A stretch of DNA of 64,000 nucleotides from Clostridia bacterium (GTDB lineage: Bacteria; Bacillota; Clostridia; Christensenellales; Aristaeellaceae): assembly GCA_017521565.1 (NCBI GenBank), contig JAFXCE010000031.1, positions 62,001 to 126,000 on the forward strand, in the 5' to 3' direction. Positions within the stretch are counted from its first letter, which is position 1. Every line of letters begins with the position of its first letter. The notes beneath the pieces were generated by a model. It ran no database searches and had not been told where the DNA came from. It worked only from the letters and a program-made list of their open reading frames with translations. Below are positions 1-64,000 of this stretch, one piece after another. A program made the position numbers and the translations under genes.

Positions 1-1
1 A

Positions 2-232
2 GGCATGATCCGCAGGCTGACGCAGGCCCATCCGGGCATCAACATCGTGCCAATCGATTATGATCTCTCCGCCACAAAGGTGAATCAGGAGAACCGTATC
101 CGACTGATGCTTGCCATTGCAAACGATACGCACAAAAAGAAACAGCAGCAGGAGCTGCTGATTGCGCAGGATGAAGCCGCAGCAGGAAGATGCAGCGGAA
201 GCTGCGATGCATGCAGAAAGCAGGCCGTCTGA
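2..232 (+). CDS. Acyl-CoA dehydratase activase-related protein, C-terminal end (partial)
   Basis: The reading frame enters from the left edge, so only the last 76 or so residues are present. The stretch DYDLSATKVNQENRIRLML resembles the end of the large 2-hydroxyacyl-CoA dehydratase activase-related proteins (COG3580/COG3581 type), which carry an invariant 'DYDPG..NQ.NRI.LM' tail. The last residues form a small Cys cluster (CSGSCDAC) that may bind metal. An ATG at position 5 has no ribosome binding site in view and is almost certainly internal. The family call rests on a short tail, so it is moderate. Confidence 0.6.
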   Translation, partial: GMIRRLTQAHPGINIVPIDYDLSATKVNQENRIRLMLAIANDTHKKKQQQELLIAQDEAAAGRCSGSCDACRKQAV

Positions 233-235
233 AAA

Positions 236-285
236 AATCCCTCCCAATCGTCTTTACCCATAAGACGATCGGGAGGGATTCTTTG
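236..285. terminator. Bidirectional terminator between convergent genes
   Basis: A 19-bp stem with one mismatch (236-254 with 262-280) has an A-run on its left side and a T-rich right side. It separates the activase tail (+) from era (-), which converge here, and could stop transcription from both. Confidence 0.75.
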
Positions 286-296
286 CTTTTTCTAAC

Positions 297-1196
297 TCAG
301 ATATTCTCGTAGCCCAGCGTACGCAGGTCGTCCATCCGGTTGCGCCAATCCTCGCGGATCTTCACCCAGAGCTGGAGGTTGATGCGTGTACCCAGCAGAT
401 TCTCGATATCCCTGCGGGATTCCGCGCCGATGGTGCGCAGCATCGCGCCCTGCTTGCCGATGATGATGCCCTTATGGCTCGCACGCTCGCAGTAAATCGT
501 CGCGTGGATCTCGGTCATATTCTCGCTCAGCTTCTGGATGCGCATCATCTCAACGCCGATGCCGTGCGGAACCTCCTCGCGCAGATGCAGCAGCGCCTTC
601 TCACGAATGATTTCCGCGCAGATCAGGCGCTCAGGCTGATCTGTCATCATATCATCCGGGAAATACTTCGGGCCCTGCGGCAGGAAGGAAACGATGAGCG
701 AACGCAGCTTGTCCATATTCTTGCCGCTGCGCGCGCTGATCGGGACAATCGCGTCGTACTTCTCCGCAGAGAAGGACTGAATGGTCGCCATCAGCTTCGC
801 CTCGTCGACGATATCCGTCTTATTGAGCACAAGGATCTTCTTGACGTTGCGCGCCGCCATTTCCTCGACGATCGCGCGATCCTGCGGACCAACGTCGGAA
901 ACGTCCACCAGAACCAGCAGCACGTCGATGCCGTCCATCGCATCCTGCACGGACTTGACCATGTATTCGCCCAGCTTCGTTCGCGGCTTATGCAGGCCCG
1001 GCGTATCAAGGAATACGATCTGATGATCCTTCTCGGTCGCCACGCCCATAATGCGGTTTCGGGTCGTCTGCGGGCGATTGCTCACGATGGCAACCTTCTC
1101 GCCAACCATCGCGTTCATCATCGTGGATTTGCCAACGTTGGGGCGTCCGACGATCGCAGCGAAGCCCGAAACGAAGTTGTTTTCTGTATTCTTCAT
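297..1196 (-). CDS. era: GTPase Era
   Basis: Era binds the 3' end of 16S rRNA and helps mature the 30S subunit. The 299-residue protein has the family's usual length. The G1 loop GRPNVGKST is at residues 17-25, DTPG at 64-67 and NKTD near residue 127. A C-terminal KH RNA-binding domain contains GKQG around residue 247. It is the last gene of the yqfD-phoH-yqfF-ybeY-cdd-era group and lies 40 bases after cdd. The start ATG follows a GGAGAG site. Confidence 0.97.
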   Translation of the reverse strand: MKNTENNFVSGFAAIVGRPNVGKSTMMNAMVGEKVAIVSNRPQTTRNRIMGVATEKDHQIVFLDTPGLHKPRTKLGEYMVKSVQDAMDGIDVLLVLVDVSDVGPQDRAIVEEMAARNVKKILVLNKTDIVDEAKLMATIQSFSAEKYDAIVPISARSGKNMDKLRSLIVSFLPQGPKYFPDDMMTDQPERLICAEIIREKALLHLREEVPHGIGVEMMRIQKLSENMTEIHATIYCERASHKGIIIGKQGAMLRTIGAESRRDIENLLGTRINLQLWVKIREDWRNRMDDLRTLGYENI

Positions 1197-1236
1197 ATTC
1201 TCTCCGATTTCTTGGTTTGTCTAAAAAGTGATCCTC

Positions 1237-1632
1237 TTACAGCGAATCCGGACCAAAGCCTTCCGGCAGAAGCTGGCGCAGCGTGGTCTTGCGGACATGA
1301 CCATCCCACGTGACCATCACACGAAGGTCCGGCGCAAACTCATAAAGCGACTGACGGCACGCGCCGCACGGAAAGGGCGCAGAACCACGGGAGGCAATGG
1401 CAATCGCCGTGAATTTTCTCGCGCCCTCAGAAACCGCCTTGCAAAGCGCCGTCCTCTCCGCGCAGAGCGTGTTGCCAAAGGCCGCGTTTTCCACATTGCA
1501 GCCGGTAAAAACGCGGCCATCCTCGGCAAGCAGCGCAGCGCCGACCGGATAATGGGAATACGGGCTGTACGAATAATCCAGCATCTTTACCGCCAGCTCA
1601 AGCAGCTTTTCATCCGTCATATTCTCGCTCAT
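1237..1632 (-). CDS. cdd: Cytidine deaminase
   Basis: This enzyme hydrolyses cytidine and deoxycytidine to uridine and deoxyuridine for pyrimidine salvage. The 131-residue protein is the homotetrameric short type. Zinc ligands Cys57, Cys89 and Cys92 sit in CAE and PCGAC motifs, and Glu59 is the catalytic acid. The ATG overlaps the ybeY stop (ATGA), and the GGGAGG before it is very close, so translation is probably coupled. In Bacillus a diacylglycerol/undecaprenol kinase gene (dgkA) lies between ybeY and cdd; here it is missing. Confidence 0.96.
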   Translation of the reverse strand: MSENMTDEKLLELAVKMLDYSYSPYSHYPVGAALLAEDGRVFTGCNVENAAFGNTLCAERTALCKAVSEGARKFTAIAIASRGSAPFPCGACRQSLYEFAPDLRVMVTWDGHVRKTTLRQLLPEGFGPDSL

Positions 1633-2129
1633 TCCTCCCTCGTCAGGCCGATAGACATCAGCGCCTTCTCTTCCATCGCGCGCATCACCGGCTTGTCGGT
1701 ATCAGTCATGTGGTCGTAACCCATCAAATGGAACAGGCCGTGCGTGAGCAGATATCCGCTCTCGCGGCGTTCACTATGGCCATACTGCGCCGCCTGCGCG
1801 CGGACATGATCCACGGAGATGACAATATCTCCCAGCATGCAGGCACGCAGCTCAGGATCGTATTCCCGCCGCAGCAGCTTTTCGCAGCTGCCCGCGGTTT
1901 TTCCGGCAGGATAATTCACCGTCGGAAAGGAGAGCACATCGGTGGAGACGTCTTTGCCGCGCTGCTCACGATTGATTTCCTGAATCTCATCGTCGCCGAC
2001 AATCTGCACGAACACCGCAACGTTGGTTTTCACGCCCTCCGCCGCCTGCGCCGCGTCTGCGCAGCGCTGCATCAGCGCCCGAGCATCCGGAGTGAGCAAA
2101 CCTCGCTCATCTTCAAATTCCAGAATCAT
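1629..2129 (-). CDS. ybeY: Endoribonuclease YbeY (rRNA maturation factor)
   Basis: YbeY is a zinc-dependent single-strand RNase needed for 16S rRNA 3' maturation and ribosome quality control. The diagnostic HGLFHLMGYDH motif starts near residue 130 and supplies three zinc-binding histidines. The 166-residue length is normal. The ATG follows GGAGG at good spacing and overlaps the stop of the HD-domain gene by 4 bases, which fits one operon. Confidence 0.95.
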   Translation of the reverse strand: MILEFEDERGLLTPDARALMQRCADAAQAAEGVKTNVAVFVQIVGDDEIQEINREQRGKDVSTDVLSFPTVNYPAGKTAGSCEKLLRREYDPELRACMLGDIVISVDHVRAQAAQYGHSERRESGYLLTHGLFHLMGYDHMTDTDKPVMRAMEEKALMSIGLTREE

Positions 2130-4303
2130 TTGCTCTCCTCCGCTTTTACCTGCGCCTGCTTATGCGCCTTTTGCGCATGCCGTCTTGCGCGGTTCATATC
2201 CACACTCGGGTATTCAATGCGCTGGTGATACACGCCCTTGAGCGTATTCTCAAATGCCTTACAGATCTTGCCAATGTCGCGGAAGGTCAGCGTACACTCG
2301 TCAAGCTGCCCATCCTCCATCTTGCCGCGCACGAGCTTTGTGATCATCGCGGAGATCTTCTCCTCCGTCGGTTCCTGAATGGAACGAACGGCAGCCTCGA
2401 CCGTATCGGAAAGCATCAGAATCGCAGCCTCCGAAGACTGCGGCTTCGGGCCGTCATAGCGGAAGTCATTCAGGTCGACATTCTCTGCGCCCAGCTGCTT
2501 GACCGTCTTGGCATAGAAATACATCGCCGCGGTGTCACCGTGATGCTGCTGGATCATGTCAATGATCTGCTCCGGCAGATGATGCTTGCGCGCAAGCTCC
2601 ACGCCATCGCGCGTATGCTCGGTGAGGATCGCGGTGGATACGCGCGGATCCGTCTTGTCATGCGGATTATCGCCCATCTGGTTTTCCTTAAAGTACACCG
2701 GGCGAACAAGCTTGCCGATATCGTGATAATACGCCCCGACGCGGGCAAGAACCGCATCCGCGCCGATCACCTCTGCAGCGGCCTCGGCGAGGTTGGCCAC
2801 GACCATGGAGTGATGATACGTGCCCGGCGTTTCAATCATCAGACGGCGAAGCAGCGGATGATTGGGATTGGACAGCTCAATCAGCTTCGCAGGGGTCACA
2901 AGGTTAAACGCCGCCTCAAAAATCGGCTGCAGGCCAACGCACATGATTGACGCGACAATCGCGCCAAGAAGCGCATGGCTCGCCGTCGTAAGGCTGTTCA
3001 TCGTTACGCTTGATGTCAGCGCTGAGAGGCACAGGAGAATCGTCGCATCGACCACACCCACCACAAGCCCTGTCAAAAAGACGGACAAACGCGCGGGGTT
3101 CCTGCGCAGCATATAGATGGATACGAGACCGCCTGCATTGGTCATCAACAGAACGGAAAGCACCTGCGATGTTTCAAGGCCGTAGCCCGTCACGGTCAGG
3201 AATGTGATGAGCATGGAAACCGCCAGATTGAGGACATACGCGGCGCGCGAGCCGAGCAGATTGACGCTCAGCATCGCTGCGAGCATCACCGGCATCGCGC
3301 TCACACCCATATAGCGGCCAAAGAGCAGGCAAATGGTCAGCGTAAGCACGCTGACAATCAGCATGACCATCGCCGCTGTCCCATGGACAAACAGATGCTT
3401 TGCAAACAGGAGTACAAACAGCACCACCGTAGCCAGAATCAGGGCCAGCGCAATGGCAGCGCCGATGTACAGCGCACGGTCAAATCCTTCACGCCGCAGA
3501 AGGCCGAGCGATTCAAGCACCGCGATCTGCTCTGCGCTGACACGGTCACCCTTGACAACGATGTTCTGATCCTGCTTATAGACCGTCGGCTCCACCGCAT
3601 CATATGCCCGCTGGCGGTTTTCCTCCGTAGCGGTCTGATCAATGAGCATATTCGGCTTCAAGCATGCGCGCAGCGTCGGGATTGCGATGTTATACCACAA
3701 ATCTGTGCGCGTGTTATAGGCGACGATCTGCTGGATGTTGCTGATCGCGTCGCTGATCTGTCCCTCCGTGATGGTAGAAACCAGCGCGGTATTCGTCGCC
3801 GAGCGCAAGCTCTGATAGAGGCTTTCAAATCCGCGCTCGTCCGTGTTCATGATTGTGCGCAGCTGATAGCTGCTCAGGGACAATCTGGGGAGCATCTGAC
3901 TTGCCTGTTCATAATCCGCCTCCGTAAAGGACAACTGCTCGTTCGTCCATCCCGCGCGGATCTGCGTGCCAAGCTCGCGCACAGCGCGAAGCTCCGAGAA
4001 GATCGCCTCCAGATCCTTCATGACGGCATCGGAAACGGTTTCATCTTTGAAATAAACCGGGGAGACCGCATCCGCAGCAGCCTGACGGCGGCGCTGCGTC
4101 GTGATCTCATCTACAATATCCTTGCTGGCTGTGATCGTCTTGGGCGCGACATCGCCCACGCTCAAATCATACTGCTCCGGCGAAACTGCCAGAAAGCAGA
4201 TCATCAACAGCACCGCATAGGTCAGCGCCATAAACAGCGCCTGCTTTACACGCAGATTCAATCTGTCAATCCACGTCCTGCTGGTTTTCTGCGTTTCTTG
4301 CAT
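2126..4303 (-). CDS. 7TM-HD family c-di-AMP phosphodiesterase (YqfF/PgpH type)
   Basis: This is a membrane-bound HD-domain phosphohydrolase of the PgpH/YqfF family, whose studied members hydrolyse c-di-AMP. In order it shows a short cytoplasmic N-terminus, one membrane segment, a long extracellular domain rich in charged helices, about seven membrane segments, and a cytoplasmic HD domain with HH and YYHDIGKL motifs followed by QQHHGD. The frame opens further upstream, but the ATG at 4303 has AAAGGAGG eight bases before it and is preferred, giving 725 residues. It overlaps the end of phoH by 38 bases. The c-di-AMP substrate is inferred from the family. Confidence 0.9.
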   Translation of the reverse strand: MQETQKTSRTWIDRLNLRVKQALFMALTYAVLLMICFLAVSPEQYDLSVGDVAPKTITASKDIVDEITTQRRRQAAADAVSPVYFKDETVSDAVMKDLEAIFSELRAVRELGTQIRAGWTNEQLSFTEADYEQASQMLPRLSLSSYQLRTIMNTDERGFESLYQSLRSATNTALVSTITEGQISDAISNIQQIVAYNTRTDLWYNIAIPTLRACLKPNMLIDQTATEENRQRAYDAVEPTVYKQDQNIVVKGDRVSAEQIAVLESLGLLRREGFDRALYIGAAIALALILATVVLFVLLFAKHLFVHGTAAMVMLIVSVLTLTICLLFGRYMGVSAMPVMLAAMLSVNLLGSRAAYVLNLAVSMLITFLTVTGYGLETSQVLSVLLMTNAGGLVSIYMLRRNPARLSVFLTGLVVGVVDATILLCLSALTSSVTMNSLTTASHALLGAIVASIMCVGLQPIFEAAFNLVTPAKLIELSNPNHPLLRRLMIETPGTYHHSMVVANLAEAAAEVIGADAVLARVGAYYHDIGKLVRPVYFKENQMGDNPHDKTDPRVSTAILTEHTRDGVELARKHHLPEQIIDMIQQHHGDTAAMYFYAKTVKQLGAENVDLNDFRYDGPKPQSSEAAILMLSDTVEAAVRSIQEPTEEKISAMITKLVRGKMEDGQLDECTLTFRDIGKICKAFENTLKGVYHQRIEYPSVDMNRARRHAQKAHKQAQVKAEESK

Positions 4304-5279
4304 GCGTGAATTCCTCCTTTGCACGGCTGGCCGCATGCGCGTCATATGCACGCACAATCGCCTGAATCAGTTCGTGGCGCACCACATCCTGATGGGTCAG
4401 CCGCTGTATTGCGATATCCTCAACGCCGCTGAGCACCTCCACAGCCTCAACCAGACCGCTCTTCCTGCCGCGCGGCAGGTCGATCTGCGAGGGATCGCCA
4501 GTGACGACGATCTTGGAGCGGAAGCCCATTCGCGTCAAAAACATTTTCATCTGTTCCTGCGTAGTGTTCTGCGCCTCGTCAAGGATAATAAACGCATCGG
4601 AAAGCGTTCTGCCGCGCATATACGCCAGCGGCGCCACCTCAATCACGCCGCGCTCCTGCATGCGCTGGCACGTCTCCGCGCCGAGCATGTCAAACATCGC
4701 ATCGTAGAGCGGACGCAGATAGGGATCGACCTTCTGGTTGAGATCGCCGGGCAGGAAGCCCAGCTTTTCACCTGCCTCGACCGCAGGGCGCGTGAGCACG
4801 ATGCGCTCGACTTCTTTGCTTTTGAGCGCAGAAACAGCCATTGCCATCGCCAGATATGTCTTGCCCGTACCGGCAGGGCCGATACCGAACGTCAGGGTAT
4901 TCTTCTTGATGGCCTTCACATAGTCGCGCTGGCCAAGCGTCTTGCAGCGGATGGGCCTGCCGCGGAACGTGGTCGCCACAACCTCGCGAAACAGCGTCGT
5001 CAGCTCATCCAGCTCATCCTTCTGCGCCAGCTGAACGGCGTACTGCACCAAGGCGGTATCCACCCGCTCGCCGCGGGCACACAGCGCGCCCAGACTCGTG
5101 AGCACCGCCTCCGCCATATCCACCGACTGCGCGCTGCCGCCCTCAACGGTAATTTCTCCGCCGCGCAGCGCAATTTTCACATCAAGCAGATGCTCGAGCA
5201 GGCGAATGTTTTCATCGCCAGCGCCGAACAGATTCTGCAGCGCCCCGCTGATGGGGGCCTCTTTCATGCCTTCTGCCAA
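4266..5279 (-). CDS. phoH: PhoH-like ATPase
   Basis: PhoH-like proteins are cytoplasmic ATPases, probably RNA-related, with an AAA-like P-loop core. Walker A GPAGTGKT is at residues 134-141 and Walker B FIILDEAQ at 231-238. The 337-residue length is typical. The start is taken as TTG because GGGAGG lies about nine bases before it; an ATG four codons inside has a poorer site. Its place between yqfD and the HD gene matches the conserved Firmicutes order. Confidence 0.93.
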   Translation of the reverse strand: MAEGMKEAPISGALQNLFGAGDENIRLLEHLLDVKIALRGGEITVEGGSAQSVDMAEAVLTSLGALCARGERVDTALVQYAVQLAQKDELDELTTLFREVVATTFRGRPIRCKTLGQRDYVKAIKKNTLTFGIGPAGTGKTYLAMAMAVSALKSKEVERIVLTRPAVEAGEKLGFLPGDLNQKVDPYLRPLYDAMFDMLGAETCQRMQERGVIEVAPLAYMRGRTLSDAFIILDEAQNTTQEQMKMFLTRMGFRSKIVVTGDPSQIDLPRGRKSGLVEAVEVLSGVEDIAIQRLTHQDVVRHELIQAIVRAYDAHAASRAKEEFTHARNAENQQDVD

Positions 5280-5327
5280 AGGAGCATGCCTCCCGTGTTT
5301 TGCTCTTGATCAAGTCCGCAGTGCAGA

Positions 5328-6500
5328 TCACTGCACTGCGCGTGCTGCGATCGCCGTCTCGTATTCAAGCACCACAACCGCATACACGGACTCATTATCT
5401 ATCATACTATAATCTACATTTTTGTCAAGAATCAACGCGTCCGGCGGACATTGTTTTTTTGCAATTTCTTCCGCCGCACCCTGTGCCGCGCTCGCCGCAT
5501 CGCCCCTGTCCCGCGCAGAAGAAAACACCGTTGTCTCCGCATAGGTTTCAATCTCCCGCCACAGAGGAACAAACAGGCCGACAACCGGCTGAATCTCCCG
5601 GCTCACATCCTGCGAGGCAAACGGCTGCGTATCCCTCACCACCCGCGCATGCCACGGAGAGCGCATCGTAACCCGTGTACGGATCTGGCCGGTTTCCACG
5701 GTTCTGGTCTCGCGCAGCGCAACGCGCGCTTCCCCCCGCACCCATACGCGCGCACTGATCTGTCCTTGCGCCGTCACGGCGCGCATCTCCCCATTCTTGG
5801 TGCGTTCCTGTCCAAGAATCAGCACCTGACCACGGCGCACAGCCTGCCCGGGCACGACCTGCGGCGTGCCGCTTGATACAGAAATGCGCGTGATGATGCC
5901 ATCCTGCGCCGCAACAATATCCGCGCCGGCGCCGGGAACCCCCGTCTGCTCACCCATCCGCGCCCGCTGGCAATCCACAATCATCGTGCTGCCCGCATAG
6001 CGCACGCCGGCAAACGAAAGCCCCGGCAGAGAAAGGGCCAGCCTCTCGCGCAGCGCATCTGTGGAGACCAGCGCTTTCATCCGCCCAGGGTAGACATCCT
6101 CCTGGGACAGCACATGCTGCACTTCAGCGATATGCTCCCCTGCGCCCGCTATGTTTACCGCGAGGATCATCTGCGAGGACAGCCACACCAGCAATACGCT
6201 CGCCGCCAGCGACGCAGGAAGCATCGGCCGACGCCTAAAAAAACGTGAAATCCACACAAGCAGGCCGCACCCCACCTCCCGCGCAGACCACCCGCAGCGC
6301 TCGCACAACGCAAAGAGCGCCTTCGCCTGGCGGCAGGAAACGCACACGCGCAGCGCCCGCCGTCTTATTCTGCGAACATAGTGCAGATTGATTCCTTCCC
6401 GCGCGGCCATACGCAGAAGTTTTTGAAGGTTAAGCCCTTCCACGCAGATAACCAGGCGCAGCGCGCCGCCTGAAAACGCCTCCTCCGGGAAATCCCGCAT
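5328..6500 (-). CDS. yqfD: Sporulation protein YqfD
   Basis: YqfD is an integral membrane protein of endospore formers, linked to sporulation in Bacillus. This 390-residue protein has an N-terminal globular region with paired Cys residues, one clear membrane segment (about residues 100-120) and a long extracytoplasmic part. The ATG at 6500 is chosen for the AAAGGAGG site before it. YqfC, normally just upstream, is not present in the 160 bases before the gene. The neighbouring phoH supports the call strongly. Confidence 0.88.
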   Translation of the reverse strand: MRDFPEEAFSGGALRLVICVEGLNLQKLLRMAAREGINLHYVRRIRRRALRVCVSCRQAKALFALCERCGWSAREVGCGLLVWISRFFRRRPMLPASLAASVLLVWLSSQMILAVNIAGAGEHIAEVQHVLSQEDVYPGRMKALVSTDALRERLALSLPGLSFAGVRYAGSTMIVDCQRARMGEQTGVPGAGADIVAAQDGIITRISVSSGTPQVVPGQAVRRGQVLILGQERTKNGEMRAVTAQGQISARVWVRGEARVALRETRTVETGQIRTRVTMRSPWHARVVRDTQPFASQDVSREIQPVVGLFVPLWREIETYAETTVFSSARDRGDAASAAQGAAEEIAKKQCPPDALILDKNVDYSMIDNESVYAVVVLEYETAIAARAVQ

Positions 6501-6613
6501 GCTCTCCTCCTTTCCTGCAAGGATGCCGCCCTCATCATAGCGCTTGTCTCGCTGCGCGCAAAGCAAAGCCCTGCCCCTGCATCGTCGTTCAGAACATGAT
6601 ATGCGCCAAAGGA

Positions 6614-6650
6614 CAAAAAAACGCCCGAAACCATTTCTGATTTCGGACGG
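6614..6650 (-). terminator. Rho-independent terminator
   Basis: On the minus strand a 9-bp stem (6641-6649 with 6622-6630) is followed by a run of seven T. It lies directly after the stop of the degenerate response-regulator gene and separates that gene from the yqfD operon. Confidence 0.8.
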
Positions 6651-6661
6651 TTCTCTGTCTC

Positions 6662-7465
6662 TCAGTGTGCCGTACGGAGGGCATTCTCACGACCCAACGC
6701 ATAAAGCGTATCATATCCGACGACGCGCTTGATATCCAGCGCCAGTTCAAAATACTGCTCAAGGCTTCCACGGCAGCGCATCAGGTGTACATTCATCTGG
6801 CTCACAACCTCTTCGGCAGACATTTCCTCGCGCGGCAGAGCCAGCAGACGCATATGATGCGGGTTGATGATCAGCAGCACAAAATGCATGCGGTCATCGC
6901 CATTTTCAAAGATATTGCGAAGCGCATTCTCCAGCCGTTCGCGGCCATAGCGCCAGACCTCCGCCAGAAAATAATCGCCCTGCGGCAGACGGAAAGAGGC
7001 CATCGCCGCCGGACGCGCCGGATCGACCGCCTGCATCTTCAGAGACTGCGCGCGCTCATCGATGCGCGTCATGTCCATCGCTGCGCCGCGAAGCAAATCG
7101 CAGAAGAACTCATTCTGCAGCGCGCGGGTAAAGTCATCCACCTGCTTGGTTTGCCTTGCGGCATCGCGCGAGGACAGCGTGCGGCGCGCACAGGAAATCT
7201 CGCGGCGCAGGCGTGCTTCGTCTCGGGCGGTCTCCATGCCCAGCATCTCCGGACGGCGGGAAAGATACGAAAAGAACTTCTTGCCCTCGCTGACGGAGAG
7301 CAGCGAAGAAATCGCGTCAAAACGGCTGCGGCTGAGCATCGCCACGCCCTCCTGCGCATTGGCAGCGACGAACGGACGCTCAAAACCCAGATTCTCCCAC
7401 TCCGTGAAGCCCGTATACAGCGCACGGACCTCTTCCTTATCGGAAACCAGAAGCAGTTTATACAT
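6662..7465 (-). CDS. Degenerate response-regulator-like protein without DNA-binding domain
   Basis: The 267-residue protein begins like a YesN-type response regulator (MYKLLLVSDKEEVRALY..., then 'TEWENLGFE' as in the receiver-domain helix). The acidic pocket is altered and the usual phospho-acceptor Asp and its 'MPxMDG' context are missing. The rest resembles the middle region found between receiver and AraC domains, yet the C-terminal AraC helix-turn-helix is absent and the protein stops at a normal terminator. It is probably a regulator relic or a protein-protein partner. The ATG at 7465 follows AGGAGG. Function is not known. Confidence 0.6.
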   Translation of the reverse strand: MYKLLLVSDKEEVRALYTGFTEWENLGFERPFVAANAQEGVAMLSRSRFDAISSLLSVSEGKKFFSYLSRRPEMLGMETARDEARLRREISCARRTLSSRDAARQTKQVDDFTRALQNEFFCDLLRGAAMDMTRIDERAQSLKMQAVDPARPAAMASFRLPQGDYFLAEVWRYGRERLENALRNIFENGDDRMHFVLLIINPHHMRLLALPREEMSAEEVVSQMNVHLMRCRGSLEQYFELALDIKRVVGYDTLYALGRENALRTAH

Positions 7466-7523
7466 GGTTCCTCCTGCAGTAAGCGACATATGTGAACATA
7501 TCAACCCATTGGCAACTTGCATT

Positions 7524-7552
7524 ATTATAGAATAAATCGCCAAAAGTAGCAA
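7524..7552 (-). promoter_or_regulatory. Sigma-A type promoter for the degenerate regulator gene
   Basis: On the minus strand TTGCTA (7547-7552) and TATAAT (7524-7529) are separated by 17 bases, about 60 bases before the start codon at 7465. Confidence 0.6.
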
Positions 7553-7810
7553 GCAAGTAAACCTCATTCGGGAAAAAAAGAAAAAAAACGTCCAAGAATT
7601 CCGAGTGTTCCTTGGATGATTCTGTTAAAAATCGAACAATCCCGGAAAATCCGTGTATTTCATTCGGTATAATTCCTGCAAAGGGGCAAGCAACTCATCT
7701 GTATGTTTTAAGAAAATATCCTGCGCCCCCATACGACGGTCTCAGGCTACTGCGCATAGCCGCCATCTTCCCACAGCATTTGATCCCGTTCTCAATCTGG
7801 CTTTCCCGCC

Positions 7811-7839
7811 TTGACAGTTATTCTCCGCAGGTCTACAAT
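7811..7839 (+). promoter_or_regulatory. Sigma-A type promoter for the AEC transporter
   Basis: TTGACA (7811-7816) and TACAAT (7834-7839) are 17 bases apart, a near-consensus promoter 58 bases before the transporter ATG. It places the transcription start inside the open frame that extends upstream, which supports the downstream ATG. The rest of 7466-7810 shows nothing but the divergent promoter. Confidence 0.75.
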
Positions 7840-7896
7840 AATATGGATTTCCGCATCCCGGCAATGCTTTGCCGATATGCACTGCGAGGTGTACCT

Positions 7897-8814
7897 ATGA
7901 CTGCAAGCCCCTTTCAAACCATGGTTGCGCTGCAGGCGCAGCTGTTTGTTTTTGTATCCGCAGGCTTCATCCTGACCAAGACAGGCACCATCACACCCGC
8001 CGGGCGTAAATCCCTGTCTGACCTGATCATCAACTTCATCCTTCCCTGCAACATCATCTGCTCGTTTCAGATGAACCTGACCGCACAAATCCTCTCTGCC
8101 TGCGGCATGATGATCCTCGTTGCCTCTGCAGCGCAGCTGTTCTATCTGTTTTCAAGCAAGGTGCTGTTCCGCGGCGCATCCAAGGAGCGCATGGCCTGCC
8201 TGCGCTACGCGACAGTCTGCTCCAACGCAGGCTTTCTCGGTCTGCCAATCATCGGCGGCGTATTCGGCCCGATGGGGACGCTGCTGACCTCCGTCGCGCT
8301 GATTCCTCAGCGGTTTGTGATGTGGTCTGCCGGTCTATCGCTCTTCACGCATACAGAAGGCCGTAGCATCGTAAAAAAGCTGGCGACCCATCCGTGCATC
8401 ATCGCCGTATTTATCGGTTTTGCGCTGATGCTCGCAGGCAATCCGCCTCTTCCCGCCTTCCTGCAGAAAGCGCTCTCCTCTGCGAGCGGGTGCACAACCT
8501 GCATCTCCATGCTCGTCATCGGCAGCATTCTCTCGTGTGCGGAACACATTGATTTCAAGGACGGCATGATGTGGTGGTTCACGCTGGTTCGCCTTGCTCT
8601 GATTCCTTTGTTCGTGCTGGCTGTGCTCTTGCCGCTGCCCATTGATCCGATGATCCGCGGCGTGATGGTGCTGATCTCCGGCATGCCCGCCGGTTCAACA
8701 ACGGCGATTCTCGCCGCACGTTACGACGGCGACGCACCGTTTGCCTCCTGTCTGGTTTTCATTTCCACACTGTTTTCGCTGATTACGCTCCCGCTCCTGT
8801 GCCTTGTTCTGTGA
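7897..8814 (+). CDS. AEC family transporter (auxin efflux carrier / malate permease type)
   Basis: This is a secondary carrier of the AEC family, whose bacterial members move organic acids such as malate or malonate. The 305-residue protein has about ten hydrophobic segments in two five-helix halves. It shows the N-terminal 'G..LTKTG.I...G...LS.L..N..LP' pattern and an internal 'NAGFLGLPI' motif typical of the family. The frame is open further upstream, but the ATG at 7897 gives the family length and follows a near-consensus promoter. The substrate cannot be read from sequence. Confidence 0.88.
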   Translation: MTASPFQTMVALQAQLFVFVSAGFILTKTGTITPAGRKSLSDLIINFILPCNIICSFQMNLTAQILSACGMMILVASAAQLFYLFSSKVLFRGASKERMACLRYATVCSNAGFLGLPIIGGVFGPMGTLLTSVALIPQRFVMWSAGLSLFTHTEGRSIVKKLATHPCIIAVFIGFALMLAGNPPLPAFLQKALSSASGCTTCISMLVIGSILSCAEHIDFKDGMMWWFTLVRLALIPLFVLAVLLPLPIDPMIRGVMVLISGMPAGSTTAILAARYDGDAPFASCLVFISTLFSLITLPLLCLVL

Positions 8815-8896
8815 GCGAAACGCGAGAAAAGTATCCTTCTGCTCATCAATACAGAGGTGGCCAATGGCCGCCTCTGTTTCATATTCAGATTGCATT

Positions 8897-9721
8897 TCAA
8901 AACCCGATATCCAGCGAATCCGGCGCGATGAACGCATACTGATTTGTCTCTTCATCATAGATCATCGTCCAGTCGTCAATGATATCTACCACGCGCAATT
9001 CCGTCCCGGCTCTGACCGTGCGAATCTCCGGATACGATCTGCCGGGGCCGGTGCGCAGGATGGTCTTATGCTCGGCTGTCACCAGCAGATCCAGACCACC
9101 GCCTGCGTGGTAGCTCCTTTCAAATGTATTGTCCCTGTGACGGACACTCATCGGAATAAACGCAGCGGCTGCGCCGCGAAGGTTGACGATGTAAAAGTCA
9201 TCATAGAACCCGATCACCCGATACTCCGTCAGCTTGCTGAGCGAACCGACCTTTTTGGATTGCGTGTCCGGCGCACTATACGCGGGAACATTGCTTTCCA
9301 GCAGCGTAATTCTCAGTTCGTTGTTGACCACGTAATCCTCGTTGATCCAGCCCGGCATTCCTTTATATTCCACGCCGTAAAACCCATTTTCATAGACCAG
9401 GGATTCTCCGCCGTCATCGCTGCGGCAGGGGATACTTTCCCCATGTGCAGCAGAAGCGAGTTTCCTGCTGTTCGTCCTTGGTTCGGCCCAAATGCTTGCG
9501 CTCTTGCTGATCACGGTAACGCTGTATTCATCCGCCGCCGTTACACCGCCCATACCGTCCACACAGACATAGCCGTCATATTCCCCCACATAGGACGCCA
9601 GCCGGGTATAACCATGCACACGGCTGTAATGCCAGTCGCTTCCGCCATCGGCCAGCGCATACCTATGCAGCAATATCATCGCCATCAGCGCCACGATGAT
9701 CCAGCTTCCCGCTTTCTTCAT
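8897..9721 (-). CDS. Secreted SH3-domain protein
   Basis: A signal peptide (positive start, hydrophobic core, cleavage near ALADGG, residues 1-25) leads a 274-residue protein with three SH3-like repeats. Each contains pieces such as 'SIWAEPRTNSRKLAS', 'AYSAPDTQSKKVGSL' and 'LRTGPGRSYPEIRTV'. Bacterial SH3 domains often bind peptidoglycan or peptide stems, so a role at the cell wall is inferred. No catalytic domain is seen. The ATG at 9721 has a GGGGGAG site. It is transcribed divergently from the metallo-beta-lactamase-fold gene. Confidence 0.75.
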   Translation of the reverse strand: MKKAGSWIIVALMAMILLHRYALADGGSDWHYSRVHGYTRLASYVGEYDGYVCVDGMGGVTAADEYSVTVISKSASIWAEPRTNSRKLASAAHGESIPCRSDDGGESLVYENGFYGVEYKGMPGWINEDYVVNNELRITLLESNVPAYSAPDTQSKKVGSLSKLTEYRVIGFYDDFYIVNLRGAAAAFIPMSVRHRDNTFERSYHAGGGLDLLVTAEHKTILRTGPGRSYPEIRTVRAGTELRVVDIIDDWTMIYDEETNQYAFIAPDSLDIGF

Positions 9722-9880
9722 TCTGCTCCCCCGCCTTCTCCATTCACGAATATACTCTTCTACAATTTGACATAATTCGTTTTTCCCCGGCAATTCTCCT
9801 TCATTTCCACCTTTTTTCACTGTTTTTTCTGCCTGAAATGGAGTATAATAGGAACACTCACACGAAGGGAGACTGCAAAT

Positions 9881-10768
9881 ATGAAGAAAATCCTGGCACT
9901 TTTTGCCGCAATACTGTTCCTTCTGCCCTGCCTGTGCGGTATAGCAGAGGAAAGCACGCAAACCATCATCATTGATAAAACCAAGGGAGAAAACGCCGAC
10001 TTTGCCTTCGGCGAAGACGAACCGCTGCTGGAAGTGTTCTTCCCCTCCATCTACGGCTGCGATGCTGCGCTGGTGCGCTGCGGCGATGACGCCATGCTGA
10101 TCGACTGCGCCGGCAGCCAGTACAAGGAGGTTCGCGCGATGTTCAAGCATCTGGGCGTAACCGAGCTGACCTACGCGGTCAATTCCCATCCGGATCGCGA
10201 CCATATCGGCGGCTTCAACCACATTCTCAAGGAAGTCCCCGCTGAGGAGTTCCTGCTGGGCTTCCCGGAGGATTATGACTCAGGCGACGGCGTACGCTTT
10301 AAGGTCTATGAGGATCTGCACGCACAGGGAATCCCGTTCCATCGCGTGGCGCACGGTGAATCCATCGTGTTTGGCGATGCCTCCGTCACCGTCTATCAGC
10401 GCACAGACGATCACCTGCCCCGCGTGAACAACAAGTCCGTCACGCTGATGATCCAGTTTGGCGAACGCCGCATCTACTTTACCGGCGACATTCAGGCGGG
10501 CGCGCAGACGCTGTTTGGCGAAAACGAAGAAGGCCTCGACCTGCACGCCGACATTCTCAAGTTCCCTCATCACGGCTATCAGCCCATGCAGGAGAGCTTC
10601 CTTGCGCAGGTTTCTCCCGCGCTGGTCATCGCCACCTCCGGCGAAAGCACCACTGAAGGCATCAAGCAGCTGCGCGATCGCTCCATTCCCCATCTGCTGA
10701 CCTCGCACGGTGCGCTGCGCCTGGCGACAAACGGCAAGATCTGGACCGTCGAAAAGTTCAAATACTAA
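9881..10768 (+). CDS. Secreted metallo-beta-lactamase-fold hydrolase (ComEC-like domain)
   Basis: The 295-residue protein starts with a signal peptide (residues 1-20). It has the MBL-fold metal motif NSHPDRDHIGG, a later 'YFTGDI' with the bridging Asp, and 'KFPHHGY' with a metal His. This pattern matches the ComEC-like MBL subfamily, some of which act on DNA or nucleotides. The SD AAGGGAG is well placed. A TATAAT at 9844-9849 lies just upstream but its -35 is poor. Substrate unknown. Confidence 0.8.
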   Translation: MKKILALFAAILFLLPCLCGIAEESTQTIIIDKTKGENADFAFGEDEPLLEVFFPSIYGCDAALVRCGDDAMLIDCAGSQYKEVRAMFKHLGVTELTYAVNSHPDRDHIGGFNHILKEVPAEEFLLGFPEDYDSGDGVRFKVYEDLHAQGIPFHRVAHGESIVFGDASVTVYQRTDDHLPRVNNKSVTLMIQFGERRIYFTGDIQAGAQTLFGENEEGLDLHADILKFPHHGYQPMQESFLAQVSPALVIATSGESTTEGIKQLRDRSIPHLLTSHGALRLATNGKIWTVEKFKY

Positions 10769-10790
10769 TCACGACGTTTTTGTCAAAAGA

Positions 10791-10822
10791 CGGCGGCCCG
10801 GTATCAACCAGGCCGCCGTTTC
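10791..10822 (+). terminator. Rho-independent terminator
   Basis: An 8-bp GC stem (10791-10798 with 10811-10818) is followed by TTTCT. It lies after the MBL gene and before the convergent butyrate kinase gene. Confidence 0.65.
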
Positions 10823-10847
10823 TGTATTTGTGGAAAACATCAAAGAT

Positions 10848-11954
10848 TTATTGTTCGTCTTCAAATCCGTTCCATACGGGTTTTCCGGGGTAGCAGAGCG
10901 CCTCTTCCTCCCCTGTGAGCACACGCATCGCGCCCGCAGCCATGGCCTCCTGCTCGCATTCGCCGGGATAGACCGCCACCGGCGCAATGAACCCGCACCG
11001 GCGCTCAATCCCCTCTCTCACATCACTAAAGCGCAGCAGGCCGCCTGTAAGCACAATTGCGTCCACCCTGCCCTCCAGCACAGCAGCCATCGCGCCAATC
11101 TCCTTACAGATCTGATAGATCATCGCCTGCCAGACACGTACAGCGCGCGCATCGCCTGCCTCCACCAGCGCATGAACAACATCGGAATCGGATGTGCCAA
11201 AGTGACTGCTCAAGCCTCCGGCCTGCGAGCAGAGCGCCTTGAGTTCCTCGTGCGTGTATTCACCCATCGCACCGATAATATCCGTAATCGCCATGGAGCC
11301 CATTCGCGTCGGAGTAAACGGACCTTCTCCTCCACCCGCATCATTGGCGTCTATCATGCGTCCTTTACAGTGTGCCGTCACGGATATACCGCCATCAATA
11401 TGGCAGATGATAAAATTGCAATCCTCATAGTGCCTGCCAAGCTTTTCCGCGTGTTTTCTTGCCGTCGCTTTCAGGTTCAGCGCATGCGTAGCCGTCTTGC
11501 GATATACGCCGCGCACACCGGTCATACGCGCCAGATCACACAGTTCGTCGACCACGGGCGGATCCATCATCAGCAGCTCACCGCCGTATTCATCATGCAG
11601 CACTTTTGCCATCTGCACACCGAGCATTGATGCATGATACAGCCCGCTTCTGGATTCTCGGGTATCCTGCAGCAGCCGTTCATCAATCTTATATACACCG
11701 CCGGGAATCGGATAGCATCCGCCGCCGCGGCCCACAATCGCATCCACGCCTGTCAGATCGATTCCCTTCTGTTCCAGAAACTGATGCACAACCGCCATGC
11801 GATAATCAAGCTGGTCGTTGATTGTTGGAAAGGTTCTCAGCACAGAAGAGTCGTGAAATGTATCTTCCGTAAACAGGCAGTTTTCATTTTCAAACATAGA
11901 AATCTTGGTAGACGTCGAGCCCGGGTTAATCACAAAAATGCGATAGGCTTTCAT
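10848..11954 (-). CDS. buk: Butyrate kinase
   Basis: Butyrate kinase interconverts butyryl phosphate plus ADP and butyrate plus ATP in butyrate fermentation; paralogues act on branched-chain acids. The 368-residue protein shows the acetokinase/ASKHA fold: N-terminal INPGSTSTK phosphate loop, 'GRGGGCYPIPGG', 'ICHIDGGISV', 'GGGEGPFTPTR' and 'AIVLTGGL'. No phosphotransbutyrylase gene is adjacent, so the gene stands alone with its own promoter. It could serve a paralogous acid. Confidence 0.93.
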   Translation of the reverse strand: MKAYRIFVINPGSTSTKISMFENENCLFTEDTFHDSSVLRTFPTINDQLDYRMAVVHQFLEQKGIDLTGVDAIVGRGGGCYPIPGGVYKIDERLLQDTRESRSGLYHASMLGVQMAKVLHDEYGGELLMMDPPVVDELCDLARMTGVRGVYRKTATHALNLKATARKHAEKLGRHYEDCNFIICHIDGGISVTAHCKGRMIDANDAGGGEGPFTPTRMGSMAITDIIGAMGEYTHEELKALCSQAGGLSSHFGTSDSDVVHALVEAGDARAVRVWQAMIYQICKEIGAMAAVLEGRVDAIVLTGGLLRFSDVREGIERRCGFIAPVAVYPGECEQEAMAAGAMRVLTGEEEALCYPGKPVWNGFEDEQ

Positions 11955-12030
11955 CGGAATTCATCTCCTGCAAACACACGCCATCATTATCCGGCGAAGT
12001 ACAGATCAGAATACTCGCCGCCTGATCCTT

Positions 12031-12059
12031 ATTATGCCACTTTGCCCTCTCAAATGCAA
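12031..12059 (-). promoter_or_regulatory. Promoter for butyrate kinase
   Basis: On the minus strand TTGCAT (12054-12059) and CATAAT (12031-12036) are 17 bases apart. The -10 is preceded by TGG, giving an extended -10. The promoter lies about 80 bases before the buk ATG. Confidence 0.6.
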
Positions 12060-12248
12060 GTGGTGGTGGGTTTATCACTCATCTTCTGTCTGTCCCGGCA
12101 GACAAACACGCATCCATGCCTCTTCCTGCCAAAAACACATCTGCCGATCAGAGTATTCAGATTCCTTTGCAAACACTGGATGCTGATTCCACCGATGTAC
12201 ATGTATACTTCCTTGCACCAGTCCGTGCATTATGAAATGAGCAACTGC

Positions 12249-12276
12249 ATAAAAAATACCAGTACAAAAGTACTGG
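12249..12276 (-). terminator. Rho-independent terminator for the MerR gene
   Basis: On the minus strand CCAGTAC-TTTT-GTACTGG is followed by TATTTTTT. It is the first terminator downstream of the MerR-family gene, about 150 bases after its stop. Confidence 0.7.
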
Positions 12277-12423
12277 CATAAAGTTGGGAAAGACTCAATA
12301 TAATAATACAATTCACATAAATCGTTTTTCTGTACCACTATTCGTTTTGTTGTACCCACTTTGGGTGCAAATCGCGGATTTGGGTGCATTTTTGCATTAG
12401 AACACGATAGTTTCGGGTAGAAA

Positions 12424-13215
12424 CTAGACATCCTTCATCGGTTTTACCGCCACACATGCACCTACATAATAAGAGCATTCTGTTCCTTCATGTTCCTGAT
12501 CAATAAACCTCAAACGGTATGTCCAAGAGCCTGCCGATTGCAGATTCTGTTCCTGCATACAATCAAGAATCGGCATAAGTTCTTCTTTTGTTGGGTGAAG
12601 CGGATCTTTTAGTTTCAGGACACAGCGGATTGCCTGCCGAGCCGGACGCTCCGTCGCTTTGTTAATATCAATCTGATGCGTGTCCGCATAGGACTTCAGA
12701 ATTCCAATAAGCAGCGTCGGTTTCAAGTCCTCAGTCAGATGCTCAATCAGAAAGGACATGTGCACATAGGGCGTATGCTGCATCCACACTTCAATGAGCT
12801 TACGCTTCCAATCGCACATATCCGAAACATCTACGCTGTAAGTCGGAATTGTTTCCACGATCTGGCACTGACCGCACAATTGAATACAATCGGATATCTC
12901 CGCCTGAAGCATTTGAATACGGTCTCTCAGTTTCGTGAGCCGGTTAATCTGCTGATTCAGCTCATCCACCTTTGCCGCAAGTTTATCCGCCATAGACGGA
13001 AGCGCCATCATCTGTGCACATTCTTCCAGCGGAGCATCCATTCCTCGCAAGTTTCTGATCTGCATCAGACGCATCAGATCATATTCCGTATAATACCGAT
13101 AACCGTTTTCCATTCTACTCGACGGACATAAAACACCTGCCTTGTCATAATACCTCAGAGTATCCTTGCTGACGCCGCTGATCTGAGAAAAGTCATTGAT
13201 TCGGAAATATGACAT
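12424..13215 (-). CDS. MerR family transcriptional regulator
   Basis: The 263-residue protein has an N-terminal winged helix (residues 3-72: INDFSQISGVSKDTLRYYDKAG, YRYYTEYDLMRL). A dimerisation helix with heptad pattern follows, and the C-terminal domain is probably an effector-binding domain rather than a short metal-binding loop. It is divergent from a secreted flavoprotein reductase whose promoter has the 19-bp spacer and dyad that MerR proteins recognise, so it most likely activates that gene. It ends with TAG. The effector is unknown. Confidence 0.9.
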   Translation of the reverse strand: MSYFRINDFSQISGVSKDTLRYYDKAGVLCPSSRMENGYRYYTEYDLMRLMQIRNLRGMDAPLEECAQMMALPSMADKLAAKVDELNQQINRLTKLRDRIQMLQAEISDCIQLCGQCQIVETIPTYSVDVSDMCDWKRKLIEVWMQHTPYVHMSFLIEHLTEDLKPTLLIGILKSYADTHQIDINKATERPARQAIRCVLKLKDPLHPTKEELMPILDCMQEQNLQSAGSWTYRLRFIDQEHEGTECSYYVGACVAVKPMKDV

Positions 13216-13301
13216 TCTTCAACGCCCCCTGTTCTTTTTCATCATATCATTCTTCATCTGACAAAACAACAAAAAAGAACCAATTCCACCCAAAACATTG
13301 G

Positions 13302-13332
13302 TTGACATTGGAGTTACTCCAACCTTTATACT
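13302..13332 (+). promoter_or_regulatory. MerR-type promoter with dyad operator
   Basis: TTGACA (13302-13307) and TATACT (13327-13332) are separated by 19 bases rather than 17. The spacer holds a perfect dyad, TTGGAG-TTA-CTCCAA (13308-13322). An overlong spacer with a centred dyad is the hallmark of promoters activated by DNA distortion by MerR proteins. The regulator gene is divergent, 83 bases away, and the flavoprotein ATG lies 53 bases downstream. Confidence 0.85.
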
Positions 13333-13384
13333 GGATCAAGAATCCGTTCAAACAAATGGATACCAATCAAAGGAGGACTCTCCC

Positions 13385-15256
13385 ATGAAGAATCGTCTGA
13401 TTTCCCTATTTGTGGTCCTGATGCTGCTGTGCAGCTCTGCCTGCGCTGAGCCTGCCGTATATACCGGCGAAGGCAGCGGCCTGGGTGGCACCCTGACCGT
13501 GGAAATGACTGTCGATGGCAGCATAATCACCGGACTTCAGGTGACCAGCCACAGAGAAACCCCCGGCATCTGCGAAGGTGCGATCGAACAAATCCCCAGC
13601 ACCATCGTAGAACACCAGTCTCTGGCAGTCGACGTCTTTTCTGGCGCGACCGTAACTTCCAAGGCAATTATCGAAGCGGCGACCGCAGCAACGGTATCTG
13701 CTGGGCTTGACTTGCAGGCGCTGAACAAGCCTGTCGTTCAGACTGCAGAAGCGACCGAAAGCACCGAACAAACCGCCGATGTGATTGTCATCGGCGCTGG
13801 CGGCGCAGGACTGGCAGCAGCAGCCTCTGCTGGTGAAAACGGCGCAAGCGTCATCGTTCTGGAAGCTGCAAGCATCGTGGGTGGTTCCACCATTCGTTCC
13901 GGCGGACACATGCTCGTGTTTGACGATGCCATCAATGCTTCTATGGACCGCAACGACGAAGCCCTGAAAAAGTATCTGGATTACAAGGCCGAAGACTTTG
14001 GCGAGTGGGCCGAACCGCTGCTGGCGGCGCAGGAGCAGATCCGCGCCTATCTGGAGAGCGATCAGGTTGGTCGCTTCGACAGCGTTGAACTGGCGATGGT
14101 CGATCACTACATCAAGGGCATGGGCACTGACCGTGACGGCAATAAGGTTTCCCTCCCCTACGATCTGAACCGAGACGGCATGATGGCTGCCGATGCGATC
14201 AACGAGTGGCTGATCTCCGGCGGCATGGAAATCCAGCCGAAGATGTACAATGCCCATGGCGGTACCCCGGTTAACGGTGCAAAGGGCATGGTTGATGCCC
14301 TGATGAATCTCGCTGACGCTGCCGGTGCAAAGACTCTCTTCAACATGAAGGCCACTGAGCTGATGATGCAGGACGGCACGGTTGTCGGCGTAAAGGCCGT
14401 AGATACCACCGGCACAGAGCATATCTTCCATGCCAACAAGGGTGTCGTCATTGCGACTGGTTCCTTTTCTTCCAACGGTGAAATGGCTGCAAAGTATCAG
14501 AATATCGCTGATGGCCTGTTTGAGGGCAATGGTTCCTCTAACCCCGCCACCAACGACGGTCAGGGCATCGTGATGGCCGAAGCCGTGGGCGCTCAACTGC
14601 GTGATATGCAGTTCCTGTGCACCATGACCGGCGGCATCAATGGCGTCGCCCGCGCTACCTTTGCTAAGACTGGCGGTACACAGCAGCTGTTTGTCAATGC
14701 AGACGCTGTTCGCTTTGGTGATGAAAACAACAAGAAGCTCTACGACGGCATGAACGCCGGTCTGATCAATCAGCCGAACGCCCGCATCTATATGGTCGGT
14801 GACAGCAAGATGATCGATGCACTGAACGCCAAAGAAGAAGGCATTGTCGATACACTGGTCTCCGGCGGCGCTTACTTTGTGGCAGACACGCTTGAAGAAG
14901 CTGCAACGCTGGCCGGTCTCGATGCTGCCAAGCTCGCAGAAACGGTAGCAACCTTCAATACCTACGTAGATAACGGCGCAGATCCCGACTTTGGCCGCAC
15001 GGAATTCAATGGTAAGGTCGAGAATGGACCCTTCCTTGTCGCCGTCGGTGAAGCAATCTATCACCTGACCTTTGGTGGTCTGGTGATCAATACGGATGCT
15101 GAAGTTATCGATGTAAACGGCAATACCATCCCCGGTCTCTACGCTGCTGGCGACGTCATCTCCGGCTTTGAGGGCGTAGCCCATCAGAGCGGCGACTGCC
15201 TGACCCTCGTGCTGTACTACGGCAAGGTAGCGGGCGCGCAGGCTGCTCAGCGCTAA
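13385..15256 (+). CDS. Secreted FMN-binding/FAD-dependent reductase (fumarate reductase-like flavoprotein)
   Basis: The 623-residue protein has a signal peptide (residues 1-20), then an FMN-binding domain with SGATVTS, the pattern flavinylated by ApbE on its Thr. A flavocytochrome c/fumarate reductase-type FAD domain follows (VIGAGGAGLAAAA near residue 135, 'GLYAAGDV' near the end). Proteins of this layout act outside the membrane as terminal reductases for fumarate, urocanate or other unsaturated acids, fed by membrane flavin electron carriers. SD AAAGGAGG. It is under a MerR-type promoter. The substrate is not evident; a paralogue lies at 49.5-51.3 kb. Confidence 0.88.
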   Translation: MKNRLISLFVVLMLLCSSACAEPAVYTGEGSGLGGTLTVEMTVDGSIITGLQVTSHRETPGICEGAIEQIPSTIVEHQSLAVDVFSGATVTSKAIIEAATAATVSAGLDLQALNKPVVQTAEATESTEQTADVIVIGAGGAGLAAAASAGENGASVIVLEAASIVGGSTIRSGGHMLVFDDAINASMDRNDEALKKYLDYKAEDFGEWAEPLLAAQEQIRAYLESDQVGRFDSVELAMVDHYIKGMGTDRDGNKVSLPYDLNRDGMMAADAINEWLISGGMEIQPKMYNAHGGTPVNGAKGMVDALMNLADAAGAKTLFNMKATELMMQDGTVVGVKAVDTTGTEHIFHANKGVVIATGSFSSNGEMAAKYQNIADGLFEGNGSSNPATNDGQGIVMAEAVGAQLRDMQFLCTMTGGINGVARATFAKTGGTQQLFVNADAVRFGDENNKKLYDGMNAGLINQPNARIYMVGDSKMIDALNAKEEGIVDTLVSGGAYFVADTLEEAATLAGLDAAKLAETVATFNTYVDNGADPDFGRTEFNGKVENGPFLVAVGEAIYHLTFGGLVINTDAEVIDVNGNTIPGLYAAGDVISGFEGVAHQSGDCLTLVLYYGKVAGAQAAQR

Positions 15257-15323
15257 GGCTTTATACTCTTCACTCCAATTTGGCGTAGTACTAAGCTATT
15301 ATCTCCTTCTTCTTTCAAACGTA

Positions 15324-15351
15324 GAAAACCTCTGGACTTTCCGGAGGTTTT
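15324..15351. terminator. Terminator-like hairpin after the flavoprotein gene
   Basis: AAAACCTCTGG pairs with CCGGAGGTTTT across a 5-base loop with one wobble. The stem carries its own A- and T-runs, so it could act in both directions. It marks the last point of ordinary chromosome before the accessory island. Confidence 0.65.
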
Positions 15352-15390
15352 CTGCTTTATACTCTTGCCACATCGCAACAAATCTGTGAT

Positions 15391-15540
15391 TCATCGGTAT
15401 TGTCGTTCGTGTTCCTCCTCAATCATTCTCATCAGATCGCTCATGCGCATATCTAGCGCCTCTGCGATCCGCCAAAGGGTTTCCACGCTTGCACTCTTAC
15501 TGCCGATTTCAATCATTGCGAGATGACTACGCGCGATACC
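15391..15540 (-). pseudogene. Truncated XRE-family regulator remnant
   Basis: Read on the minus strand, this frame gives GIARSHLAMIEIGSK..., then 'VETLWRIAEALDMRMSDLMRMIEEEHE' and a stop. It aligns almost residue for residue with the intact small XRE protein at 16023-16217 (GVARSHLAMIENGKK...VDTLWRIAAALDLRLSELIRLV). The first helices are missing and the frame before 15540 no longer matches. It is a 5'-truncated copy, so a dead relative of the neighbouring regulator. Confidence 0.65.
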
Positions 15541-15691
15541 AGCCAATATTCAATCAAGTCACTTAAAGAAAACCATACAAAGATTCTTGTTGGCCATCAC
15601 AGTATATACCCAAGCCATTATTAGAAAAGTCTCTGCAATCAGCAGGATATACACAAATCAATGGAGTTTCACCTCTTTCAGGGCATAAGAA

Positions 15692-15720
15692 AAGCACCCT
15701 ACTCCACAGAGTAGGATGCT
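15692..15720 (-). terminator. Terminator after the Rpn remnant
   Basis: On the minus strand a stem (GCATCCTACTC with GAGTAGGGTGC, one wobble) is followed by TTTTCTT. It lies just past the stop of the nuclease fragment. Confidence 0.65.
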
Positions 15721-15771
15721 GTTGGTCACACTATGCAGTTAGTCGGTCAGACGCGGCTTGATCGACGATCC

Positions 15772-15999
15772 TCAGATCGCAGCAATGTAGCGGGCATAAT
15801 CGGACTCAGGGATCTTAAGCGCCTTCATTGCATCATGAACCGAAACATTGAAGCTTTCCATGATTCCAATGATAGCTTCAACTCTGGTCTTAAAAGCCGC
15901 ATCATTACGGATTTCTTCCATTGCTCTGCACATAACCGCCACTCCTTCCTCGTTCTCCTTGAAATATCTGACTCTATCAGCCAGAATACTGTAGTACAT
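15772..15999 (-). pseudogene. C-terminal fragment of an Rpn/PD-(D/E)XK transposase-type nuclease
   Basis: The 75 residues (ILADRVRYFKENEEG, 'MCRAMEEIRNDAAFKTRVEAI', ending in a small helical domain) match the C-terminal tail of the Rpn family. Those are recombination-promoting nucleases of about 250-300 residues, often annotated as putative transposases in Clostridia. The nuclease core is absent. The first codon has no ribosome binding site and the fragment overlaps the front of the divergent XRE gene. Treated as debris at the island edge. Confidence 0.6.
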
Positions 16000-16022
16000 A
16001 TAATAAACTGGCTATAGGAAAT

Positions 16023-16217
16023 TTGCGTACAAAGAAAGGAATGTCTCAGGAAATCCTCTCAGGGCTTTCTGGCGTAGCACGGAGTCATCTGGCAATGATC
16101 GAGAACGGGAAAAAGAACGCCAATGTTGATACGCTTTGGCGGATAGCAGCCGCGTTAGATCTTCGCCTCAGTGAATTAATACGCCTTGTCAAAAATGAAA
16201 TGTATCTTAATAGCTAA
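16023..16217 (+). CDS. Small XRE-family helix-turn-helix regulator
   Basis: The 64-residue protein is a complete helix-turn-helix from 'GMSQEILSGLSGVARSHLAMIENGKKN' to the C-terminal helix 'LRLSELIRLVKN'. The start is taken as TTG at 16023. The frame is open upstream for 17 codons (including 'KLAIGN', which is family-like) but has no ATG or GTG, so its natural N-terminus may have been lost where it meets the Rpn fragment. It could be a local repressor of island genes. A broken copy lies at 15391-15540. Confidence 0.7.
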   Translation: MRTKKGMSQEILSGLSGVARSHLAMIENGKKNANVDTLWRIAAALDLRLSELIRLVKNEMYLNS

Positions 16218-16218
16218 T

Positions 16219-16431
16219 TTAATCTTTTTTCTCAAAATTAGTGGAATAATACGTATCTCCGACTTTATGTGTAATTATCATATTGCTAGTATCAGCATCC
16301 ACAATACCGCATCCATATTTACGGGGAGGCATCCCTTGCCGCTTTCGTTTACGCTTGTCATGTTCTGCCCATGCAATATAGATGGTCATAACTACAGCAA
16401 ATACTAAACCACTAATGATTCCACCTATCAT
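16219..16431 (-). CDS. Small single-span membrane protein, unknown
   Basis: The 70-residue product has one N-terminal membrane segment (about residues 2-22), a basic stretch (KRKRKRQGMPPRK) and a polar C-terminal tail. The ATG at 16431 follows GGGAGG. It converges with the XRE gene, almost touching its stop. No family recognised. Confidence 0.5.
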   Translation of the reverse strand: MIGGIISGLVFAVVMTIYIAWAEHDKRKRKRQGMPPRKYGCGIVDADTSNMIITHKVGDTYYSTNFEKKD

Positions 16432-16635
16432 TTTGAGACCTCCCTGTGAATCGTTCGTCGCCTCAGCAATGTTTAATATGAGTATATCACGACTAGAAAT
16501 GCTCGTCCATACATAAGTGAGATGCTGATTACCTCCGATAGAAACACAACAAAAGCAATTCACAATTACCAGCCATAGACAATACCGAAAAAAAGGATTA
16601 AGATATACGTATAAGCATAAACAAGGAGGGATACG

Positions 16636-17667
16636 ATGCCTCTTGAGATCGTCCGCAACGATATCACGAAAATGAGCGTTGATGCAATTGTTAATGCTGC
16701 GAATACATCCTTGCTAGGCGGTGGCGGTGTAGATGGTGCTATTCATAGGGCAGCGGGACCTCAGCTGCTTGAAGAGTGCAAGGCGCTTAACGGCTGTCGA
16801 ACTGGAGAAGCCAAACTTACCAAAGGATATCGGCTTCCCGCAAAATATGTCATCCATACAGCCGGCCCCATCTGGCAAGGTGGTCAACAAGGTGAACGTG
16901 AACTTCTTGAAGCCTGCTATCGTAATTCGCTCGAATTAGCAACCAAATATAAATGTGAAACAGTGGCTTTCCCTATGATTTCGTCAGGTGTGTATGGATA
17001 CCCAAAGGCCCAGGCTCTTCAGGTTGCCATCGATACGATAACTCGCTTTCTTCTGGAACATGACATGACCGTCTATATTGTTGTGTTCTCAAAAGAAGCA
17101 TTCGAAATCAGTAGTAAACTCTTCAATGACATCACTGCTTACATTGACGACGTTTATGTTGACAAGCATCTGCATTCCCCAAGAGAGTCTACTCGTGTCA
17201 GACTTCAAAGCAAATATCTGAAGGAAGCTAAGGCTTATGCACGAAAAGATACTGCGGAATATTGCTCAACACCAGTGCTGGCAGATCTCAACCCATGTGC
17301 AAATCTTGATGAAATGTTGAATCAAGTGGATGAAAGCTTTGCAGAGATGCTACTTCGAAAGATTGATGAGAAAAACATCAGTGATGCGGAGTGCTACAAA
17401 AAAGCCAATATCGACAGACGCTTATTTAATAAGATTAAAAATAGTCCTTCATACAAACCCAGTAAACAGACAGTGCTTGCTTTCGCTATTTCCCTTGAAC
17501 TGACATTAGAGCAGACGAAGGAAATGCTTGAAAAAGCAGGCTTCGCTCTCTCCCACAGTAATAAATCCGACATCATTGTTGAGTACTTCATTCTAACTAA
17601 AAACTTCAACGTCATAGCAATTAATCAAGTTCTCTTCAAAATGGATTTGCAGCCCCTCGGCTATTAA
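16636..17667 (+). CDS. Macro-domain protein with C-terminal helical domain
   Basis: Residues 1-165 form a MacroD-type macro domain: [18 protein letters not shown] with the ADP-ribose-binding Asn and glycine loop, and SSGVYGYP. Such domains bind ADP-ribose and remove it from proteins, or hydrolyse O-acetyl-ADP-ribose. The C-terminal half (about 220-343) has an all-helical region with '[17 protein letters not shown]' and '[16 protein letters not shown]', a conserved helix-turn-helix-like extension seen on Firmicutes macro proteins. SD AAGGAGGG. It lies 77 bases before an ADP-ribosylglycohydrolase fusion, so the two probably act on related substrates. Confidence 0.9.
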
Positions 17668-17694
17668 TTTGTCGCTTACGAGGCGACCATCGCT

Positions 17695-17734
17695 CTCCTT
17701 GTTTTTGATAAACTGTATTCATAAAAACAAGGAG
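17695..17734 (+). promoter_or_regulatory. Hairpin that masks the ribosome binding site of the ADP-ribosylglycohydrolase gene
   Basis: CTCCTTGTTTTT (17695-17706) and AAAAACAAGGAG (17723-17734) form a perfect 12-bp stem with a 16-base loop. The right arm contains most of the Shine-Dalgarno AAGGAGG for the ATG at 17745. In the folded mRNA the site would be hidden, which suggests translational control. No T-run follows, so it is not an ordinary terminator. Confidence 0.65.
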
Positions 17735-17744
17735 GGCTTTCATT

Positions 17745-19238
17745 ATGATCGGAGCTATTATTGGAGACATCGTTGGTTCTGTCTATGAATTCAATAACAT
17801 CAAAACAAAAGAGTTTCCGCTTTTTACGCAAAACAGCAATTTCACTGACGACACTCTGATGTCGATCGCCATTGCTAATGCCTATCTGCTATCTAAAGGT
17901 GACTGCTCTGCTTTTCACCGTGAAGTAATCCAGCAAATGCGAAGAATTGCTAGCAAACACCCCTGCCCTAAGGGCGGATACGGTGGGCGTTTTCGCAGAT
18001 GGCTTTCGAGTGCTGACCCTCGTCCCTATGGAAGCTTTGGCAACGGATCTGCCATGCGGGTATCTGCATGTGGCGACTGTGCAGACTCACTCAGCATGGC
18101 TCTAGATCTGGCAACCATGTCTGCCAATGTAACGCATAATCATCCTGAAGGTATTAGAGGTGCTCGCGCTGTCGCAGCATCGATTTATCTGGCAAAAACT
18201 GGCGAAAGCAAAGAAACAATCCGTGAATACATTTCTTCCAATTTCTATCCTCTTAATATGACAATTGAAGAAATCCGTCCCACTTACCAATTCGACGAAT
18301 CCTGTCAAGGTACTGTCCCGCAGGCAATTACCGCCTTCCTCGAATCCACGAGCTTTGAAGACGCTCTCCGTACTGCTGTCTCGCTCGGTGGCGACTGTGA
18401 TACTCTGACAGATATCACCTGTGCAATTGCCTGGCCGTTCTATGCTAGAAGCGGTGAAGATGACACAATGAATGAATTACGCAGTAAGGCTCTTTCTCTT
18501 CTTCCCGGTGAGCTGCGCCAGATTGTCATAGAATGGGAAACTCGTTATTGTGGATACGTTTCGTCTAACCTCGGATCTCCTGTTACCCCAGTAAAACCTA
18601 GCTTAACCGAATTAGTATTCATCTTGGATCGTAGCGGCTCTATGAGTGGATTGGAACAAGATACGATCGGCGGTTTCAACTCCATGATAGAAAAACAGAA
18701 GCAGGAGCCTGGGCGGACAATTATCTCTACTGTCCTTTTTGACCACGCGACTGACGTCATTCACGATCGTATTGATCTCCAGTTTATTCATCCTTTGACT
18801 GAAAAACAATACTATGTTCGCGGTTCTACAGCACTTCTGGATGCAATCGGTAGTGCGATTCACCACATTGGTAACATCCACAAATATGCTCGGCGTGAAG
18901 ATCGACCGGCGCATACGCTATTTGTCATCACAACAGATGGCATGGAGAACTCCAGTCGTCGTTACAGCAGCGATCAGGTCAAACAAATGATTCAACGCCA
19001 AAAAGAAAAATATGGCTGGGAGTTTCTCTTCCTTGGTGCAAATATTGATGCAGTTGAAACCGCAGAGCATTTTGGCATCGATGCTGATCGGACGGTTAAC
19101 TATCATTGCGACTCTGAAGGAACTCAGCTAAACTATGAAGTTATCAGCGAAGCAATTTGCTCTGTCAGATGCAGTAAGCCACTTGGTCGTGAATGGAAGA
19201 AGCGAATTGACGAAGACTTCAAATCCCGCAAAAAGTAA
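17745..19238 (+). CDS. ADP-ribosylglycohydrolase fused to a VWA domain
   Basis: Residues 1-265 are an ADP-ribosylglycohydrolase (DraG-like) domain: GAIIGDIVGS at the start, FTDDTLMS with two metal-binding Asp, and GGDCDTLTD with the second metal set. Residues 285-490 are a von Willebrand factor A domain with an intact MIDAS: DRSGSMS, the Thr of RGSTALLDAI, and TTDGMEN. The enzyme domain would cleave ADP-ribose from proteins or small molecules; the VWA domain would bind a partner through a metal ion. It follows the macro gene and precedes a 60-residue protein. The target is unknown. Confidence 0.9.
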   Translation: MIGAIIGDIVGSVYEFNNIKTKEFPLFTQNSNFTDDTLMSIAIANAYLLSKGDCSAFHREVIQQMRRIASKHPCPKGGYGGRFRRWLSSADPRPYGSFGNGSAMRVSACGDCADSLSMALDLATMSANVTHNHPEGIRGARAVAASIYLAKTGESKETIREYISSNFYPLNMTIEEIRPTYQFDESCQGTVPQAITAFLESTSFEDALRTAVSLGGDCDTLTDITCAIAWPFYARSGEDDTMNELRSKALSLLPGELRQIVIEWETRYCGYVSSNLGSPVTPVKPSLTELVFILDRSGSMSGLEQDTIGGFNSMIEKQKQEPGRTIISTVLFDHATDVIHDRIDLQFIHPLTEKQYYVRGSTALLDAIGSAIHHIGNIHKYARREDRPAHTLFVITTDGMENSSRRYSSDQVKQMIQRQKEKYGWEFLFLGANIDAVETAEHFGIDADRTVNYHCDSEGTQLNYEVISEAICSVRCSKPLGREWKKRIDEDFKSRKK

Positions 19239-19251
19239 TGGAGGTATCGTT

Positions 19252-19434
19252 ATGAAGAACAAAGACAAGACAATTATGGGTGCGGTAAAAGAATCACTTA
19301 CAAAAAGTGATCGCTATTTCAGCAAACCAACTATCGATAACGCACAGCCCACCAAAGTGGTGACAATCGCAGATATTGATGCACGAATCGCACGTAATGC
19401 GCAAACCAAGGATGCAGCCGAGGAAAACAACTAA
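19252..19434 (+). CDS. Small hypothetical protein
   Basis: A 60-residue polar protein, MKNKDKTIMGAVKESL at the start, with an acidic C-terminus (TKDAAEENN). It has no membrane segment or known motif. GGAGG lies eight bases before the ATG and the gene starts 13 bases after the stop of the hydrolase-VWA gene, so they are co-transcribed. It may be a partner for the VWA domain; that is inference from position. Confidence 0.65.
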   Translation: MKNKDKTIMGAVKESLTKSDRYFSKPTIDNAQPTKVVTIADIDARIARNAQTKDAAEENN

Positions 19435-19458
19435 TACTTTATGGCAGCCAGTTTTCTA

Positions 19459-19487
19459 TTGACGCTGGATATCTCAAGTGCTATAAT
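19459..19487 (+). promoter_or_regulatory. Promoter of the riboswitch transcript
   Basis: TTGACG (19459-19464) and TATAAT (19482-19487) are 17 bases apart. The expected start, near 19494, is just before the first conserved bases of the riboswitch. Confidence 0.8.
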
Positions 19488-19493
19488 ATCATT

Positions 19494-19585
19494 GCCTATA
19501 AAGAGTGCGCGAGGGACAAGCCCGTTGACCGCACAGCAACCTGCCAGCCGGTAAGGTGCTAAAGCTTGCCGATGGGTAGATGCGT
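19494..19585 (+). ncRNA. S-box-type (SAM-I or SAM-I/IV variant) riboswitch aptamer
   Basis: The RNA carries the S-box core in order: AAGAGUGCG, the kink-turn and loop GAGGGACAAGCCCGUUGA, GCAACC, AAGGUGCUAA and AGAU. P2 is GUGCG with CGCAC, P3 is CCUGCC with GGUAAGG around AGCC, and P4 is UUGCC with GGUAG. A long P1 could not be found by eye, which is why a SAM-I/IV variant is considered. A terminator follows directly. CCGATGGGT (19569-19577) in the aptamer can pair with ACCCGTCGG (19595-19603) of the terminator, giving a plausible antiterminator. SAM-family binding is inferred from the conserved core. Confidence 0.75.
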
Positions 19586-19591
19586 TCACAC

Positions 19592-19621
19592 AACACCCGT
19601 CGGAAACGATGGGTGTTTTTT
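19592..19621 (+). terminator. Riboswitch-controlled terminator
   Basis: AACACCCGTCG (19592-19602) pairs with CGATGGGTGTT (19607-19617) across a GAAA loop, followed by a T-run. The left arm can alternatively pair with the aptamer's 3' part, so ligand binding would favour termination before the downstream gene. Confidence 0.85.
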
Positions 19622-19663
19622 CGTCCTCTTTAGCGGCAATCATTATTACAGGAGGACGTTATC

Positions 19664-19975
19664 ATGCGTACCATTGCTGCTCTCTTGAAGAACAACCCCA
19701 AAGTCTATGTTTGTTTTGCAAGCAACACCCTCTGTCGCTATTTCCTGAAAAACGCCGAAGAAGAAGGTTTTGCTTTCGGCACCAGCGTTCTGCCAACCCA
19801 GAAAGAGCCTGACAGCGTTTTGATTCTGAAATCTGATTGGACGATCTGCTACCTGAATAGCATTTCTCAGATGGCCTTTCGCGCTAACCTTCCTATTAAC
19901 GGAGTAAACATTCCCAAGGTCGACTATGGCAAGTATCTAGCTGGCTGGGATGATTATTCCTTCAGCAAAGAATAA
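19664..19975 (+). CDS. Riboswitch-controlled small protein of unknown function
   Basis: The 103-residue protein begins MRTIAALLKNNPKVYVCFAS and has a compact mixed alpha/beta look with 'EEEGFAFG' and 'KVDYGKYLAGWDDYSF'. I recall similar proteins of about 100 residues in Clostridia, but none with a known role. GGAGG lies well before the ATG. It is the only gene directly behind the S-box-type riboswitch and terminator. It has no resemblance to methionine or SAM synthesis or transport genes, the usual S-box targets. Confidence 0.75.
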   Translation: MRTIAALLKNNPKVYVCFASNTLCRYFLKNAEEEGFAFGTSVLPTQKEPDSVLILKSDWTICYLNSISQMAFRANLPINGVNIPKVDYGKYLAGWDDYSFSKE

Positions 19976-20460
19976 TCTTAAAACACAGAACAACAATGAG
20001 CGTAAACCTTCAGACATCAGAAAAAACTTGGCGCGGAGAACACCATACTCCGCGCCAGAACTGTTTTCACTAATTCAATTAGGTATTCCAAAGAACCTAC
20101 CGTTATACATCCAGTCTCATGTCTGGGTTGCCCTAACCTTTCTAATCGACTCGTTTAGACTCTAATTAGGTCAGTTAGGTCTTTGAAGTATTCTCATATG
20201 GTTTTAGAATACATGCAAGCTAACGAAAGATTTGTCGATTACTTTGTAGTAAGCCCTTTCTGCAAAATGCAAATCCAACAAAGACTATTTCATTTGTGCA
20301 GCATCCAATCTCATAACATCGTACATTTTCAAATCAAAGATACGCATGTTATAAGGCCAGCGTGTATCGTTATTGGAACAACTTGTAACCCAGTACTCAT
20401 TCTCCATAGTATTCTTTCAGGCGTTGACTGCTTGTTCTGGCAAGTGCCGCCTTTTTTTCT
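19976..20460. other. Gene-poor AT-rich stretch in the island
   Basis: These 485 bases follow the riboswitch-controlled gene. A weak inverted repeat (TTGGCGCGGAG... with CTCCGCGCCA) at about 20028-20059 could be a terminator for that gene, though its T-run is poor. I see no convincing coding frame. Confidence 0.5.
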
Positions 20461-20724
20461 TTATCCATCAATACGATCCGCATCGTCTAAGATTATTCGG
20501 GTAGCAGATATTACGGTATGGCCAGTTCGGTAAAATGCTAAGTAACCTCCAACATAGTTGACAGGCACAGCCTCAACTGTATCTCCGGCATGTTTATGTC
20601 CACCGCGCGCTATATACTGTTTGAATCTATTATCTCGCAGGGTAACTTCAATTTCTGCATATTCATCCGTTGCAGGTGACTCTTCAACAGGTTCTGGCTC
20701 TTGAACAAAACGATCAACAGACAC
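20461..20724 (-). CDS. Hypothetical protein, possibly a remnant
   Basis: An 87-residue product with an acidic start (EPEPVEESPATDEYAEIEV) followed by a compact segment 'LRDNRFKQYIARGGHKHAGDTV...VNYVGGYLAFYRTGHTVI'. The composition looks like a real protein, but the first codon is GTG without a ribosome binding site and an in-frame stop lies just upstream, so it may be the tail of a larger lost gene. No family recognised. Confidence 0.35.
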   Translation of the reverse strand: MSVDRFVQEPEPVEESPATDEYAEIEVTLRDNRFKQYIARGGHKHAGDTVEAVPVNYVGGYLAFYRTGHTVISATRIILDDADRIDG

Positions 20725-20799
20725 CTGAAACTTATTATGTCAGCTATTCTTACTAAGTATTTCAGCACATACGCTTCTCTCTCAATCTGAACTACCGAA

Positions 20800-20888
20800 C
20801 CCGCGAAAGCCCCCTACTGTTCTGCGAAAGGGGTACGATCCCGCAAAAGCCCTACTGTTCCGCGAAAGGGGTACGATCCCGCGAAAGC
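20800..20888. repeat. Tandem repeat of about 39 bases, 2.3 copies
   Basis: Two near-identical units of 40 and 38 bases (20800-20839, 20840-20877) and a partial third (20878-20888) start with CCCGCGAAAGC and end GCGAAAGGGGTACGAT. Within each unit GCGAAAG recurs in both halves. The array sits about 160 bases from the 3' end of the tRNA-Gly gene. Confidence 0.8.
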
Positions 20889-20900
20889 TTCTGGAAAACA

Positions 20901-20929
20901 AAAAAAGCACCCGGCAATAAGCCGAGTGC
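20901..20929 (-). terminator. Second terminator downstream of tRNA-Gly
   Basis: On the minus strand GCACTCGGC-TTATT-GCCGGGTGC (one mismatch) is followed by TTTTTT. It backs up the terminator at 21006-21041. Confidence 0.65.
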
Positions 20930-21005
20930 GTACCATATTCTGCTATTTTTGGGCAAACGTAGGCCCTTTTATCCCTTTTTACGCTCAAAAACTCGAAAAT
21001 ACATA

Positions 21006-21041
21006 AAAAAAGAACGAGCATTCTATCAAAATGCTCGTTCA
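21006..21041 (-). terminator. Terminator of tRNA-Gly
   Basis: On the minus strand an 11-bp stem (GAACGAGCATT with AATGCTCGTTC) is followed by TTTTTTTATG, five bases after the tRNA 3' end. Confidence 0.85.
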
Positions 21042-21045
21042 AACA

Positions 21046-21120
21046 TGGAGCGGTAGACGAGATTCGGACTCGCGACATCCACCTTGGCAAGGTGGCACTC
21101 TACCACTGAGCTACTACCGC
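21046..21120 (-). tRNA. tRNA-Gly(GCC)
   Basis: The minus strand folds into a standard cloverleaf: acceptor GCGGTAG with CTACCGC, anticodon stem CACCT/AGGTG with loop carrying GCC, T-arm with TCCGAAT, and an encoded CCA end. The anticodon GCC reads GGC. The 3' end faces the accessory island, the orientation expected if the island entered at this tRNA, but no repeated copy of the 3' end was found on the far side. Confidence 0.95.
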
Positions 21121-21230
21121 ATCGCTCATCAACGTAGAGTATTATACATCAATGCACCAGATTTGTCAACATCTTTTTTCAAAAAATACGGGAGGAACAA
21201 CGCCCCCCGTATATCTCCACATTTTTCGCT

Positions 21231-21830
21231 TTACATTTCCCGGCGGCCCTCGATGGCCTTGGCAAGCGTGACTTCGTCGGTATACTCCAGATCGCCGCCA
21301 ACCGGCAAACCATGCGCAATACGCGTAACAAGGATGCCCATGGGCTTGAGCAGACGCGCGATGTAGCTCGCCGTTGCTTCGCCTTCAATATCGGGATTCG
21401 TGGCGAGGATAACCTCCTTCACGTCCTCCGTTCCAACTCGGGCAAGCAGCTCGCGAATCCGAATGTCCTCCGGACCGATGCCCTCCATGGGTGAGATCGT
21501 GCCATGGAGTACATGATAGGTACCCTTGAAATCGCGCATACGTTCCATCGCCGCAACGTCGCGCGGATCCTTCACCACGCAGAGCACGCCGTTATGGCGG
21601 CGCTCATCGCTGCAGATCGGGCATGGATCCTCCACGGTATAATTGCCGCAGCAGGAGCAGTACTTCACTGCCTTCCTCCCCTGCCAGATTGCAGCAGCCA
21701 GCTCATGCACCTGATCCTCCGGCAGGGAGACGATATGATACGCCAGCCGCAGCGCGCTTTTGGCGCCGATGCCCGGCAAGCGTGAAAGCTGCTGTGCCAT
21801 TCTGGCGATGGGTTCAATCTGCGCAGCCAT
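21231..21830 (-). CDS. recR: Recombination protein RecR
   Basis: RecR works with RecF and RecO to load RecA on gapped DNA. The 199-residue protein has the N-terminal helix-hairpin-helix ([15 protein letters not shown]), a four-Cys zinc finger ([16 protein letters not shown], residues 58-73) and a Toprim domain with '[13 protein letters not shown]'. It lies directly after ybaB. The usual upstream dnaX is not here. Confidence 0.97.
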
Positions 21831-21832
21831 AC

Positions 21833-22168
21833 TTAGAACATGCCGCCCATGCCGCCGCCGATCTTGTTCATCTCAGCCTCGCGGGTCTCTTCGCCCTTCT
21901 TGAGCGCATCGTTGACCGCCGCGACGATCATGTCCTGCAGCATTTCGACATCATCCGGATCAACCGCATCAGGCTGAATCGTAAGCGCAAGCAGCTGACG
22001 CTTGCCGCTGACCTTGCAGCAGACCGCGCCGCCGCCGGCCGTGCCTTCATACTCGCGCGCGTCGAGTTCTTCCTGCTTAGCCATCATCTGCTGCTGCATC
22101 TTCTGCGCCTGACGCATGAGCTGCTGCATATTGCCTCCCGGAATGCCGGGGAAACCGCCTCTTGCCAT
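21833..22168 (-). CDS. YbaB/EbfC nucleoid-associated protein
   Basis: A 111-residue DNA-binding protein of the YbaB/EbfC family. Its middle part '[25 protein letters not shown]' and '[20 protein letters not shown]' are characteristic. The N-terminus is Gly-rich ([11 protein letters not shown]). It sits two bases upstream of recR, as in most bacteria, and follows a good AGGAGG. Confidence 0.94.
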
Positions 22169-22368
22169 TTGAAATTCCTCCTGAAATAAAAAATCATCAT
22201 AAGCGATTATACACCATTCAAGCGGAATTGAAAAGAAGAAAAAGCGCCCTGCACGTTTAAATGCGCAAAGAATGCTGTCATTCCCATGGAACGTATGACG
22301 AAAACTGTCAGGATATGAAATCCTCCATCGGTCACACTAAGCGCGAACCGAATGGAGGTGAAAAAGAA

Positions 22369-22584
22369 ATGGCGAGCAATTCCTCTGGCAATCGCATCAA
22401 CGTGCCGCAGGCAAAGGGCGCGCTCAACAACATGAAGTATGAGATCGCGCGCGAGCTGGGTGTGAACCTGAAGCAGGGCTACAACGGCGAACTGACTTCA
22501 CGCGAAGCAGGTTCTGTCGGCGGCTACATGGTCAAGCGCCTTGTCGAACAGGCTGAGCAGCAGATGGCTTCCCAGGGCATGTAA
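22369..22584 (+). CDS. Alpha/beta-type small acid-soluble spore protein
   Basis: A 71-residue SASP that coats and protects DNA in the dormant spore. It has the two family signatures: 'KYEIARELGVNL' with the germination protease site region, and 'GSVGGYMVKRLVEQAE'. The frame is open earlier, but GGAGGTG is eight bases before the ATG at 22369. The second SASP gene follows 47 bases later. Confidence 0.95.
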   Translation: MASNSSGNRINVPQAKGALNNMKYEIARELGVNLKQGYNGELTSREAGSVGGYMVKRLVEQAEQQMASQGM

Positions 22585-22631
22585 TCATTCTGCGCAATGC
22601 GCAACTCAATGATGAAAGGGGATTTCTTCCT

Positions 22632-22943
22632 ATGTATCAGAACATGAACCAGAATGCGAATCAGAGCATGAATCAGAATGCAAATGTGGGCATGAACCAG
22701 AATGCCGGTCAGGGCATGAACACGCAGAGCCAGAACAATTCCGGCCGCAGCAACCGCACCGTCGTCCCGGAGGCAAAAGGCGCGCTGAACCAGATGAAAT
22801 ATGAAATTGCCTCTGAGCTGGGTATCAATCTCAAGCAGGGCTACAATGGCGATCTTCCCTCCCGTCAGGCAGGCTATATCGGCGGATACATGACCAAGCG
22901 CCTCGTCGAGCAGGCTGAACGCGCGATGAGCGGTCAGGCGTAA
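22632..22943 (+). CDS. Alpha/beta-type SASP with Asn/Gln/Met-rich N-terminal extension
   Basis: The C-terminal 60 residues are a normal alpha/beta SASP ('KYEIASELGINLKQGYNG', 'GYIGGYMTKRLVEQAE'). The first 42 residues are an unusual low-complexity repeat of M-N-Q-N-A/x units. The repeat makes this 103-residue protein longer than typical 60-75 residue SASPs. SD GAAAGGGG. The extension probably arose by codon-repeat expansion; it could alter packing, which is inference. Confidence 0.92.
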   Translation: MYQNMNQNANQSMNQNANVGMNQNAGQGMNTQSQNNSGRSNRTVVPEAKGALNQMKYEIASELGINLKQGYNGDLPSRQAGYIGGYMTKRLVEQAERAMSGQA

Positions 22944-22956
22944 CGAACAAAACAAG

Positions 22957-22989
22957 CAAAAGGGACATCCATGACGGATGCCCCTTTTA
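22957..22989 (+). terminator. Terminator of the SASP genes
   Basis: AAAAGGGACATCC pairs with GGATGCCCCTTTT, ending in a short T-run. It lies 14 bases after the second SASP stop. Confidence 0.7.
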
Positions 22990-23056
22990 TACTTGCCGGC
23001 TTCTATTCTGTTGTGTACAGCAGAGGAAATCCGAAGCGTATCCGTAAATTCGGTAT

Positions 23057-24454
23057 TCACAGATTCCATCCCGGCAGATATCGCCTGGTATTCACCAGCA
23101 TATCGCGAAGCAGCACGCTGCCCTGCAGCCTCGTAATCCTTCCAGCGACCAGCGGATCGCGCATCAGGACTTCGAGACACAAATCGTTATCATGGGCCAG
23201 CGCAGCGATGAGCGTATCTCTCTGATTCTCAACATGCGGCTGCAGAAGATGATGGATACCCTCCGGAACACTTCCTGCAAATACCGGCGCAATGGAGTCC
23301 CGGGAGAATACCGCATTGGTTTCCACAATGCAATCTCTGGGCATGTTCGCAATCTGGCCATGGGTATTGGGAATATTGACGTTGCTGACCATCCTGCCAA
23401 GGCCGCACAGCGCCTTGATCAGCAGAATGCCTTCCTCGCCGGTGGCCTTGAGTTCCACCTCACGCTTGCCAGCAACAAGCTCTGCAGATTTTTCAAGCCG
23501 CGCCTTCAGATCATTTTTGCGATAATCGACAGTCGTCAGACCGAATTTCCAGCGCTTTACCGTTTCAGGATCCTTGAGATACATCTCACCCGGCATAAAC
23601 TCCGCCAGATGACGATCCCCTGCCGCAGCAATCGCACCATAGCGGCGGAACAGATCAAACTTCACAAGATGCGCACAGTTGAACGTGGAATTTGCCCAGT
23701 TCCTGTCCGGTTCGTTATAGCCTTCATTTCCGTTCTTCTCGATAAACGCTTCATAAATCGGGAATAAATTGTGACAGCGGTAGGACGCTTTGTCAAACCA
23801 TGTAAAGTGATTGAGTCCCAGAACATTCACGTGAATGTCCTCACGTGCAATATCCTCTGCTCCCAGCGCCTGCTCCGCGATCGCCTTAAGCACCTTCTGC
23901 GTGCCAAACACCTCATGGCAGCAGCCGAACGCCTTGATTCCCGGAAACACATGATACAGCGTTCTGACGCACAGACTCATCGGGTTTGTATAATTGATCA
24001 CCCATGCCTCAGGTGCATATTCCCTGATCGCTTCGGCAATCTCCACAAACATCGGAACCGTGCGCAGAGCGCGCACCAATCCGCCGGGCCCCACGGTATC
24101 GCCGACGGACTGATAGATCCCGTAGCGCTCCGGCAAATGGACGTCGGACGCCATCTCATCAAACGTGCCTGGAAGAATCGAAATCACGACAAAGTCGACG
24201 CCTGCAAGCGCCTCTGCAAGCGATTTGGAAACCTCATACTTCCACTTGCCCACCGCTTCCGCGCGTGCAGACACCCGATTGCCGACGATCTCATTCGCCT
24301 TCGCCGCCTGCTCGTCGATATCGTAGAGGCGGATCGTACCGCTCAACGCGGGCTCCAGCGCAAGATCCGTCATAAATGTCCATGCCCAGCCGCGGGAGCC
24401 GCCGCCGATATAGGCGATTCTTACGTCAGAAACAGCATTTCCGTGATCAATCAT
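23057..24454 (-). CDS. Glycoside hydrolase family 4, probable alpha-galacturonidase
   Basis: GH4 enzymes use NAD+ and a divalent metal in a redox-assisted hydrolysis. The 465-residue protein has the N-terminal Rossmann motif AYIGGGSRGWAW, 'NYTNPM', a metal-site Cys in GCCHEVFGTQ and 'GLNHFTWF'. The CCHE version and the pectin context suggest alpha-galacturonidase (LplD-like) rather than alpha-galactosidase. It follows an MsmX-type ATPase gene with a hairpin between. There is no signal peptide, so it acts inside the cell on imported oligosaccharides. Substrate is inferred. Confidence 0.82.
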   Translation of the reverse strand: MIDHGNAVSDVRIAYIGGGSRGWAWTFMTDLALEPALSGTIRLYDIDEQAAKANEIVGNRVSARAEAVGKWKYEVSKSLAEALAGVDFVVISILPGTFDEMASDVHLPERYGIYQSVGDTVGPGGLVRALRTVPMFVEIAEAIREYAPEAWVINYTNPMSLCVRTLYHVFPGIKAFGCCHEVFGTQKVLKAIAEQALGAEDIAREDIHVNVLGLNHFTWFDKASYRCHNLFPIYEAFIEKNGNEGYNEPDRNWANSTFNCAHLVKFDLFRRYGAIAAAGDRHLAEFMPGEMYLKDPETVKRWKFGLTTVDYRKNDLKARLEKSAELVAGKREVELKATGEEGILLIKALCGLGRMVSNVNIPNTHGQIANMPRDCIVETNAVFSRDSIAPVFAGSVPEGIHHLLQPHVENQRDTLIAALAHDNDLCLEVLMRDPLVAGRITRLQGSVLLRDMLVNTRRYLPGWNL

Positions 24455-24486
24455 TCTGCTCTCTCCTTATCGCTGCTTTTGAATAA

Positions 24487-24510
24487 GCCCGCAGAATCCT
24501 TTCTGCGGGC
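24487..24510 (-). terminator. Hairpin between the ATPase and GH4 genes
   Basis: GCCCGCAG pairs with CTGCGGGC. The following minus-strand tract (TTATTC) is a weak T-run, so this may be a partial terminator or mRNA-stabilising stem rather than a full stop. Confidence 0.5.
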
Positions 24511-24541
24511 CTATCACATACACCAACCTGTATATCTGCGC

Positions 24542-25612
24542 TTACAGAACCATCTCCGTGCTGCCGTCGAACAGATAGACGCTTGAGGCCGGAATAGAGA
24601 ACACAACCTCGCTGTCCATCTGCGGCATTTCATGCGGCATCACCTTGAGAATGGCCTTCTCCTGCGCCATATCCACGTAAACATTCACGCTGTCGCCAAG
24701 CATTTCCGTCAGTTCCACGCAGCCGCGCAAGGTATAATCGCCCTCACCCAGCGCAACAGCCTCCGGCCTAAAGCCGAACACAATTTCCTTTCCCTCGTAT
24801 GCAGCCGCTTGCTCGCCAAGCTTTTTGCGAAGATCAATCCTACTCGTACCGATCTCAATGCATCCGTCCCTGAGCGTTCTTCTGATAAAATTCATAGGCG
24901 GCTCGCCGATAAAGCCCGCAACAAACATATTCGCCGGGTTAAAATACACTTCCTTGGGCGTGCCGATCTGCTGCACATAGCCATCCTTCATCACCACGAT
25001 GCGGTCCGCCATGGTCATCGCCTCTGTCTGGTCATGGGTGACATAGATGGTCGTCGCCCCCGTCTCCCGATGGATCTGCGTGATCTCCGAGCGCATGGTA
25101 ACGCGCTGCTTGGCATCAAGGTTGGACAGCGGCTCATCCATCAGGAAAATGCCCACCTTACGGATAATCGACCGGCCGACAGCCACGCGCTGACGCTGGC
25201 CGCCGGAAAGCGCGCGGGGCATGCGATCCAGATAATCCGTCAGCCCTAGAATCCTGGCTGTCTTTTGCACACGTTCGTCGATCACATCCTCGTCGATGCC
25301 CTGCAGCGACAAGCCGAATGCCAGATTATCATAGACGGTCATGTGCGGATAAAGGGCATAGCTTTGAAAAACCATCGCTACTTCGCGTTCACGCGGGCTG
25401 AGCGTATTGGCCAGCTTGCCTTCAATCAGAAACTCGCCCTTGCTGATATCCTCAAGGCCAGCAATCATGCGCAGCGTTGTCGATTTTCCGCAGCCGGAAG
25501 GGCCGACGAAAACGATGAACTCGCCTTTTTCGGCCTCCATATTGAAATCATGCACCGCATGAAAACCATTGGGATAAATCTTATTGATATTCCTGAGTGT
25601 GAGATATGCCAT
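24542..25612 (-). CDS. Carbohydrate ABC transporter ATPase (MsmX/UgpC type)
   Basis: A 356-residue ATPase that energises sugar importers; MsmX-type ATPases often serve several permeases. Walker A GPSGCGKST, signature LSGGQRQRV, Walker B IFLMDEPLSNLD and a C-terminal OB-fold domain are all present. The ATG at 25612 begins MAYLTLRNINKIYPNG and follows AAAGGGG. A second ATPase of the same kind lies at 30.4-31.5 kb. It may be the partner of the permeases at 34.9-36.8 kb. Confidence 0.93.
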   Translation of the reverse strand: MAYLTLRNINKIYPNGFHAVHDFNMEAEKGEFIVFVGPSGCGKSTTLRMIAGLEDISKGEFLIEGKLANTLSPREREVAMVFQSYALYPHMTVYDNLAFGLSLQGIDEDVIDERVQKTARILGLTDYLDRMPRALSGGQRQRVAVGRSIIRKVGIFLMDEPLSNLDAKQRVTMRSEITQIHRETGATTIYVTHDQTEAMTMADRIVVMKDGYVQQIGTPKEVYFNPANMFVAGFIGEPPMNFIRRTLRDGCIEIGTSRIDLRKKLGEQAAAYEGKEIVFGFRPEAVALGEGDYTLRGCVELTEMLGDSVNVYVDMAQEKAILKVMPHEMPQMDSEVVFSIPASSVYLFDGSTEMVL

Positions 25613-25660
25613 AGCAATACGCCCCTTTACCATAATTGATGGGCACAAGAGTACCACGAA

Positions 25661-25689
25661 TAGACAAATGCACAGCCATTTGCTATAAT
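25661..25689 (+). promoter_or_regulatory. Promoter for the AraC regulator
   Basis: TAGACA (25661-25666) and TATAAT (25684-25689) are 17 bases apart, 33 bases before the AraC ATG. Confidence 0.7.
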
Positions 25690-25721
25690 AATGCGAGCAA
25701 TGCTTTTTTCGAGGTGATGGG

Positions 25722-26498
25722 ATGAATGATATCGTCCGTGCTGGAAAACACTTTCTGACCTACAATGTCAGCCGGCATAAACACAATAACTGGGAACTGA
25801 TTTACTGCACGGAAAAATGCGGCAAGTTTATCTTTGACACCATGGAGATCCCTTACGGCGTCGGCGATATTGTCGTCATCCCACCGGATACGCCTCATCA
25901 GAATGTCAGCGATAACGGATTCACCAACATTCATCTGAATATCGACAATACGACGCTCCCATTCAGACAGCCCGTCATGATTCAGGATGACAGCAACCAG
26001 ACGATTCTGCACCTGTTCTCCGACGCACACTATCTTTATCGCGGCGACCTTCCGGACAAAGCAGATTTTCTGACATCTTACGGCAATCTGATCGTTCATT
26101 TCATGATCGCCAAGCAGCGCACGCACCAGAAGAATCCCATCATTGATCAGATTGAGCAGAGTATCCTGCAAAACTACACCGATATCAATTACAAGCTTGA
26201 TGAGATTCTGGGCTCCATGCCCTACTGCAGCGATTATCTGTGCAGGGTTTTCCGCAAAGAAAAGGGAACGACGCCTCACAAATACCTGAACAGCCTGCGC
26301 CTTCAATCGGCCGCATCCATGCTCCGCTCAGATTACAGCACAAGCAGCATCGCCGAAGTCGCCAATCTCTGCGGCTTTCGCAATCCCCTGTATTTCTCTC
26401 GCATGTTCAAAAAGAAGTACCATGTATCCCCTACGGAATACACGCACCATAAGCCTGCCAATCACGCAGAAAGCCAGAAGATCATTCTTCCCGAGTGA
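25722..26498 (+). CDS. AraC family transcriptional regulator
   Basis: The 258-residue protein has an N-terminal cupin sensor domain (H..N.WEL.Y, 'VGDIVVIPPDTPHQN') and a C-terminal double helix-turn-helix, ending in the AraC signature 'IAEVANLCGFRNPLYFSRMFKKKYHVSPTEY'-type segment. It sits between two minus-strand pectin transcripts, divergent from the ATPase gene and overlapping the end of GH105 by 17 bases. It is the best candidate to sense pectin breakdown products and control the locus; this is inferred from position. Confidence 0.93.
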   Translation: MNDIVRAGKHFLTYNVSRHKHNNWELIYCTEKCGKFIFDTMEIPYGVGDIVVIPPDTPHQNVSDNGFTNIHLNIDNTTLPFRQPVMIQDDSNQTILHLFSDAHYLYRGDLPDKADFLTSYGNLIVHFMIAKQRTHQKNPIIDQIEQSILQNYTDINYKLDEILGSMPYCSDYLCRVFRKEKGTTPHKYLNSLRLQSAASMLRSDYSTSSIAEVANLCGFRNPLYFSRMFKKKYHVSPTEYTHHKPANHAESQKIILPE

Positions 26499-27615
26499 GC
26501 CTCCTGATCTCCGTATAACACATTACCAGCGGCGCAACCCCCTTGGCCTCATTCTTTACAACGGGCTCACTGATGTAATACGCATAAGAGCCGTCTCTGC
26601 GCCTGTCGCTCTGCGGGCCAAGACCCGCCACGAGGCAGATGCCGCCCAGTTCCATGCCCTCGTCGCTGAATGTCAAATATGTATTTACGATGCCGTCAAA
26701 GGTCTTTTGGCCTTGGGCGGCATATTCTTTTTCAAGCACGCCAAGGCGCGCACCCTTGAGCATCGCATAGGCGATCATGCTCGAGCCGCTGGTTTCCAGA
26801 TAGTTTCCTTCCCTGCCGCCCTGATCGACCACCTGATAATACATGCCTGTCTTTTCATCTGCATATCGGATGACGCCCCGCATCATCTCCCGAAGCAGCG
26901 CACCTATCTCGCTGCGTTCATCGCCCTCAGGCAGGATTTCGCACAAATCCGCCAGCGCGGCTGCCAGCCATCCCATAGCCCTGAGCCAGAAGCTCGCAGA
27001 CAGGCCTGTAACCGGATCCGCCCAGAACGCCGTCCTGCTCGCATCATAGCCATGCACATACAGCCGCTTGTTCTCATCATACATGCGCGCCCGCACCATG
27101 CGGATCTGCGCAAGAATATCTGAATAATCTCCGTGACCGAAGTGCTTTTCATACAGCGCAGCAAATACCTGCGCCATATAGACGCCATCCAGCCAGACCT
27201 GATCCGGGTAGATCTTCTTATGCCAGAAATTCCCCTCGAACGTACGCGGGTGTTCATCCAGCGCACATTTGAGTGTCTCAGCCGCCAGACGATACTTCTG
27301 CTTGCCAGTCGCTTCATACAGTTCAAACAGCACGCAGCCTTCCTTGATATCATCCAGAGACTGCTTATGAGGCTCATACGTACGGATTTGTCCGTCCTCT
27401 GATATAAAGCTGTCGACAAAGCGCTCTACAAAGCTGAAATACCGCGCATCATCGCAGATTCTGGCTATCTCCAGCAGCGCACTGAGCATGCAGCCGTCAA
27501 TATAATTCCAGTTTGCCGGTTTGCCCGCGCGCACCTTCTCGATGTTCCACGCAGTTCTCTCCGGAGAGGACTGCTCAATCAATTGCAGCACGTAGCTGCC
27601 AATCTTTTCGTACAT
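26482..27615 (-). CDS. GH105 unsaturated rhamnogalacturonyl hydrolase
   Basis: GH105 enzymes remove the unsaturated galacturonate left by pectate or rhamnogalacturonan lyases. The 377-residue protein has the alpha/alpha-barrel pattern with 'GKPANWNYIDGCMLSAL', 'WLDGVYMAQVF', the catalytic-type Asp in 'DPVTGLSASFWLRAMGW' and 'NYLETSGSSMIAYAM'. There is no signal peptide, so it acts in the cytoplasm. Its start overlaps the GH28 stop. It is the last gene of the pectin transcript. Confidence 0.92.
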   Translation of the reverse strand: MYEKIGSYVLQLIEQSSPERTAWNIEKVRAGKPANWNYIDGCMLSALLEIARICDDARYFSFVERFVDSFISEDGQIRTYEPHKQSLDDIKEGCVLFELYEATGKQKYRLAAETLKCALDEHPRTFEGNFWHKKIYPDQVWLDGVYMAQVFAALYEKHFGHGDYSDILAQIRMVRARMYDENKRLYVHGYDASRTAFWADPVTGLSASFWLRAMGWLAAALADLCEILPEGDERSEIGALLREMMRGVIRYADEKTGMYYQVVDQGGREGNYLETSGSSMIAYAMLKGARLGVLEKEYAAQGQKTFDGIVNTYLTFSDEGMELGGICLVAGLGPQSDRRRDGSYAYYISEPVVKNEAKGVAPLVMCYTEIRRLTREE

Positions 27616-29183
27616 CAGACATCCTCATTCAGTTCGTTTGTTTCCACATTCGCGCAGTTTTCCGTAATCAGCGCCTTCCCCTGCGCTCCGCACACCGTCA
27701 CATGGCTGACGCAGACCCGGCGCACATTGTTCAGATACAGGCCCATGCGGCAGCGGGCAACAGCATCGTTCTGCATCGCCGGAACAAAGCTCTTTGCCTC
27801 CTCGGCAAATCGAACGAATACGCGTTCAAATGTCACCTGATCAATCGGCGATTCCGGCAGGCCATCGATATAACAGGCCGCTGCATGCGCGTCCGTACAA
27901 TCGATATCCCTGAATGTGAATGCGCCAAGATGCGGCGTGCGATCATCCACAGGCAGCGGTGTGCGGCATTTCACATAGTCGGAGAATCGATCCGGATCGC
28001 AGCAGTTATACCACATGTTGATCACAAACGGCGTGATCACATTTCGCATGCGGATATTCTCAAAGACAATATCCGTGATGTCGCAGTGTTTACCGCGGCC
28101 ACGGCGCGTTTTGATGCGCAGGCCGCGATCTGTGCTGTCAAACAGGCAGCGCGTCACACTCAGTTCGCGAACGCCGCAGGCCGTTTCGCTGCCCAGCGTG
28201 ACCGCGCCATGGCCAAAGGCCATGCGGCAGTTGCGGATAACATGCTTCTGCGCAGCCTGCAGCCGCTGGCGGGAAAGCTCGAGCTTGCCGGACTTGATCG
28301 CCACGCAGTCGTCGCCCACGCTCAAATGGCAGCCGATGATATTCACGCCCACACAGGCTTCGGGATCAATCGCATCCGTATTCGGGCTGTTCTTTGGCGC
28401 TTCCACCTTCACATCATAGAAGGATACATTCTCACAATAGAACGGATGCAGATTCCAGGAAGGAGAGTTTTTTACTGTAACGCCGTGCATCGTCACATTC
28501 CTGCAATTGCAAAGGAACAAAATGCGCGGGCGCGCCGTCTCAAAGGACTTGAACGCCGTCCAAAAGTCGCTGTTCTGTGCATTGCCGTCGATGTGGCCCA
28601 GGCCGGTAATGGTCACATCCTCGCAATACTCGCCGTGCAGAAGGGACTGATACATCGGCCTTGTCAGGCCCTCAAAAGCGCCGGTCATCAGGTCATCTCC
28701 GCCGTTCAGATCGCTGACGATGCCCGGAAGCACCGGATAACTTTCCCGGTCCGCGCTGCCAAGAAGCACCGCACCTTCAGCGAAATCGAGCGTGATATGG
28801 CTGCGCAGCGCCAGAGGCCGGGTGAGATAGACGCCCGCAGGGAAATAAAGCCTTGCGCCCGCAGGCAGGAAATGCAGCGCCGTCTGAATGGCAGCCGTAT
28901 CGTCATGCTCGCCATCGCCCACCGCGCCAAAGCTGCGCACATCGACCGCGCAGGTCTCCGCGCACGTATGCAGCGGCAGCGCATGGCGCACGCCATCCAT
29001 CACAATTTCCGCCAGATAATTCTTATCCGGTTTCAAACCAAAGAGAGAGAATACATTGGTATCACAGGAAAACCGGTGCTCTCCATCCAGATATACATCA
29101 AACGGAGCAGGCGCAGTATACGCCGTATCGTTTTCAAGCTCAAAGCACGCGCTTGTCGATCCGATATACAGAGACTTGATCAT
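27615..29183 (-). CDS. GH28 polygalacturonase-type hydrolase
   Basis: GH28 enzymes cleave alpha-1,4 galacturonan or related linkages in pectin. The 522-residue protein has a short beta domain, then the parallel beta-helix with catalytic motifs NTDAIDPE, SVGDDCVAIKSG, FGHGAVTLGSE and RIKT. No signal peptide is present, so it is probably an exo-acting enzyme on imported oligogalacturonides rather than a secreted endo-enzyme. SD AAAGGGG. It overlaps GH105 by ATGA-type coupling. Confidence 0.93.
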   Translation of the reverse strand: MIKSLYIGSTSACFELENDTAYTAPAPFDVYLDGEHRFSCDTNVFSLFGLKPDKNYLAEIVMDGVRHALPLHTCAETCAVDVRSFGAVGDGEHDDTAAIQTALHFLPAGARLYFPAGVYLTRPLALRSHITLDFAEGAVLLGSADRESYPVLPGIVSDLNGGDDLMTGAFEGLTRPMYQSLLHGEYCEDVTITGLGHIDGNAQNSDFWTAFKSFETARPRILFLCNCRNVTMHGVTVKNSPSWNLHPFYCENVSFYDVKVEAPKNSPNTDAIDPEACVGVNIIGCHLSVGDDCVAIKSGKLELSRQRLQAAQKHVIRNCRMAFGHGAVTLGSETACGVRELSVTRCLFDSTDRGLRIKTRRGRGKHCDITDIVFENIRMRNVITPFVINMWYNCCDPDRFSDYVKCRTPLPVDDRTPHLGAFTFRDIDCTDAHAAACYIDGLPESPIDQVTFERVFVRFAEEAKSFVPAMQNDAVARCRMGLYLNNVRRVCVSHVTVCGAQGKALITENCANVETNELNEDV

Positions 29184-29195
29184 TGCAATCCCCTT

Positions 29196-29813
29196 TCATC
29201 TGCCGCGCGCTTCGGCAGCCATGTCAAGCAGCATATGCTTGCAGGCGATGAGCGCCGTGTCTGCGCCAGCAGCAATCAGACCAAAGCCGATAGGCCCTAC
29301 GCCCAGAAACAGCGTAAGCCCCAAAACCGGAGAAATCAGGCCCAACAAGGCATTGATCATGGCATATGCCGTCACAACCACGAACATCAGCGCAAATGCG
29401 TAAAGCATATTCAGCAGCATACCAGCGACGCCCACGCGCCTGACCATCATATGTCGTCCACTCTCGCCATCGCGTTTTTCGCCAAAGCGCAGCAGCGTAT
29501 TGATCAGAAGATCCGTCACCAGACCCATGAAAACAGCGGCAATGACGCACAGATCCAACCGTGAACCCACATACAGGCCAAGGCCCCAGAATACAAAGAA
29601 GCATACCGCGCCATAAAACCACGCCTTGATCAGAAAGACCTTGAGCGGCACAGGAACGCGGCGCTTTCCTTTGACTGAAGTATACTTTTCAAGTTCCTCC
29701 CTGGTATACTCCGGCGTATTGTCCCGATTGGCCGTTACCAGATCTTCTATGGCATCTGTATGCAGGCGGTAATGCGACTCTATCGCCTGTCCTGCTTGCT
29801 TTTTTGCTTTCAT
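29196..29813 (-). CDS. Membrane protein, unknown (sugar-ABC operon type)
   Basis: 205 residues: a polar N-terminal 65 residues with 'TPEYTREELEKYTSVKGKR', then four hydrophobic segments with Gly-rich last ones ('GVGPIGFGLIAAGADTALIA'). Proteins like this occur inside Clostridia sugar ABC operons but their role is not known to me. It starts five bases after the upstream gene ends and has a weak ribosome binding site, so translation is probably coupled. Confidence 0.75.
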   Translation of the reverse strand: MKAKKQAGQAIESHYRLHTDAIEDLVTANRDNTPEYTREELEKYTSVKGKRRVPVPLKVFLIKAWFYGAVCFFVFWGLGLYVGSRLDLCVIAAVFMGLVTDLLINTLLRFGEKRDGESGRHMMVRRVGVAGMLLNMLYAFALMFVVVTAYAMINALLGLISPVLGLTLFLGVGPIGFGLIAAGADTALIACKHMLLDMAAEARGR

Positions 29814-29817
29814 GGTG

Positions 29818-30378
29818 TTACATCTCGTCCGTCAGTATGATTTGCTCCATGCCGCTGCCCTCTTCCACAGGAAGAGACGTATCAATCCTGCGAAGCGCAT
29901 TGCGCAGCACAGGCACAAGCAGCGTCAGCACCGCGCCGCACGCGACAATTGCACGATGCACCATCAGCACCTGATAAGCCTTGGGAATATACGCCGTGCT
30001 GTCGTCCACGATAATCGGATGATCAGCGCGGGTAATCGCCATCTGAATCTTACCTGCATAGTAGGTATCGCAAATCATGAGAATGCCCAGCATCAGGAAC
30101 ATCAAAACCAGCATGGGGATGTTGGTTTTCTTTCTGTGCGGATAGGCATTGATGAAGCAGACAAAGGACAGAAGCGAAAACAGCATGGTGCAAAAGCCGC
30201 TCAGGCCCATGCCCGAAAGCTGGATCTTCGCCGTCGTATCCGATATATGCGTCAGATTGAGCGAATAGAGCAGAAATGCAGCCGCAAGCACAAGCAGCGG
30301 AATCGTCTGCGGCTTGCGCTTCAGGGAGACGATCGTCTTTCTCAAGAGCTCCTTCATGCCGCCATTTTTCTTTTTCAT
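29818..30378 (-). CDS. Membrane protein, unknown (sugar-ABC operon type)
   Basis: A 186-residue product with four hydrophobic segments, a basic N-terminus (KKKNGGMKELLRK) and an acidic tail (VEEGSGMEQIILTDEM). AAGGGAG lies seven bases before the ATG at 30378; another ATG two codons earlier is too close to it. It is placed between the second MsmX-type ATPase and the 205-residue membrane protein. Function unknown. Confidence 0.72.
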   Translation of the reverse strand: MKKKNGGMKELLRKTIVSLKRKPQTIPLLVLAAAFLLYSLNLTHISDTTAKIQLSGMGLSGFCTMLFSLLSFVCFINAYPHRKKTNIPMLVLMFLMLGILMICDTYYAGKIQMAITRADHPIIVDDSTAYIPKAYQVLMVHRAIVACGAVLTLLVPVLRNALRRIDTSLPVEEGSGMEQIILTDEM

Positions 30379-30380
30379 GC

Positions 30381-31460
30381 TCATTCTCCCTTCGCGCGGA
30401 TCGCGTTGGTCGTTTCCTTATCGAAGAAGTGGCGCTTGACAAAGGAAACCTTTACCGTGTCGCCCGCCTTGAAATCATACCAGCCGCGCAGTTTGCAGGT
30501 GATGGCCGAATCCGGTGAGTTTCCAAGACGTCCATGGACGAGCGTATTCATGCCCAGATTCTCATTGGAGAAGACAGACACGCTCACGTCGCCGCCCTCA
30601 ACCATATCCTCCGGGCGCACGCCAAGGACAATCTCCCTCCCTTCATAGGCCGCAAGCAGCTTTTTCTCCTGCTCATCAAGCGCCAGTGCAAAGAAGGAAC
30701 TGAGAAGCTTGCCGCCTTTTACCTGCACATCAAAGAAGTTCATCGGCGGAAGGCCGATAAAGCTGGCGACAAACAGGTTGGCAGGCGTGTCATACAGCTC
30801 CAGCGGCGTGCCGATCTGCTGAACGTGGCCCATGGACATACACACAATGCGGTCCGCCAGGGTCAGCGCCTCCGTTTGGTCGTGCGTGACATAGAGCATG
30901 GTAGCATTAAGACGCTTGTGCAGCAGGAGAATCTCACGGCGGGTCGCACCGCGAAGCTTCGCATCCAGATTGGAAAGCGGCTCATCAAACAGGAACACCT
31001 TCGGATTGCGCACAATAGCGCGGCCCATGGCCACACGCTGACGCTGGCCGCCGGAAAGCTGCTTGGGCTTTTTATTGAGCTGATCTGTAAGACCCAGGAT
31101 TTCCGCTGCGGCAAGCACCTTCCTGTGGATCACATTGGGATCCTCCTTGCGCAGCGTCAAGGAGAAGGCCATGTTCTCATAGACCGTCATATGACCATAC
31201 AGCGCGTAATTCTGGAAGACCATCGCCATATCGCGATCCTTGGCCGGCGCCGCTGTGATATCCTCTCCATCCAGCAGAAGGCGGCCTTCGGTAATATCCT
31301 CCAGACCGGCGATCATGCGCAGTGTGGTCGACTTGCCGCAGCCGGAGGGACCAACAAGCACAATGAGTTCGCCATCTCGGACGTCCAGATTGAAGTCGAA
31401 GACGGCCTGCACGTGATTGTCGTAAACTTTATTCAGATGCTGTAAGCTGATATTGGCCAT
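30381..31460 (-). CDS. Carbohydrate ABC transporter ATPase (MsmX/UgpC type), second copy
   Basis: A 359-residue ATPase with GPSGCGKST, LSGGQRQRVAMG, FLFDEPLSNLD and a C-terminal regulatory OB fold. It is a close paralogue of the ATPase at 24.5-25.6 kb but lies inside the operon with the binding protein and permeases, so it is the more direct partner. SD AAAGGAG. Confidence 0.93.
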   Translation of the reverse strand: MANISLQHLNKVYDNHVQAVFDFNLDVRDGELIVLVGPSGCGKSTTLRMIAGLEDITEGRLLLDGEDITAAPAKDRDMAMVFQNYALYGHMTVYENMAFSLTLRKEDPNVIHRKVLAAAEILGLTDQLNKKPKQLSGGQRQRVAMGRAIVRNPKVFLFDEPLSNLDAKLRGATRREILLLHKRLNATMLYVTHDQTEALTLADRIVCMSMGHVQQIGTPLELYDTPANLFVASFIGLPPMNFFDVQVKGGKLLSSFFALALDEQEKKLLAAYEGREIVLGVRPEDMVEGGDVSVSVFSNENLGMNTLVHGRLGNSPDSAITCKLRGWYDFKAGDTVKVSFVKRHFFDKETTNAIRAKGE

Positions 31461-31472
31461 GGGGCATCTCCT

Positions 31473-31961
31473 TTACACGCGCTTTTCTTCAAGGGAAGCA
31501 TTATAGGCGGCAAGCATACGGCTGCGCCTGACGCCGACAACGCCGGCGGCCATGCAGCAGATTGCCGAAAGGCTCAAAAGAAGCACCACCGTAGCAAACT
31601 GCTGCGTCTGCATCACCTGGTGAGTCACCTTGCTGATGGTGACCGTCGCATGATAAGCCTTAAGCGGCAGGATAAAGATGCGCACAATCTGCCCCGCGCC
31701 GATGGCAAGGAGCAAAAAGGCATAGCCGATCCTGTAATTCTTCACGCCCTCCGAGGCAAGAAATGCCATGAGCATGAACAGAAGATTGTACACGATCGAA
31801 GCGCCGATGAGCAGGCTGTAATACCAGGAGCCTACGTCGGATTCATAGATGCTCACAAAATAGAGCACGTTGAACACAATTGCCAGCAGCGCCAGATTAG
31901 AAGCCAGCTTGTTCTTTGTGTAGCGCATGCGATCCAGACGGACATGCTTCATTTCATCCAT
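31473..31961 (-). CDS. Small membrane protein, unknown
   Basis: 162 residues with four hydrophobic segments and a basic start (KHVRLDRMRYTKNK). The ATG at 31961 is chosen because AGAAGG lies about nine bases before it. A GTG two codons earlier overlaps the upstream stop. Part of the pectin operon; function unknown. Confidence 0.7.
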   Translation of the reverse strand: MDEMKHVRLDRMRYTKNKLASNLALLAIVFNVLYFVSIYESDVGSWYYSLLIGASIVYNLLFMLMAFLASEGVKNYRIGYAFLLLAIGAGQIVRIFILPLKAYHATVTISKVTHQVMQTQQFATVVLLLSLSAICCMAAGVVGVRRSRMLAAYNASLEEKRV

Positions 31962-31963
31962 GA

Positions 31964-32548
31964 TCACACCTTCTTCCCTTCCTCGATCAGGCGGCGCTCC
32001 GCGCGCATCAGGCTGTGCTTCCAGAAGAAATTATGGATAAGCAGCGCGCAGACAATGAGCACCAGCGCAAACACCGCATAATGCGCATCAAACCAGAAAG
32101 TCGATTTGATATACGGCGTATCCATCATCTCTGCGAAGAACTCCAGCTCCTCGAAATTGACCTCAAGATACTGCGCCTTGAACGCTTCAAGCTGCACGTG
32201 GGACCAGACGGCGAGTACCGTGCCCGCACCGGCAAAGACAAACGTGGAAATCGCATTGCCGATGTAATACCTGCGCCGCTTGTGCGTGCTTGTAATAAAG
32301 AGGAGGCAGGCAAGCAGCAGCAGCCCAATGGCATAACGCAGCAGCGCGCGATTGAAGGGCTGCATGTCGTAATAGATCCATGATCCCTGTACCCATGTAT
32401 CCATCGGATTGGACGGATCCATCATCGTGTAATACAGACTGTCATACAGGTCGGTCATTACCCCCAGCGCATACAGAAATACGACAGCGCCTGCCGCAAT
32501 CGCCGCAAAGCAGAGAATCTTCTGCCAGATCATTTGTCTGCGATACAT
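31964..32548 (-). CDS. Membrane protein, unknown (sugar-ABC operon type)
   Basis: 194 residues with four hydrophobic segments and a soluble loop between segments 1 and 2 ('DSLYYTMMDPSNPMDTW'). The frame is open upstream, but AGGAGG precedes the ATG at 32548. It pairs with the next membrane gene with a 1-2 base gap. A three-hairpin spacer separates it from the binding-protein gene. Confidence 0.75.
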   Translation of the reverse strand: MYRRQMIWQKILCFAAIAAGAVVFLYALGVMTDLYDSLYYTMMDPSNPMDTWVQGSWIYYDMQPFNRALLRYAIGLLLLACLLFITSTHKRRRYYIGNAISTFVFAGAGTVLAVWSHVQLEAFKAQYLEVNFEELEFFAEMMDTPYIKSTFWFDAHYAVFALVLIVCALLIHNFFWKHSLMRAERRLIEEGKKV

Positions 32549-32566
32549 GATGACCTCCTGAATACA

Positions 32567-32656
32567 CCGGCTGCGCCGGCAGAAATGCGGATTCCCGTAA
32601 GCGTCCAGAGGATGCCGGACGCTTATGGGAACCCGCGGCAGGGAAATCCCTGCCGC
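32567..32656 (-). promoter_or_regulatory. Three stacked hairpins after the binding-protein gene
   Basis: Read on the minus strand, the mRNA would fold three stems: a 10-bp stem (32635-32644 with 32647-32656), a 15-bp stem (32592-32606 with 32617-32631) and a short CCGG stem (32567-32579). None has a T-run. Such structures protect the upstream mRNA and lower expression of downstream genes, which fits a binding protein made in excess. Confidence 0.7.
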
Positions 32657-32712
32657 AGGTATATGACGTGTCAGAGCCCTGCACAAGAATATGTGCAGCA
32701 GGTATATCCCGC

Positions 32713-34800
32713 TTACAGGGCGTTGTAGTACTCGACCAGACGATCCCAAGCGCGCTGCTTGAGGGCCAGGTACTGCTTACCGCCCATGGCGTCGGTCACG
32801 TACGCAGCGGACTCTTCGGCGCTGGACATGCCTTCCACAGCGTAGCCATTCACGATCTGATCGATGAACAGGTTCTGCTTGTCCTTGGCGTCGTTGAACT
32901 TCGCCGGCAGATCCGCGTACTCGTTGATCATGTTGTTCTCAACGGTGGTATTCGGCAGAACGGTGGGCACGGAGGTGTACCACGGATTCTCGGTCACGGC
33001 CAGTTCCGGATGCTTGATGGTACCCAGACCGATGGCCACGGAGATCTTGCCCGCGCCTTCCTTGCCGACGTCATGCGTGCACTGATACTCGAAAGCCTGG
33101 CTCTTGGCGAAGGAAAGCGTGGAGCCCAGGAACTGACGGGCATAGTTGGTGTAGTTGCCGGAAGCCTTCTCCCACAGCTCGGCGAAGGTGGCATCGGCGA
33201 TCACAGGCATTTCCTGACCATTGAAATTGAAGGTGACGTAGCTGCCGTCCTCATTGGTCTTGATGAACGCATCCGGACCATAGCTCATGAGGATCTGGCC
33301 TTCCGGGCTGTAAGCGTAGTCGATGAGCTTGAGCGCCGCGTTCAGCTTGTCCGGGTTGCCCTCAGTGCCGGCCACGGAGATGCCCCAGCCGTCAGTCTTG
33401 ACGGAGCGCCAGGACTCGGTAAAGCGCATATAGACGCCATCCTCGTTGGTACCGTCGAACCAGCGGGCGACCGGAACCATCACGGCCATGTACTTCTCGC
33501 CATCCTGCAGGACGGTCTGGTTATACACGGTCTGGGTCTGGTTGTAGTCGTAGTGCATGAAGCCCAGATCGTTCTCCAGATAGGTCTTGGTGGACTCCTT
33601 GGAGCTGTCCATGAACGCCTTGGAGATCAGGCCCTCAGCGGCCATGTTGTTCATGTATTCCATCGCGGTGAAGGCCTCAACATCCTGACGGGCGTCACGG
33701 AGCTTGCCTTCGGCGTCGATCCACAGGGAATCCTGACGGGACTCCATGCCGCGCACGCCGAAGAGCACGCCGGCGAAGCGCTTCATATCGACGCGGCGCT
33801 GGTTGTTGTCATCCTCGCGGCTGAACAGGCCCTGCACAGAATCGGTGCCGTTGAGGGTCTGCGGGTTCGCCACGACGCAGCGCAGCAGGGCGACCATCTC
33901 GTCCACGTCCCACGCGGCGTTCTGGCCGATGAACAGGTTGGAGCGCGCGGTGCCGTAGTAGCCATCGTACGCTTCGTCGATATAGGTGCGCAGCATGTTG
34001 ACAGCAGCAACGCCATCCACAGCGCCGGCGGCCAGAGCCTCATTCATCTTGGCGACGATGTTGCCGGCCTTGTCGTAGTTCTTGGTCACGGTCTCCACAG
34101 CGGTGCCTTCCAGGTTGACCACGTCAACGGTCACGGCGCCGGCGGTGGGCATGTACGGCTGATAGACAGCAGCGGCGAGCGGCTTGCTGGCTTCGGCGGT
34201 GAATTCACCCTCGCCATCCAGGAGCTTGGCAACCCAGTCCACACGCATGAGCGGCATACGCTCGATGTCGTTGACGCCGTCAAAGTACGGAGAGAAGTAG
34301 ATCGCGCCGGTAGAGGTGTTGCCGGTGATGGACAGGCGGACGATCGGGTTGACCTCAAGATACGCCTTGAAGTTGGGCATCTCGTCGAGGTAAGCGCCGA
34401 TGTTTACGATGCTGCCGGCCTCGCCATACTCGGAGAGCTTGGCCGCGGTGCCGCTGACCATATCGACTTCGTTCAGGCGTTCCTTCCAGAAATCGAATTC
34501 CTTGGTCGCGTTGTTGCCCTGATAGAGATTCTCGAAGGCAACGCCCAGGGTATTCTGGACCTCAACCCAGGTGGGCTTGAGATCGCCGGTGTGATAGGTC
34601 ACGCCGTCGGCCAGGGTCACGCCCTCGCCCGCCACTTCGGCGTCGAAGAACAGACCGGTCTTCGCGCTGTTGTAGCCGGTGGCCATGCGGAGCACGGTGC
34701 CTTCCGCATAGCTCAGTTCCGCCGCAGCGATAGAGCTGGTGAGCATCACCAGAACCATCGCCAGCACCGTCACCAGAGACAGAGTACGCTTGATGTTCAT
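32713..34800 (-). CDS. Extracellular solute-binding protein of a pectin-oligosaccharide ABC importer
   Basis: A 695-residue secreted protein with a signal peptide (residues 1-27, ending SSIAAAE). It is large, like LipO/YtcQ-type binding proteins that pair with LplB/LplC permeases. It has no Cys at the cleavage site, so it is not an obvious lipoprotein, which is unusual for a Gram-positive importer. Codon use is strongly biased, as in highly expressed genes. It precedes the hairpins and follows the permeases. Substrate inferred from neighbours. Confidence 0.85.
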   Translation of the reverse strand: MNIKRTLSLVTVLAMVLVMLTSSIAAAELSYAEGTVLRMATGYNSAKTGLFFDAEVAGEGVTLADGVTYHTGDLKPTWVEVQNTLGVAFENLYQGNNATKEFDFWKERLNEVDMVSGTAAKLSEYGEAGSIVNIGAYLDEMPNFKAYLEVNPIVRLSITGNTSTGAIYFSPYFDGVNDIERMPLMRVDWVAKLLDGEGEFTAEASKPLAAAVYQPYMPTAGAVTVDVVNLEGTAVETVTKNYDKAGNIVAKMNEALAAGAVDGVAAVNMLRTYIDEAYDGYYGTARSNLFIGQNAAWDVDEMVALLRCVVANPQTLNGTDSVQGLFSREDDNNQRRVDMKRFAGVLFGVRGMESRQDSLWIDAEGKLRDARQDVEAFTAMEYMNNMAAEGLISKAFMDSSKESTKTYLENDLGFMHYDYNQTQTVYNQTVLQDGEKYMAVMVPVARWFDGTNEDGVYMRFTESWRSVKTDGWGISVAGTEGNPDKLNAALKLIDYAYSPEGQILMSYGPDAFIKTNEDGSYVTFNFNGQEMPVIADATFAELWEKASGNYTNYARQFLGSTLSFAKSQAFEYQCTHDVGKEGAGKISVAIGLGTIKHPELAVTENPWYTSVPTVLPNTTVENNMINEYADLPAKFNDAKDKQNLFIDQIVNGYAVEGMSSAEESAAYVTDAMGGKQYLALKQRAWDRLVEYYNAL

Positions 34801-34878
34801 GTGTTTTCCTCGCTTTCTTTTACCTTATTTACCGGATACAATCCGGGAAACAGCATTTGTTTTAAGGCGACAGGTCAT

Positions 34879-35769
34879 TTACTCCTTCACGCCGCCGACA
34901 TTGACGCCCTTGGCAAAGTATTTCTGGATAAAAGGATAAATGATCAGGATCGGTACGATGGAGCAGACAATCAGCGCATAGATGACGGAATCGGAAGCGT
35001 ACACCTCGTTCCAGCCCGCCATCGCCTCAGGATCCGTGAATTCCTCCAGCTTAAGGCGGATAAACACCTGCAGCGGATGCTCGTTGGAATTGGAAATCAT
35101 CTGCCTTGCCCAGAAGTAGCCGTTCCAGCGCGAAATGGCGAAGAACAGCGCAACCGTCGCAATGGTAGATTTGCACATCGGGATATAGACCTTGCCCAGC
35201 ACCTGAAACTCTGTTGCGCCGTCGACAATGGCTGCCTCCTCAATCTCGCCCGGAACACCCTCGAAGGCATTGCGCAGAAGGATGATATTCATCGCTGCCA
35301 TGCCCATGGCGATAACGACCAGCCATTTATCGTCCGTAATGCCTACGGAATTAAACACAGCCTTGGTATCCAGATAATTCAGATACTGCGGAACGATGCC
35401 CGCGGAAAAAAGCATGGTAAAGACAAGAAAGAAGTTGAAGAAGCGCCTGAAGAGCAATCTCTTTTTGGAGAGCGCATATGCGCCAAGGATCGCCACAAAC
35501 AGCGCCCAGACGGTGCCGTAGAACGTGAGGAACAGCGTATTGGAGTAGGCATTCCAGAACATATTGTCATTAAACATGCGTCCGAACGCCTCGAACTGGA
35601 CATCCTTCGGAAAGAGAATGATTTCGCCGTAGTTGACCGCATGCTCGCCGCTGATGGACGCAGAAATCGCATACAGGAACGGATACAGGCACAACAGAGA
35701 GAATATGCACAAAAGCGTGTAGCTGACGACCCGGAAGATCATCTCGGAGGTTTCAAGCTTTCTTTTCAT
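34879..35769 (-). CDS. ABC permease, LplC/MalG type
   Basis: A 296-residue inner-membrane subunit with six hydrophobic segments and the EAA loop 'EEAAIVDGATEFQVLGKVYIP' that docks on the ATPase. The ATG at 35769 follows GGAGGG; the frame extends upstream but overlaps the partner permease. It forms the heteromer with the next gene. Confidence 0.92.
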   Translation of the reverse strand: MKRKLETSEMIFRVVSYTLLCIFSLLCLYPFLYAISASISGEHAVNYGEIILFPKDVQFEAFGRMFNDNMFWNAYSNTLFLTFYGTVWALFVAILGAYALSKKRLLFRRFFNFFLVFTMLFSAGIVPQYLNYLDTKAVFNSVGITDDKWLVVIAMGMAAMNIILLRNAFEGVPGEIEEAAIVDGATEFQVLGKVYIPMCKSTIATVALFFAISRWNGYFWARQMISNSNEHPLQVFIRLKLEEFTDPEAMAGWNEVYASDSVIYALIVCSIVPILIIYPFIQKYFAKGVNVGGVKE

Positions 35770-35782
35770 GACGCTTCCCTCC

Positions 35783-36835
35783 TTAATACAGCGATGTGTC
35801 GGACGCCTTGCGGGCAATCGTGTTAGCGCTGATAACCAGCAGCATGCCGATGACATTATTCATCATCTCGGCTGCCGCAGCAAGGCCCTTCTGCGCGCCT
35901 TCAAGGCCATAGCGATTGGCGAATGTAGAGACCACGTCTGCCGTCACATAGGTATTGGTGTTATAAAGCAGGAGTACCTTTTCATAACCGATATTGAGCA
36001 GAGAACCGATGCGCGTGATCAGCATGATGACGATCGTAGAGAGGATGCTGGGCAGGACGACGTAGCGCATCTGCGCCATCTTGCCTGCGCCGTCGATCTG
36101 CGCCGCCTCATAGCTGGTCGGCGAGATCGCAATAATCGCTGCAAAATACACGATGCTGTCATAACCCGCCCCCTCCCAGATGCCGGAAATCTGGTAGATT
36201 GCGCGGAAAAAGTCGGGGTTGTTAAGCAGACCCGCGTTGGCAACCTCCTCAGAAATCAAGCCCAGGGACGTAAGCGCCCGGCTGATGATGCCCATGCTGG
36301 TGGTCAGCGAGCCCTGCTTGACGAGCATCATCACCAGCGAAGTCATGATGACCGTGGACATGAACTTGGGCAGATAGGTCAGCACCTGACAGGTGCTGCG
36401 CACGATATTGGAGCGGATCTCATTGAAAAACAGAGCCAGGATGATCGGCATCGGGAAGCCGAAGAGCAAGCCATAGAAACTCAGCAGGAACGTATTGCGC
36501 AGCGCACGCCAGAACTCGGTAGACATACTGTCCCCGCCGACAAGCAGACGCTTGAAATACGAGAAGCCGGAGAAAAGCTGCTCAGAGACCGGGAGAACCT
36601 CGTCGGGAACCTTAAAGCACCCCAGCAGCTCATACATCGGCAGATAGCGCCAGAACAGAAAAACCAGCAGCATGGGCACCAGCATCAGATAAAGACGCCA
36701 ATCCCGGAGAATCGTCATGCCTACATGGCGCCACGCGTGCTTTTCCACATCATCGCGCACAGCCTGCTCGGGATTCTCCCTATACCCGCCGGAAGCTTCA
36801 TCATAAATCAGATAATCCGCCGCTTTCGGTTTCAC
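35783..36835 (-). CDS. ABC permease, LplB/MalF type
   Basis: A 350-residue membrane subunit. The first 45 residues are polar, then six or seven hydrophobic segments follow with the EAA loop 'EAAQIDGAGKMAQMRYVVLP'. It starts with GTG, which overlaps the stop of the upstream membrane gene, and AGGAGG lies eight bases before. Partner of the LplC-like permease. Confidence 0.92.
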   Translation of the reverse strand: MKPKAADYLIYDEASGGYRENPEQAVRDDVEKHAWRHVGMTILRDWRLYLMLVPMLLVFLFWRYLPMYELLGCFKVPDEVLPVSEQLFSGFSYFKRLLVGGDSMSTEFWRALRNTFLLSFYGLLFGFPMPIILALFFNEIRSNIVRSTCQVLTYLPKFMSTVIMTSLVMMLVKQGSLTTSMGIISRALTSLGLISEEVANAGLLNNPDFFRAIYQISGIWEGAGYDSIVYFAAIIAISPTSYEAAQIDGAGKMAQMRYVVLPSILSTIVIMLITRIGSLLNIGYEKVLLLYNTNTYVTADVVSTFANRYGLEGAQKGLAAAAEMMNNVIGMLLVISANTIARKASDTSLY

Positions 36836-37407
36836 TTGCGAATTCCTCCTGTCCTGAGCATTTCTTCATGGACCCTTGTAAGATAGTGCTTTTGTTCTTC
36901 CAGCATACCGTCCAGCCGCCTGCATATCCAGACAATCAACACGGAAAACAGAAGGGAGAGCACATCCGTCGTGATAAAACCCGCACACACGTAAGCGGAC
37001 ATGCCACACAGCCATGCCGCAGCCGCACGCCCGGTCTGCATCAGCAGCGCCGCTGCCGCTCCATACGCCATAGCAAGCAGAACATGCTCATGCAAAACCC
37101 GCCAGGTCAGCCGCTTCAGCACGGGCAGTAAAACAAGACACAGCAGATTGCCCGTACAGTAGATCAAAACCTGTACCGGCTGCGCGCCAGAGGCGATACA
37201 CAGCGTCAGCGCACCCGCCAAAGCAGGAAAGGCCGCATACGCGCCCCAGCGAACCAACACCACAGCAGTAATCGCCGGGGTCAGGCTCAGCATATACGGT
37301 TCATGCGGAAACCAGCTTCCGGATGCCAGCACAATCAGCGCTTCACAGATGCACATCATCACGGTAAACATGCACAAATCCATCATCCGATACCGTTTGA
37401 AGGTCAT
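36832..37407 (-). CDS. Integral membrane protein at the head of the pectin operon (ECF S-component-like)
   Basis: 191 residues with six hydrophobic segments and a basic start (MTFKRYRMMDLCMF). The compact six-helix layout is reminiscent of ECF-type substrate-binding components, but no substrate motif is seen, so the name is tentative. The ATG at 37407 has AAGGG six bases before; an earlier ATG lies too close to that site. It is the first gene of the minus-strand pectin operon. Confidence 0.65.
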   Translation of the reverse strand: MTFKRYRMMDLCMFTVMMCICEALIVLASGSWFPHEPYMLSLTPAITAVVLVRWGAYAAFPALAGALTLCIASGAQPVQVLIYCTGNLLCLVLLPVLKRLTWRVLHEHVLLAMAYGAAAALLMQTGRAAAAWLCGMSAYVCAGFITTDVLSLLFSVLIVWICRRLDGMLEEQKHYLTRVHEEMLRTGGIRK

Positions 37408-37631
37408 CCGCATCCCTTTCTTTCCATCTATTTTCCGCCCGAAGCACGCCAACAGCAGTAAATACTCCCAATTATTCTATCTATAATTCTACTATTTTTT
37501 ATACTGCGCGTACATAACAAAAACAAAACAGTTTATGCACAAAACCGACTTTTCTATATTCCATTCATCCCATTTTCCTCAAAATATGATATATAGTATT
37601 TACGAATCAAAATATATAGGAGAGTGCGATT

Positions 37632-38498
37632 ATGGCAGTATCCATCACGCTGGATCCCACAGATAACCTGCAGCAGGCCATCGACCGCGCAGCACCCGGA
37701 AGCACCATACACCTCCAGCCCGGCGTCTATCGGCAAAAAACCGTGATTCGCACACCCAATCTTCAAATCGAAGGCGCCGGTGCCGAGAACACCATTCTGG
37801 TATGGGATGATTATGCCAACAAAATCCACGCCGATGGTCAGGCATATAACACATTCCGCACCTATACCCTGGCAATCTGCGCAGACGGCATTACGATGCG
37901 GAATCTGTCCGTCGTCAATGATGCATTGAATCCGAAAGAAAAGGGACAGGAAGTCGCGCTTTCCGTACTGGGCGATCGATTCTTCATGGAGAACTGCCGG
38001 CTTTCTTCTACGCAGGATACGCTGTTTACCGGGCCGCTTCCCCCCGATCTGATTGATCGCTATCGTGGTTTTCTGGCAGATGAACTGCGCGTCCCCGGTC
38101 CTTTCCGCCAGCGTTACATGAACTGCCTCATTGAGGGCTCTGTCGACTTCATCTTCGGCTGCGCAGACGCTGTATTTGAACGCTGCGAAATCCGCTCTGT
38201 CTATGACGGCCGCCAAGTCGGATATGTGGCTGCGCCCGCGCATGCGCTTGCTCAATCGAAGGGGCTTCATTTTCGTAACTGTCGTTTTACATGCGAGCCA
38301 GAAATCCTCCCATGCAGCATTTATCTGGCCAGGCCATGGCGCGATTATGGCATCGCTGTTTTTGAAAACTGTCAGTATGGACCCCACATTGCTCCGGAAG
38401 GCTTTGATAAATGGAACGATACGAATCGGGATAAAACAGCGCGGTTTTATGAACATCCTGCCCTTCGCGAACGCGTTTCATGGGTTCGCCCATTCTGA
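37632..38498 (+). CDS. Pectinesterase (CE8)
   Basis: Removes methyl esters from pectin so that the polygalacturonase and lyases can act. The 288-residue protein is a parallel beta-helix with CE8 motifs: 'STQDTLFTG', 'GSVDFIFGCADAVFE' with the catalytic Asp, and 'LARPWRDYG'. No signal peptide is seen, so it probably works on imported oligogalacturonides. AGGAGAG before the ATG. It is divergent from the pectin operon. Confidence 0.93.
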   Translation: MAVSITLDPTDNLQQAIDRAAPGSTIHLQPGVYRQKTVIRTPNLQIEGAGAENTILVWDDYANKIHADGQAYNTFRTYTLAICADGITMRNLSVVNDALNPKEKGQEVALSVLGDRFFMENCRLSSTQDTLFTGPLPPDLIDRYRGFLADELRVPGPFRQRYMNCLIEGSVDFIFGCADAVFERCEIRSVYDGRQVGYVAAPAHALAQSKGLHFRNCRFTCEPEILPCSIYLARPWRDYGIAVFENCQYGPHIAPEGFDKWNDTNRDKTARFYEHPALRERVSWVRPF

Positions 38499-38522
38499 TT
38501 CCCGCAGTTCAGCGGTAAACCG

Positions 38523-38551
38523 AAAGCCACCGGTCATTCCGGTGGCTTTTG
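38523..38551 (+). terminator. Terminator of the pectinesterase gene
   Basis: AAAGCCACCGG pairs with CCGGTGGCTTT over a 5-base loop, followed by a short T-rich tail. It is also usable in reverse for the convergent small gene. Confidence 0.75.
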
Positions 38552-38587
38552 CGCTTTGATTGTCCTATCAACCCGTATTCTCCCGTA

Positions 38588-38938
38588 TCATTCCGCCTCC
38601 TGTTTCATTGAACTGCCTACACATTTTCCGTCCGGCGCGATTTCTATGCACCCGATATCCTCGCCGCAGACAAACAGGCGCAGCCGCACCCCTGGCGCAG
38701 CGCGAAGAATCCGCTCTGCATGCTCAAGATCTGCTTCATACGGCGAAATCTGCCCCTCCGGGTGATTGCTGATCAGCCAGATTTCCCTTGCATTTTCCGG
38801 TACATGCATATAAGCCGCACCAAATTCCGTATCGAACATCCGCATGCTGCAGACCCTCTGCGTTTCTCCAATGCCGACCACCGCGCTCACCCGATAGAAT
38901 ACATGGGTCAGCATCTGCTCTGCAATCTGCCTGAACAT
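38588..38938 (-). CDS. Hypothetical protein with a JAB/MPN-like motif
   Basis: A 116-residue protein. Its middle 'ISNHPEGQISPYEADLEHAERI' resembles the 'HNHPSGDPTPSxxD' segment of RadC/JAB proteins, but the first metal His is Ser, so it may be catalytically dead. The C-terminal 'CGEDIGCIEIAPDG' fits the beta strands that follow in that fold. GGAAGG precedes the ATG. The fold suggestion is inference from a short motif. Confidence 0.55.
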   Translation of the reverse strand: MFRQIAEQMLTHVFYRVSAVVGIGETQRVCSMRMFDTEFGAAYMHVPENAREIWLISNHPEGQISPYEADLEHAERILRAAPGVRLRLFVCGEDIGCIEIAPDGKCVGSSMKQEAE

Positions 38939-39017
38939 GACGTCGCCTTCCTTCTTTTGTGCTGTGCAATGCCATTATAAGGCCATCGCCGGTCGCAAGC
39001 CACCAACCACAGGAAGG

Positions 39018-39052
39018 AAAACGGCCGGAACCTTTTCAGGCTCCGGCCGTTT
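39018..39052 (-). terminator. Terminator of the DnaJ/DUF5685 transcript
   Basis: On the minus strand ACGGCCGGA pairs with TCCGGCCGT and is followed by TTTTCC. It sits 12 bases past the DnaJ stop. Confidence 0.75.
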
Positions 39053-39063
39053 GATCTACAGTT

Positions 39064-39834
39064 TTAGATGCAGCAGCACAGCGGATAATAGAACATCCTG
39101 CCTCCGCTGCAGCAGGTACAGCACATCTGCAGCAGCATAAACTGACAGCACAGGTTCATATGCGGCCCGGACTGTCTGCCGTAGCTCGTGCCGCGCTGGC
39201 TATACCACGCGCCGCCGCTCTGCAGCTGGCTGAGCAGCTGCTGATACTGCATGTTGCCCGGCTCCATGGATACCGCCTGCCTTGCGTATTCCATCGCCTG
39301 CGCATTGTTATGCAGGCCAGCCTGCGCCAGCGCGCTCAGATAATACCAGCGCGCATTGCGCTTGCCCGCAGGCACGGAATTGAGCGCATTTAGCGCCTCG
39401 GCATAGTGCCCCGTATCGATGTAGTTCTTCGCCGCGCGCATCTCGATCACGGTATCCTGCTCCTGCTGATAACCGTACTGCTGATAGCCTCGCTGCTGGC
39501 CATAGCCATATGCTCCGCCAAAGAACTGCGCAAACGGGTCGTCGTCGTAGCCGCCCTGCCCGCCGTAGCCATAGCCGCCGTAACCGCCCGGCCGCTGCTG
39601 CTGGCTGCCGCCGTTATAGCCGCTGCCTGCGCGCGTGCCGCCGCCCTGCCGCCTATGCATGATTTCCTCATACGCCTGCTGGACTTCCATAAACCTTTTC
39701 TCGGCCTGCGCCGCATCCGGCTTGCCTACATTGGCATCCGGATGGTATTTTTTACAGAGCTGGCGGTATGCTTTTTTTACCTCGTCGTCTGTCGCCGTCG
39801 GCGCGACGCCCAGCACCTGATACGGATCTGTCAT
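39064..39834 (-). CDS. J-domain protein with TPR-like region and Cys-rich tail
   Basis: Residues 2-62 are a J domain with an intact HPD ([10 protein letters not shown]), so it should stimulate a DnaK-type chaperone. A Gly/Tyr/Gln-rich linker follows (residues 68-125), then two TPR-like helices ('[27 protein letters not shown]'), and the last 35 residues are Cys-rich ([17 protein letters not shown] ... CCCI). The tail could bind metal or sit at a membrane. It overlaps the stop of the DUF5685 gene by 4 bases, a pairing I recall from Clostridia. Confidence 0.88.
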
Positions 39835-40667
39835 TGCTCTTTCTTCGCCTTTCTTCGCTCGGTTGCATTCTCAAATCTCAGCCAGATACCCGAATACAGA
39901 ATATTGCGCATGATTTCTGCATCCTCAAGCAGCGGCAGCCGCTCAAACGCCATCGCTGCGCGGGCCATCATATCCGAAAGCATCTGTTCGCAATCCGCCG
40001 CGAAATGCTCGCTTTCGCTTCTTGCGATCAGCGGGTTATAGTTTTTCTTTTTGATATCGCGTTCAATATCCTCGTAGCAATCGCACAGATAGATGAACTT
40101 ACCCAGATAATACCCGAGTTCGCGCAGGTCGCGCGCATAAACATCCTCGCGCATGACGTAAAGCTCCGCCAGCATTTCGCCGGTCAGGTTCGCCGCAACG
40201 TCAAGATTCTGGTCGTTCTTCGCCTCTACCTCGTGCAGCGTGCGCACATAGCGCTCCACCGCCTCTTTCTGCCGCGGAAGCCGCTCGCCTGCCCGCACAG
40301 CCGCCCTTTTAAGAAGGGCGCTCGCCGCCAGCTTGTCCGCGCGCTTTTCGTCATCCCACCCGTCGCGCAGATCATAATAGGATACCAGCGCGCTCAAGTC
40401 GGCGCAGTAATCAATCGCCTCGTTTGAAAGCATCAGCCGCTTCCCAACGGGATGAAGCGCACAGCGATGCATCCCGCTTTCCGTCTCCGGCTCATACAGC
40501 GAAGTATGCAGCAGCGCAAGGAAGGTCATTTCATAGCTCAGCGCCATGCGGCAAACGCTGCCGCAGCGGCTGCCGATCGCACGGCAAAGCCCGCAGTAGT
40601 ATCCGCGATAGCGGTCAAACTCGCGGAATTTCATTTCGTCCTTGCGAAATGTCATTACGCCCAGCAA
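39831..40667 (-). CDS. DUF5685 family protein
   Basis: A 278-residue soluble helical protein. The early '[16 protein letters not shown]' with CxxC, '[12 protein letters not shown]' and '[29 protein letters not shown]' match DUF5685, whose role is unknown. The last of these recalls the metal-binding helices of isoprenoid synthases, but that link is speculative. I take TTG at 40667 as the start: GGGAGG lies seven bases before it and the resulting 'MLGVM' matches the family start 'MFGY'. It is translationally coupled to dnaJ. Confidence 0.8.
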
Positions 40668-40766
40668 TGCGTTCCCTCCCTTCGTCCCATCCATATACGG
40701 GAAGCATTATAGCATACGCTCCGCACCAGTGCCAAGATCTGTCTGTCCAAATGTCGTTTTGTCTGC

Positions 40767-41603
40767 TTATTTCCTGCGCAGGGGCAGCGTAACGAAATAC
40801 ACCACTGCACACAGCAGCACAACCGCTGCTCCTGCGGAGGTATTCAGATAGTAGGAAAGCACGAGGCCCGCCACGCAGCATACAAGGGAGATCAGCACCG
40901 CAGCGCGCATATACGCCGCAGCATTTTTCGCAATATTGCGCGAAGCTGCCGCAGGAAGAATCAGCAGAGAATTGATCAGCATCACGCCCACCCAGCGGAT
41001 GGAAACCATCACCGCGACGGCGACGAGAATTGTAAATGCGTATTCCGTCATGCGCGAGCGAATACCCCGGCTGCGCGCCAGCGGAGAATTGACGCTGGTG
41101 AGCATCAGCGGATTAAACAGCGCCAGCCAGATTCCCGCCGTCACGATCAGCGTGACCAGCAGCGCAAGCAGATCGCCCTGCGTAACGGAAAGCACATCGC
41201 CAACCAGCACGGAGGAATACTTGGCAAACGCGCCGCCGCGCGAGAGCACGACGAGGCCCAGCGCAATGGACGTAGAGGAAAACACGCTGATGATCGTGTC
41301 CGCGCTCATCTTGGAGTTGTGCTTGACAAACGTGATCAGCACGGCCCAGAGCACGCCAAAGAGCAGCATGGCCGCCATCTGATTCTCCCAGCCAAGCACA
41401 ACGCCGATGGCAATACCGGTCAGCGCGCTGTGTCCCAGTGCATCCGAAAAGAACGCCATCTTATTATCCACCGCCATTGTACCCAGCAAACCGAAGAGCG
41501 GCGCAATGAGCAGCATGGCCAGCAGCGCATTTTTCATAAACGTATAGTGCAGCCATTCAAAGGGGAGCAGCACATCCATGACCGCATAAAGCGACTCCAT
41601 CAT
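40767..41603 (-). CDS. znuB: Zinc ABC transporter permease ZnuB
   Basis: A 278-residue ABC-3 family permease with about eight hydrophobic segments and the family's 'DALGHSALTGIAIG' loop near residue 65. It forms the channel of a zinc (or manganese) importer. It starts four bases inside the end of znuC, in the order znuA-znuC-znuB. Confidence 0.93.
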   Translation of the reverse strand: MMESLYAVMDVLLPFEWLHYTFMKNALLAMLLIAPLFGLLGTMAVDNKMAFFSDALGHSALTGIAIGVVLGWENQMAAMLLFGVLWAVLITFVKHNSKMSADTIISVFSSTSIALGLVVLSRGGAFAKYSSVLVGDVLSVTQGDLLALLVTLIVTAGIWLALFNPLMLTSVNSPLARSRGIRSRMTEYAFTILVAVAVMVSIRWVGVMLINSLLILPAAASRNIAKNAAAYMRAAVLISLVCCVAGLVLSYYLNTSAGAAVVLLCAVVYFVTLPLRRK

Positions 41604-42439
41604 GCGCGCCCTCCTTTCGCATAGAACACCTGCTCGAATTCCGGCGAATCAAACACAACCTCCGGAGAGCCCTGCTTGACGACCGTGCCCTGCATCAGCA
41701 CAACGCGGTCCGCATACCGCTCCACAACCCCAAGATCATGCGAGACCAGCAAAATCGCCATATGATTCTTGTGCTTGAGCTCATCAACTGTCTGATAAAA
41801 CGTTTCAAGACCGTTCTGATCCACGCCCGAAACCGGCTCGTCAAGGATCAGCAGATCCGGCTGGGGTGTCAATGCGAGCGCAAGCAGCACCCGCTGCAGT
41901 TCTCCGCCGGAGAGCGCGCCCAGCGCCCTGCCCGCAAGCGCCTCGCAGTGCGTTCTCGTAAGCGCGGCGATGACCCTTTCCCGCGTCTTGCGGGACACGC
42001 CCAGAAACACAGGACGGCGGGAAAGCGCGCCCGCCATGAAATCCATCACCGTCACCGGCGTGGATCGGTCAAACTCCAGCTGTTGGGGCACATAGCCCGT
42101 GCGCAGCTCCGCCGCCGGCCTTCCGTCGCTGGTCAGATGACGAATGGTTCCCTTATATTCCAGCTGGCCCAGCAGCGCACGCAGCAGCGTCGTCTTGCCC
42201 GCGCCATTGGTGCCAATCAGCGCCGTCAGTTCGCCGCAATGGATATGCAGGCTCACATCCTTGAGCGGCATCTGCGCGCCGAAGGAAACCGTCAGCTTAT
42301 CCACCTCGATGCGGCAGAGCTTGCAATCCGCATCCGGGCCGGAAAGCGGATGCGGGCAGTGTCCATGCGGCTTCTCCCGCTGCATCCGGTCGTCAATGGC
42401 ATACTGACTCTTGCGCAGCGGCTTGATTTTTTCCATCAT
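41600..42439 (-). CDS. znuC: Zinc ABC transporter ATPase ZnuC with Cys/His-rich N-terminal extension
   Basis: A 279-residue ATPase with GTNGAGKTT, LSGGELQRV and LLILDEPVSGVD. Ahead of the ABC domain lies an extra segment of about 43 residues that holds His25-Gly-His27-Cys28-Pro-His30 and CKLC (39-42), a likely metal-binding cluster that ordinary ZnuC proteins lack. It could sense or hand over zinc, which is inference. Start overlaps the znuA stop. Confidence 0.9.
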   Translation of the reverse strand: MMEKIKPLRKSQYAIDDRMQREKPHGHCPHPLSGPDADCKLCRIEVDKLTVSFGAQMPLKDVSLHIHCGELTALIGTNGAGKTTLLRALLGQLEYKGTIRHLTSDGRPAAELRTGYVPQQLEFDRSTPVTVMDFMAGALSRRPVFLGVSRKTRERVIAALTRTHCEALAGRALGALSGGELQRVLLALALTPQPDLLILDEPVSGVDQNGLETFYQTVDELKHKNHMAILLVSHDLGVVERYADRVVLMQGTVVKQGSPEVVFDSPEFEQVFYAKGGRA

Positions 42440-43350
42440 TTCGTGAGTGCCTCCGTCAGCACGCGGGCGTTCTCCCGCATGATGCTCTCATAGCTTTCCA
42501 TGCTTCCATCGCCAGAAACCACCGGATCAAGCGTCCACACGGACGCACCGGTTTCCCTCGCAATCGTATCGGCAGATTTGGTGGGATACTGCGGCTCGAC
42601 AAACAGCGCCTTCACGCCCAGATCGAGCACCAGATCACAGGTCTTTGCAATGTCCCTTGTACTCGGCTCTTCGCCGGAATTCTGCGAAATCACGCCTGCG
42701 ACATGCAGACCGTATGCATCCGCAAAATACGTAAACGCCTCGTGAAAGGTGATGATTTCGCTTCCTTCAAACGGCGCAAGCCCGGCGGAAATCTCCCCGT
42801 CAAGCGCAGCGAGACGCGCAATATACGCCTCAGCATTGCGCTGATATGCCGCCGCATTTTCACTGTCTGCGGCGGAAAGCCCGTCTGCGATGTTCTGCAC
42901 CTGCTTCATTGCAAGCTCCACATCCAGCCAGACATGCGCATTGAGCGCCTCCTGCGCATGATCGTGTGCATGATCATGACCGTGCCCGTCATCCCCGCAG
43001 AGCATCTCAATGCCCTCGCCAGCGTTGATGACGGGCAGATCGCTGCGCATGGCGATGACCTTATCCATGAACTGTTCCATGCCGCCGCCATTGATGACCA
43101 GTGCATCTGCCTCTTCGATCGTGACCATGTCACGCGTAAGCAGCTGATAATCGTGCAGGCATCCCGCGTTTTCGGACGCGAGATTCACCACCCGTACGCC
43201 AGGCACATCCTTCGCTATGTTCTGCGTGAACACATACATCGGATAGAACGAGGCGACGATCACCCTGTCCTGCGCGGCGCCGCCCGCGGGCACACATCCG
43301 CCCAGCAGCATGCAAAGCAGCAGCAGTGCTGCGCATATGTTTACTCTCAT
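42436..43350 (-). CDS. znuA: Zinc ABC transporter substrate-binding lipoprotein ZnuA
   Basis: A 304-residue cluster A-I binding lipoprotein. Signal peptide ends in LLGGC, a proper lipobox (Cys19). Zinc ligands are expected in the His-rich loop GHGHDHAHDHAQE (about residues 128-140), in 'AHVWLD' and in 'ITFHEAFTYFA'. The His loop and context favour zinc over manganese. It is first in the operon. No clear Zur operator was seen. Confidence 0.93.
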   Translation of the reverse strand: MRVNICAALLLLCMLLGGCVPAGGAAQDRVIVASFYPMYVFTQNIAKDVPGVRVVNLASENAGCLHDYQLLTRDMVTIEEADALVINGGGMEQFMDKVIAMRSDLPVINAGEGIEMLCGDDGHGHDHAHDHAQEALNAHVWLDVELAMKQVQNIADGLSAADSENAAAYQRNAEAYIARLAALDGEISAGLAPFEGSEIITFHEAFTYFADAYGLHVAGVISQNSGEEPSTRDIAKTCDLVLDLGVKALFVEPQYPTKSADTIARETGASVWTLDPVVSGDGSMESYESIMRENARVLTEALTK

Positions 43351-43391
43351 CTATGATCCAATCCTTTCAGAAACCGTACAGGTTTTAAATA

Positions 43392-43421
43392 AGCATAACC
43401 AACCAATTATATAAATTTCAA
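43392..43421 (-). promoter_or_regulatory. Promoter of the znu operon
   Basis: On the minus strand TTGAAA (43416-43421) and TATGCT (43392-43397) are 18 bases apart, 42 bases before the znuA ATG. The AT-rich area around it is where a Zur site would be expected, but no palindrome is obvious. Confidence 0.55.
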
Positions 43422-43478
43422 TGCTGTTTTCCTTTTTCCTGCTTTCTTTTCCTCCTTTTTCTCCCACGTGCCTCTTCA

Positions 43479-43507
43479 TTGTATTTTATCGCTGTTTGTG
43501 GTATTAT
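43479..43507 (+). promoter_or_regulatory. Promoter of polA
   Basis: TTGTAT (43479-43484) and TATTAT (43502-43507) are 17 bases apart, 30 bases before the polA ATG. Confidence 0.6.
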
Positions 43508-43537
43508 AAGTATATATGTCCATTTGAGGTATAGCCT

Positions 43538-46108
43538 ATGTCTGAATCAATCTTAAAAGATTTCCGTGAAACGTTTATCATCGTCGACGGCAACAGCCTG
43601 ATGCACCGTGCATTTCACGCGCTGCCGCCGCTTTCCAACGAGGACGGTATTTTCACCAATGCGGTTTTCGGTTTCCTGTCCATGCTTCTGAAGGTCACCT
43701 CCGACGTTAAGCCCGCGTATATGGCTGTCGCCTTTGACCTGCATGGCCCGACATTCCGCCATCAGGACTATGAAGCCTATAAAGCCGGACGAAAACCCAC
43801 CGCTCCGGAGCTTCGCCCGCAGTTTGATCTCGTGCGCGAATGCCTGACAGCCATGGGCATCCGGCAGCTGACCTGCCCTTCCTTTGAGGCGGATGATATC
43901 CTCGGCACGATTGCACGCCGCTGCGAGGAAAGCGGCATCAGCGCTCTGCTGGTGACAGGCGATCGGGACTCCATGCAGCTGGTGAGCGAGACAAGCCATG
44001 TCCTTTACACCAAGCGCGGTGTGAGCGATGTGGTGCGCTATACGCCGGAAAAGGTCCTTGAGGACTTTGGCGTCCGCCCCGATCAGATTCCCGACCTCAA
44101 AGGCCTGATGGGCGACGCAAGCGACAACATCCCGGGCGTACCGGGGATCGGCGAAAAGACCGCCATTAAGCTGCTTTCCGCTTACGGCACCATCGAAAAC
44201 GCCTTTGATCACGCAGAAACCGATCTCAAGGGCAAGCAGCGGGAAAAGATGCTTGATGGCCGTCTCTCCGGCCTGATGAGCAAGAAGATCGCAACGATCA
44301 CCCGCTATGTTCCGCTTGAAGAGACCCTGGAGGACTGCCGCCTGGGCGACATGCAGGGCGGTATGGCCATCTTTGAGCGCCTCGGGCTTAAATCCCTGAT
44401 GGCGAGGCTTGCTCATTTTGCCCCGCAGACGGAAACTTCACAGCCTGAAACCGCCGCGATCGTCTGGCAGGAAGACATGCTGCTGGATTCCGCGGAGGCT
44501 GTTTCCGGCTGGATCAGCGCGCTTGATCACGATGCCCTTCTCTCTTTGATGATGCAGGAGGAAGGCTTCTCTCTCGCCTGTCCATCGGGTATGCGTGCGC
44601 GGATTCCCTTTGTGCAGGGGCTGTTGGGCGATGGGCTTGACCCCATTCAGGCTGCGCAGGCTCTTTCCCCGCTTCTCACCGGTCGCCGCACGCTGATCCT
44701 CTTTGGCGGCAAGCGGCTGATGACCCAGATGGCGCAATGGAACCTCTCGCTCACAGCTCCGATTGAGGATGTGCAGCTGATGGCCTATCTGCTCGCGCCT
44801 CAGAGCGGCAAATATGAAGCGCCTGAGAACGCCGCTGCGCTGTATGATCAATACCTTCTGGACAGCGCTGCGCTTGAAGCGCAGAACATGATGAAGCTCT
44901 ACCGCGAAATTGAGCTTCCTCTGCTGCATACGCTCTATGCGATGGAGTGCGAGGGATTCCTCGTAGATCGCAGCGAGCTTACGCGCCTTGGCGAAATCTA
45001 CAGCGCAAAAATCAGTGCGCTGCGCGAGGAAATCTTTGCGCTGTGCGGCGTCGCGCCCTTCAACCTCAACAGCACACAGCAGCTGGGCGCGGTGCTCTTT
45101 GATGCGCTCGGTCTGCCTGCGAAGAAAAAGACCCAGCGCGGCTATTCCACTGACGCAGAAACCCTGCAGGAGCTTTCAAGCCTGCATCCTGTCATTGACA
45201 AGATCCTCGCCTACCGCCAGGTCGCCAAGCTCCACAGCACCTACATCGACGGACTGCTGCGCCTGACCGGGCGCGATGGCCGCATCCATTCCTGGTTTGA
45301 TCAGACCATCGCGGCAACGGGACGCATCTCCTCAAGTGAGCCGAATCTGCAGAACATCCCCGTGCGCACGGAGATGGGCCGCGAAATCCGCCGCGCCTTC
45401 ATTGCTCGGCCCGGTCATGTGCTCGTCGATGCGGACTATTCCCAGATTGAGCTGCGTCTGCTGGCGCATCTGTCCGGCGATGAAGCGATGCAGGATGCAT
45501 TTAACCGCGGACAGGATATCCATACCCGCACGGCAGCTGAGGTTTTTGGCGTACCGCTTGAAGATGTCACGCCGCAGATGCGTTCCAGCGCCAAGGCTGT
45601 CAATTTCGGCATTGTCTACGGCATCAGCGACTTTGGTTTGGCCAACAACCTGCGCATCTCCCGCCGCGAAGCAGGCGAGTTCATCGATCGCTATTTTGCC
45701 CGGTATCCGGCCATCCGCCGGTTCATGGACGCCTGTGTCGCGCAGGGCAAAGCCGAGGGCTACTCCGTCACGATGTACGGCCGCCGCCGTCCACTGCCGG
45801 AGCTGACCAGTCCCAATTATAACCGCCGCCAGTTCGGCGAACGCGCCGCAATGAATACGCCTGTACAGGGCGCCGCGGCAGATATCATCAAGATCGCCAT
45901 GAACGCCGTCCGCCAGAAGCTGAGCGAAGAAGGGCTCTCCGCCCGTCTGATTCTTCAGGTACACGACGAACTGATCGTAGAATGCCCGGAGCAGGAGGAA
46001 GCAAGGGTCTGCGCGCTGCTGGAAGCCTGCATGGAGAACGCCGCTCAGCTTTCCGTTCCGCTGGTTGCCGATGTGCACGCCGGTCATTCCTGGTATGATA
46101 CCAAATGA
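43538..46108 (+). CDS. polA: DNA polymerase I
   Basis: An 856-residue family A polymerase for repair and Okazaki-fragment processing. An N-terminal 5'-3' exonuclease domain (residues 1-290: 'VDGNSLMHRAFHALPP', 'ASDNIPGVPGIGEKTA') is followed by a middle domain without the DED acidic motifs, so proofreading is probably absent, as in Bacillus and Thermus. The polymerase domain has motif A DYSQIELRLLAHLSGD, motif B 'RSSAKAVNFGIVYGIS' and motif C LQVHDELIVE. Own promoter upstream; coaE follows. Confidence 0.97.
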   Translation: MSESILKDFRETFIIVDGNSLMHRAFHALPPLSNEDGIFTNAVFGFLSMLLKVTSDVKPAYMAVAFDLHGPTFRHQDYEAYKAGRKPTAPELRPQFDLVRECLTAMGIRQLTCPSFEADDILGTIARRCEESGISALLVTGDRDSMQLVSETSHVLYTKRGVSDVVRYTPEKVLEDFGVRPDQIPDLKGLMGDASDNIPGVPGIGEKTAIKLLSAYGTIENAFDHAETDLKGKQREKMLDGRLSGLMSKKIATITRYVPLEETLEDCRLGDMQGGMAIFERLGLKSLMARLAHFAPQTETSQPETAAIVWQEDMLLDSAEAVSGWISALDHDALLSLMMQEEGFSLACPSGMRARIPFVQGLLGDGLDPIQAAQALSPLLTGRRTLILFGGKRLMTQMAQWNLSLTAPIEDVQLMAYLLAPQSGKYEAPENAAALYDQYLLDSAALEAQNMMKLYREIELPLLHTLYAMECEGFLVDRSELTRLGEIYSAKISALREEIFALCGVAPFNLNSTQQLGAVLFDALGLPAKKKTQRGYSTDAETLQELSSLHPVIDKILAYRQVAKLHSTYIDGLLRLTGRDGRIHSWFDQTIAATGRISSSEPNLQNIPVRTEMGREIRRAFIARPGHVLVDADYSQIELRLLAHLSGDEAMQDAFNRGQDIHTRTAAEVFGVPLEDVTPQMRSSAKAVNFGIVYGISDFGLANNLRISRREAGEFIDRYFARYPAIRRFMDACVAQGKAEGYSVTMYGRRRPLPELTSPNYNRRQFGERAAMNTPVQGAAADIIKIAMNAVRQKLSEEGLSARLILQVHDELIVECPEQEEARVCALLEACMENAAQLSVPLVADVHAGHSWYDTK

Positions 46109-46217
46109 TTTCCGGAGCAAACCGGCATGATGCCATCTGTATCACCGGCTATTCTGCGATAGGATTTACATGACAAAGGGCATTCCCGTCACATAGTAAG
46201 AGGAGTATTTTGCATCT

Positions 46218-46814
46218 ATGAAAATCGGTCTGACAGGCTCTATCGCCTGCGGAAAGAGCACAGTAAGCCATTACCTGCGGGAGCTGGGCTATTTCGTCGC
46301 CGATGCAGACGCCATCTCTCATGGCATGACCGCCCCGGGCGGCCCCGCGCTCCCTGCGCTGCGCGTCGCCTTTGGCGACGGCATCTTTGACGGCGACAGG
46401 CTTGACCGCCGCGCGCTGGGCAGCCTCGTGTTTTCCGATCCGGGAAAGCGCGCTGCGCTCAACGCCATTCTCCATCCGATGATCATTTCCGAGATCGCAT
46501 CACAGCTCATCGCCAACGACCAAAGTGATTCGCTCGTCTTTGGCGATGTGCCGCTGCTATATGAATGCGGTATGGAAAGCATGTTTGACCGCATATGGGT
46601 GGTCAGTGTCCCTCGGGAAGAACAAATTGCGAGGCTTCATATCCGCGACGGCCTGAGCAGGGAAGACGCCGTCAGGCGCATTGACGCTCAGATGCCGCTT
46701 TCAGAAAAAGAGCGCCGCGCGGACGCCGTCATCCATACCAACGGTCCCATCCCCGATACGCGCAAGCAGATTGACGCGCTTCTCGCAGCCGCTAGACAAA
46801 GGAGGCAGGCATGA
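46218..46814 (+). CDS. coaE: Dephospho-CoA kinase
   Basis: Performs the last step of coenzyme A synthesis, phosphorylating the 3'-OH of dephospho-CoA. P-loop GLTGSIACGKST is at residues 4-15, then 'VADADAISH' and 'DVPLLYECGME' with typical CoaE features. It follows polA, as in many Firmicutes, and its end overlaps the transglycosylase start by four bases. Confidence 0.96.
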   Translation: MKIGLTGSIACGKSTVSHYLRELGYFVADADAISHGMTAPGGPALPALRVAFGDGIFDGDRLDRRALGSLVFSDPGKRAALNAILHPMIISEIASQLIANDQSDSLVFGDVPLLYECGMESMFDRIWVVSVPREEQIARLHIRDGLSREDAVRRIDAQMPLSEKERRADAVIHTNGPIPDTRKQIDALLAAARQRRQA

Positions 46815-47734
46815 ATACACCATCCCCCGCGCCGCAGCGCAGAAGGCGACATCCGCAGTCCATGCAGCAGACGCCCGAACAGGCCATGCACAGCGCGCCG
46901 CAGCCCATGCACAGCGCGCCGCAGCCCATGCACAGCGCACCGCAGCCCATGCACAGCGCACCGCAGCCCATGCACAGCACACCGCAGACGCCTGCCCCCG
47001 CTGCGCATGGCGCGCCGCGCCGCAGGCGCAGACGCCCAAGCAGGCAGTTCGATGCCATTGATTCCATGCTCGAGGATTCTTTTCTTGAGCGCATGTCTAC
47101 GCCCGTGCGTATCCTGCTGATCATCTTGTGCGCCGCCGTTTTCCTCGCCTGCTCAATTGGCATTACGAATTCCTATCTCCGGCAGCAGGAGGAGCGCCGC
47201 CGTCTGGAGGCCGAAGCCGCCGAGCGTGCGCAGCATCCTCTTGAATATGCCGATCTGATCGTCTCCTATGCGCTTTCACAGGATCTGGATCCCGCGCTGG
47301 TCAGCGCCGTGATCCTCTGCGAATCGAGCTACAATCCTCTGGCAGAAAGCCGGCTGGGCGCGCGCGGATTGATGCAGCTGATGGAGGACACCGCAGGCTG
47401 GGTCGCGCATAAGCTCGATGAAGACGACGCCGGCTACACCTTCGACCTGCTCTACGACCCTGAAACGAATATCCGATTCGGCACATGGTATCTGGGCTAT
47501 CTCTCCCGCCGCTTCGGCGGAGACGCCACCAAGATCATCTGCGCCTATCACGCCGGTCAGGGCAATGTGGATGCGTGGCTCAAAAACCCGGATTACAGCC
47601 ACGACGGCGTGACGCTTAACGTCATCCCGACGCGGGACACGGCAGCCTATGCCACACGCGTTCTGCGCGCGAGAGACATCTACCGCAAGCACTATTTCCC
47701 GCTGCCCACGCCAGTCCCTACAGAGCCCCAGTAA
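46811..47734 (+). CDS. Lytic transglycosylase (SLT domain) with repeat-rich N-terminus
   Basis: A 307-residue type II membrane protein. The first 75 residues carry about five tandem MHSAPQP units. One membrane segment follows (about residues 98-118), then an extracellular SLT lysozyme-like domain: 'ILCESSYNPLAESRLGARGLMQLM' with the catalytic Glu, and 'AYHAGQGNV'. It would cleave peptidoglycan during growth or sporulation. Translationally coupled to coaE. The repeat region is cytoplasmic and of unknown use. Confidence 0.92.
   Translation: MNTPSPAPQRRRRHPQSMQQTPEQAMHSAPQPMHSAPQPMHSAPQPMHSAPQPMHSTPQTPAPAAHGAPRRRRRRPSRQFDAIDSMLEDSFLERMSTPVRILLIILCAAVFLACSIGITNSYLRQQEERRRLEAEAAERAQHPLEYADLIVSYALSQDLDPALVSAVILCESSYNPLAESRLGARGLMQLMEDTAGWVAHKLDEDDAGYTFDLLYDPETNIRFGTWYLGYLSRRFGGDATKIICAYHAGQGNVDAWLKNPDYSHDGVTLNVIPTRDTAAYATRVLRARDIYRKHYFPLPTPVPTEPQ
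46878..46986 (+). repeat. 21-bp tandem repeat inside the transglycosylase gene
   Basis: Five in-frame copies of a 21-base unit (CCCATGCACAGCGCACCGCAG and close variants) encode the MHSAPQP repeats. The copies differ by only one or two bases, so the number may vary between strains. Confidence 0.85.
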
Positions 47735-47763
47735 CTCCTTAGAACCCGAAAAGGAGCATTCGC

Positions 47764-49359
47764 ATGCGCAAAAACCATTTCCCATTTCCTTACGTAAAGC
47801 GCATCGCAGCAGCAGCAGTCGCGCTGGCGCTGCTGCTTGCGCCCGTCTCCGCCTTTGCTGAGACGACGTATCTCACCTGCGCCATCGTCGCCACAGATAC
47901 GCTGGAGCTTCGTCCGATGGAGCTTAACCAGCGCGACGTCGTCAGCGTGCTGAATCTGGTGTACGAGGGGCTGTTCGCCATGGACGACAACTACATGCCC
48001 CAGCCTAATCTGGCTTATTCCTATGACTTTGCCAACAATGGTCAGCAGCTTCAGGTCGTGCTGCGGGAGGATGTCACGTTCCACAACGGGCAAAAGCTCA
48101 CCGCGCATGACGTTGTCGCCACGCTTGACTACATGTATGAGCTTTCCGGCTTTGACAGCGATCTCAACTCCCCCTATGAGCTTGCGGATCGCGGACTGTA
48201 TTATTCCACGTTCTACTCCGTCAAGAGCTGGGAAGCAAGGGACGAGCGCACGCTCCTCTTCCGTCTGCGCCGCGCGAGCTTCGGCTCTCTTTATGCGCTG
48301 ACGTTCCCGATCCTGCCCGCATCCGAGGTTGCCAATGCAATGCCTGCGGGTACCGGTCCGTACAAGTTTGACGGCTACGAGCGCGGCAGCGCCATCTGGC
48401 TGACGGCGAACAGCAGCTGGTGGAAGCGCACACCGCAGATCAAGAATATCCGCGCCAACATCTACAGCGATTCCGAAAAGGCGCTCAGCGCATTTGACGC
48501 ACAGGACGTCGACGTCGCGATGACACGCTCGATCAACGCCTCGCGCTACTCCGGCTCGCTGAACTCCTTCTCCCTCTCCGCTCGCACGCGCCAGCTTGAG
48601 GTGCTGCTCGTCAACCGGGCATACAAGTACTTCAAAAGCGACGACAAAGGCAAAAATCTTGTGCGCGAAGCGGTAAATTATGCGATTAACCGCAGCGAAC
48701 TGATCTCCTCCGTCTATCAGGGTATGGCCACCGTAGCCTACACCCCTATCCCGACTGGCACATGGGTTTCCAATGAATCGACCATCCGCGATATTTACGA
48801 TCCGCTGATGGCTGAATCCCTGCTGGATCAGGCCGGATGGAAGATGGCAAACGACGGCAAGCGATACAAGGACGGAAAAGAGATGGAGAGCTTCCGCATC
48901 CTCGTCTACGACGAGCCGGGTTCCACCGTCCGCACAAATGCCGCAAACAAGATCGTCGAGCAGCTTTCCGCTGTCGGCATTCCCGCATATGTGGCCACAT
49001 GGTCGCGCGGCTCAGTTCTGCAGAAGCTGCAGAGCGGAGACTATTCCCTCGCGCTGGCAGCATTCAATTTTGACGTTGCGCCTGATCCCGGCTTTACGCT
49101 GACCTCTACCGCCAGCTGCAACTACACCCGATACCGCAGCGACGATATGAACGCTCTGCTGACGCAGCTGCGATCCAGCGAGCTTTCAGGCGATTATCAA
49201 AACGCCATGAGTCTCATTCAGGATCAGTTCGAGCAGGATATGCCCTACATCTGTCTGTATTGGCGCTCAGGCGCGCTTCTCTCGCGCAATGCATTTACCG
49301 ATGCGCGCGACATTCGCGAGCTTGAGCTGCTGCGTGGTATCGAAAGCTATACGGACTGA
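47764..49359 (+). CDS. Family 5 extracellular solute-binding protein (peptide/nickel type)
   Basis: A 531-residue secreted protein with a signal peptide (residues 1-32, ending AFAE) and the SBP_bac_5 fold: 'VVSVLNLVYEGLFAMDDN', 'FHNGQKLTAHDVVATLDYM', and a long C-terminal lobe. It is not a lipoprotein and no permease genes follow, so it is an orphan binding protein. AAAAGGAG precedes the ATG, 29 bases after the transglycosylase gene. Confidence 0.88.
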   Translation: MRKNHFPFPYVKRIAAAAVALALLLAPVSAFAETTYLTCAIVATDTLELRPMELNQRDVVSVLNLVYEGLFAMDDNYMPQPNLAYSYDFANNGQQLQVVLREDVTFHNGQKLTAHDVVATLDYMYELSGFDSDLNSPYELADRGLYYSTFYSVKSWEARDERTLLFRLRRASFGSLYALTFPILPASEVANAMPAGTGPYKFDGYERGSAIWLTANSSWWKRTPQIKNIRANIYSDSEKALSAFDAQDVDVAMTRSINASRYSGSLNSFSLSARTRQLEVLLVNRAYKYFKSDDKGKNLVREAVNYAINRSELISSVYQGMATVAYTPIPTGTWVSNESTIRDIYDPLMAESLLDQAGWKMANDGKRYKDGKEMESFRILVYDEPGSTVRTNAANKIVEQLSAVGIPAYVATWSRGSVLQKLQSGDYSLALAAFNFDVAPDPGFTLTSTASCNYTRYRSDDMNALLTQLRSSELSGDYQNAMSLIQDQFEQDMPYICLYWRSGALLSRNAFTDARDIRELELLRGIESYTD

Positions 49360-49410
49360 TCCCAAACAGCCGATCCATAACACTTTACACAGTTTCCCTA
49401 TAATATGCAA

Positions 49411-49444
49411 AAGAGCTGTGCAGCCCAAAGGCTGCACAGCTTTA
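49411..49444. terminator. Bidirectional terminator
   Basis: AAGAGCTGTGCAGCC pairs with GGCTGCACAGCTTT around a CAAA loop, with A- and T-rich flanks. It separates the binding-protein gene (+) from the second flavoprotein gene (-). Confidence 0.8.
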
Positions 49445-49485
49445 TCATTGGTATGAAATTGGGAAATTCGTTTGCTTTCAGGCAA

Positions 49486-51270
49486 TTACTTGCACAGCGC
49501 AGCAGACTCACCGGCGATGCGGCCGAAGACGATGGTATCAGCCAGAGCATTGCCGCCCAGACGGTTGGAACCATGGATACCACCGGTGACCTCACCAGCA
49601 GCGTACAGGTTCTCGATGATTTCGCCGTTCTCGTTATAAACGCGGCACTGGGTGTCGATGCGGACGCCGCCCATGGTGTGATGCACGGTCGGGACGCGCG
49701 GGCCAGCATAGAACGGGCCATTGTCGATCTTCGGTCCGAACAGAGCGCGGCCGAACTGGTCAGCCTGGCCCTCAAGCTCGCCGCCGATGCAGTACTTGTT
49801 GTACTCATCGATGGTGGCCACGAGGTTCTCAGCCGGAACGCCCATCTTCTCAGCCAGCTCCTCGAGGGTGTCAGCCTTGACAGCGCGGCCAGCCTCAACC
49901 AGCTGGTTCGCGGTCTCGCCAAAGTTGTTGACTTCGTCGCCGGTCGGATAGGTGTCGGAGTCCATAACGATCCACATGTACGCGTCGGTCTGCGCGAACA
50001 GATCACGGGTCATGTCATCGCGGCGGCCAGCTTCGTTGCCGTAGCGCAGGCCTTCCTTGTTGACGAAGATACGGGTATCAACACCGTGCTCGATGTTGCC
50101 GGAGAGGGAACCGGTCTTCGGGTCGCCCAGCGGGAGGAGCTGGATGTTGCCCATCTGCACGAAGTCAGCGCCGAGCAGCTGGAGCATCTTCACGCCGTCG
50201 CCGGTAGCGCCTTCGTGGTTGGTGGACATAACGGACTCATCCAGCATGCCCCAGATGGCGTCGTAAGCCTGACGCAGCGCAACGTTCTTGGAGAAGCCGC
50301 CGGTCGCCACGACAACGCTCTTCGCGTTGATGGTGATGGTGTTGCCGGTTTCGCCGGTGGCGATGATGCCGCAGGCAGCGCCGTCAGCATTGGTCAGGAT
50401 CTTCTCAGCCTTGGTGTTGAGCATCAGGTTGATCGCGTCGGTCTTCTCGATATACTTGGTGTAGGTATCGAAGAAACCGGTGGCAGCCGGCATCGCAGGC
50501 TTCCACGCGCGCGGCCACAGACCGCCGGAAACGGTGAAGACAGCGTCTTCGCCCAGCCATTCCATGCCGAGGGACTTGGTCCACTCGATGCCGTCCCAAG
50601 CGTTCTGCACCAGGGTCAGGATCAGCTCCGGATCGCCCTGATAGTCGCCGCCGGAGTAAGTCTGCTCAAAGTGCCACTGCACAGAGTCGTTCTGCTTGAT
50701 GGCGAACTCGCTGCGGTCGTCAACAGCGTTGACAGCGCCGCCAGCCAGGATGGTGTTGCCGCCAACCTTGGGCATCTTCTCAACAACGATAACCTTCGCG
50801 CCGTTCTGCTCAGCGGTGATCGCAGCAGCCAGGCCAGCGCCGCCGGCGCCGATGACCACGACGTCGGCCTCGAGGGTCTCGTCAGCAGCCTTCTCAACGA
50901 CGACTTCCTTCTTCTCCATCAGCGCGGTGATATCCACGCCGCCGTTCTCCAGAGCCGCCTTAGCGCCGGCCAGGATCGCGTCGGAGGTCATGGTCGCACC
51001 AGCGACGATATCGACATTGATGGAGTTCATGGCCACCATGTCAGCCGGGAGCTTCTCGCACGGGAGATCGCAGATGCCGGGGGTGTCCTTGCACTCATCA
51101 ACGGTCACAGCCGCGATGGAGCCGTCGTCCTTCAGGGTGACGGTGACGGTCACAGCGCCGACGCCGCCGATCTGAGAATCGACAGTGGCGGTGTAGCTGG
51201 TGTCAGCCACGGCCATGGCAGCGGTCATCATGAGCGCGAGCGCCAGGATGACAGAAAGAATCTTCTTCAT
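49486..51270 (-). CDS. Secreted FMN-binding/FAD-dependent reductase, second copy
   Basis: A 594-residue protein with signal peptide (residues 1-22), an FMN-binding domain with AGATMTS (covalent FMN site by ApbE type) and a fumarate-reductase-like FAD domain ('VVIGAGGAGLAAAI', 'GGNTILAGGAVNAV', 'HHTMGGVRID', 'LYAAGEVTGG'). It has the same architecture as the 13.4-15.3 kb reductase but clearly different sequence, so probably a different electron acceptor. Its very biased codon use suggests high expression. A 10-bp palindrome lies at its transcription start. Confidence 0.9.
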   Translation of the reverse strand: MKKILSVILALALMMTAAMAVADTSYTATVDSQIGGVGAVTVTVTLKDDGSIAAVTVDECKDTPGICDLPCEKLPADMVAMNSINVDIVAGATMTSDAILAGAKAALENGGVDITALMEKKEVVVEKAADETLEADVVVIGAGGAGLAAAITAEQNGAKVIVVEKMPKVGGNTILAGGAVNAVDDRSEFAIKQNDSVQWHFEQTYSGGDYQGDPELILTLVQNAWDGIEWTKSLGMEWLGEDAVFTVSGGLWPRAWKPAMPAATGFFDTYTKYIEKTDAINLMLNTKAEKILTNADGAACGIIATGETGNTITINAKSVVVATGGFSKNVALRQAYDAIWGMLDESVMSTNHEGATGDGVKMLQLLGADFVQMGNIQLLPLGDPKTGSLSGNIEHGVDTRIFVNKEGLRYGNEAGRRDDMTRDLFAQTDAYMWIVMDSDTYPTGDEVNNFGETANQLVEAGRAVKADTLEELAEKMGVPAENLVATIDEYNKYCIGGELEGQADQFGRALFGPKIDNGPFYAGPRVPTVHHTMGGVRIDTQCRVYNENGEIIENLYAAGEVTGGIHGSNRLGGNALADTIVFGRIAGESAALCK

Positions 51271-51295
51271 AAAGATCTTCCTCCTTCTTTTTTCT

Positions 51296-51319
51296 TGATT
51301 GACAGTTGCCTGTCAATCA
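51296..51319. promoter_or_regulatory. Palindromic operator (TetR-like)
   Basis: TGATTGACAG-TTGC-CTGTCAATCA is a perfect 10-bp inverted repeat, 25 bases upstream of the flavoprotein ATG and just downstream of its promoter. Its length and sequence resemble TetR-family operators. In RNA it would also form a strong hairpin in the leader. Confidence 0.7.
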
Positions 51320-51328
51320 TTTGTTTAT

Positions 51329-51359
51329 AGTATACTACACAGATATGCATGCACGTCAA
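51329..51359 (-). promoter_or_regulatory. Promoter of the second flavoprotein gene
   Basis: On the minus strand TTGACG (51354-51359) and TATACT (51329-51334) are 19 bases apart; the long spacer weakens it or calls for an activator. The palindrome lies immediately downstream. Confidence 0.55.
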
Positions 51360-51477
51360 GTATTGCCATGACATTTGCGTATAAATCCAATTGTTTTATT
51401 TCATTTCCCATTCCGACAGACTTTATTGGGGTGTTTTCCACTGTGTATTATCCTTTTTGTAAAAACACGATGTTTAC

Positions 51478-51506
51478 AGGACAAATCCCGCTGCGTATGC
51501 TATAAT
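51478..51506 (+). promoter_or_regulatory. Promoter of mnmG
   Basis: AGGACA (51478-51483) and TATAAT (51501-51506) are 17 bases apart, 33 bases before the mnmG ATG. Confidence 0.55.
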
Positions 51507-51538
51507 AGCCTGTGTTTATTCCAAATATGGAGGATCAT

Positions 51539-53410
51539 ATGGATCGTTTTGATATTGTTGTCGTCGGTGCGGGTCATGCCGGCTGTGAAGCTGCGCTTGC
51601 CTGCGCACGCATGGGCTGCAAAACGCTTTTGCTGACGCTCAACCTTGACGCCATCGCACTGATGCCCTGCAATCCGGCCATCGGCGGCACTGGAAAGGGA
51701 CATCTCGTCCGCGAGATCGACGCGCTGGGCGGCGAAATGGGCCGCGCCATCGACGATACGTTCATCCAGTCCCGCATGCTCAACACCGGCAAGGGGCCTG
51801 CAGTACACTCCCTGCGCGCGCAGGCAGACAAGCGCGCCTATCAGGACAGGATGAAGCGCGCGCTCTTCGCAGAAAAGAACCTTGAGGTCCGTCAGGGCGA
51901 ATGCGGGGAAATCCTCACCGACAACGGCCGGATCACCGCCATTCAGACAACCACTGGGGCTGAAATCGCCTGCGGTGCAGCGGTATTCTGTTCGGGCGTC
52001 TATATGGACAGCCGTATCATCATCGGCGAATGCAGCTGGGCCGGCGGGCCGCAGGGGCTGCTTTCCTCTTCGCATCTCGCGGGCGCGCTGAGAAAGCTCG
52101 GCATATCGCTTCGCCGTTTCAAAACCGGTACGCCGCCGCGCATTGACGAAGCCTCCATCGACTTTGACGAGATGGAGCCCCAGCCGGGCGACGATGTCAT
52201 CACGCCCTTCTCGTTCATGACCGACGGCGTGATGGAAAACCGCGCCATGTGCTATCTGACCTACACCAATGAAGATACGCACCGCATCATTCGCGAAAAC
52301 ATCCACCGCGCGCCCATGTATCAGGGGACGATCAAGGGAACCGGCGCGCGCTACTGTCCTTCCATTGAGGACAAGATCATGCGCTTTGCGGACAAGGACC
52401 GCCATCAGCTCTTCCTTGAGCCGGAGGGGCTGTCCACCAACGAATGGTACGTTCAGGGACTGTCCACCTCGCTTCCCGAGGACGTACAGATCGAAATGCT
52501 GCACACCATCCCCGGCCTCCGGCGCGCACGCGTGCTGCGTCTGGCATATGCAATCGAGTATGAATGCATCGATCCCCTCCAGCTGCGTGCGGATCTTTCT
52601 CTGCGCAGCCACAAAGGGCTGTATTTTGCCGGGCAGATCAACGGCACAAGCGGATACGAGGAGGCCGGTGCGCAAGGCATCCTTGCAGGTATCAATGCAG
52701 CGCGCTTCGTTCAGGGAAAAGAAAGCATCATTCTCGGACGCGACCAGGGCTATACCGGCGTGCTGGTGGACGACCTGACGACCAAGGGCACCAACGAACC
52801 CTATCGAATGATGACCAGCCGATGCGAATACCGCCTGCTGCTGCGTCAGGACAATGCCGATCTGCGTCTGACGGAGATCGGCCACAGCGTTGGACTGGCG
52901 TCCGATGAACGGCTTGCCCGAATGAGCCAAAAACGAGAAGACACGAAAAACGCCATCGCACGCCTGAAAAAGACATGGATCGGCAAGAGCGAAGCGCTGA
53001 ATGCATGGATGACAGCGCACGGTCAGAGCGAATCCTCCGGCAGCGTCTGCGCAGCCGATCTCATCCGCCGTCCCGGCATCTGCTATGCTGATCTCGCGTC
53101 CATCGATCAAAACTGGACGCCCCTCCCCGCCTCCGTTGAGCAACAGGTCGATATCTTCCTGCGCTACGAAGGCTACCTTGAAAAGGAGCGCAAACAGGTC
53201 GAATCCTTCCGCAAGAGCGAGGATGCGCTTCTTCCGCAGGGATTTGACTATATGGCGCTGGATGGACTGCGCATCGAAGCGCGCCAGAAACTCACCGCGC
53301 ATCAGCCTCGTTCTCTGGGCGAAGCCGGGCGTATCTCCGGCGTATCGCCGGGGGACATCACGGTACTCATGGTCTGGCTGGAAAAGCGCCGCCGTGAGAT
53401 GCAGAGCTGA
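51539..53410 (+). CDS. mnmG: tRNA uridine-5-carboxymethylaminomethyl modification enzyme MnmG
   Basis: With MnmE it installs the cmnm5 group on U34 of several tRNAs, using FAD. The 623-residue protein begins with DRFDIVVVGAGHAGCEAALA (FAD site). It contains 'CNPAIGGTGKGHLVREIDALGG' and a C-terminal helical domain 'LDGLRIEARQKLTAHQPRSLGEAGRISGVSP'. The ATG at 51539 has GGAGG five bases before. In many Firmicutes mnmG sits beside mnmE and rsmG near the origin; here it stands alone. Confidence 0.97.
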   Translation: MDRFDIVVVGAGHAGCEAALACARMGCKTLLLTLNLDAIALMPCNPAIGGTGKGHLVREIDALGGEMGRAIDDTFIQSRMLNTGKGPAVHSLRAQADKRAYQDRMKRALFAEKNLEVRQGECGEILTDNGRITAIQTTTGAEIACGAAVFCSGVYMDSRIIIGECSWAGGPQGLLSSSHLAGALRKLGISLRRFKTGTPPRIDEASIDFDEMEPQPGDDVITPFSFMTDGVMENRAMCYLTYTNEDTHRIIRENIHRAPMYQGTIKGTGARYCPSIEDKIMRFADKDRHQLFLEPEGLSTNEWYVQGLSTSLPEDVQIEMLHTIPGLRRARVLRLAYAIEYECIDPLQLRADLSLRSHKGLYFAGQINGTSGYEEAGAQGILAGINAARFVQGKESIILGRDQGYTGVLVDDLTTKGTNEPYRMMTSRCEYRLLLRQDNADLRLTEIGHSVGLASDERLARMSQKREDTKNAIARLKKTWIGKSEALNAWMTAHGQSESSGSVCAADLIRRPGICYADLASIDQNWTPLPASVEQQVDIFLRYEGYLEKERKQVESFRKSEDALLPQGFDYMALDGLRIEARQKLTAHQPRSLGEAGRISGVSPGDITVLMVWLEKRRREMQS

Positions 53411-53515
53411 TACCCAGCAAAAAGCGGCCAGTGGCTGCCCTCAGTTCCAAAGCACTTTACAACATGGAGTTCTTCTCGCTCGAAGCACGCATTTGTGCAC
53501 AATTTGCTATTGACA

Positions 53516-53545
53516 AAAAGGAGCTGCGCTTGCAGCTCCTTTTTG
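53516..53545. terminator. Bidirectional terminator of mnmG and the antiporter gene
   Basis: AAAAAGGAGCTGC pairs perfectly with GCAGCTCCTTTTT around a GCTT loop. Confidence 0.85.
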
Positions 53546-53546
53546 T

Positions 53547-53580
53547 ATGCTTACTTATTCTTGATGCTTACTTATTCTTG
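53547..53580. repeat. 17-bp tandem duplication at the antiporter 3' end
   Basis: ATGCTTACTTATTCTTG occurs twice in a row. The right-hand copy contains the antiporter stop codon; the left-hand copy is a recent duplicate just outside the gene. Confidence 0.85.
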
Positions 53581-54875
53581 TGCGGAATCACGTAGATGCT
53601 CACCAGCAGGCTGACAAGCAGCAGATACGGATAAAGCAGATTGGGCATGATTTCAAACGCAGAAACCGCTGCGCCCATCTCCGTCGCGGCGGAGATCGCC
53701 ACGAGCATCTGCGCACCGTAAGGAATCACACCCTGGAACACGCAGGAGAAGGAGTCAAGGATACAGGCCGCCTTCTTCGGCGAGATGCCGTATTCCTGAG
53801 ACATCTCCTTGGCGATCGGGTTCGCCATGACAATTGCGACAGTGTTGTTCGCGGTCGCAATATCCATCGCACCAACCAACAGACCCATACCCAGCTGACC
53901 ACCCTTGTTGCCCTTGAAGAGCCGGCGAATGAACGCCAGCAGCGCGTCAAAACCGCCATATTCGCGAATCAGCGCGCACATCGCAGCAACGAGGATCGCA
54001 ACCATGCTCGTCTCAAACATACCGCTTGCACCGGAGCCCATGCTCGCAAGCAGGTCGACCGGCGCAGTCTGGCCGGTAAGCAGCATGATCACCGCGCCGG
54101 AGGCAATGCCCGCCAGCAAAACAAGGAACACATTCACGCCCGCAATGCCGCCCACAAGCACCAGCATATACGGAATGATCTGCACGAGATTGTATTCACC
54201 CGTCACAGCAGCCGGCTCCGCCTGTACGGACAGCGCCAGAAGCGCGGCAACGGTCGCCAAAGCGGCCGGCAGCGCAATCAGGAAGTTGCCGCGGAACTTG
54301 TCCTGCATCGCGCAGCCCTGACCATTACAGGCGGCGATGGTCGTATCGGAAATAAAGGAAAGGTTGTCGCCAAACATTGCGCCGCCCATCACAGCACCGA
54401 TACACAGCGGCACATCGAAGCCCGCCGCCTGCGCAACCTCCACCGCAATCGGGGTGATCAGCGTGATCGTACCGACAGAGGTTCCCATCGCCGTGGAAAT
54501 AAAGCACGCGACAATGAAGAGCACCGCCACGGAGAACTGCGGCGGGATGATGGAAAGCATAAAGTACGCAACGCTCTGCGCGCTGGAACGGCCGACGACG
54601 CCGACAAACGCACCCGCGGTCAGGAAGATTAGGAGCATGGTGATGATATTCTTATCGCCCACGCCCTGCCCCATGATGGCCAGCTTATCATCGAAGCTGA
54701 CACTCCGATTCTGGAAACAGGCGACCATGATCGCCACCATGAATGCAATGACGATCGGAATATTGTAAAAGCCCATGGGGATCTTCAGCACATACTCAAA
54801 CAGCAGGCCAAGACCCAGATACATCAGCAGAAACACGCCGATGGGCAGCAGCGCGATGGGATTGCCTTTTTTCAT
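53568..54875 (-). CDS. NhaC-family Na+/H+ antiporter
   Basis: A 435-residue carrier of the NhaC type with about 11-12 hydrophobic segments. Family motifs include 'STAMGTSVGTITLITPIAVEVA', 'GDNLSFISDTTIAA' and 'FSCVFQGVIPYGAQML'. Members exchange sodium for protons, or amines or organic acids. No other gene in its transcript. Substrate not certain. Confidence 0.88.
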   Translation of the reverse strand: MKKGNPIALLPIGVFLLMYLGLGLLFEYVLKIPMGFYNIPIVIAFMVAIMVACFQNRSVSFDDKLAIMGQGVGDKNIITMLLIFLTAGAFVGVVGRSSAQSVAYFMLSIIPPQFSVAVLFIVACFISTAMGTSVGTITLITPIAVEVAQAAGFDVPLCIGAVMGGAMFGDNLSFISDTTIAACNGQGCAMQDKFRGNFLIALPAALATVAALLALSVQAEPAAVTGEYNLVQIIPYMLVLVGGIAGVNVFLVLLAGIASGAVIMLLTGQTAPVDLLASMGSGASGMFETSMVAILVAAMCALIREYGGFDALLAFIRRLFKGNKGGQLGMGLLVGAMDIATANNTVAIVMANPIAKEMSQEYGISPKKAACILDSFSCVFQGVIPYGAQMLVAISAATEMGAAVSAFEIMPNLLYPYLLLVSLLVSIYVIPHKNK

Positions 54876-55020
54876 TTGTCTCCTCCATAGCCGCAGGCGG
54901 CTTTCCGTTTTACAGCAAGATCACTTTTTCAAACGTTTTTCAATGTATCACAGCAAAACAAAGAAGTCAAGCGACTGTCTGCACTTCTTCTGATTTTATC
55001 ATTTTTCTTTTCCCATCCTC

Positions 55021-55049
55021 TTGCCATATACCCCCATGGGGTATATAAT
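55021..55049 (+). promoter_or_regulatory. CsoR-controlled promoter and operator
   Basis: TTGCCA (55021-55026) and TATAAT (55044-55049) are 17 bases apart. The spacer is filled by ATATACCCC-CAT-GGGGTATAT (55026-55046), a perfect 9-bp inverted repeat with the G/C-run centre typical of copper-sensing CsoR sites. Bound repressor would block polymerase directly. Confidence 0.88.
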
Positions 55050-55078
55050 ATAGATACTGAATCATAGAGGTGAACGCG

Positions 55079-55378
55079 ATGGACAACAACTGCTGCTGCC
55101 ATAAAACCAAGGAGCGGACAGAAAAAGAAACCCGCGACCTGCTCAATCGGCTCAGCCGCATTGAAGGACAGATCCGCGGCATCCGCGGCATGGTCGAGCG
55201 TGACGCATACTGCATCGACATTCTCACACAGGTTGCGGCGGCAAATGCGGCTCTCAACGCTTTTACCAAGGCGCTGCTTGCCGAGCATATCAAGACCTGT
55301 GTCGCACAGGATATCCGCGACGGCAAGGATGAAACCGTGGACGAACTGGTACACACCCTGCAGAAACTGATGAAGTAA
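55079..55378 (+). CDS. csoR: Copper-sensing repressor CsoR
   Basis: A 99-residue all-helical repressor that releases DNA on binding Cu(I). The family's Cu ligands are visible as Cys in 'RDAYCIDIL', and His and Cys in 'AEHIKTC'. The N-terminal MDNNCCCHKTK adds three extra Cys and a His that could assist metal binding. 'LSRIEGQIRGI' is a family signature. Its operator lies in its own promoter, so it is autoregulated, and copA follows after 19 bases. Confidence 0.93.
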   Translation: MDNNCCCHKTKERTEKETRDLLNRLSRIEGQIRGIRGMVERDAYCIDILTQVAAANAALNAFTKALLAEHIKTCVAQDIRDGKDETVDELVHTLQKLMK

Positions 55379-55397
55379 ACATTCCTGGAGGTCATTT

Positions 55398-57911
55398 ATG
55401 GATCAATACACCATCACCGGCATGAGCTGCGCCGCATGCAGCGCGCGCGTGGAAAAGGCCGTCTCTGCTGTTCCGGGCGTAAGCAGCTGCTCGGTCAGCC
55501 TGCTGACCAACTCCATGGGCGTAGAAGGCACGGCCAGCCGCGAGGCGATCATTGCCGCTGTGCAAAACGCTGGCTATGGCGCGCATGCCAAAAACGAAAC
55601 CAACACGGTTTCTTCCCCTTCCGGCGATGCCGATGCGCTCGCCGACCATGAAACGCCCGTCCTCATGCGCAGGCTGCTCGCCTCGCTGGGGTTCCTGATC
55701 GTACTGATGTACGTCTCCATGGGCCACGCCATGTGGGGCTGGCCGCTGCCCGCGTTCTTTTCGGATAATCCTGTCGCCGTCGGCCTTGTGCAGCTTCTTC
55801 TTTCGGCGATCGTCATGATCGTCAATCAGAAATTCTTTATCAACGGCTTCAAAGGCCTGCTCCACCGCGCGCCGAACATGGATACGCTCGTGGCGCTGGG
55901 CTCCGGCGCGTCGTTTATCTACAGCACTTACGCCCTCTTCGCCATGACCGGCGCGCAGGCGCGCGGCGATCTCGCGGGCACCATGCACTTCCTGCATGAA
56001 TTCTACTTTGAATCCGCCGCCATGATTCTGGCGCTGATCACCGTCGGCAAGATGCTGGAGGCGCACAGCAAGGGCAAAACAACCGACGCCCTGAAGGGCC
56101 TGATGAAGCTCGCACCCAAAACCGCAGTGCTTGAAAGAAACGGTCAGGAAATCACCGTGCCCATTGAGCAGGTGCGAAAGGGCGATATCTTCCTCGTTCG
56201 CCCGGGTGAAAATATCCCTGTGGACGGCGTGGTGCTGGAAGGCGAAAGCGCCATAAACGAATCCGCCCTGACCGGAGAGAGCATCCCGGTGGATAAAGCC
56301 CCGGGCGATATGGTCTCCGCTGCGACCCTCAATCAGTCCGGCTTCATCCGCTGCGAGGCGACACGCGTAGGCGAGGATACCACGCTCTCCCAGATTATCA
56401 AAATGGTCTCCGATGCCGCTGCGACTAAGGCGCCGATTGCCAAAGCCGCCGACCGTGTCTCCGGTGTATTCGTTCCGGCAGTCATCTCCATCTCCGTCGC
56501 CACCACCATCATCTGGATGCTCTGCGGTCAGACGCCGGGCTTCGCCCTCGCCCGCGGCATCTCTGTGCTGGTCATCAGCTGCCCCTGTGCGCTGGGTCTG
56601 GCCACGCCCGTGGCCATCATGGTCGGCAATGGCATGGGCGCCAAGCACGGCATCCTCTTTAAAACCGCTGTATCGCTTGAGGAAACAGGGAAAACTGAAA
56701 TCGTCGCGCTGGATAAGACTGGCACCATCACCAAGGGCGAACCGAAGGTTACAGATATTCTCCCGGCCGAAGGCATCAGCGAGCGCTCGCTTCTCGCCTT
56801 CGCCGCTGCGCTTGAGCAGCACAGCGAACACCCCCTCGCCCGCGCCGTCATGCACAAGGCTGAAGAGCAACAGATTGTGCCGGACGCTGTTGCACATTTC
56901 AGCGCGCTGCCCGGCAACGGCCTGACTGCGAAGCTCGGCGACGCTGCGCTGACCGGCGGCAGCCTCAAATACATGCAGACGGTAGCGGACATTCCGCAGA
57001 CCATCCGCGATCATGCGCAGCAGCTTGCAGCAGAAGGAAAAACCCCTCTGCTCTTTGCAAAGGATCGCACCCTTCTGGGTACAATCGCCGTTGCGGACGT
57101 CATCAAGGAAGACAGCCCTGCCGCCATCCGCGCACTCCAGAACATGGGCATTCGCGTCGTGATGCTCACGGGCGACAATGAGCGCACCGCGAAGGCCATC
57201 GGCGCACAGGCCGGCGTGGACGAGGTGATCGCAGGCGTTCTGCCCGATGGCAAGGAGGCGGTCATCCGCAGGCTGAAGCGCCAGGGTAAGGTTGCCATGG
57301 TCGGCGACGGCATCAATGACGCTCCGGCGCTCACACGCGCAGACATCGGCATCGCCATTGGCGCAGGCACGGATGTTGCAATCGACGCAGCGGACGTCGT
57401 GCTGATGCATAGCCGCCTTTCCGATGTGCCTGCGGCCATCCGCCTGAGCCGGGCGACCCTCAGAAATATCCACGAGAATCTCTTCTGGGCATTCTTCTAC
57501 AACATCATCGGCATTCCGCTTGCCGCCGGATTGTGGTATCCGCTCATCGGTCTTAAGCTCAGCCCGATGTTCGGCGCGGCTGCAATGAGTCTGTCGAGCT
57601 TCTGCGTGGTGACCAACGCCCTGAGGCTGAATCTTTTCAACCTGCACGACGCAGGAAAAGATAGAAAAATCAAAACCAGAAAACACAAGGAGGAACAACC
57701 TATGGAAAAGACGATGAAGATCGAAGGCATGATGTGCCCGCACTGTGAGGCGCGCGTAAAGAAGACCCTTGAGGCGATGGAGGGCGTCGCCGAGGCTGTC
57801 GTCAGCCATACCGCTGGCACCGCTGTCGTCACCCTGAACGCTCCGATCGACAACGAAACGCTCAAAAAGGCCATCGAAGATCAGGGTTATCCGGTGCTGG
57901 GCATTGAGTAA
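55398..57911 (+). CDS. copA: Copper-exporting P1B ATPase CopA, fused in frame to CopZ
   Basis: Residues 1-768 are a Cu(I)-export ATPase: one N-terminal HMA domain (GMSCAACSARV), six to eight hydrophobic segments with the CPC motif (ISCPCALGL), TGES, the phosphorylation site DKTGTITKG, SEHPLARAV and GDGINDAPAL. After a basic linker (KDRKIKTRKHKEEQ) the frame runs on without a stop into a complete CopZ-like HMA domain (MKIEGMMCPHCEARV). An internal SD precedes the CopZ ATG, so a free CopZ is probably also made. Under CsoR control. Confidence 0.93.
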   Translation: MDQYTITGMSCAACSARVEKAVSAVPGVSSCSVSLLTNSMGVEGTASREAIIAAVQNAGYGAHAKNETNTVSSPSGDADALADHETPVLMRRLLASLGFLIVLMYVSMGHAMWGWPLPAFFSDNPVAVGLVQLLLSAIVMIVNQKFFINGFKGLLHRAPNMDTLVALGSGASFIYSTYALFAMTGAQARGDLAGTMHFLHEFYFESAAMILALITVGKMLEAHSKGKTTDALKGLMKLAPKTAVLERNGQEITVPIEQVRKGDIFLVRPGENIPVDGVVLEGESAINESALTGESIPVDKAPGDMVSAATLNQSGFIRCEATRVGEDTTLSQIIKMVSDAAATKAPIAKAADRVSGVFVPAVISISVATTIIWMLCGQTPGFALARGISVLVISCPCALGLATPVAIMVGNGMGAKHGILFKTAVSLEETGKTEIVALDKTGTITKGEPKVTDILPAEGISERSLLAFAAALEQHSEHPLARAVMHKAEEQQIVPDAVAHFSALPGNGLTAKLGDAALTGGSLKYMQTVADIPQTIRDHAQQLAAEGKTPLLFAKDRTLLGTIAVADVIKEDSPAAIRALQNMGIRVVMLTGDNERTAKAIGAQAGVDEVIAGVLPDGKEAVIRRLKRQGKVAMVGDGINDAPALTRADIGIAIGAGTDVAIDAADVVLMHSRLSDVPAAIRLSRATLRNIHENLFWAFFYNIIGIPLAAGLWYPLIGLKLSPMFGAAAMSLSSFCVVTNALRLNLFNLHDAGKDRKIKTRKHKEEQPMEKTMKIEGMMCPHCEARVKKTLEAMEGVAEAVVSHTAGTAVVTLNAPIDNETLKKAIEDQGYPVLGIE
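57702..57911 (+). CDS. copZ: Copper chaperone CopZ (internal start within the copA frame)
   Basis: The 69-residue HMA domain (GMMCPHCEARV) matches free CopZ chaperones in size and sequence. AAGGAGGA (57687-57694) lies seven bases before the ATG at 57702, an ideal ribosome binding site inside the long copA frame. This indicates that copZ was a separate gene whose upstream stop was lost, or that both the fusion and the free chaperone are made. Confidence 0.75.
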   Translation: MEKTMKIEGMMCPHCEARVKKTLEAMEGVAEAVVSHTAGTAVVTLNAPIDNETLKKAIEDQGYPVLGIE

Positions 57912-57934
57912 TTTGAGCATTTCGCATTTCAAAA

Positions 57935-57966
57935 GCAGGGACGGCATTTTCCGTCCCTGTTTTTTA
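57935..57966 (+). terminator. Terminator of the copper operon
   Basis: AGCAGGGACGG pairs with CCGTCCCTGTT and is followed by a T-run. Confidence 0.88.
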
Positions 57967-57986
57967 CTGAAAGACGAAAAAAGGTG

Positions 57987-58015
57987 TTGACAAACCTGGT
58001 AGATCGCAGTATAAT
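57987..58015 (+). promoter_or_regulatory. Consensus promoter of tRNA-Asn
   Basis: TTGACA (57987-57992) and TATAAT (58010-58015) with exactly 17 bases between match the consensus at every position, as expected for a stable RNA. Confidence 0.9.
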
Positions 58016-58045
58016 AATCACGTTCTCAGGAAAACATGTGAATAT

Positions 58046-58120
<75 letters not shown>

Positions 58121-58121
58121 G

Positions 58122-58151
58122 AACGCAGATCAGACGATCTGCGTTTTTTCT
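58122..58151 (+). terminator. Terminator of tRNA-Asn
   Basis: AACGCAGATC pairs with GATCTGCGTT and is followed by TTTTTCTT, two bases after the tRNA end. Confidence 0.88.
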
Positions 58152-58250
58152 TATTCTCTCTGTTGCCGTATCATTCCGCTTGAACATCCTCTTCGTTTGT
58201 GATACCATCTTAATCAGATTAAACTACATTTCAAACCAAGGAGGCCGTAC

Positions 58251-59000
58251 ATGAATCTGGTATTACTCACCGCGCTCGGTGTAGGCGGTGCAACCATCTT
58301 CGGCTCGCTGATGGGGTTCGCCTTCAAGCGCATCTCTCATCGTTTTTCGGATATCGTCCTTTCCTTCGCTGCAGGCGTCATGCTCGCTGCAGCGGTGCTC
58401 GGTCTGATTCTGCCCTCGCTTGAATACGGTGGGCGATTCGGCCTTCTGATGACCATTCCCGGCATATTTGCCGGCGCGCTGTGCCTGAACCTGATCGATA
58501 AGCTCGTCCCCCATCTCCACCGCATGGTCGGTTCGGACATTGAGCCTCACAAAAACGCCAACCTGAGCAAGGTTCTGCTCTTCGTCATGGCCATCGCCAT
58601 TCACAATCTTCCGGAAGGCATCGCCGCTGGCGTAGGCTTTGGTTCCGGCAATACCGCTCAGGCGCTGCTGATTGCCGGCGGCATCGCGCTGCAGAACATC
58701 CCGGAAGGCATGGTCATCATCGGTCCGATGCTCTCTGCAGGCGTGAGCGCAAAAAAGACGTTCATCTGCGCAATGATTACCGGCCTTGTCGAGGTGCTTG
58801 GCACGCTGATCGGCTATCTCGCCGTAAGCGTATCCTCCGCCATTCTTCCCTTTGCGCTGGCCTTCGCCGGCGGCACCATGCTCTACGTCATCAGCGACGA
58901 AATGATCCCCGAAACACATCACGGAGAATCCAACGGCGTGACCTACGCACTGCTGGTCGGTTTCTGCGTGATGCTGATCTTCGATGTGCTGCTCGGCTGA
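58251..59000 (+). CDS. ZIP family metal transporter
   Basis: A 249-residue membrane protein with about eight hydrophobic segments. The paired metal-transport motifs HNLPEGIAAGVGFG and ALQNIPEGMV identify the ZIP family, which imports Zn2+, Fe2+ or Mn2+. AAGGAGG precedes the ATG. It stands alone between tRNA-Asn and the rhomboid-like gene. Confidence 0.93.
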   Translation: MNLVLLTALGVGGATIFGSLMGFAFKRISHRFSDIVLSFAAGVMLAAAVLGLILPSLEYGGRFGLLMTIPGIFAGALCLNLIDKLVPHLHRMVGSDIEPHKNANLSKVLLFVMAIAIHNLPEGIAAGVGFGSGNTAQALLIAGGIALQNIPEGMVIIGPMLSAGVSAKKTFICAMITGLVEVLGTLIGYLAVSVSSAILPFALAFAGGTMLYVISDEMIPETHHGESNGVTYALLVGFCVMLIFDVLLG

Positions 59001-59114
59001 TGGGTTTGACCGATATCATCAAGACAAGGCGCTGACCTTGTCTTTTTCTGTGCGCATATCTATTGTTGGAAGTCCCCACGCTATGGTATACTATAGCAAA
59101 AGGAGGGTTCGCCA

Positions 59115-59780
59115 TTGAACAGCAACCACATCAACTACGATCTTGAGCGCAAGCTTCGCCGATATACCATTTATGACCTGATGAAGTATATCGTCATCGG
59201 TCAGGGCATGGTGTATATCCTGATGTACGTCTGGCCGTCTCTGGGGTATTCGCTCTATTCCATGATCACGCTCTCCCGTTCCGCTATCCTGCGCGGACAG
59301 ATCTGGCGGCTGGTGACGTTCGTCTTTGCTCCGCCGTCATCCTCTCCGCTGTTTGTGCTCTTCGCGCTGTATTTCTACTACATGATCGGTTCCGGGCTGG
59401 AGCGCCGCTGGGGCAAGGTCAAGTTCAACCTTTATTATTTGATCGGCATGCTCTGTGCTGTTATCGCCTGCCTGCTGACCGGCCATGCGGATAACACCTA
59501 CCTCAATCTCTCGCTCTTCTTCGCCTATGCTGCGCTGTTTCCCAATGAGGAGGTCTATCTCTTCGGCATTCTCCCGCTGAAGATGAAATACCTTGCCGTG
59601 CTTGACGCGCTGATCTACCTGCGTGCGTTCTTCATCGGTCCGTGGTCCTCCCGGGTTACGATCGTGCTGTGTCTGCTCAACGTGTTCCTCTTCCTTGGCG
59701 GCGACCTGATGAATACCTTCCGCCGCGAAAGCCAGTACTGGAAGACCCGCCGCAACTTCCGCAGGGTCATGCGAAAGTAA
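59115..59780 (+). CDS. Rhomboid/Derlin-like membrane protein, probably not a protease
   Basis: A 221-residue protein with six hydrophobic segments. 'ILRGQIWRLVTFVFAP' matches the rhomboid-family WR-type motif after helix 1, and 'YYMIGSGLERRWGKVKFNLYYL' the conserved ER.WG region. The catalytic GxSG and His are not found where expected, so it resembles inactive Derlin-like members. It starts with TTG; AGGAGGG lies upstream at good spacing. Confidence 0.75.
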   Translation: MNSNHINYDLERKLRRYTIYDLMKYIVIGQGMVYILMYVWPSLGYSLYSMITLSRSAILRGQIWRLVTFVFAPPSSSPLFVLFALYFYYMIGSGLERRWGKVKFNLYYLIGMLCAVIACLLTGHADNTYLNLSLFFAYAALFPNEEVYLFGILPLKMKYLAVLDALIYLRAFFIGPWSSRVTIVLCLLNVFLFLGGDLMNTFRRESQYWKTRRNFRRVMRK

Positions 59781-59802
59781 ATCCATCCAAATACATTAGC
59801 AA

Positions 59803-59842
59803 GAATCCCGCTGCACAATACGCTGCAGCGGGATTCTGTTTA
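59803..59842. terminator. Terminator between convergent genes
   Basis: GAATCCCGCTGCA pairs with TGCAGCGGGATTC, followed on the plus strand by TGTTTATTCTTTTT. Confidence 0.8.
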
Positions 59843-60697
59843 TTCTTTTTCGCCGTCAAGCAGGCGCTTCATGGTCGTCTTTTCACCATCGGCCATCACC
59901 AGCTCATATACCCCTATTGCGATCATCGCAAACATGCCCGCAATACCCAGCATCGTCCAGGCATCCACATAGAACATCTCCTGCATCATCGCGCCGATAA
60001 TCACCGGAATCACGCTCATCACACACAGGGCTACGCCTTTACCCCTGCGCTTTCTGGCCTTTTCGTCGATGGCCTCCCGCATCTGAGCAAGCCTGCTGCG
60101 CAGACCTCGCGTCAGAGAAAACCTTTTCTTTTTGATTCGCTTCTCATTCTTCGGCTTAACCGCTGTCACCATCGTGTATACGCCCATACCGATCATCACA
60201 AACAGGCCTACCAAACCAAACATGACAAAGAATTCTTCAGCCATCCAGAAAAGCTCGGAAACAGCAGTAAACAGCATCATCGGCGTCAGACACGCCACGC
60301 ACATCAGGACGCCCAGCGCCATCTTATGTACATAAGTATCGCGCTCATGGATATAGCGTATAGCCTCCTCCTCGCTCATCTTTGGCCAGCGGGAAGGATC
60401 GGCCTCTTCTGCATCAAAGCCATCGCTCATCTCCCGCTCCGCAAAGCCCTGCTCGCGCATCCTGTCGGCAATATCGTCAAACTCGTACTTTGTACGATTC
60501 TCCGCTGCGATCTCGCCCATGCCCTTTTCGCGCAGTTCGTCATAGCGATTGAGCATCATGCCCAGCAGCTGAATGCGATACAGATCTGCCGCAGGTTCCT
60601 CGGCAAATGCATGTGATTGCTGAAGAATATGCCGCTTGAATTCCAGCGTTGTTTTTTCACTGGCAGAAAACTGCTTTGCCTGTGTCTGCATGCTCAT
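59840..60697 (-). CDS. Membrane protein with permease-prefix-like N-terminal domain
   Basis: A 285-residue protein. The helical N-terminal 115 residues ('YRIQLLGMMLNRYDELREKGMGE', 'ANRT...FDDIADRMREQGF'-like) resemble the permease-prefix segment found before some Firmicutes transporters. Two pairs of hydrophobic segments (about 125-180 and 220-268) are separated by a basic stretch (KNEKRIKKKRFSLTRGLRSR). Function unknown. It starts within four bases of the tcdA stop. Confidence 0.65.
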   Translation of the reverse strand: MSMQTQAKQFSASEKTTLEFKRHILQQSHAFAEEPAADLYRIQLLGMMLNRYDELREKGMGEIAAENRTKYEFDDIADRMREQGFAEREMSDGFDAEEADPSRWPKMSEEEAIRYIHERDTYVHKMALGVLMCVACLTPMMLFTAVSELFWMAEEFFVMFGLVGLFVMIGMGVYTMVTAVKPKNEKRIKKKRFSLTRGLRSRLAQMREAIDEKARKRRGKGVALCVMSVIPVIIGAMMQEMFYVDAWTMLGIAGMFAMIAIGVYELVMADGEKTTMKRLLDGEKE

Positions 60698-61407
60698 TCC
60701 CCTCCGTATACGCCCGCAAGATCCTTGATCACTTCACCTGCGAGAATCAGCCCCATCACCGGCGGCACGAAGCTGACGCTGCCCGGCGCATGACGGCCAT
60801 TTGAATCATCCGCAACAACGCGGCACGGTTCTTCCTTCGAATACACGACCTTGTGACGGACAACGCCCCGCTTTTTGAGCTGCGTGCGCATCACGCGGCA
60901 GAGCGGGCAGACGCTCGTCTTATGGATATCCTCCACCTCAAATCGCGTCGGATCGAGCTTATTACCAGCGCCCATAGCGCTGATGACCGGCACGCCCGCC
61001 GCCTTCGCGCGGCAGATCAGCTCGACCTTTGCCTTGACGGTATCGATACAGTCGACCACATAATCATAGCGGGAAAAATCGATTTCATCCGCATTCTCCG
61101 GCGTGAAAAACATTCGTCGGCACACGACCTCCGCCATCGGATGGATATCCAGAATCTGATCGCGGATCACATCCACCTTCGCTCTGCCGATGGTCGAGGT
61201 CATGGCGACAGCCTGACGGTTGATGTTGGTGACAGACACCACGTCGTCATCAAAGACATCGAAGCTGCCGATACCAGCTCGAGCCAGCGCCTGCGCGCAG
61301 TGCCCGCCGACGCCGCCGATGCCAAACACCGCCACGCGCGCTTTCCCTAAACGGGACATGCCCTCATCTCCAAAGATGAGGGCAGTCCTTACAAATCTTT
61401 CGTCCAT
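60694..61407 (-). CDS. tcdA: tRNA threonylcarbamoyladenosine dehydratase (TcdA/ThiF family)
   Basis: A 237-residue E1-like enzyme that cyclises t6A37 of tRNAs to ct6A with ATP. The Rossmann motif GIGGVGGHCAQALARAG starts near residue 29, 'DDDVVSVTNINRQ' holds the adenylation residues, and a Cys pair CPLC occurs near 175. Length and context match TcdA rather than MoeB. It follows asnS with one base between, fitting a tRNA-related pair. Confidence 0.9.
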   Translation of the reverse strand: MDERFVRTALIFGDEGMSRLGKARVAVFGIGGVGGHCAQALARAGIGSFDVFDDDVVSVTNINRQAVAMTSTIGRAKVDVIRDQILDIHPMAEVVCRRMFFTPENADEIDFSRYDYVVDCIDTVKAKVELICRAKAAGVPVISAMGAGNKLDPTRFEVEDIHKTSVCPLCRVMRTQLKKRGVVRHKVVYSKEEPCRVVADDSNGRHAPGSVSFVPPVMGLILAGEVIKDLAGVYGGE

Positions 61408-61408
61408 C

Positions 61409-62782
61409 TTAGAAATCGCAGTTGCCCGGCGTACGGTGATACGGGATGACGTCGCGGATGTTCTCGATATCGGTGAGATACATCACCAGACGCTCAAAGC
61501 CCATGCCAAAGCCGGAATGCGTGCAGCCGCCAAAGCGGCGCAGGTTCAGATACCAGTCGAGAGACTCACCGGAGATGCCCAGCTGGTTCATGCGCTCCAC
61601 CAGCAGATCGTAGCGGGTCTCGCGCTGGCTGCCGCCCATCAGCTCGCCGGAACCCGGCACAAGCAGATCAACCGCAGCGACGGTCTTGCCATCGTCGTTC
61701 TGATACATGTAGAACGCCTTGATGTCCTTCGGCCAGTCATAGACAAAGACCGGGGACTTGAAATGCACGTCGCACAGATACTTCTCGTGCTCTTTGAAGA
61801 TATCCTCGCCGTACTTGGCTTCATGCTCGAAGTCCGCATTGGCACCCCGCAGGATGGTGATGGCCTCCTCGTGCGTCACACGAGCGACGGTAGAGGTGGT
61901 CAGCGCCTGCAGCTTTTCGATGAGGTTGCTCTTCGCGTAGCCCTACAGGAACTGGAGCTCCGGCATCGCCTTATCAAGCACTTCCCTCACAACCGTCTTG
62001 AGGAAGTCCTCCTCGATATCCATCAGCTGATTCAGGTCGCAGAAGCAGATTTCCGGTTCCATCATCCAGAACTCGGCCAGATGGGTCTTCGTGTTGGAAT
62101 TCTCCGCACGGAAGGTCGGGCCAAAGGTGTAGATGCGCTTATAGGCCATGGCGAAGGTCTCGCCCTCGAGCTGGCCGGTAACGGCCAGGGACGCCGGATG
62201 ACCGAAGAAGTCCTCCTCCGGCTTATAGGGCTTGCCCATCTCACAGGTGGTGACGGTAAAGGTGTTGCCCGCACCCTCTGCGTCGTTAGCGGTAATCAGC
62301 GGGGTATGCACATAGACATAACCGCGGGTCTGGAAGTAGTTATGCACAGCCTGCGCAGCGATGGAGCGCACACGGAACACCGCCTGAAACAGGCGGGTAC
62401 GCGGACGCAGATATGCGATCTCGCGCAGGAACTCCAGGCTGTGGCGCTTGGGCTGCAGCGGATAATCCTCGGAGCAGTCGCCCTCGAGCACAACCTGAGC
62501 GGCCTGCATCTCCAGCTGCCCCTTCGGGCTCATGACGAGCTTGCCAGTCGCGCAGATGGCTGCGCCGTTGCGGATGGCCTGCACGGCTGCAAAGCCCTCC
62601 ACGTTCTCGTCATAAACGACCTGCATCGGCGCAAGGATGGTGCCGTCGAAGAACTCCATAAAGCCAATATTCTTCTGCTTGCGATGATTGCGCACCCAGC
62701 CCTGAATGGCCACAGTCTGGCCCTCAAACGCCTTGGGATCCGCCGCGATCTCGCGCAGATCATACACCTTAATCTCGCTCAT
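61409..62782 (-). pseudogene. asnS: Asparaginyl-tRNA synthetase interrupted by an in-frame amber codon
   Basis: The frame encodes a class II AsnRS of 457 residues: an anticodon-binding OB fold ('TVAIQGWVRNHRKQKNIGF'), motif 2 'TFRAENSNTKTHLAEFWMMEPE' and motif 3 GFGMGFERLVMYL. At codon 280 (61943-61945) a TAG follows PELQFL and the same frame continues with GYAKSNLIEKLQAL to a normal end. Both parts are well conserved, and the interrupted site is a variable loop. It could be a sequencing error, a suppressed or read-through amber, or a true mutation. AsnRS is normally essential unless Asp/Glu-AdT replaces it. Confidence 0.88.
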
Positions 62783-62873
62783 AGCTATACCTTCTTTCCG
62801 CGCACAGCGTTCGTGCGCGTGTTTTTCATATCAATGCAGATATCATATCAAAAATCTGCAGGAATGGCAAGGG

Positions 62874-63770
62874 TCAATTGCGTTTGCCCTCGCGCTTTGC
62901 CGCCAGCATTTCACCGTATGTATACATCGCAAGGCCCGCGATGACCGTCATGCCGCCGATGAGCAGCGGCATGGTGACCGGTTCGCGGAAGAGCAGCAGC
63001 GCCCACAGCGCCGCCCCGATCGGCTCGCCCAGCAGCGCAAAGGACACCACGTCCGCGCTGACGTAGCCAAGCAGATAGGTCATCAGCGCATGGCCGCCCA
63101 GCGTACATGCGAGCGCCAGCACCAGAATGCCGCCCATGGAAGACAGCGTCACCTGGAAGCCGCCCAGCATCGGCGAGAAGCACAACAGGCAGAAAGCCGC
63201 AGTGATATACACAAACGTCATATAGCCGATCGCCGGAAGATCCCTGCGCGCCGCGCGGCCGCACAGCCAGTGGCCCGCGATAAATACCGCCCCCACCAGG
63301 GCCAGCACATCGCCAAGCAGACTGCCATGCTCACCGTTCATCGACAGCAGCGCAATCAGCGCCGCGCCGATAATCGCCACAATCGCACCCGGTATTGCCT
63401 CGCGCTTAATCGGCTCATGGAGCAGGATACCCGAAAGCGCCGCAACAAACAGCGGCTGCGTACAAACAAGCGCTGTGGAGACGAACGTGGAGGCAAACGA
63501 CAGGCTCGTCATCCACGCCGTATAATGCAGCGCCAGCAGAAGCCCCGCAGCGCAGGCGAGCACCAGCTGTTTTTTCGGCGCGCGCAGAACCCGCTGCAGC
63601 TCACCGCTTCTCAGAGCAGGAATCAGCAGCAGCAGCGCTGAAACCAGCATACGGCCGAACGCGATCATCACCGGTGATGCGCCGCAGGCCAGCGACCATT
63701 TGACCATCGGGCCGGATATGCTCACGCCAGCCACAGCGAGCACCACAAGAAGTCCTTTATTCATCTTCAA
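62874..63770 (-). CDS. EamA family (drug/metabolite) transporter
   Basis: A 298-residue protein with ten hydrophobic segments in two EamA repeats. Motifs like 'PVMIAFGRMLVSALLLL' and 'SFALLGEPIGAALWALLLFREPVT' are typical. Such transporters export amino acids or metabolites. The start at 63770 lies about 15 bases past a terminator that separates it from an upstream transcript. Confidence 0.9.
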   Translation of the reverse strand: MKMNKGLLVVLAVAGVSISGPMVKWSLACGASPVMIAFGRMLVSALLLLIPALRSGELQRVLRAPKKQLVLACAAGLLLALHYTAWMTSLSFASTFVSTALVCTQPLFVAALSGILLHEPIKREAIPGAIVAIIGAALIALLSMNGEHGSLLGDVLALVGAVFIAGHWLCGRAARRDLPAIGYMTFVYITAAFCLLCFSPMLGGFQVTLSSMGGILVLALACTLGGHALMTYLLGYVSADVVSFALLGEPIGAALWALLLFREPVTMPLLIGGMTVIAGLAMYTYGEMLAAKREGKRN

Positions 63771-63776
63771 ATCCTC

Positions 63777-63806
63777 GAAAAAAGGAGCTGAGGGATCTTC
63801 AGCTCC
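63777..63806 (-). terminator. Terminator of a gene off the right edge
   Basis: On the minus strand GGAGCTGA pairs with TCAGCTCC, followed by TTTTTTT. The transcript it ends comes from the right, where no gene start is in view. Confidence 0.75.
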
Positions 63807-63809
63807 CTG

Positions 63810-64000
63810 TGTTTATGGGGAAACGCCGGGCTGCCGCCCGAACCCGCTTAAGGGATTTCTATCTCCTCGCTCGACGCTCGTCGGTCAAGGCAGCTCTGAC
63901 AGCCCACCGGGCTGTCATTCACTCCTGCCCCAGTTCGGAGAATCCGAACCCTCAAACTCCCTTTTCCGCTTCGCGGCGGCTTTAAGATGTTTTCCGAGGA
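63810..64000. other. Structured non-coding or repeat-like region at the right edge
   Basis: No convincing coding frame. Several stems occur in sequence: GACAGCCC-ACC-GGGCTGTC (63898-63916), GTTCGGA-GAA-TCCGAAC (63933-63949) and the GC-rich CCGCTTCGCGGCGG around 63966. I recall similar stretches recurring in gut Clostridia genomes, sometimes called as short proteins containing 'KPPRSGKGSLRVRI'. It may be an RNA or a dispersed element. Confidence 0.45.

Follow-up and report, generated by a model that had tools for sequence, protein, structure and literature searches.

Host systems centered on ADP-ribosylglycohydrolase (ARG) have been predicted to counter viral ADP-ribosylation and are placed in actinobacteria, planctomycetes, and proteobacteria (PMC9503650). 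These systems have no adjacent writer of ADP-ribosylation, include Macro and NADAR as variable partners among replaceable parts, and are often accompanied by Nudix or WYL regulators (>42%) and phosphatases (>55%), while the vWA domain is proposed to be a peptide-binding chaperone (PMC9503650). The DarT-DarG and DarT-NADAR toxin-antitoxin systems likewise contain an enzyme that removes ADP-ribose, either a macro domain or NADAR. SAM-I riboswitches, in turn, control regulons of metK and methionine genes. A literature search that covered titles and abstract openings, with subscription papers mostly outside its reach, returned no report of a phage SAM riboswitch or of a macro-VWA cassette.

The locus considered here lies beside a tRNA-Gly gene in a 64-kb stretch of clostridial DNA, the whole of which is referred to as the window. 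The first-pass annotation had described positions 15391..21045 as an AT-richer accessory island carrying one set of genes, and the base composition agrees with the first part of this description: GC content is 0.42-0.46 in 2-kb windows starting at 15-19 kb and 0.48-0.60 in all remaining windows. The features are as follows.

15391..15546, minus strand: fragment of an XRE regulator (HTH_3, 3e-7, covering profile positions 18-54 only)
15772..15999, minus strand: 75-residue ORF without a family (best E 0.079 in family and profile searches)
16023..16217, plus strand: small XRE regulator with a TTG start (HTH_3, 4e-13)
16636..17667, plus strand: MacroD-type macro domain (residues 1-160) with a helical HTH-like tail (161-343) (Pfam Macro, 1e-48)
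17745..19238, plus strand: ARG (residues 1-262) fused to VWA (283-497) (Pfam ARG, 6e-26; phrog_7371)
19252..19434, plus strand: p60, an orphan beginning 13 bases behind the ARG-VWA stop at an inner ATG of a longer ORF (19135-19434)
19459..19487, plus strand: promoter, TTGACG-17-TATAAT (11/12 consensus matches)
19493..19615, plus strand: SAM-I riboswitch aptamer (RF00162; 62.3 bits against a gathering score of 44.4)
19592..19617, plus strand: terminator stem of 11 pairs, followed by a T-run
19622..19658, plus strand: hairpin pairing the Shine-Dalgarno sequence (-11.1 kcal/mol, z -2.34)
19664..19975, plus strand: p103 ORF, with SAM-I upstream in relatives
21046..21120, minus strand: tRNA-Gly, border of the variable block (tRNA detection and comparison with genome G211)

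Synteny with G211, a genome of the same genus, holds for tRNA-Gly and recR, but the counterpart of approximately 10.3-21.04 kb of the window is absent there; the variable block thus extends beyond the interval first proposed. Within that interval, the small XRE regulator was identified as expected; of the supposed "regulator and nuclease debris", the regulator is represented by the HTH_3 fragment, while the ORF at 15772..15999 offered no recognizable nuclease. A Pfam scan, which also sets the scope of the first-pass statement that the window has no transferase, covered ten proteins of the 13.3-20.7 kb region; the only regulators in it were of XRE/HTH type, unlike the Nudix, WYL, and phosphatase sets of PMC9503650.

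The claim of a single gene set did not hold. Homologs of p60 were found in 1 of 296 genomes of the order, namely this one, and homologs of p103 in 3 of 296; neither matched any plasmid. A five-gene island acting as one unit can thus be ruled out. The 60-residue protein is present as an ORF but was detected in this genome only. The first-pass annotation had proposed a co-occurrence search and had named genes occurring together only here as evidence against its view; among the 296 genomes, macro-tail and VWA co-occur elsewhere with ARG as a recurrent neighbor, so that this objection fails for macro, VWA, and ARG but applies to p60 and p103. The genes of the block are genuine, yet the island is two unrelated modules, designated A (macro-tail, VWA, and ARG) and B (p103 and its leader). 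That both are mobile and independent, with A erasing foreign ADP-ribosylation and B serving as a phage-shared unit of SAM economy, is plausible though short of probable.

The conserved pair of module A is macro-tail plus VWA, with ARG as an optional partner. VWA was detected in 67 of the 296 genomes and a strong tail match in 63, with 58 encoding both (58/67 VWA genomes; Fisher p ~1e-45) and the remaining 9 VWA genomes lacking a strong tail match. The tail lies upstream of VWA on the same strand and within 6 kb in 48 of the 67 VWA genomes (within 200 bp in 35), and within 6 kb at 64 of 80 VWA loci. Among 48 genomes in which ARG was matched strongly, 6 have it no more than 500 bp from VWA or tail; it is also near VWA in 10 of the 80 loci, a set whose ranking was based on the ARG-VWA fusion as the query sequence. 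In this respect module A departs from the ARG-centered systems of PMC9503650 in having MacroD-tail and VWA as its apparent core, in treating ARG as optional, and in its occurrence in one order of Clostridia-type lineage; it resembles them in combining ARG with vWA, in its Macro and NADAR partners (NADAR adjoins VWA in L014), and in the exchange of parts. Although macro-tail and VWA occur together in 58/296 genomes, PADLOC returned no significant model for the macro or the ARG-VWA protein. The best 25 of the 122 Pfam neighbor families, and likewise the best 25 of the 243 PADLOC ones, are mostly ordinary or generic; the recognizable defense families listed (BrxA, McrBC, and a type I MTase) are represented by one protein each of 110, and no ART or sirtuin is among the 25 Pfam families.

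Both enzymes of module A retain most of the positions expected of their families. The anticipated macro protein with a helical tail was recovered, the tail matching phrog_4031 (5e-9) and the macro domain having MACROD1 as its best solved relative (2e-49). The hallmarks of MacroD-type hydrolases, a catalytic Asn and a loop Asp/His, correspond to N20, D33, and H37, all of which are present in the window protein and are kept in 42/42, 41/42, and 41/42 sequences, respectively, of alignment A1. As judged by eye, Cys replaces D33 in L104, L106, L126, and L155, and the loop is altered in other ways in L100 and L110, suggesting that hydrolysis may not be required at every locus. The fusion of ARG to a VWA domain with intact MIDAS was likewise borne out: ARH3 is the best solved relative of the ARG domain (8e-10), the VWA part matches phrog_7371 at 1.5e-55 while its Pfam VWA match falls under the cut-off, and MIDAS positions are kept in 36-37 of 37 aligned sequences. 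The metal-binding motifs of ARH/DraG glycohydrolases, TDD and DxDT, are represented by TDD and GDxDT, invariant in 13/13 rows of alignment A5. Domains and most catalytic positions therefore match those of MacroD/YmdB hydrolases and ARH3-like glycohydrolases; unlike these enzymes, the macro protein has an HTH-like tail and ARG is fused to VWA here and to SIMPL (L110) or HsdM elsewhere. Fusions of ARG to HsdM (type I restriction) occur in at least 4 of the 296 genomes, one of them this genome (Pfam was run for one fusion), which ties this ARG clade to restriction systems. With respect to the chaperone proposal in PMC9503650, the fusion of ARG to a VWA with MIDAS positions is compatible with a putative chaperone role.

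Module A is best read, from its sequences, as an accessory eraser of foreign ADP-ribosylation and a variant of the ARG/vWA systems predicted in 2022 (PMC9503650). The observations behind this reading are the gene content, the macro-tail/VWA linkage, the optional ARG, the mostly kept catalytic positions, and the absence from a close relative. The MacroD-type macro and ARH3-like ARG domains would hydrolyze ADP-ribose from macromolecules tagged by a foreign transferase, possibly that of a phage or a toxin of a rival bacterium; VWA, through its MIDAS, may hold or select the protein that bears the tag; the HTH-like tail may link the macro enzyme with a partner or with regulation. Here we infer both the substrate and the foreign source of the tag. 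The earlier proposal of an eraser cassette without a writer survives in so far as macro-tail and VWA are linked beyond chance, ARG recurs, catalytic and MIDAS positions are mostly kept, and ARG-HsdM fusions exist, but not with the gene set originally listed. If correct, module A offers a concrete test case for bacterial immunity to foreign ADP-ribosylation, with the ARG-HsdM fusions as independent support.

Known MacroD and ARH3 enzymes also act on O-acetyl-ADP-ribose, the NCBIfam name of the macro protein is O-acetyl-ADP-ribose deacetylase, and this genome encodes a sirtuin elsewhere. Module A could thus scavenge products of the cell's own sirtuin, either O-acetyl-ADP-ribose or free esters of ADP-ribose, with no foreign writer involved; we regard this as unlikely, since sirtuin and cassette are unlinked and the VWA, the patchy mobile spread (67/296 genomes), and the ARG-HsdM fusions would be left unexplained. 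It is a shade less likely again that the module reverses endogenous ADP-ribosylation by an unlinked host transferase, for example during DNA damage, with VWA as a scaffold. Y-family polymerase and YolD-like genes do separate macro from VWA in the L006-L013 group, but these loci resemble one related mobile element, most cassettes among those listed are without such genes, and no host writer was identified. DarTG membership was rejected for lack of a match to DarT (PF14487) in this genome, the assembly of which is 85% complete; module A also differs from DarT-DarG and DarT-NADAR in its MacroD-type macro domain and VWA partner. Among phages, XacN1 carries a PARP gene (Pfam PARP, 1e-22) directly upstream of VWA. 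A general pairing of writer and VWA was rejected: five further PARP phage loci have no VWA within 3 kb, and at six other VWA phage loci nothing matched the PARP of XacN1, macro, tail, or ARG, leaving XacN1 as a single case.

Module B consists of a small protein of no known family behind an elaborate leader. The annotation of p103 as riboswitch-controlled was confirmed as to the SAM-I match upstream of the ORF, the control itself being predicted. As in SAM-I regulons, an aptamer above the curated score is combined with a terminator platform; unlike them, the leader serves a small phage-carried orphan protein and adds a Shine-Dalgarno hairpin. Hexamers similar to the promoter are seen by eye in relatives, and the hairpin reaches z values of only -0.83 in L169 and -1.99 in L130. 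Pairing was judged by folding each leader singly, as the left arm of the hairpin was wrongly placed when the leaders were aligned as DNA. A long-range interaction of the 5' strand of the aptamer with the segment behind the terminator was discarded, the pairing being long only in L133 and L159 and elsewhere limited to 6-8 bases or falling on the start codon.

The linkage of p103 to the riboswitch is nearly invariable. SAM-I lies directly upstream in 27 of 28 p103 hits (self included; 21 of the 27 are viral), or in 25 of 26 if two hits recruited via the riboswitch itself are set aside; the sole exception, L131 (E 6e-4), has an internal stop. Phages and mobile DNA carry a predicted SAM sensor dedicated to one small orphan protein. 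Judged from sequence, p103 probably guards SAM supply: at low SAM, terminator formation should fail, allowing p103 to be produced, and the protein would then protect the pool of SAM, either by holding back a DNA methyltransferase or by aiding the supply of SAM. This SAM response and the action of p103 are what we infer from the observed riboswitch linkage, phage carriage, methyltransferase neighbor in some phages, and MetK behind a like switch. A protein of 100 residues and a leader of 200 nt make it possible to test directly whether phages manage host SAM. A broader proposal, possible though doubtful, is that p103 represents a new family of phage-shared SAM-guard proteins, made only at low SAM under double control (SAM-I at transcription, the Shine-Dalgarno hairpin at translation), which hold DNA methyltransferases in check or increase SAM; phages would thereby meter the host methyl donor, with p103 standing in for the riboswitch-controlled MetK of other phages, and VWA would be a shared ADP-ribosylation adaptor of host erasers and, in XacN1, stand beside a PARP-like writer.

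A C5-methyltransferase motif occurs downstream of p103 on the opposite strand at 13 of 25 loci examined (Pfam-confirmed for L137, where the two genes are convergent and overlap). It is conceivable, if quite improbable, that the protein is of little weight and that the riboswitch acts, at low SAM, by sending antisense transcripts into the phage methyltransferase gene from its 3' end. The arrangement at L137 would suit such a role, but the protein sequence of p103 is conserved (alignment A7, mean column identity 62%) and none of the four host loci inspected for a C5 methyltransferase has one, suggesting that the methyltransferase may be hitch-hiking beside phage p103. Host copies of p103 are solitary or near other mobile genes, as might be expected if p103 served the phage in some unrelated way, with the SAM switch only timing its expression to host starvation. 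This explanation appears rather unlikely. The SAM-I core pattern was seen in 34 viral stretches; it precedes p103 in 9 of them and, in most of the others (16), MetK, which points to SAM itself.

Recomputation bore out the positions of the open reading frames, riboswitch, and tRNA-Gly gene reported in a first-pass annotation of the window (G000:C56:62001-126000; the G000 assembly comprises 3.08 Mb in 160 contigs). Across 2-kb windows, GC content is 0.42-0.46 in those with start positions of 15-19 kb versus 0.48-0.60 in all others. In G211, a genome of the same genus, tRNA-Gly and recR are syntenic with the window and the next gene having a homolog there corresponds to position ~10.2 kb, indicating that ~10.3-21.04 kb is variable DNA adjoining a tRNA gene. 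XRE-coding DNA is present as two inverted copies (15437-15542 and 16069-16174; 73% identical) flanking an open reading frame at 15772-15999. The first-pass annotation had treated 15391-21045 as one ADP-ribose-removing accessory island; the genes themselves stand, whereas the make-up of the set as one unit is corrected here to two modules, A (the first two features below) and B (p103 and its leader).

16636-17667: macro-tail protein, MacroD-type macro domain (MACROD1 match, 2e-49) with a C-terminal tail
17745-19238: ARG-VWA, ADP-ribosylglycohydrolase (ARG) domain fused to a VWA domain
19664-19975: p103, a 103-residue protein

The tail (180 residues) has a weak HTH match (E 0.16) and matches the C-terminus of phrog_4031 (5e-9), the best solved relative of the ARG domain is ARH3 (8e-10), and the VWA domain matches phrog_7371 (1.5e-55). 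Positions that we take to be catalytic or metal-binding are mostly kept among aligned relatives: in the macro domain, N20 in all 42 sequences and both D33 and H37 in 41, MIDAS D13 in 36 of 37 and S15, S17, T80, and D116 in 37 of 37, and ARG TDD and GDxDT in 13 of 13. By eye, later loci include replacement of macro D33 by C (L104, L106, L126, L155) and other macro loop changes (L100, L110).

Co-occurrence and distance counts identify the core of module A as macro-tail plus VWA, with ARG optional. Scanning genome contigs with the ARG-VWA protein yielded at least 572 relatives; among the best 80, 64 loci have the tail no more than 6 kb from VWA, usually with the macro-tail protein upstream, and ARG is nearby in 10, a figure biased towards fusion because these loci were ranked by similarity to the ARG-VWA fusion. 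In an even sample of the order (296 genomes), VWA was matched in 67 genomes and the tail in 79, 63 of them strongly (≥120 bits). VWA and a strong tail occur together in 58 genomes (Fisher p ~1e-45, which overstates independence because the genomes are related to each other), VWA without a strong tail in 9, and a strong tail without VWA in 5. The tail is on the same contig within 6 kb in 49 of the 67 VWA genomes; 48 of these have it upstream on the same strand, 35 within 200 bp. Strong ARG matches occur in 48 of the 296 genomes and lie ≤500 bp from VWA or tail in 6; where ARG occurs with the core, it is fused or is a separate gene either upstream or downstream.

We infer that the cassette may erase ADP-ribose of foreign origin, with VWA acting as a holder of the target. 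The earlier eraser proposal is strengthened for macro-tail, VWA, and ARG. At one locus (L014) VWA has a NADAR gene as neighbor, at another (L110) ARG forms a fusion with SIMPL, and one group of copies (L006-L013) is accompanied by Y-family polymerase, YolD-like, and SIMPL genes. ARG is also fused to the HsdM N-terminus in at least 4 of the 296 genomes, G000 among them (L148-L151; three assigned by motif), the G000 fusion being supported by Pfam (ARG 3e-30, N6_Mtase 7e-95):

3465-5900 of L148 (G000:C86): ARG-HsdM fusion, with a second HsdM gene next

ARG or VWA relatives occur in 220 phage records. In Xanthomonas phage XacN1 (L239, 2702-4630), a PARP-like writer gene (PARP plus WGR) is directly upstream of a VWA homolog; no VWA was found near 5 other PARP phage loci, and no match to the XacN1 PARP at 6 other VWA phage loci. 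A sirtuin is encoded in G000 away from the cassette, and DarT had no match in this assembly (85% complete). Among the matches listed for 110 proteins near cassettes (from 110 of 261 usable references), families are mostly ordinary or generic, with BrxA, McrBC, and a type I methyltransferase represented by one protein each. ARG-centered host systems have been predicted to act against viral ADP-ribosylation, with vWA as chaperone (Iyer et al., 2022; PMC9503650). Module A would be alike in its working but differs in core, lineage, and regulator, and is thus better considered a variant than a member.

Tail-like domains without macro also exist, beside Hsp70-like and ClpP-like genes (L116, by Pfam). 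Tail-like HTH proteins next to Hsp70-like or ClpP-like genes at L116, L118, L120, and L127 (Pfam for L116 only) form a separate recurring neighborhood in the same order. At L122 (3590-5464), a 625-residue protein that combines an HExxH-like stretch with a tail domain at its C-terminus matched nothing in Pfam at 1e-3.

Of the two modules, the riboswitch-p103 unit is the less expected one. Upstream of p103 are a promoter match (TTGACG-17-TATAAT, 11/12), a SAM-I aptamer (62.3 bits), a terminator of 11 pairs, and, behind these, a hairpin in which the Shine-Dalgarno sequence is paired. In the SAM-I family, switches built this way shut genes off at high SAM levels. The Shine-Dalgarno sequence is paired in all 11 leaders folded (z-scores -5.83 to -0.83; weak in L169, -0.83, and L130, -1.99), and the hairpin arms vary yet stay complementary (GUCCUC/GAGGAC in the window versus ACGCUC/GAGCGU in L134) in a by-eye comparison rather than formal covariation.

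Neither Pfam nor PHROG gave a significant family for the 15 members of the p103-family query alignment (A9), nor did NCBIfam or PADLOC for the window p103. Protein searches recovered one annotated phage and viral contigs, and matches occur in 3 of 296 and 5 of 391 genomes, the window's own counted in both. Counting each p103 locus once (n = 28: window, L130, L131, L132, L133-L147, L159, L169, L211, L214, L215, L230-L233), RF00162 lies directly upstream above gathering score in 27, at most 21 of them distinct given identical match rows (L138/139, L140-142, L144-147); the exception is L131 (E 6e-4, internal stop). L214 and L215 are the contigs of L202 and L189, which had first come in through the riboswitch pattern and supplied rows to A9; without them the linkage is 25 of 26. 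L211 and L230-L233 were also found using A9, though not among its rows.

A C5-cytosine methyltransferase N-terminal motif lies on the opposite strand ≤3.2 kb downstream of p103 in 13 of 25 loci examined, these 13 being all viral and, as their neighborhoods look alike by eye, counted as one related phage group; 6 of the 12 negative loci had <2.5 kb of downstream DNA. The motif was not seen within 3.2 kb downstream at any of the four host loci examined (L153, L231-L233). At L137, the p103 and methyltransferase genes overlap tail-to-tail, followed by a ParB/N6-N4 methyltransferase. A SAM-I core pattern scan of viral contigs gave 34 stretches, 9 leading to p103 and 16 to MetK (Pfam-backed for L183), the latter often followed, by eye, by a ParB-type methyltransferase:

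SAM-I core pattern then MetK: viral contigs L176, L179, L182-L185, L188, L192-L194, L196-L198, L205-L207

Phages keep p103 under a SAM-I switch, in some cases next to methyltransferases, and in other viral contigs MetK takes this place; on that basis, p103 would most simply be a guard of the SAM pool. Such a guard could work on a methyltransferase or on MetK, or the locus could work through antisense transcription. Small orphan ORFs are among the remaining 9 stretches, as are some likely chance matches. Besides p103, small uncharacterized ORFs follow the pattern in viral contigs L180, L187, L190, and L201, and the L201 protein resembles p103 by eye.
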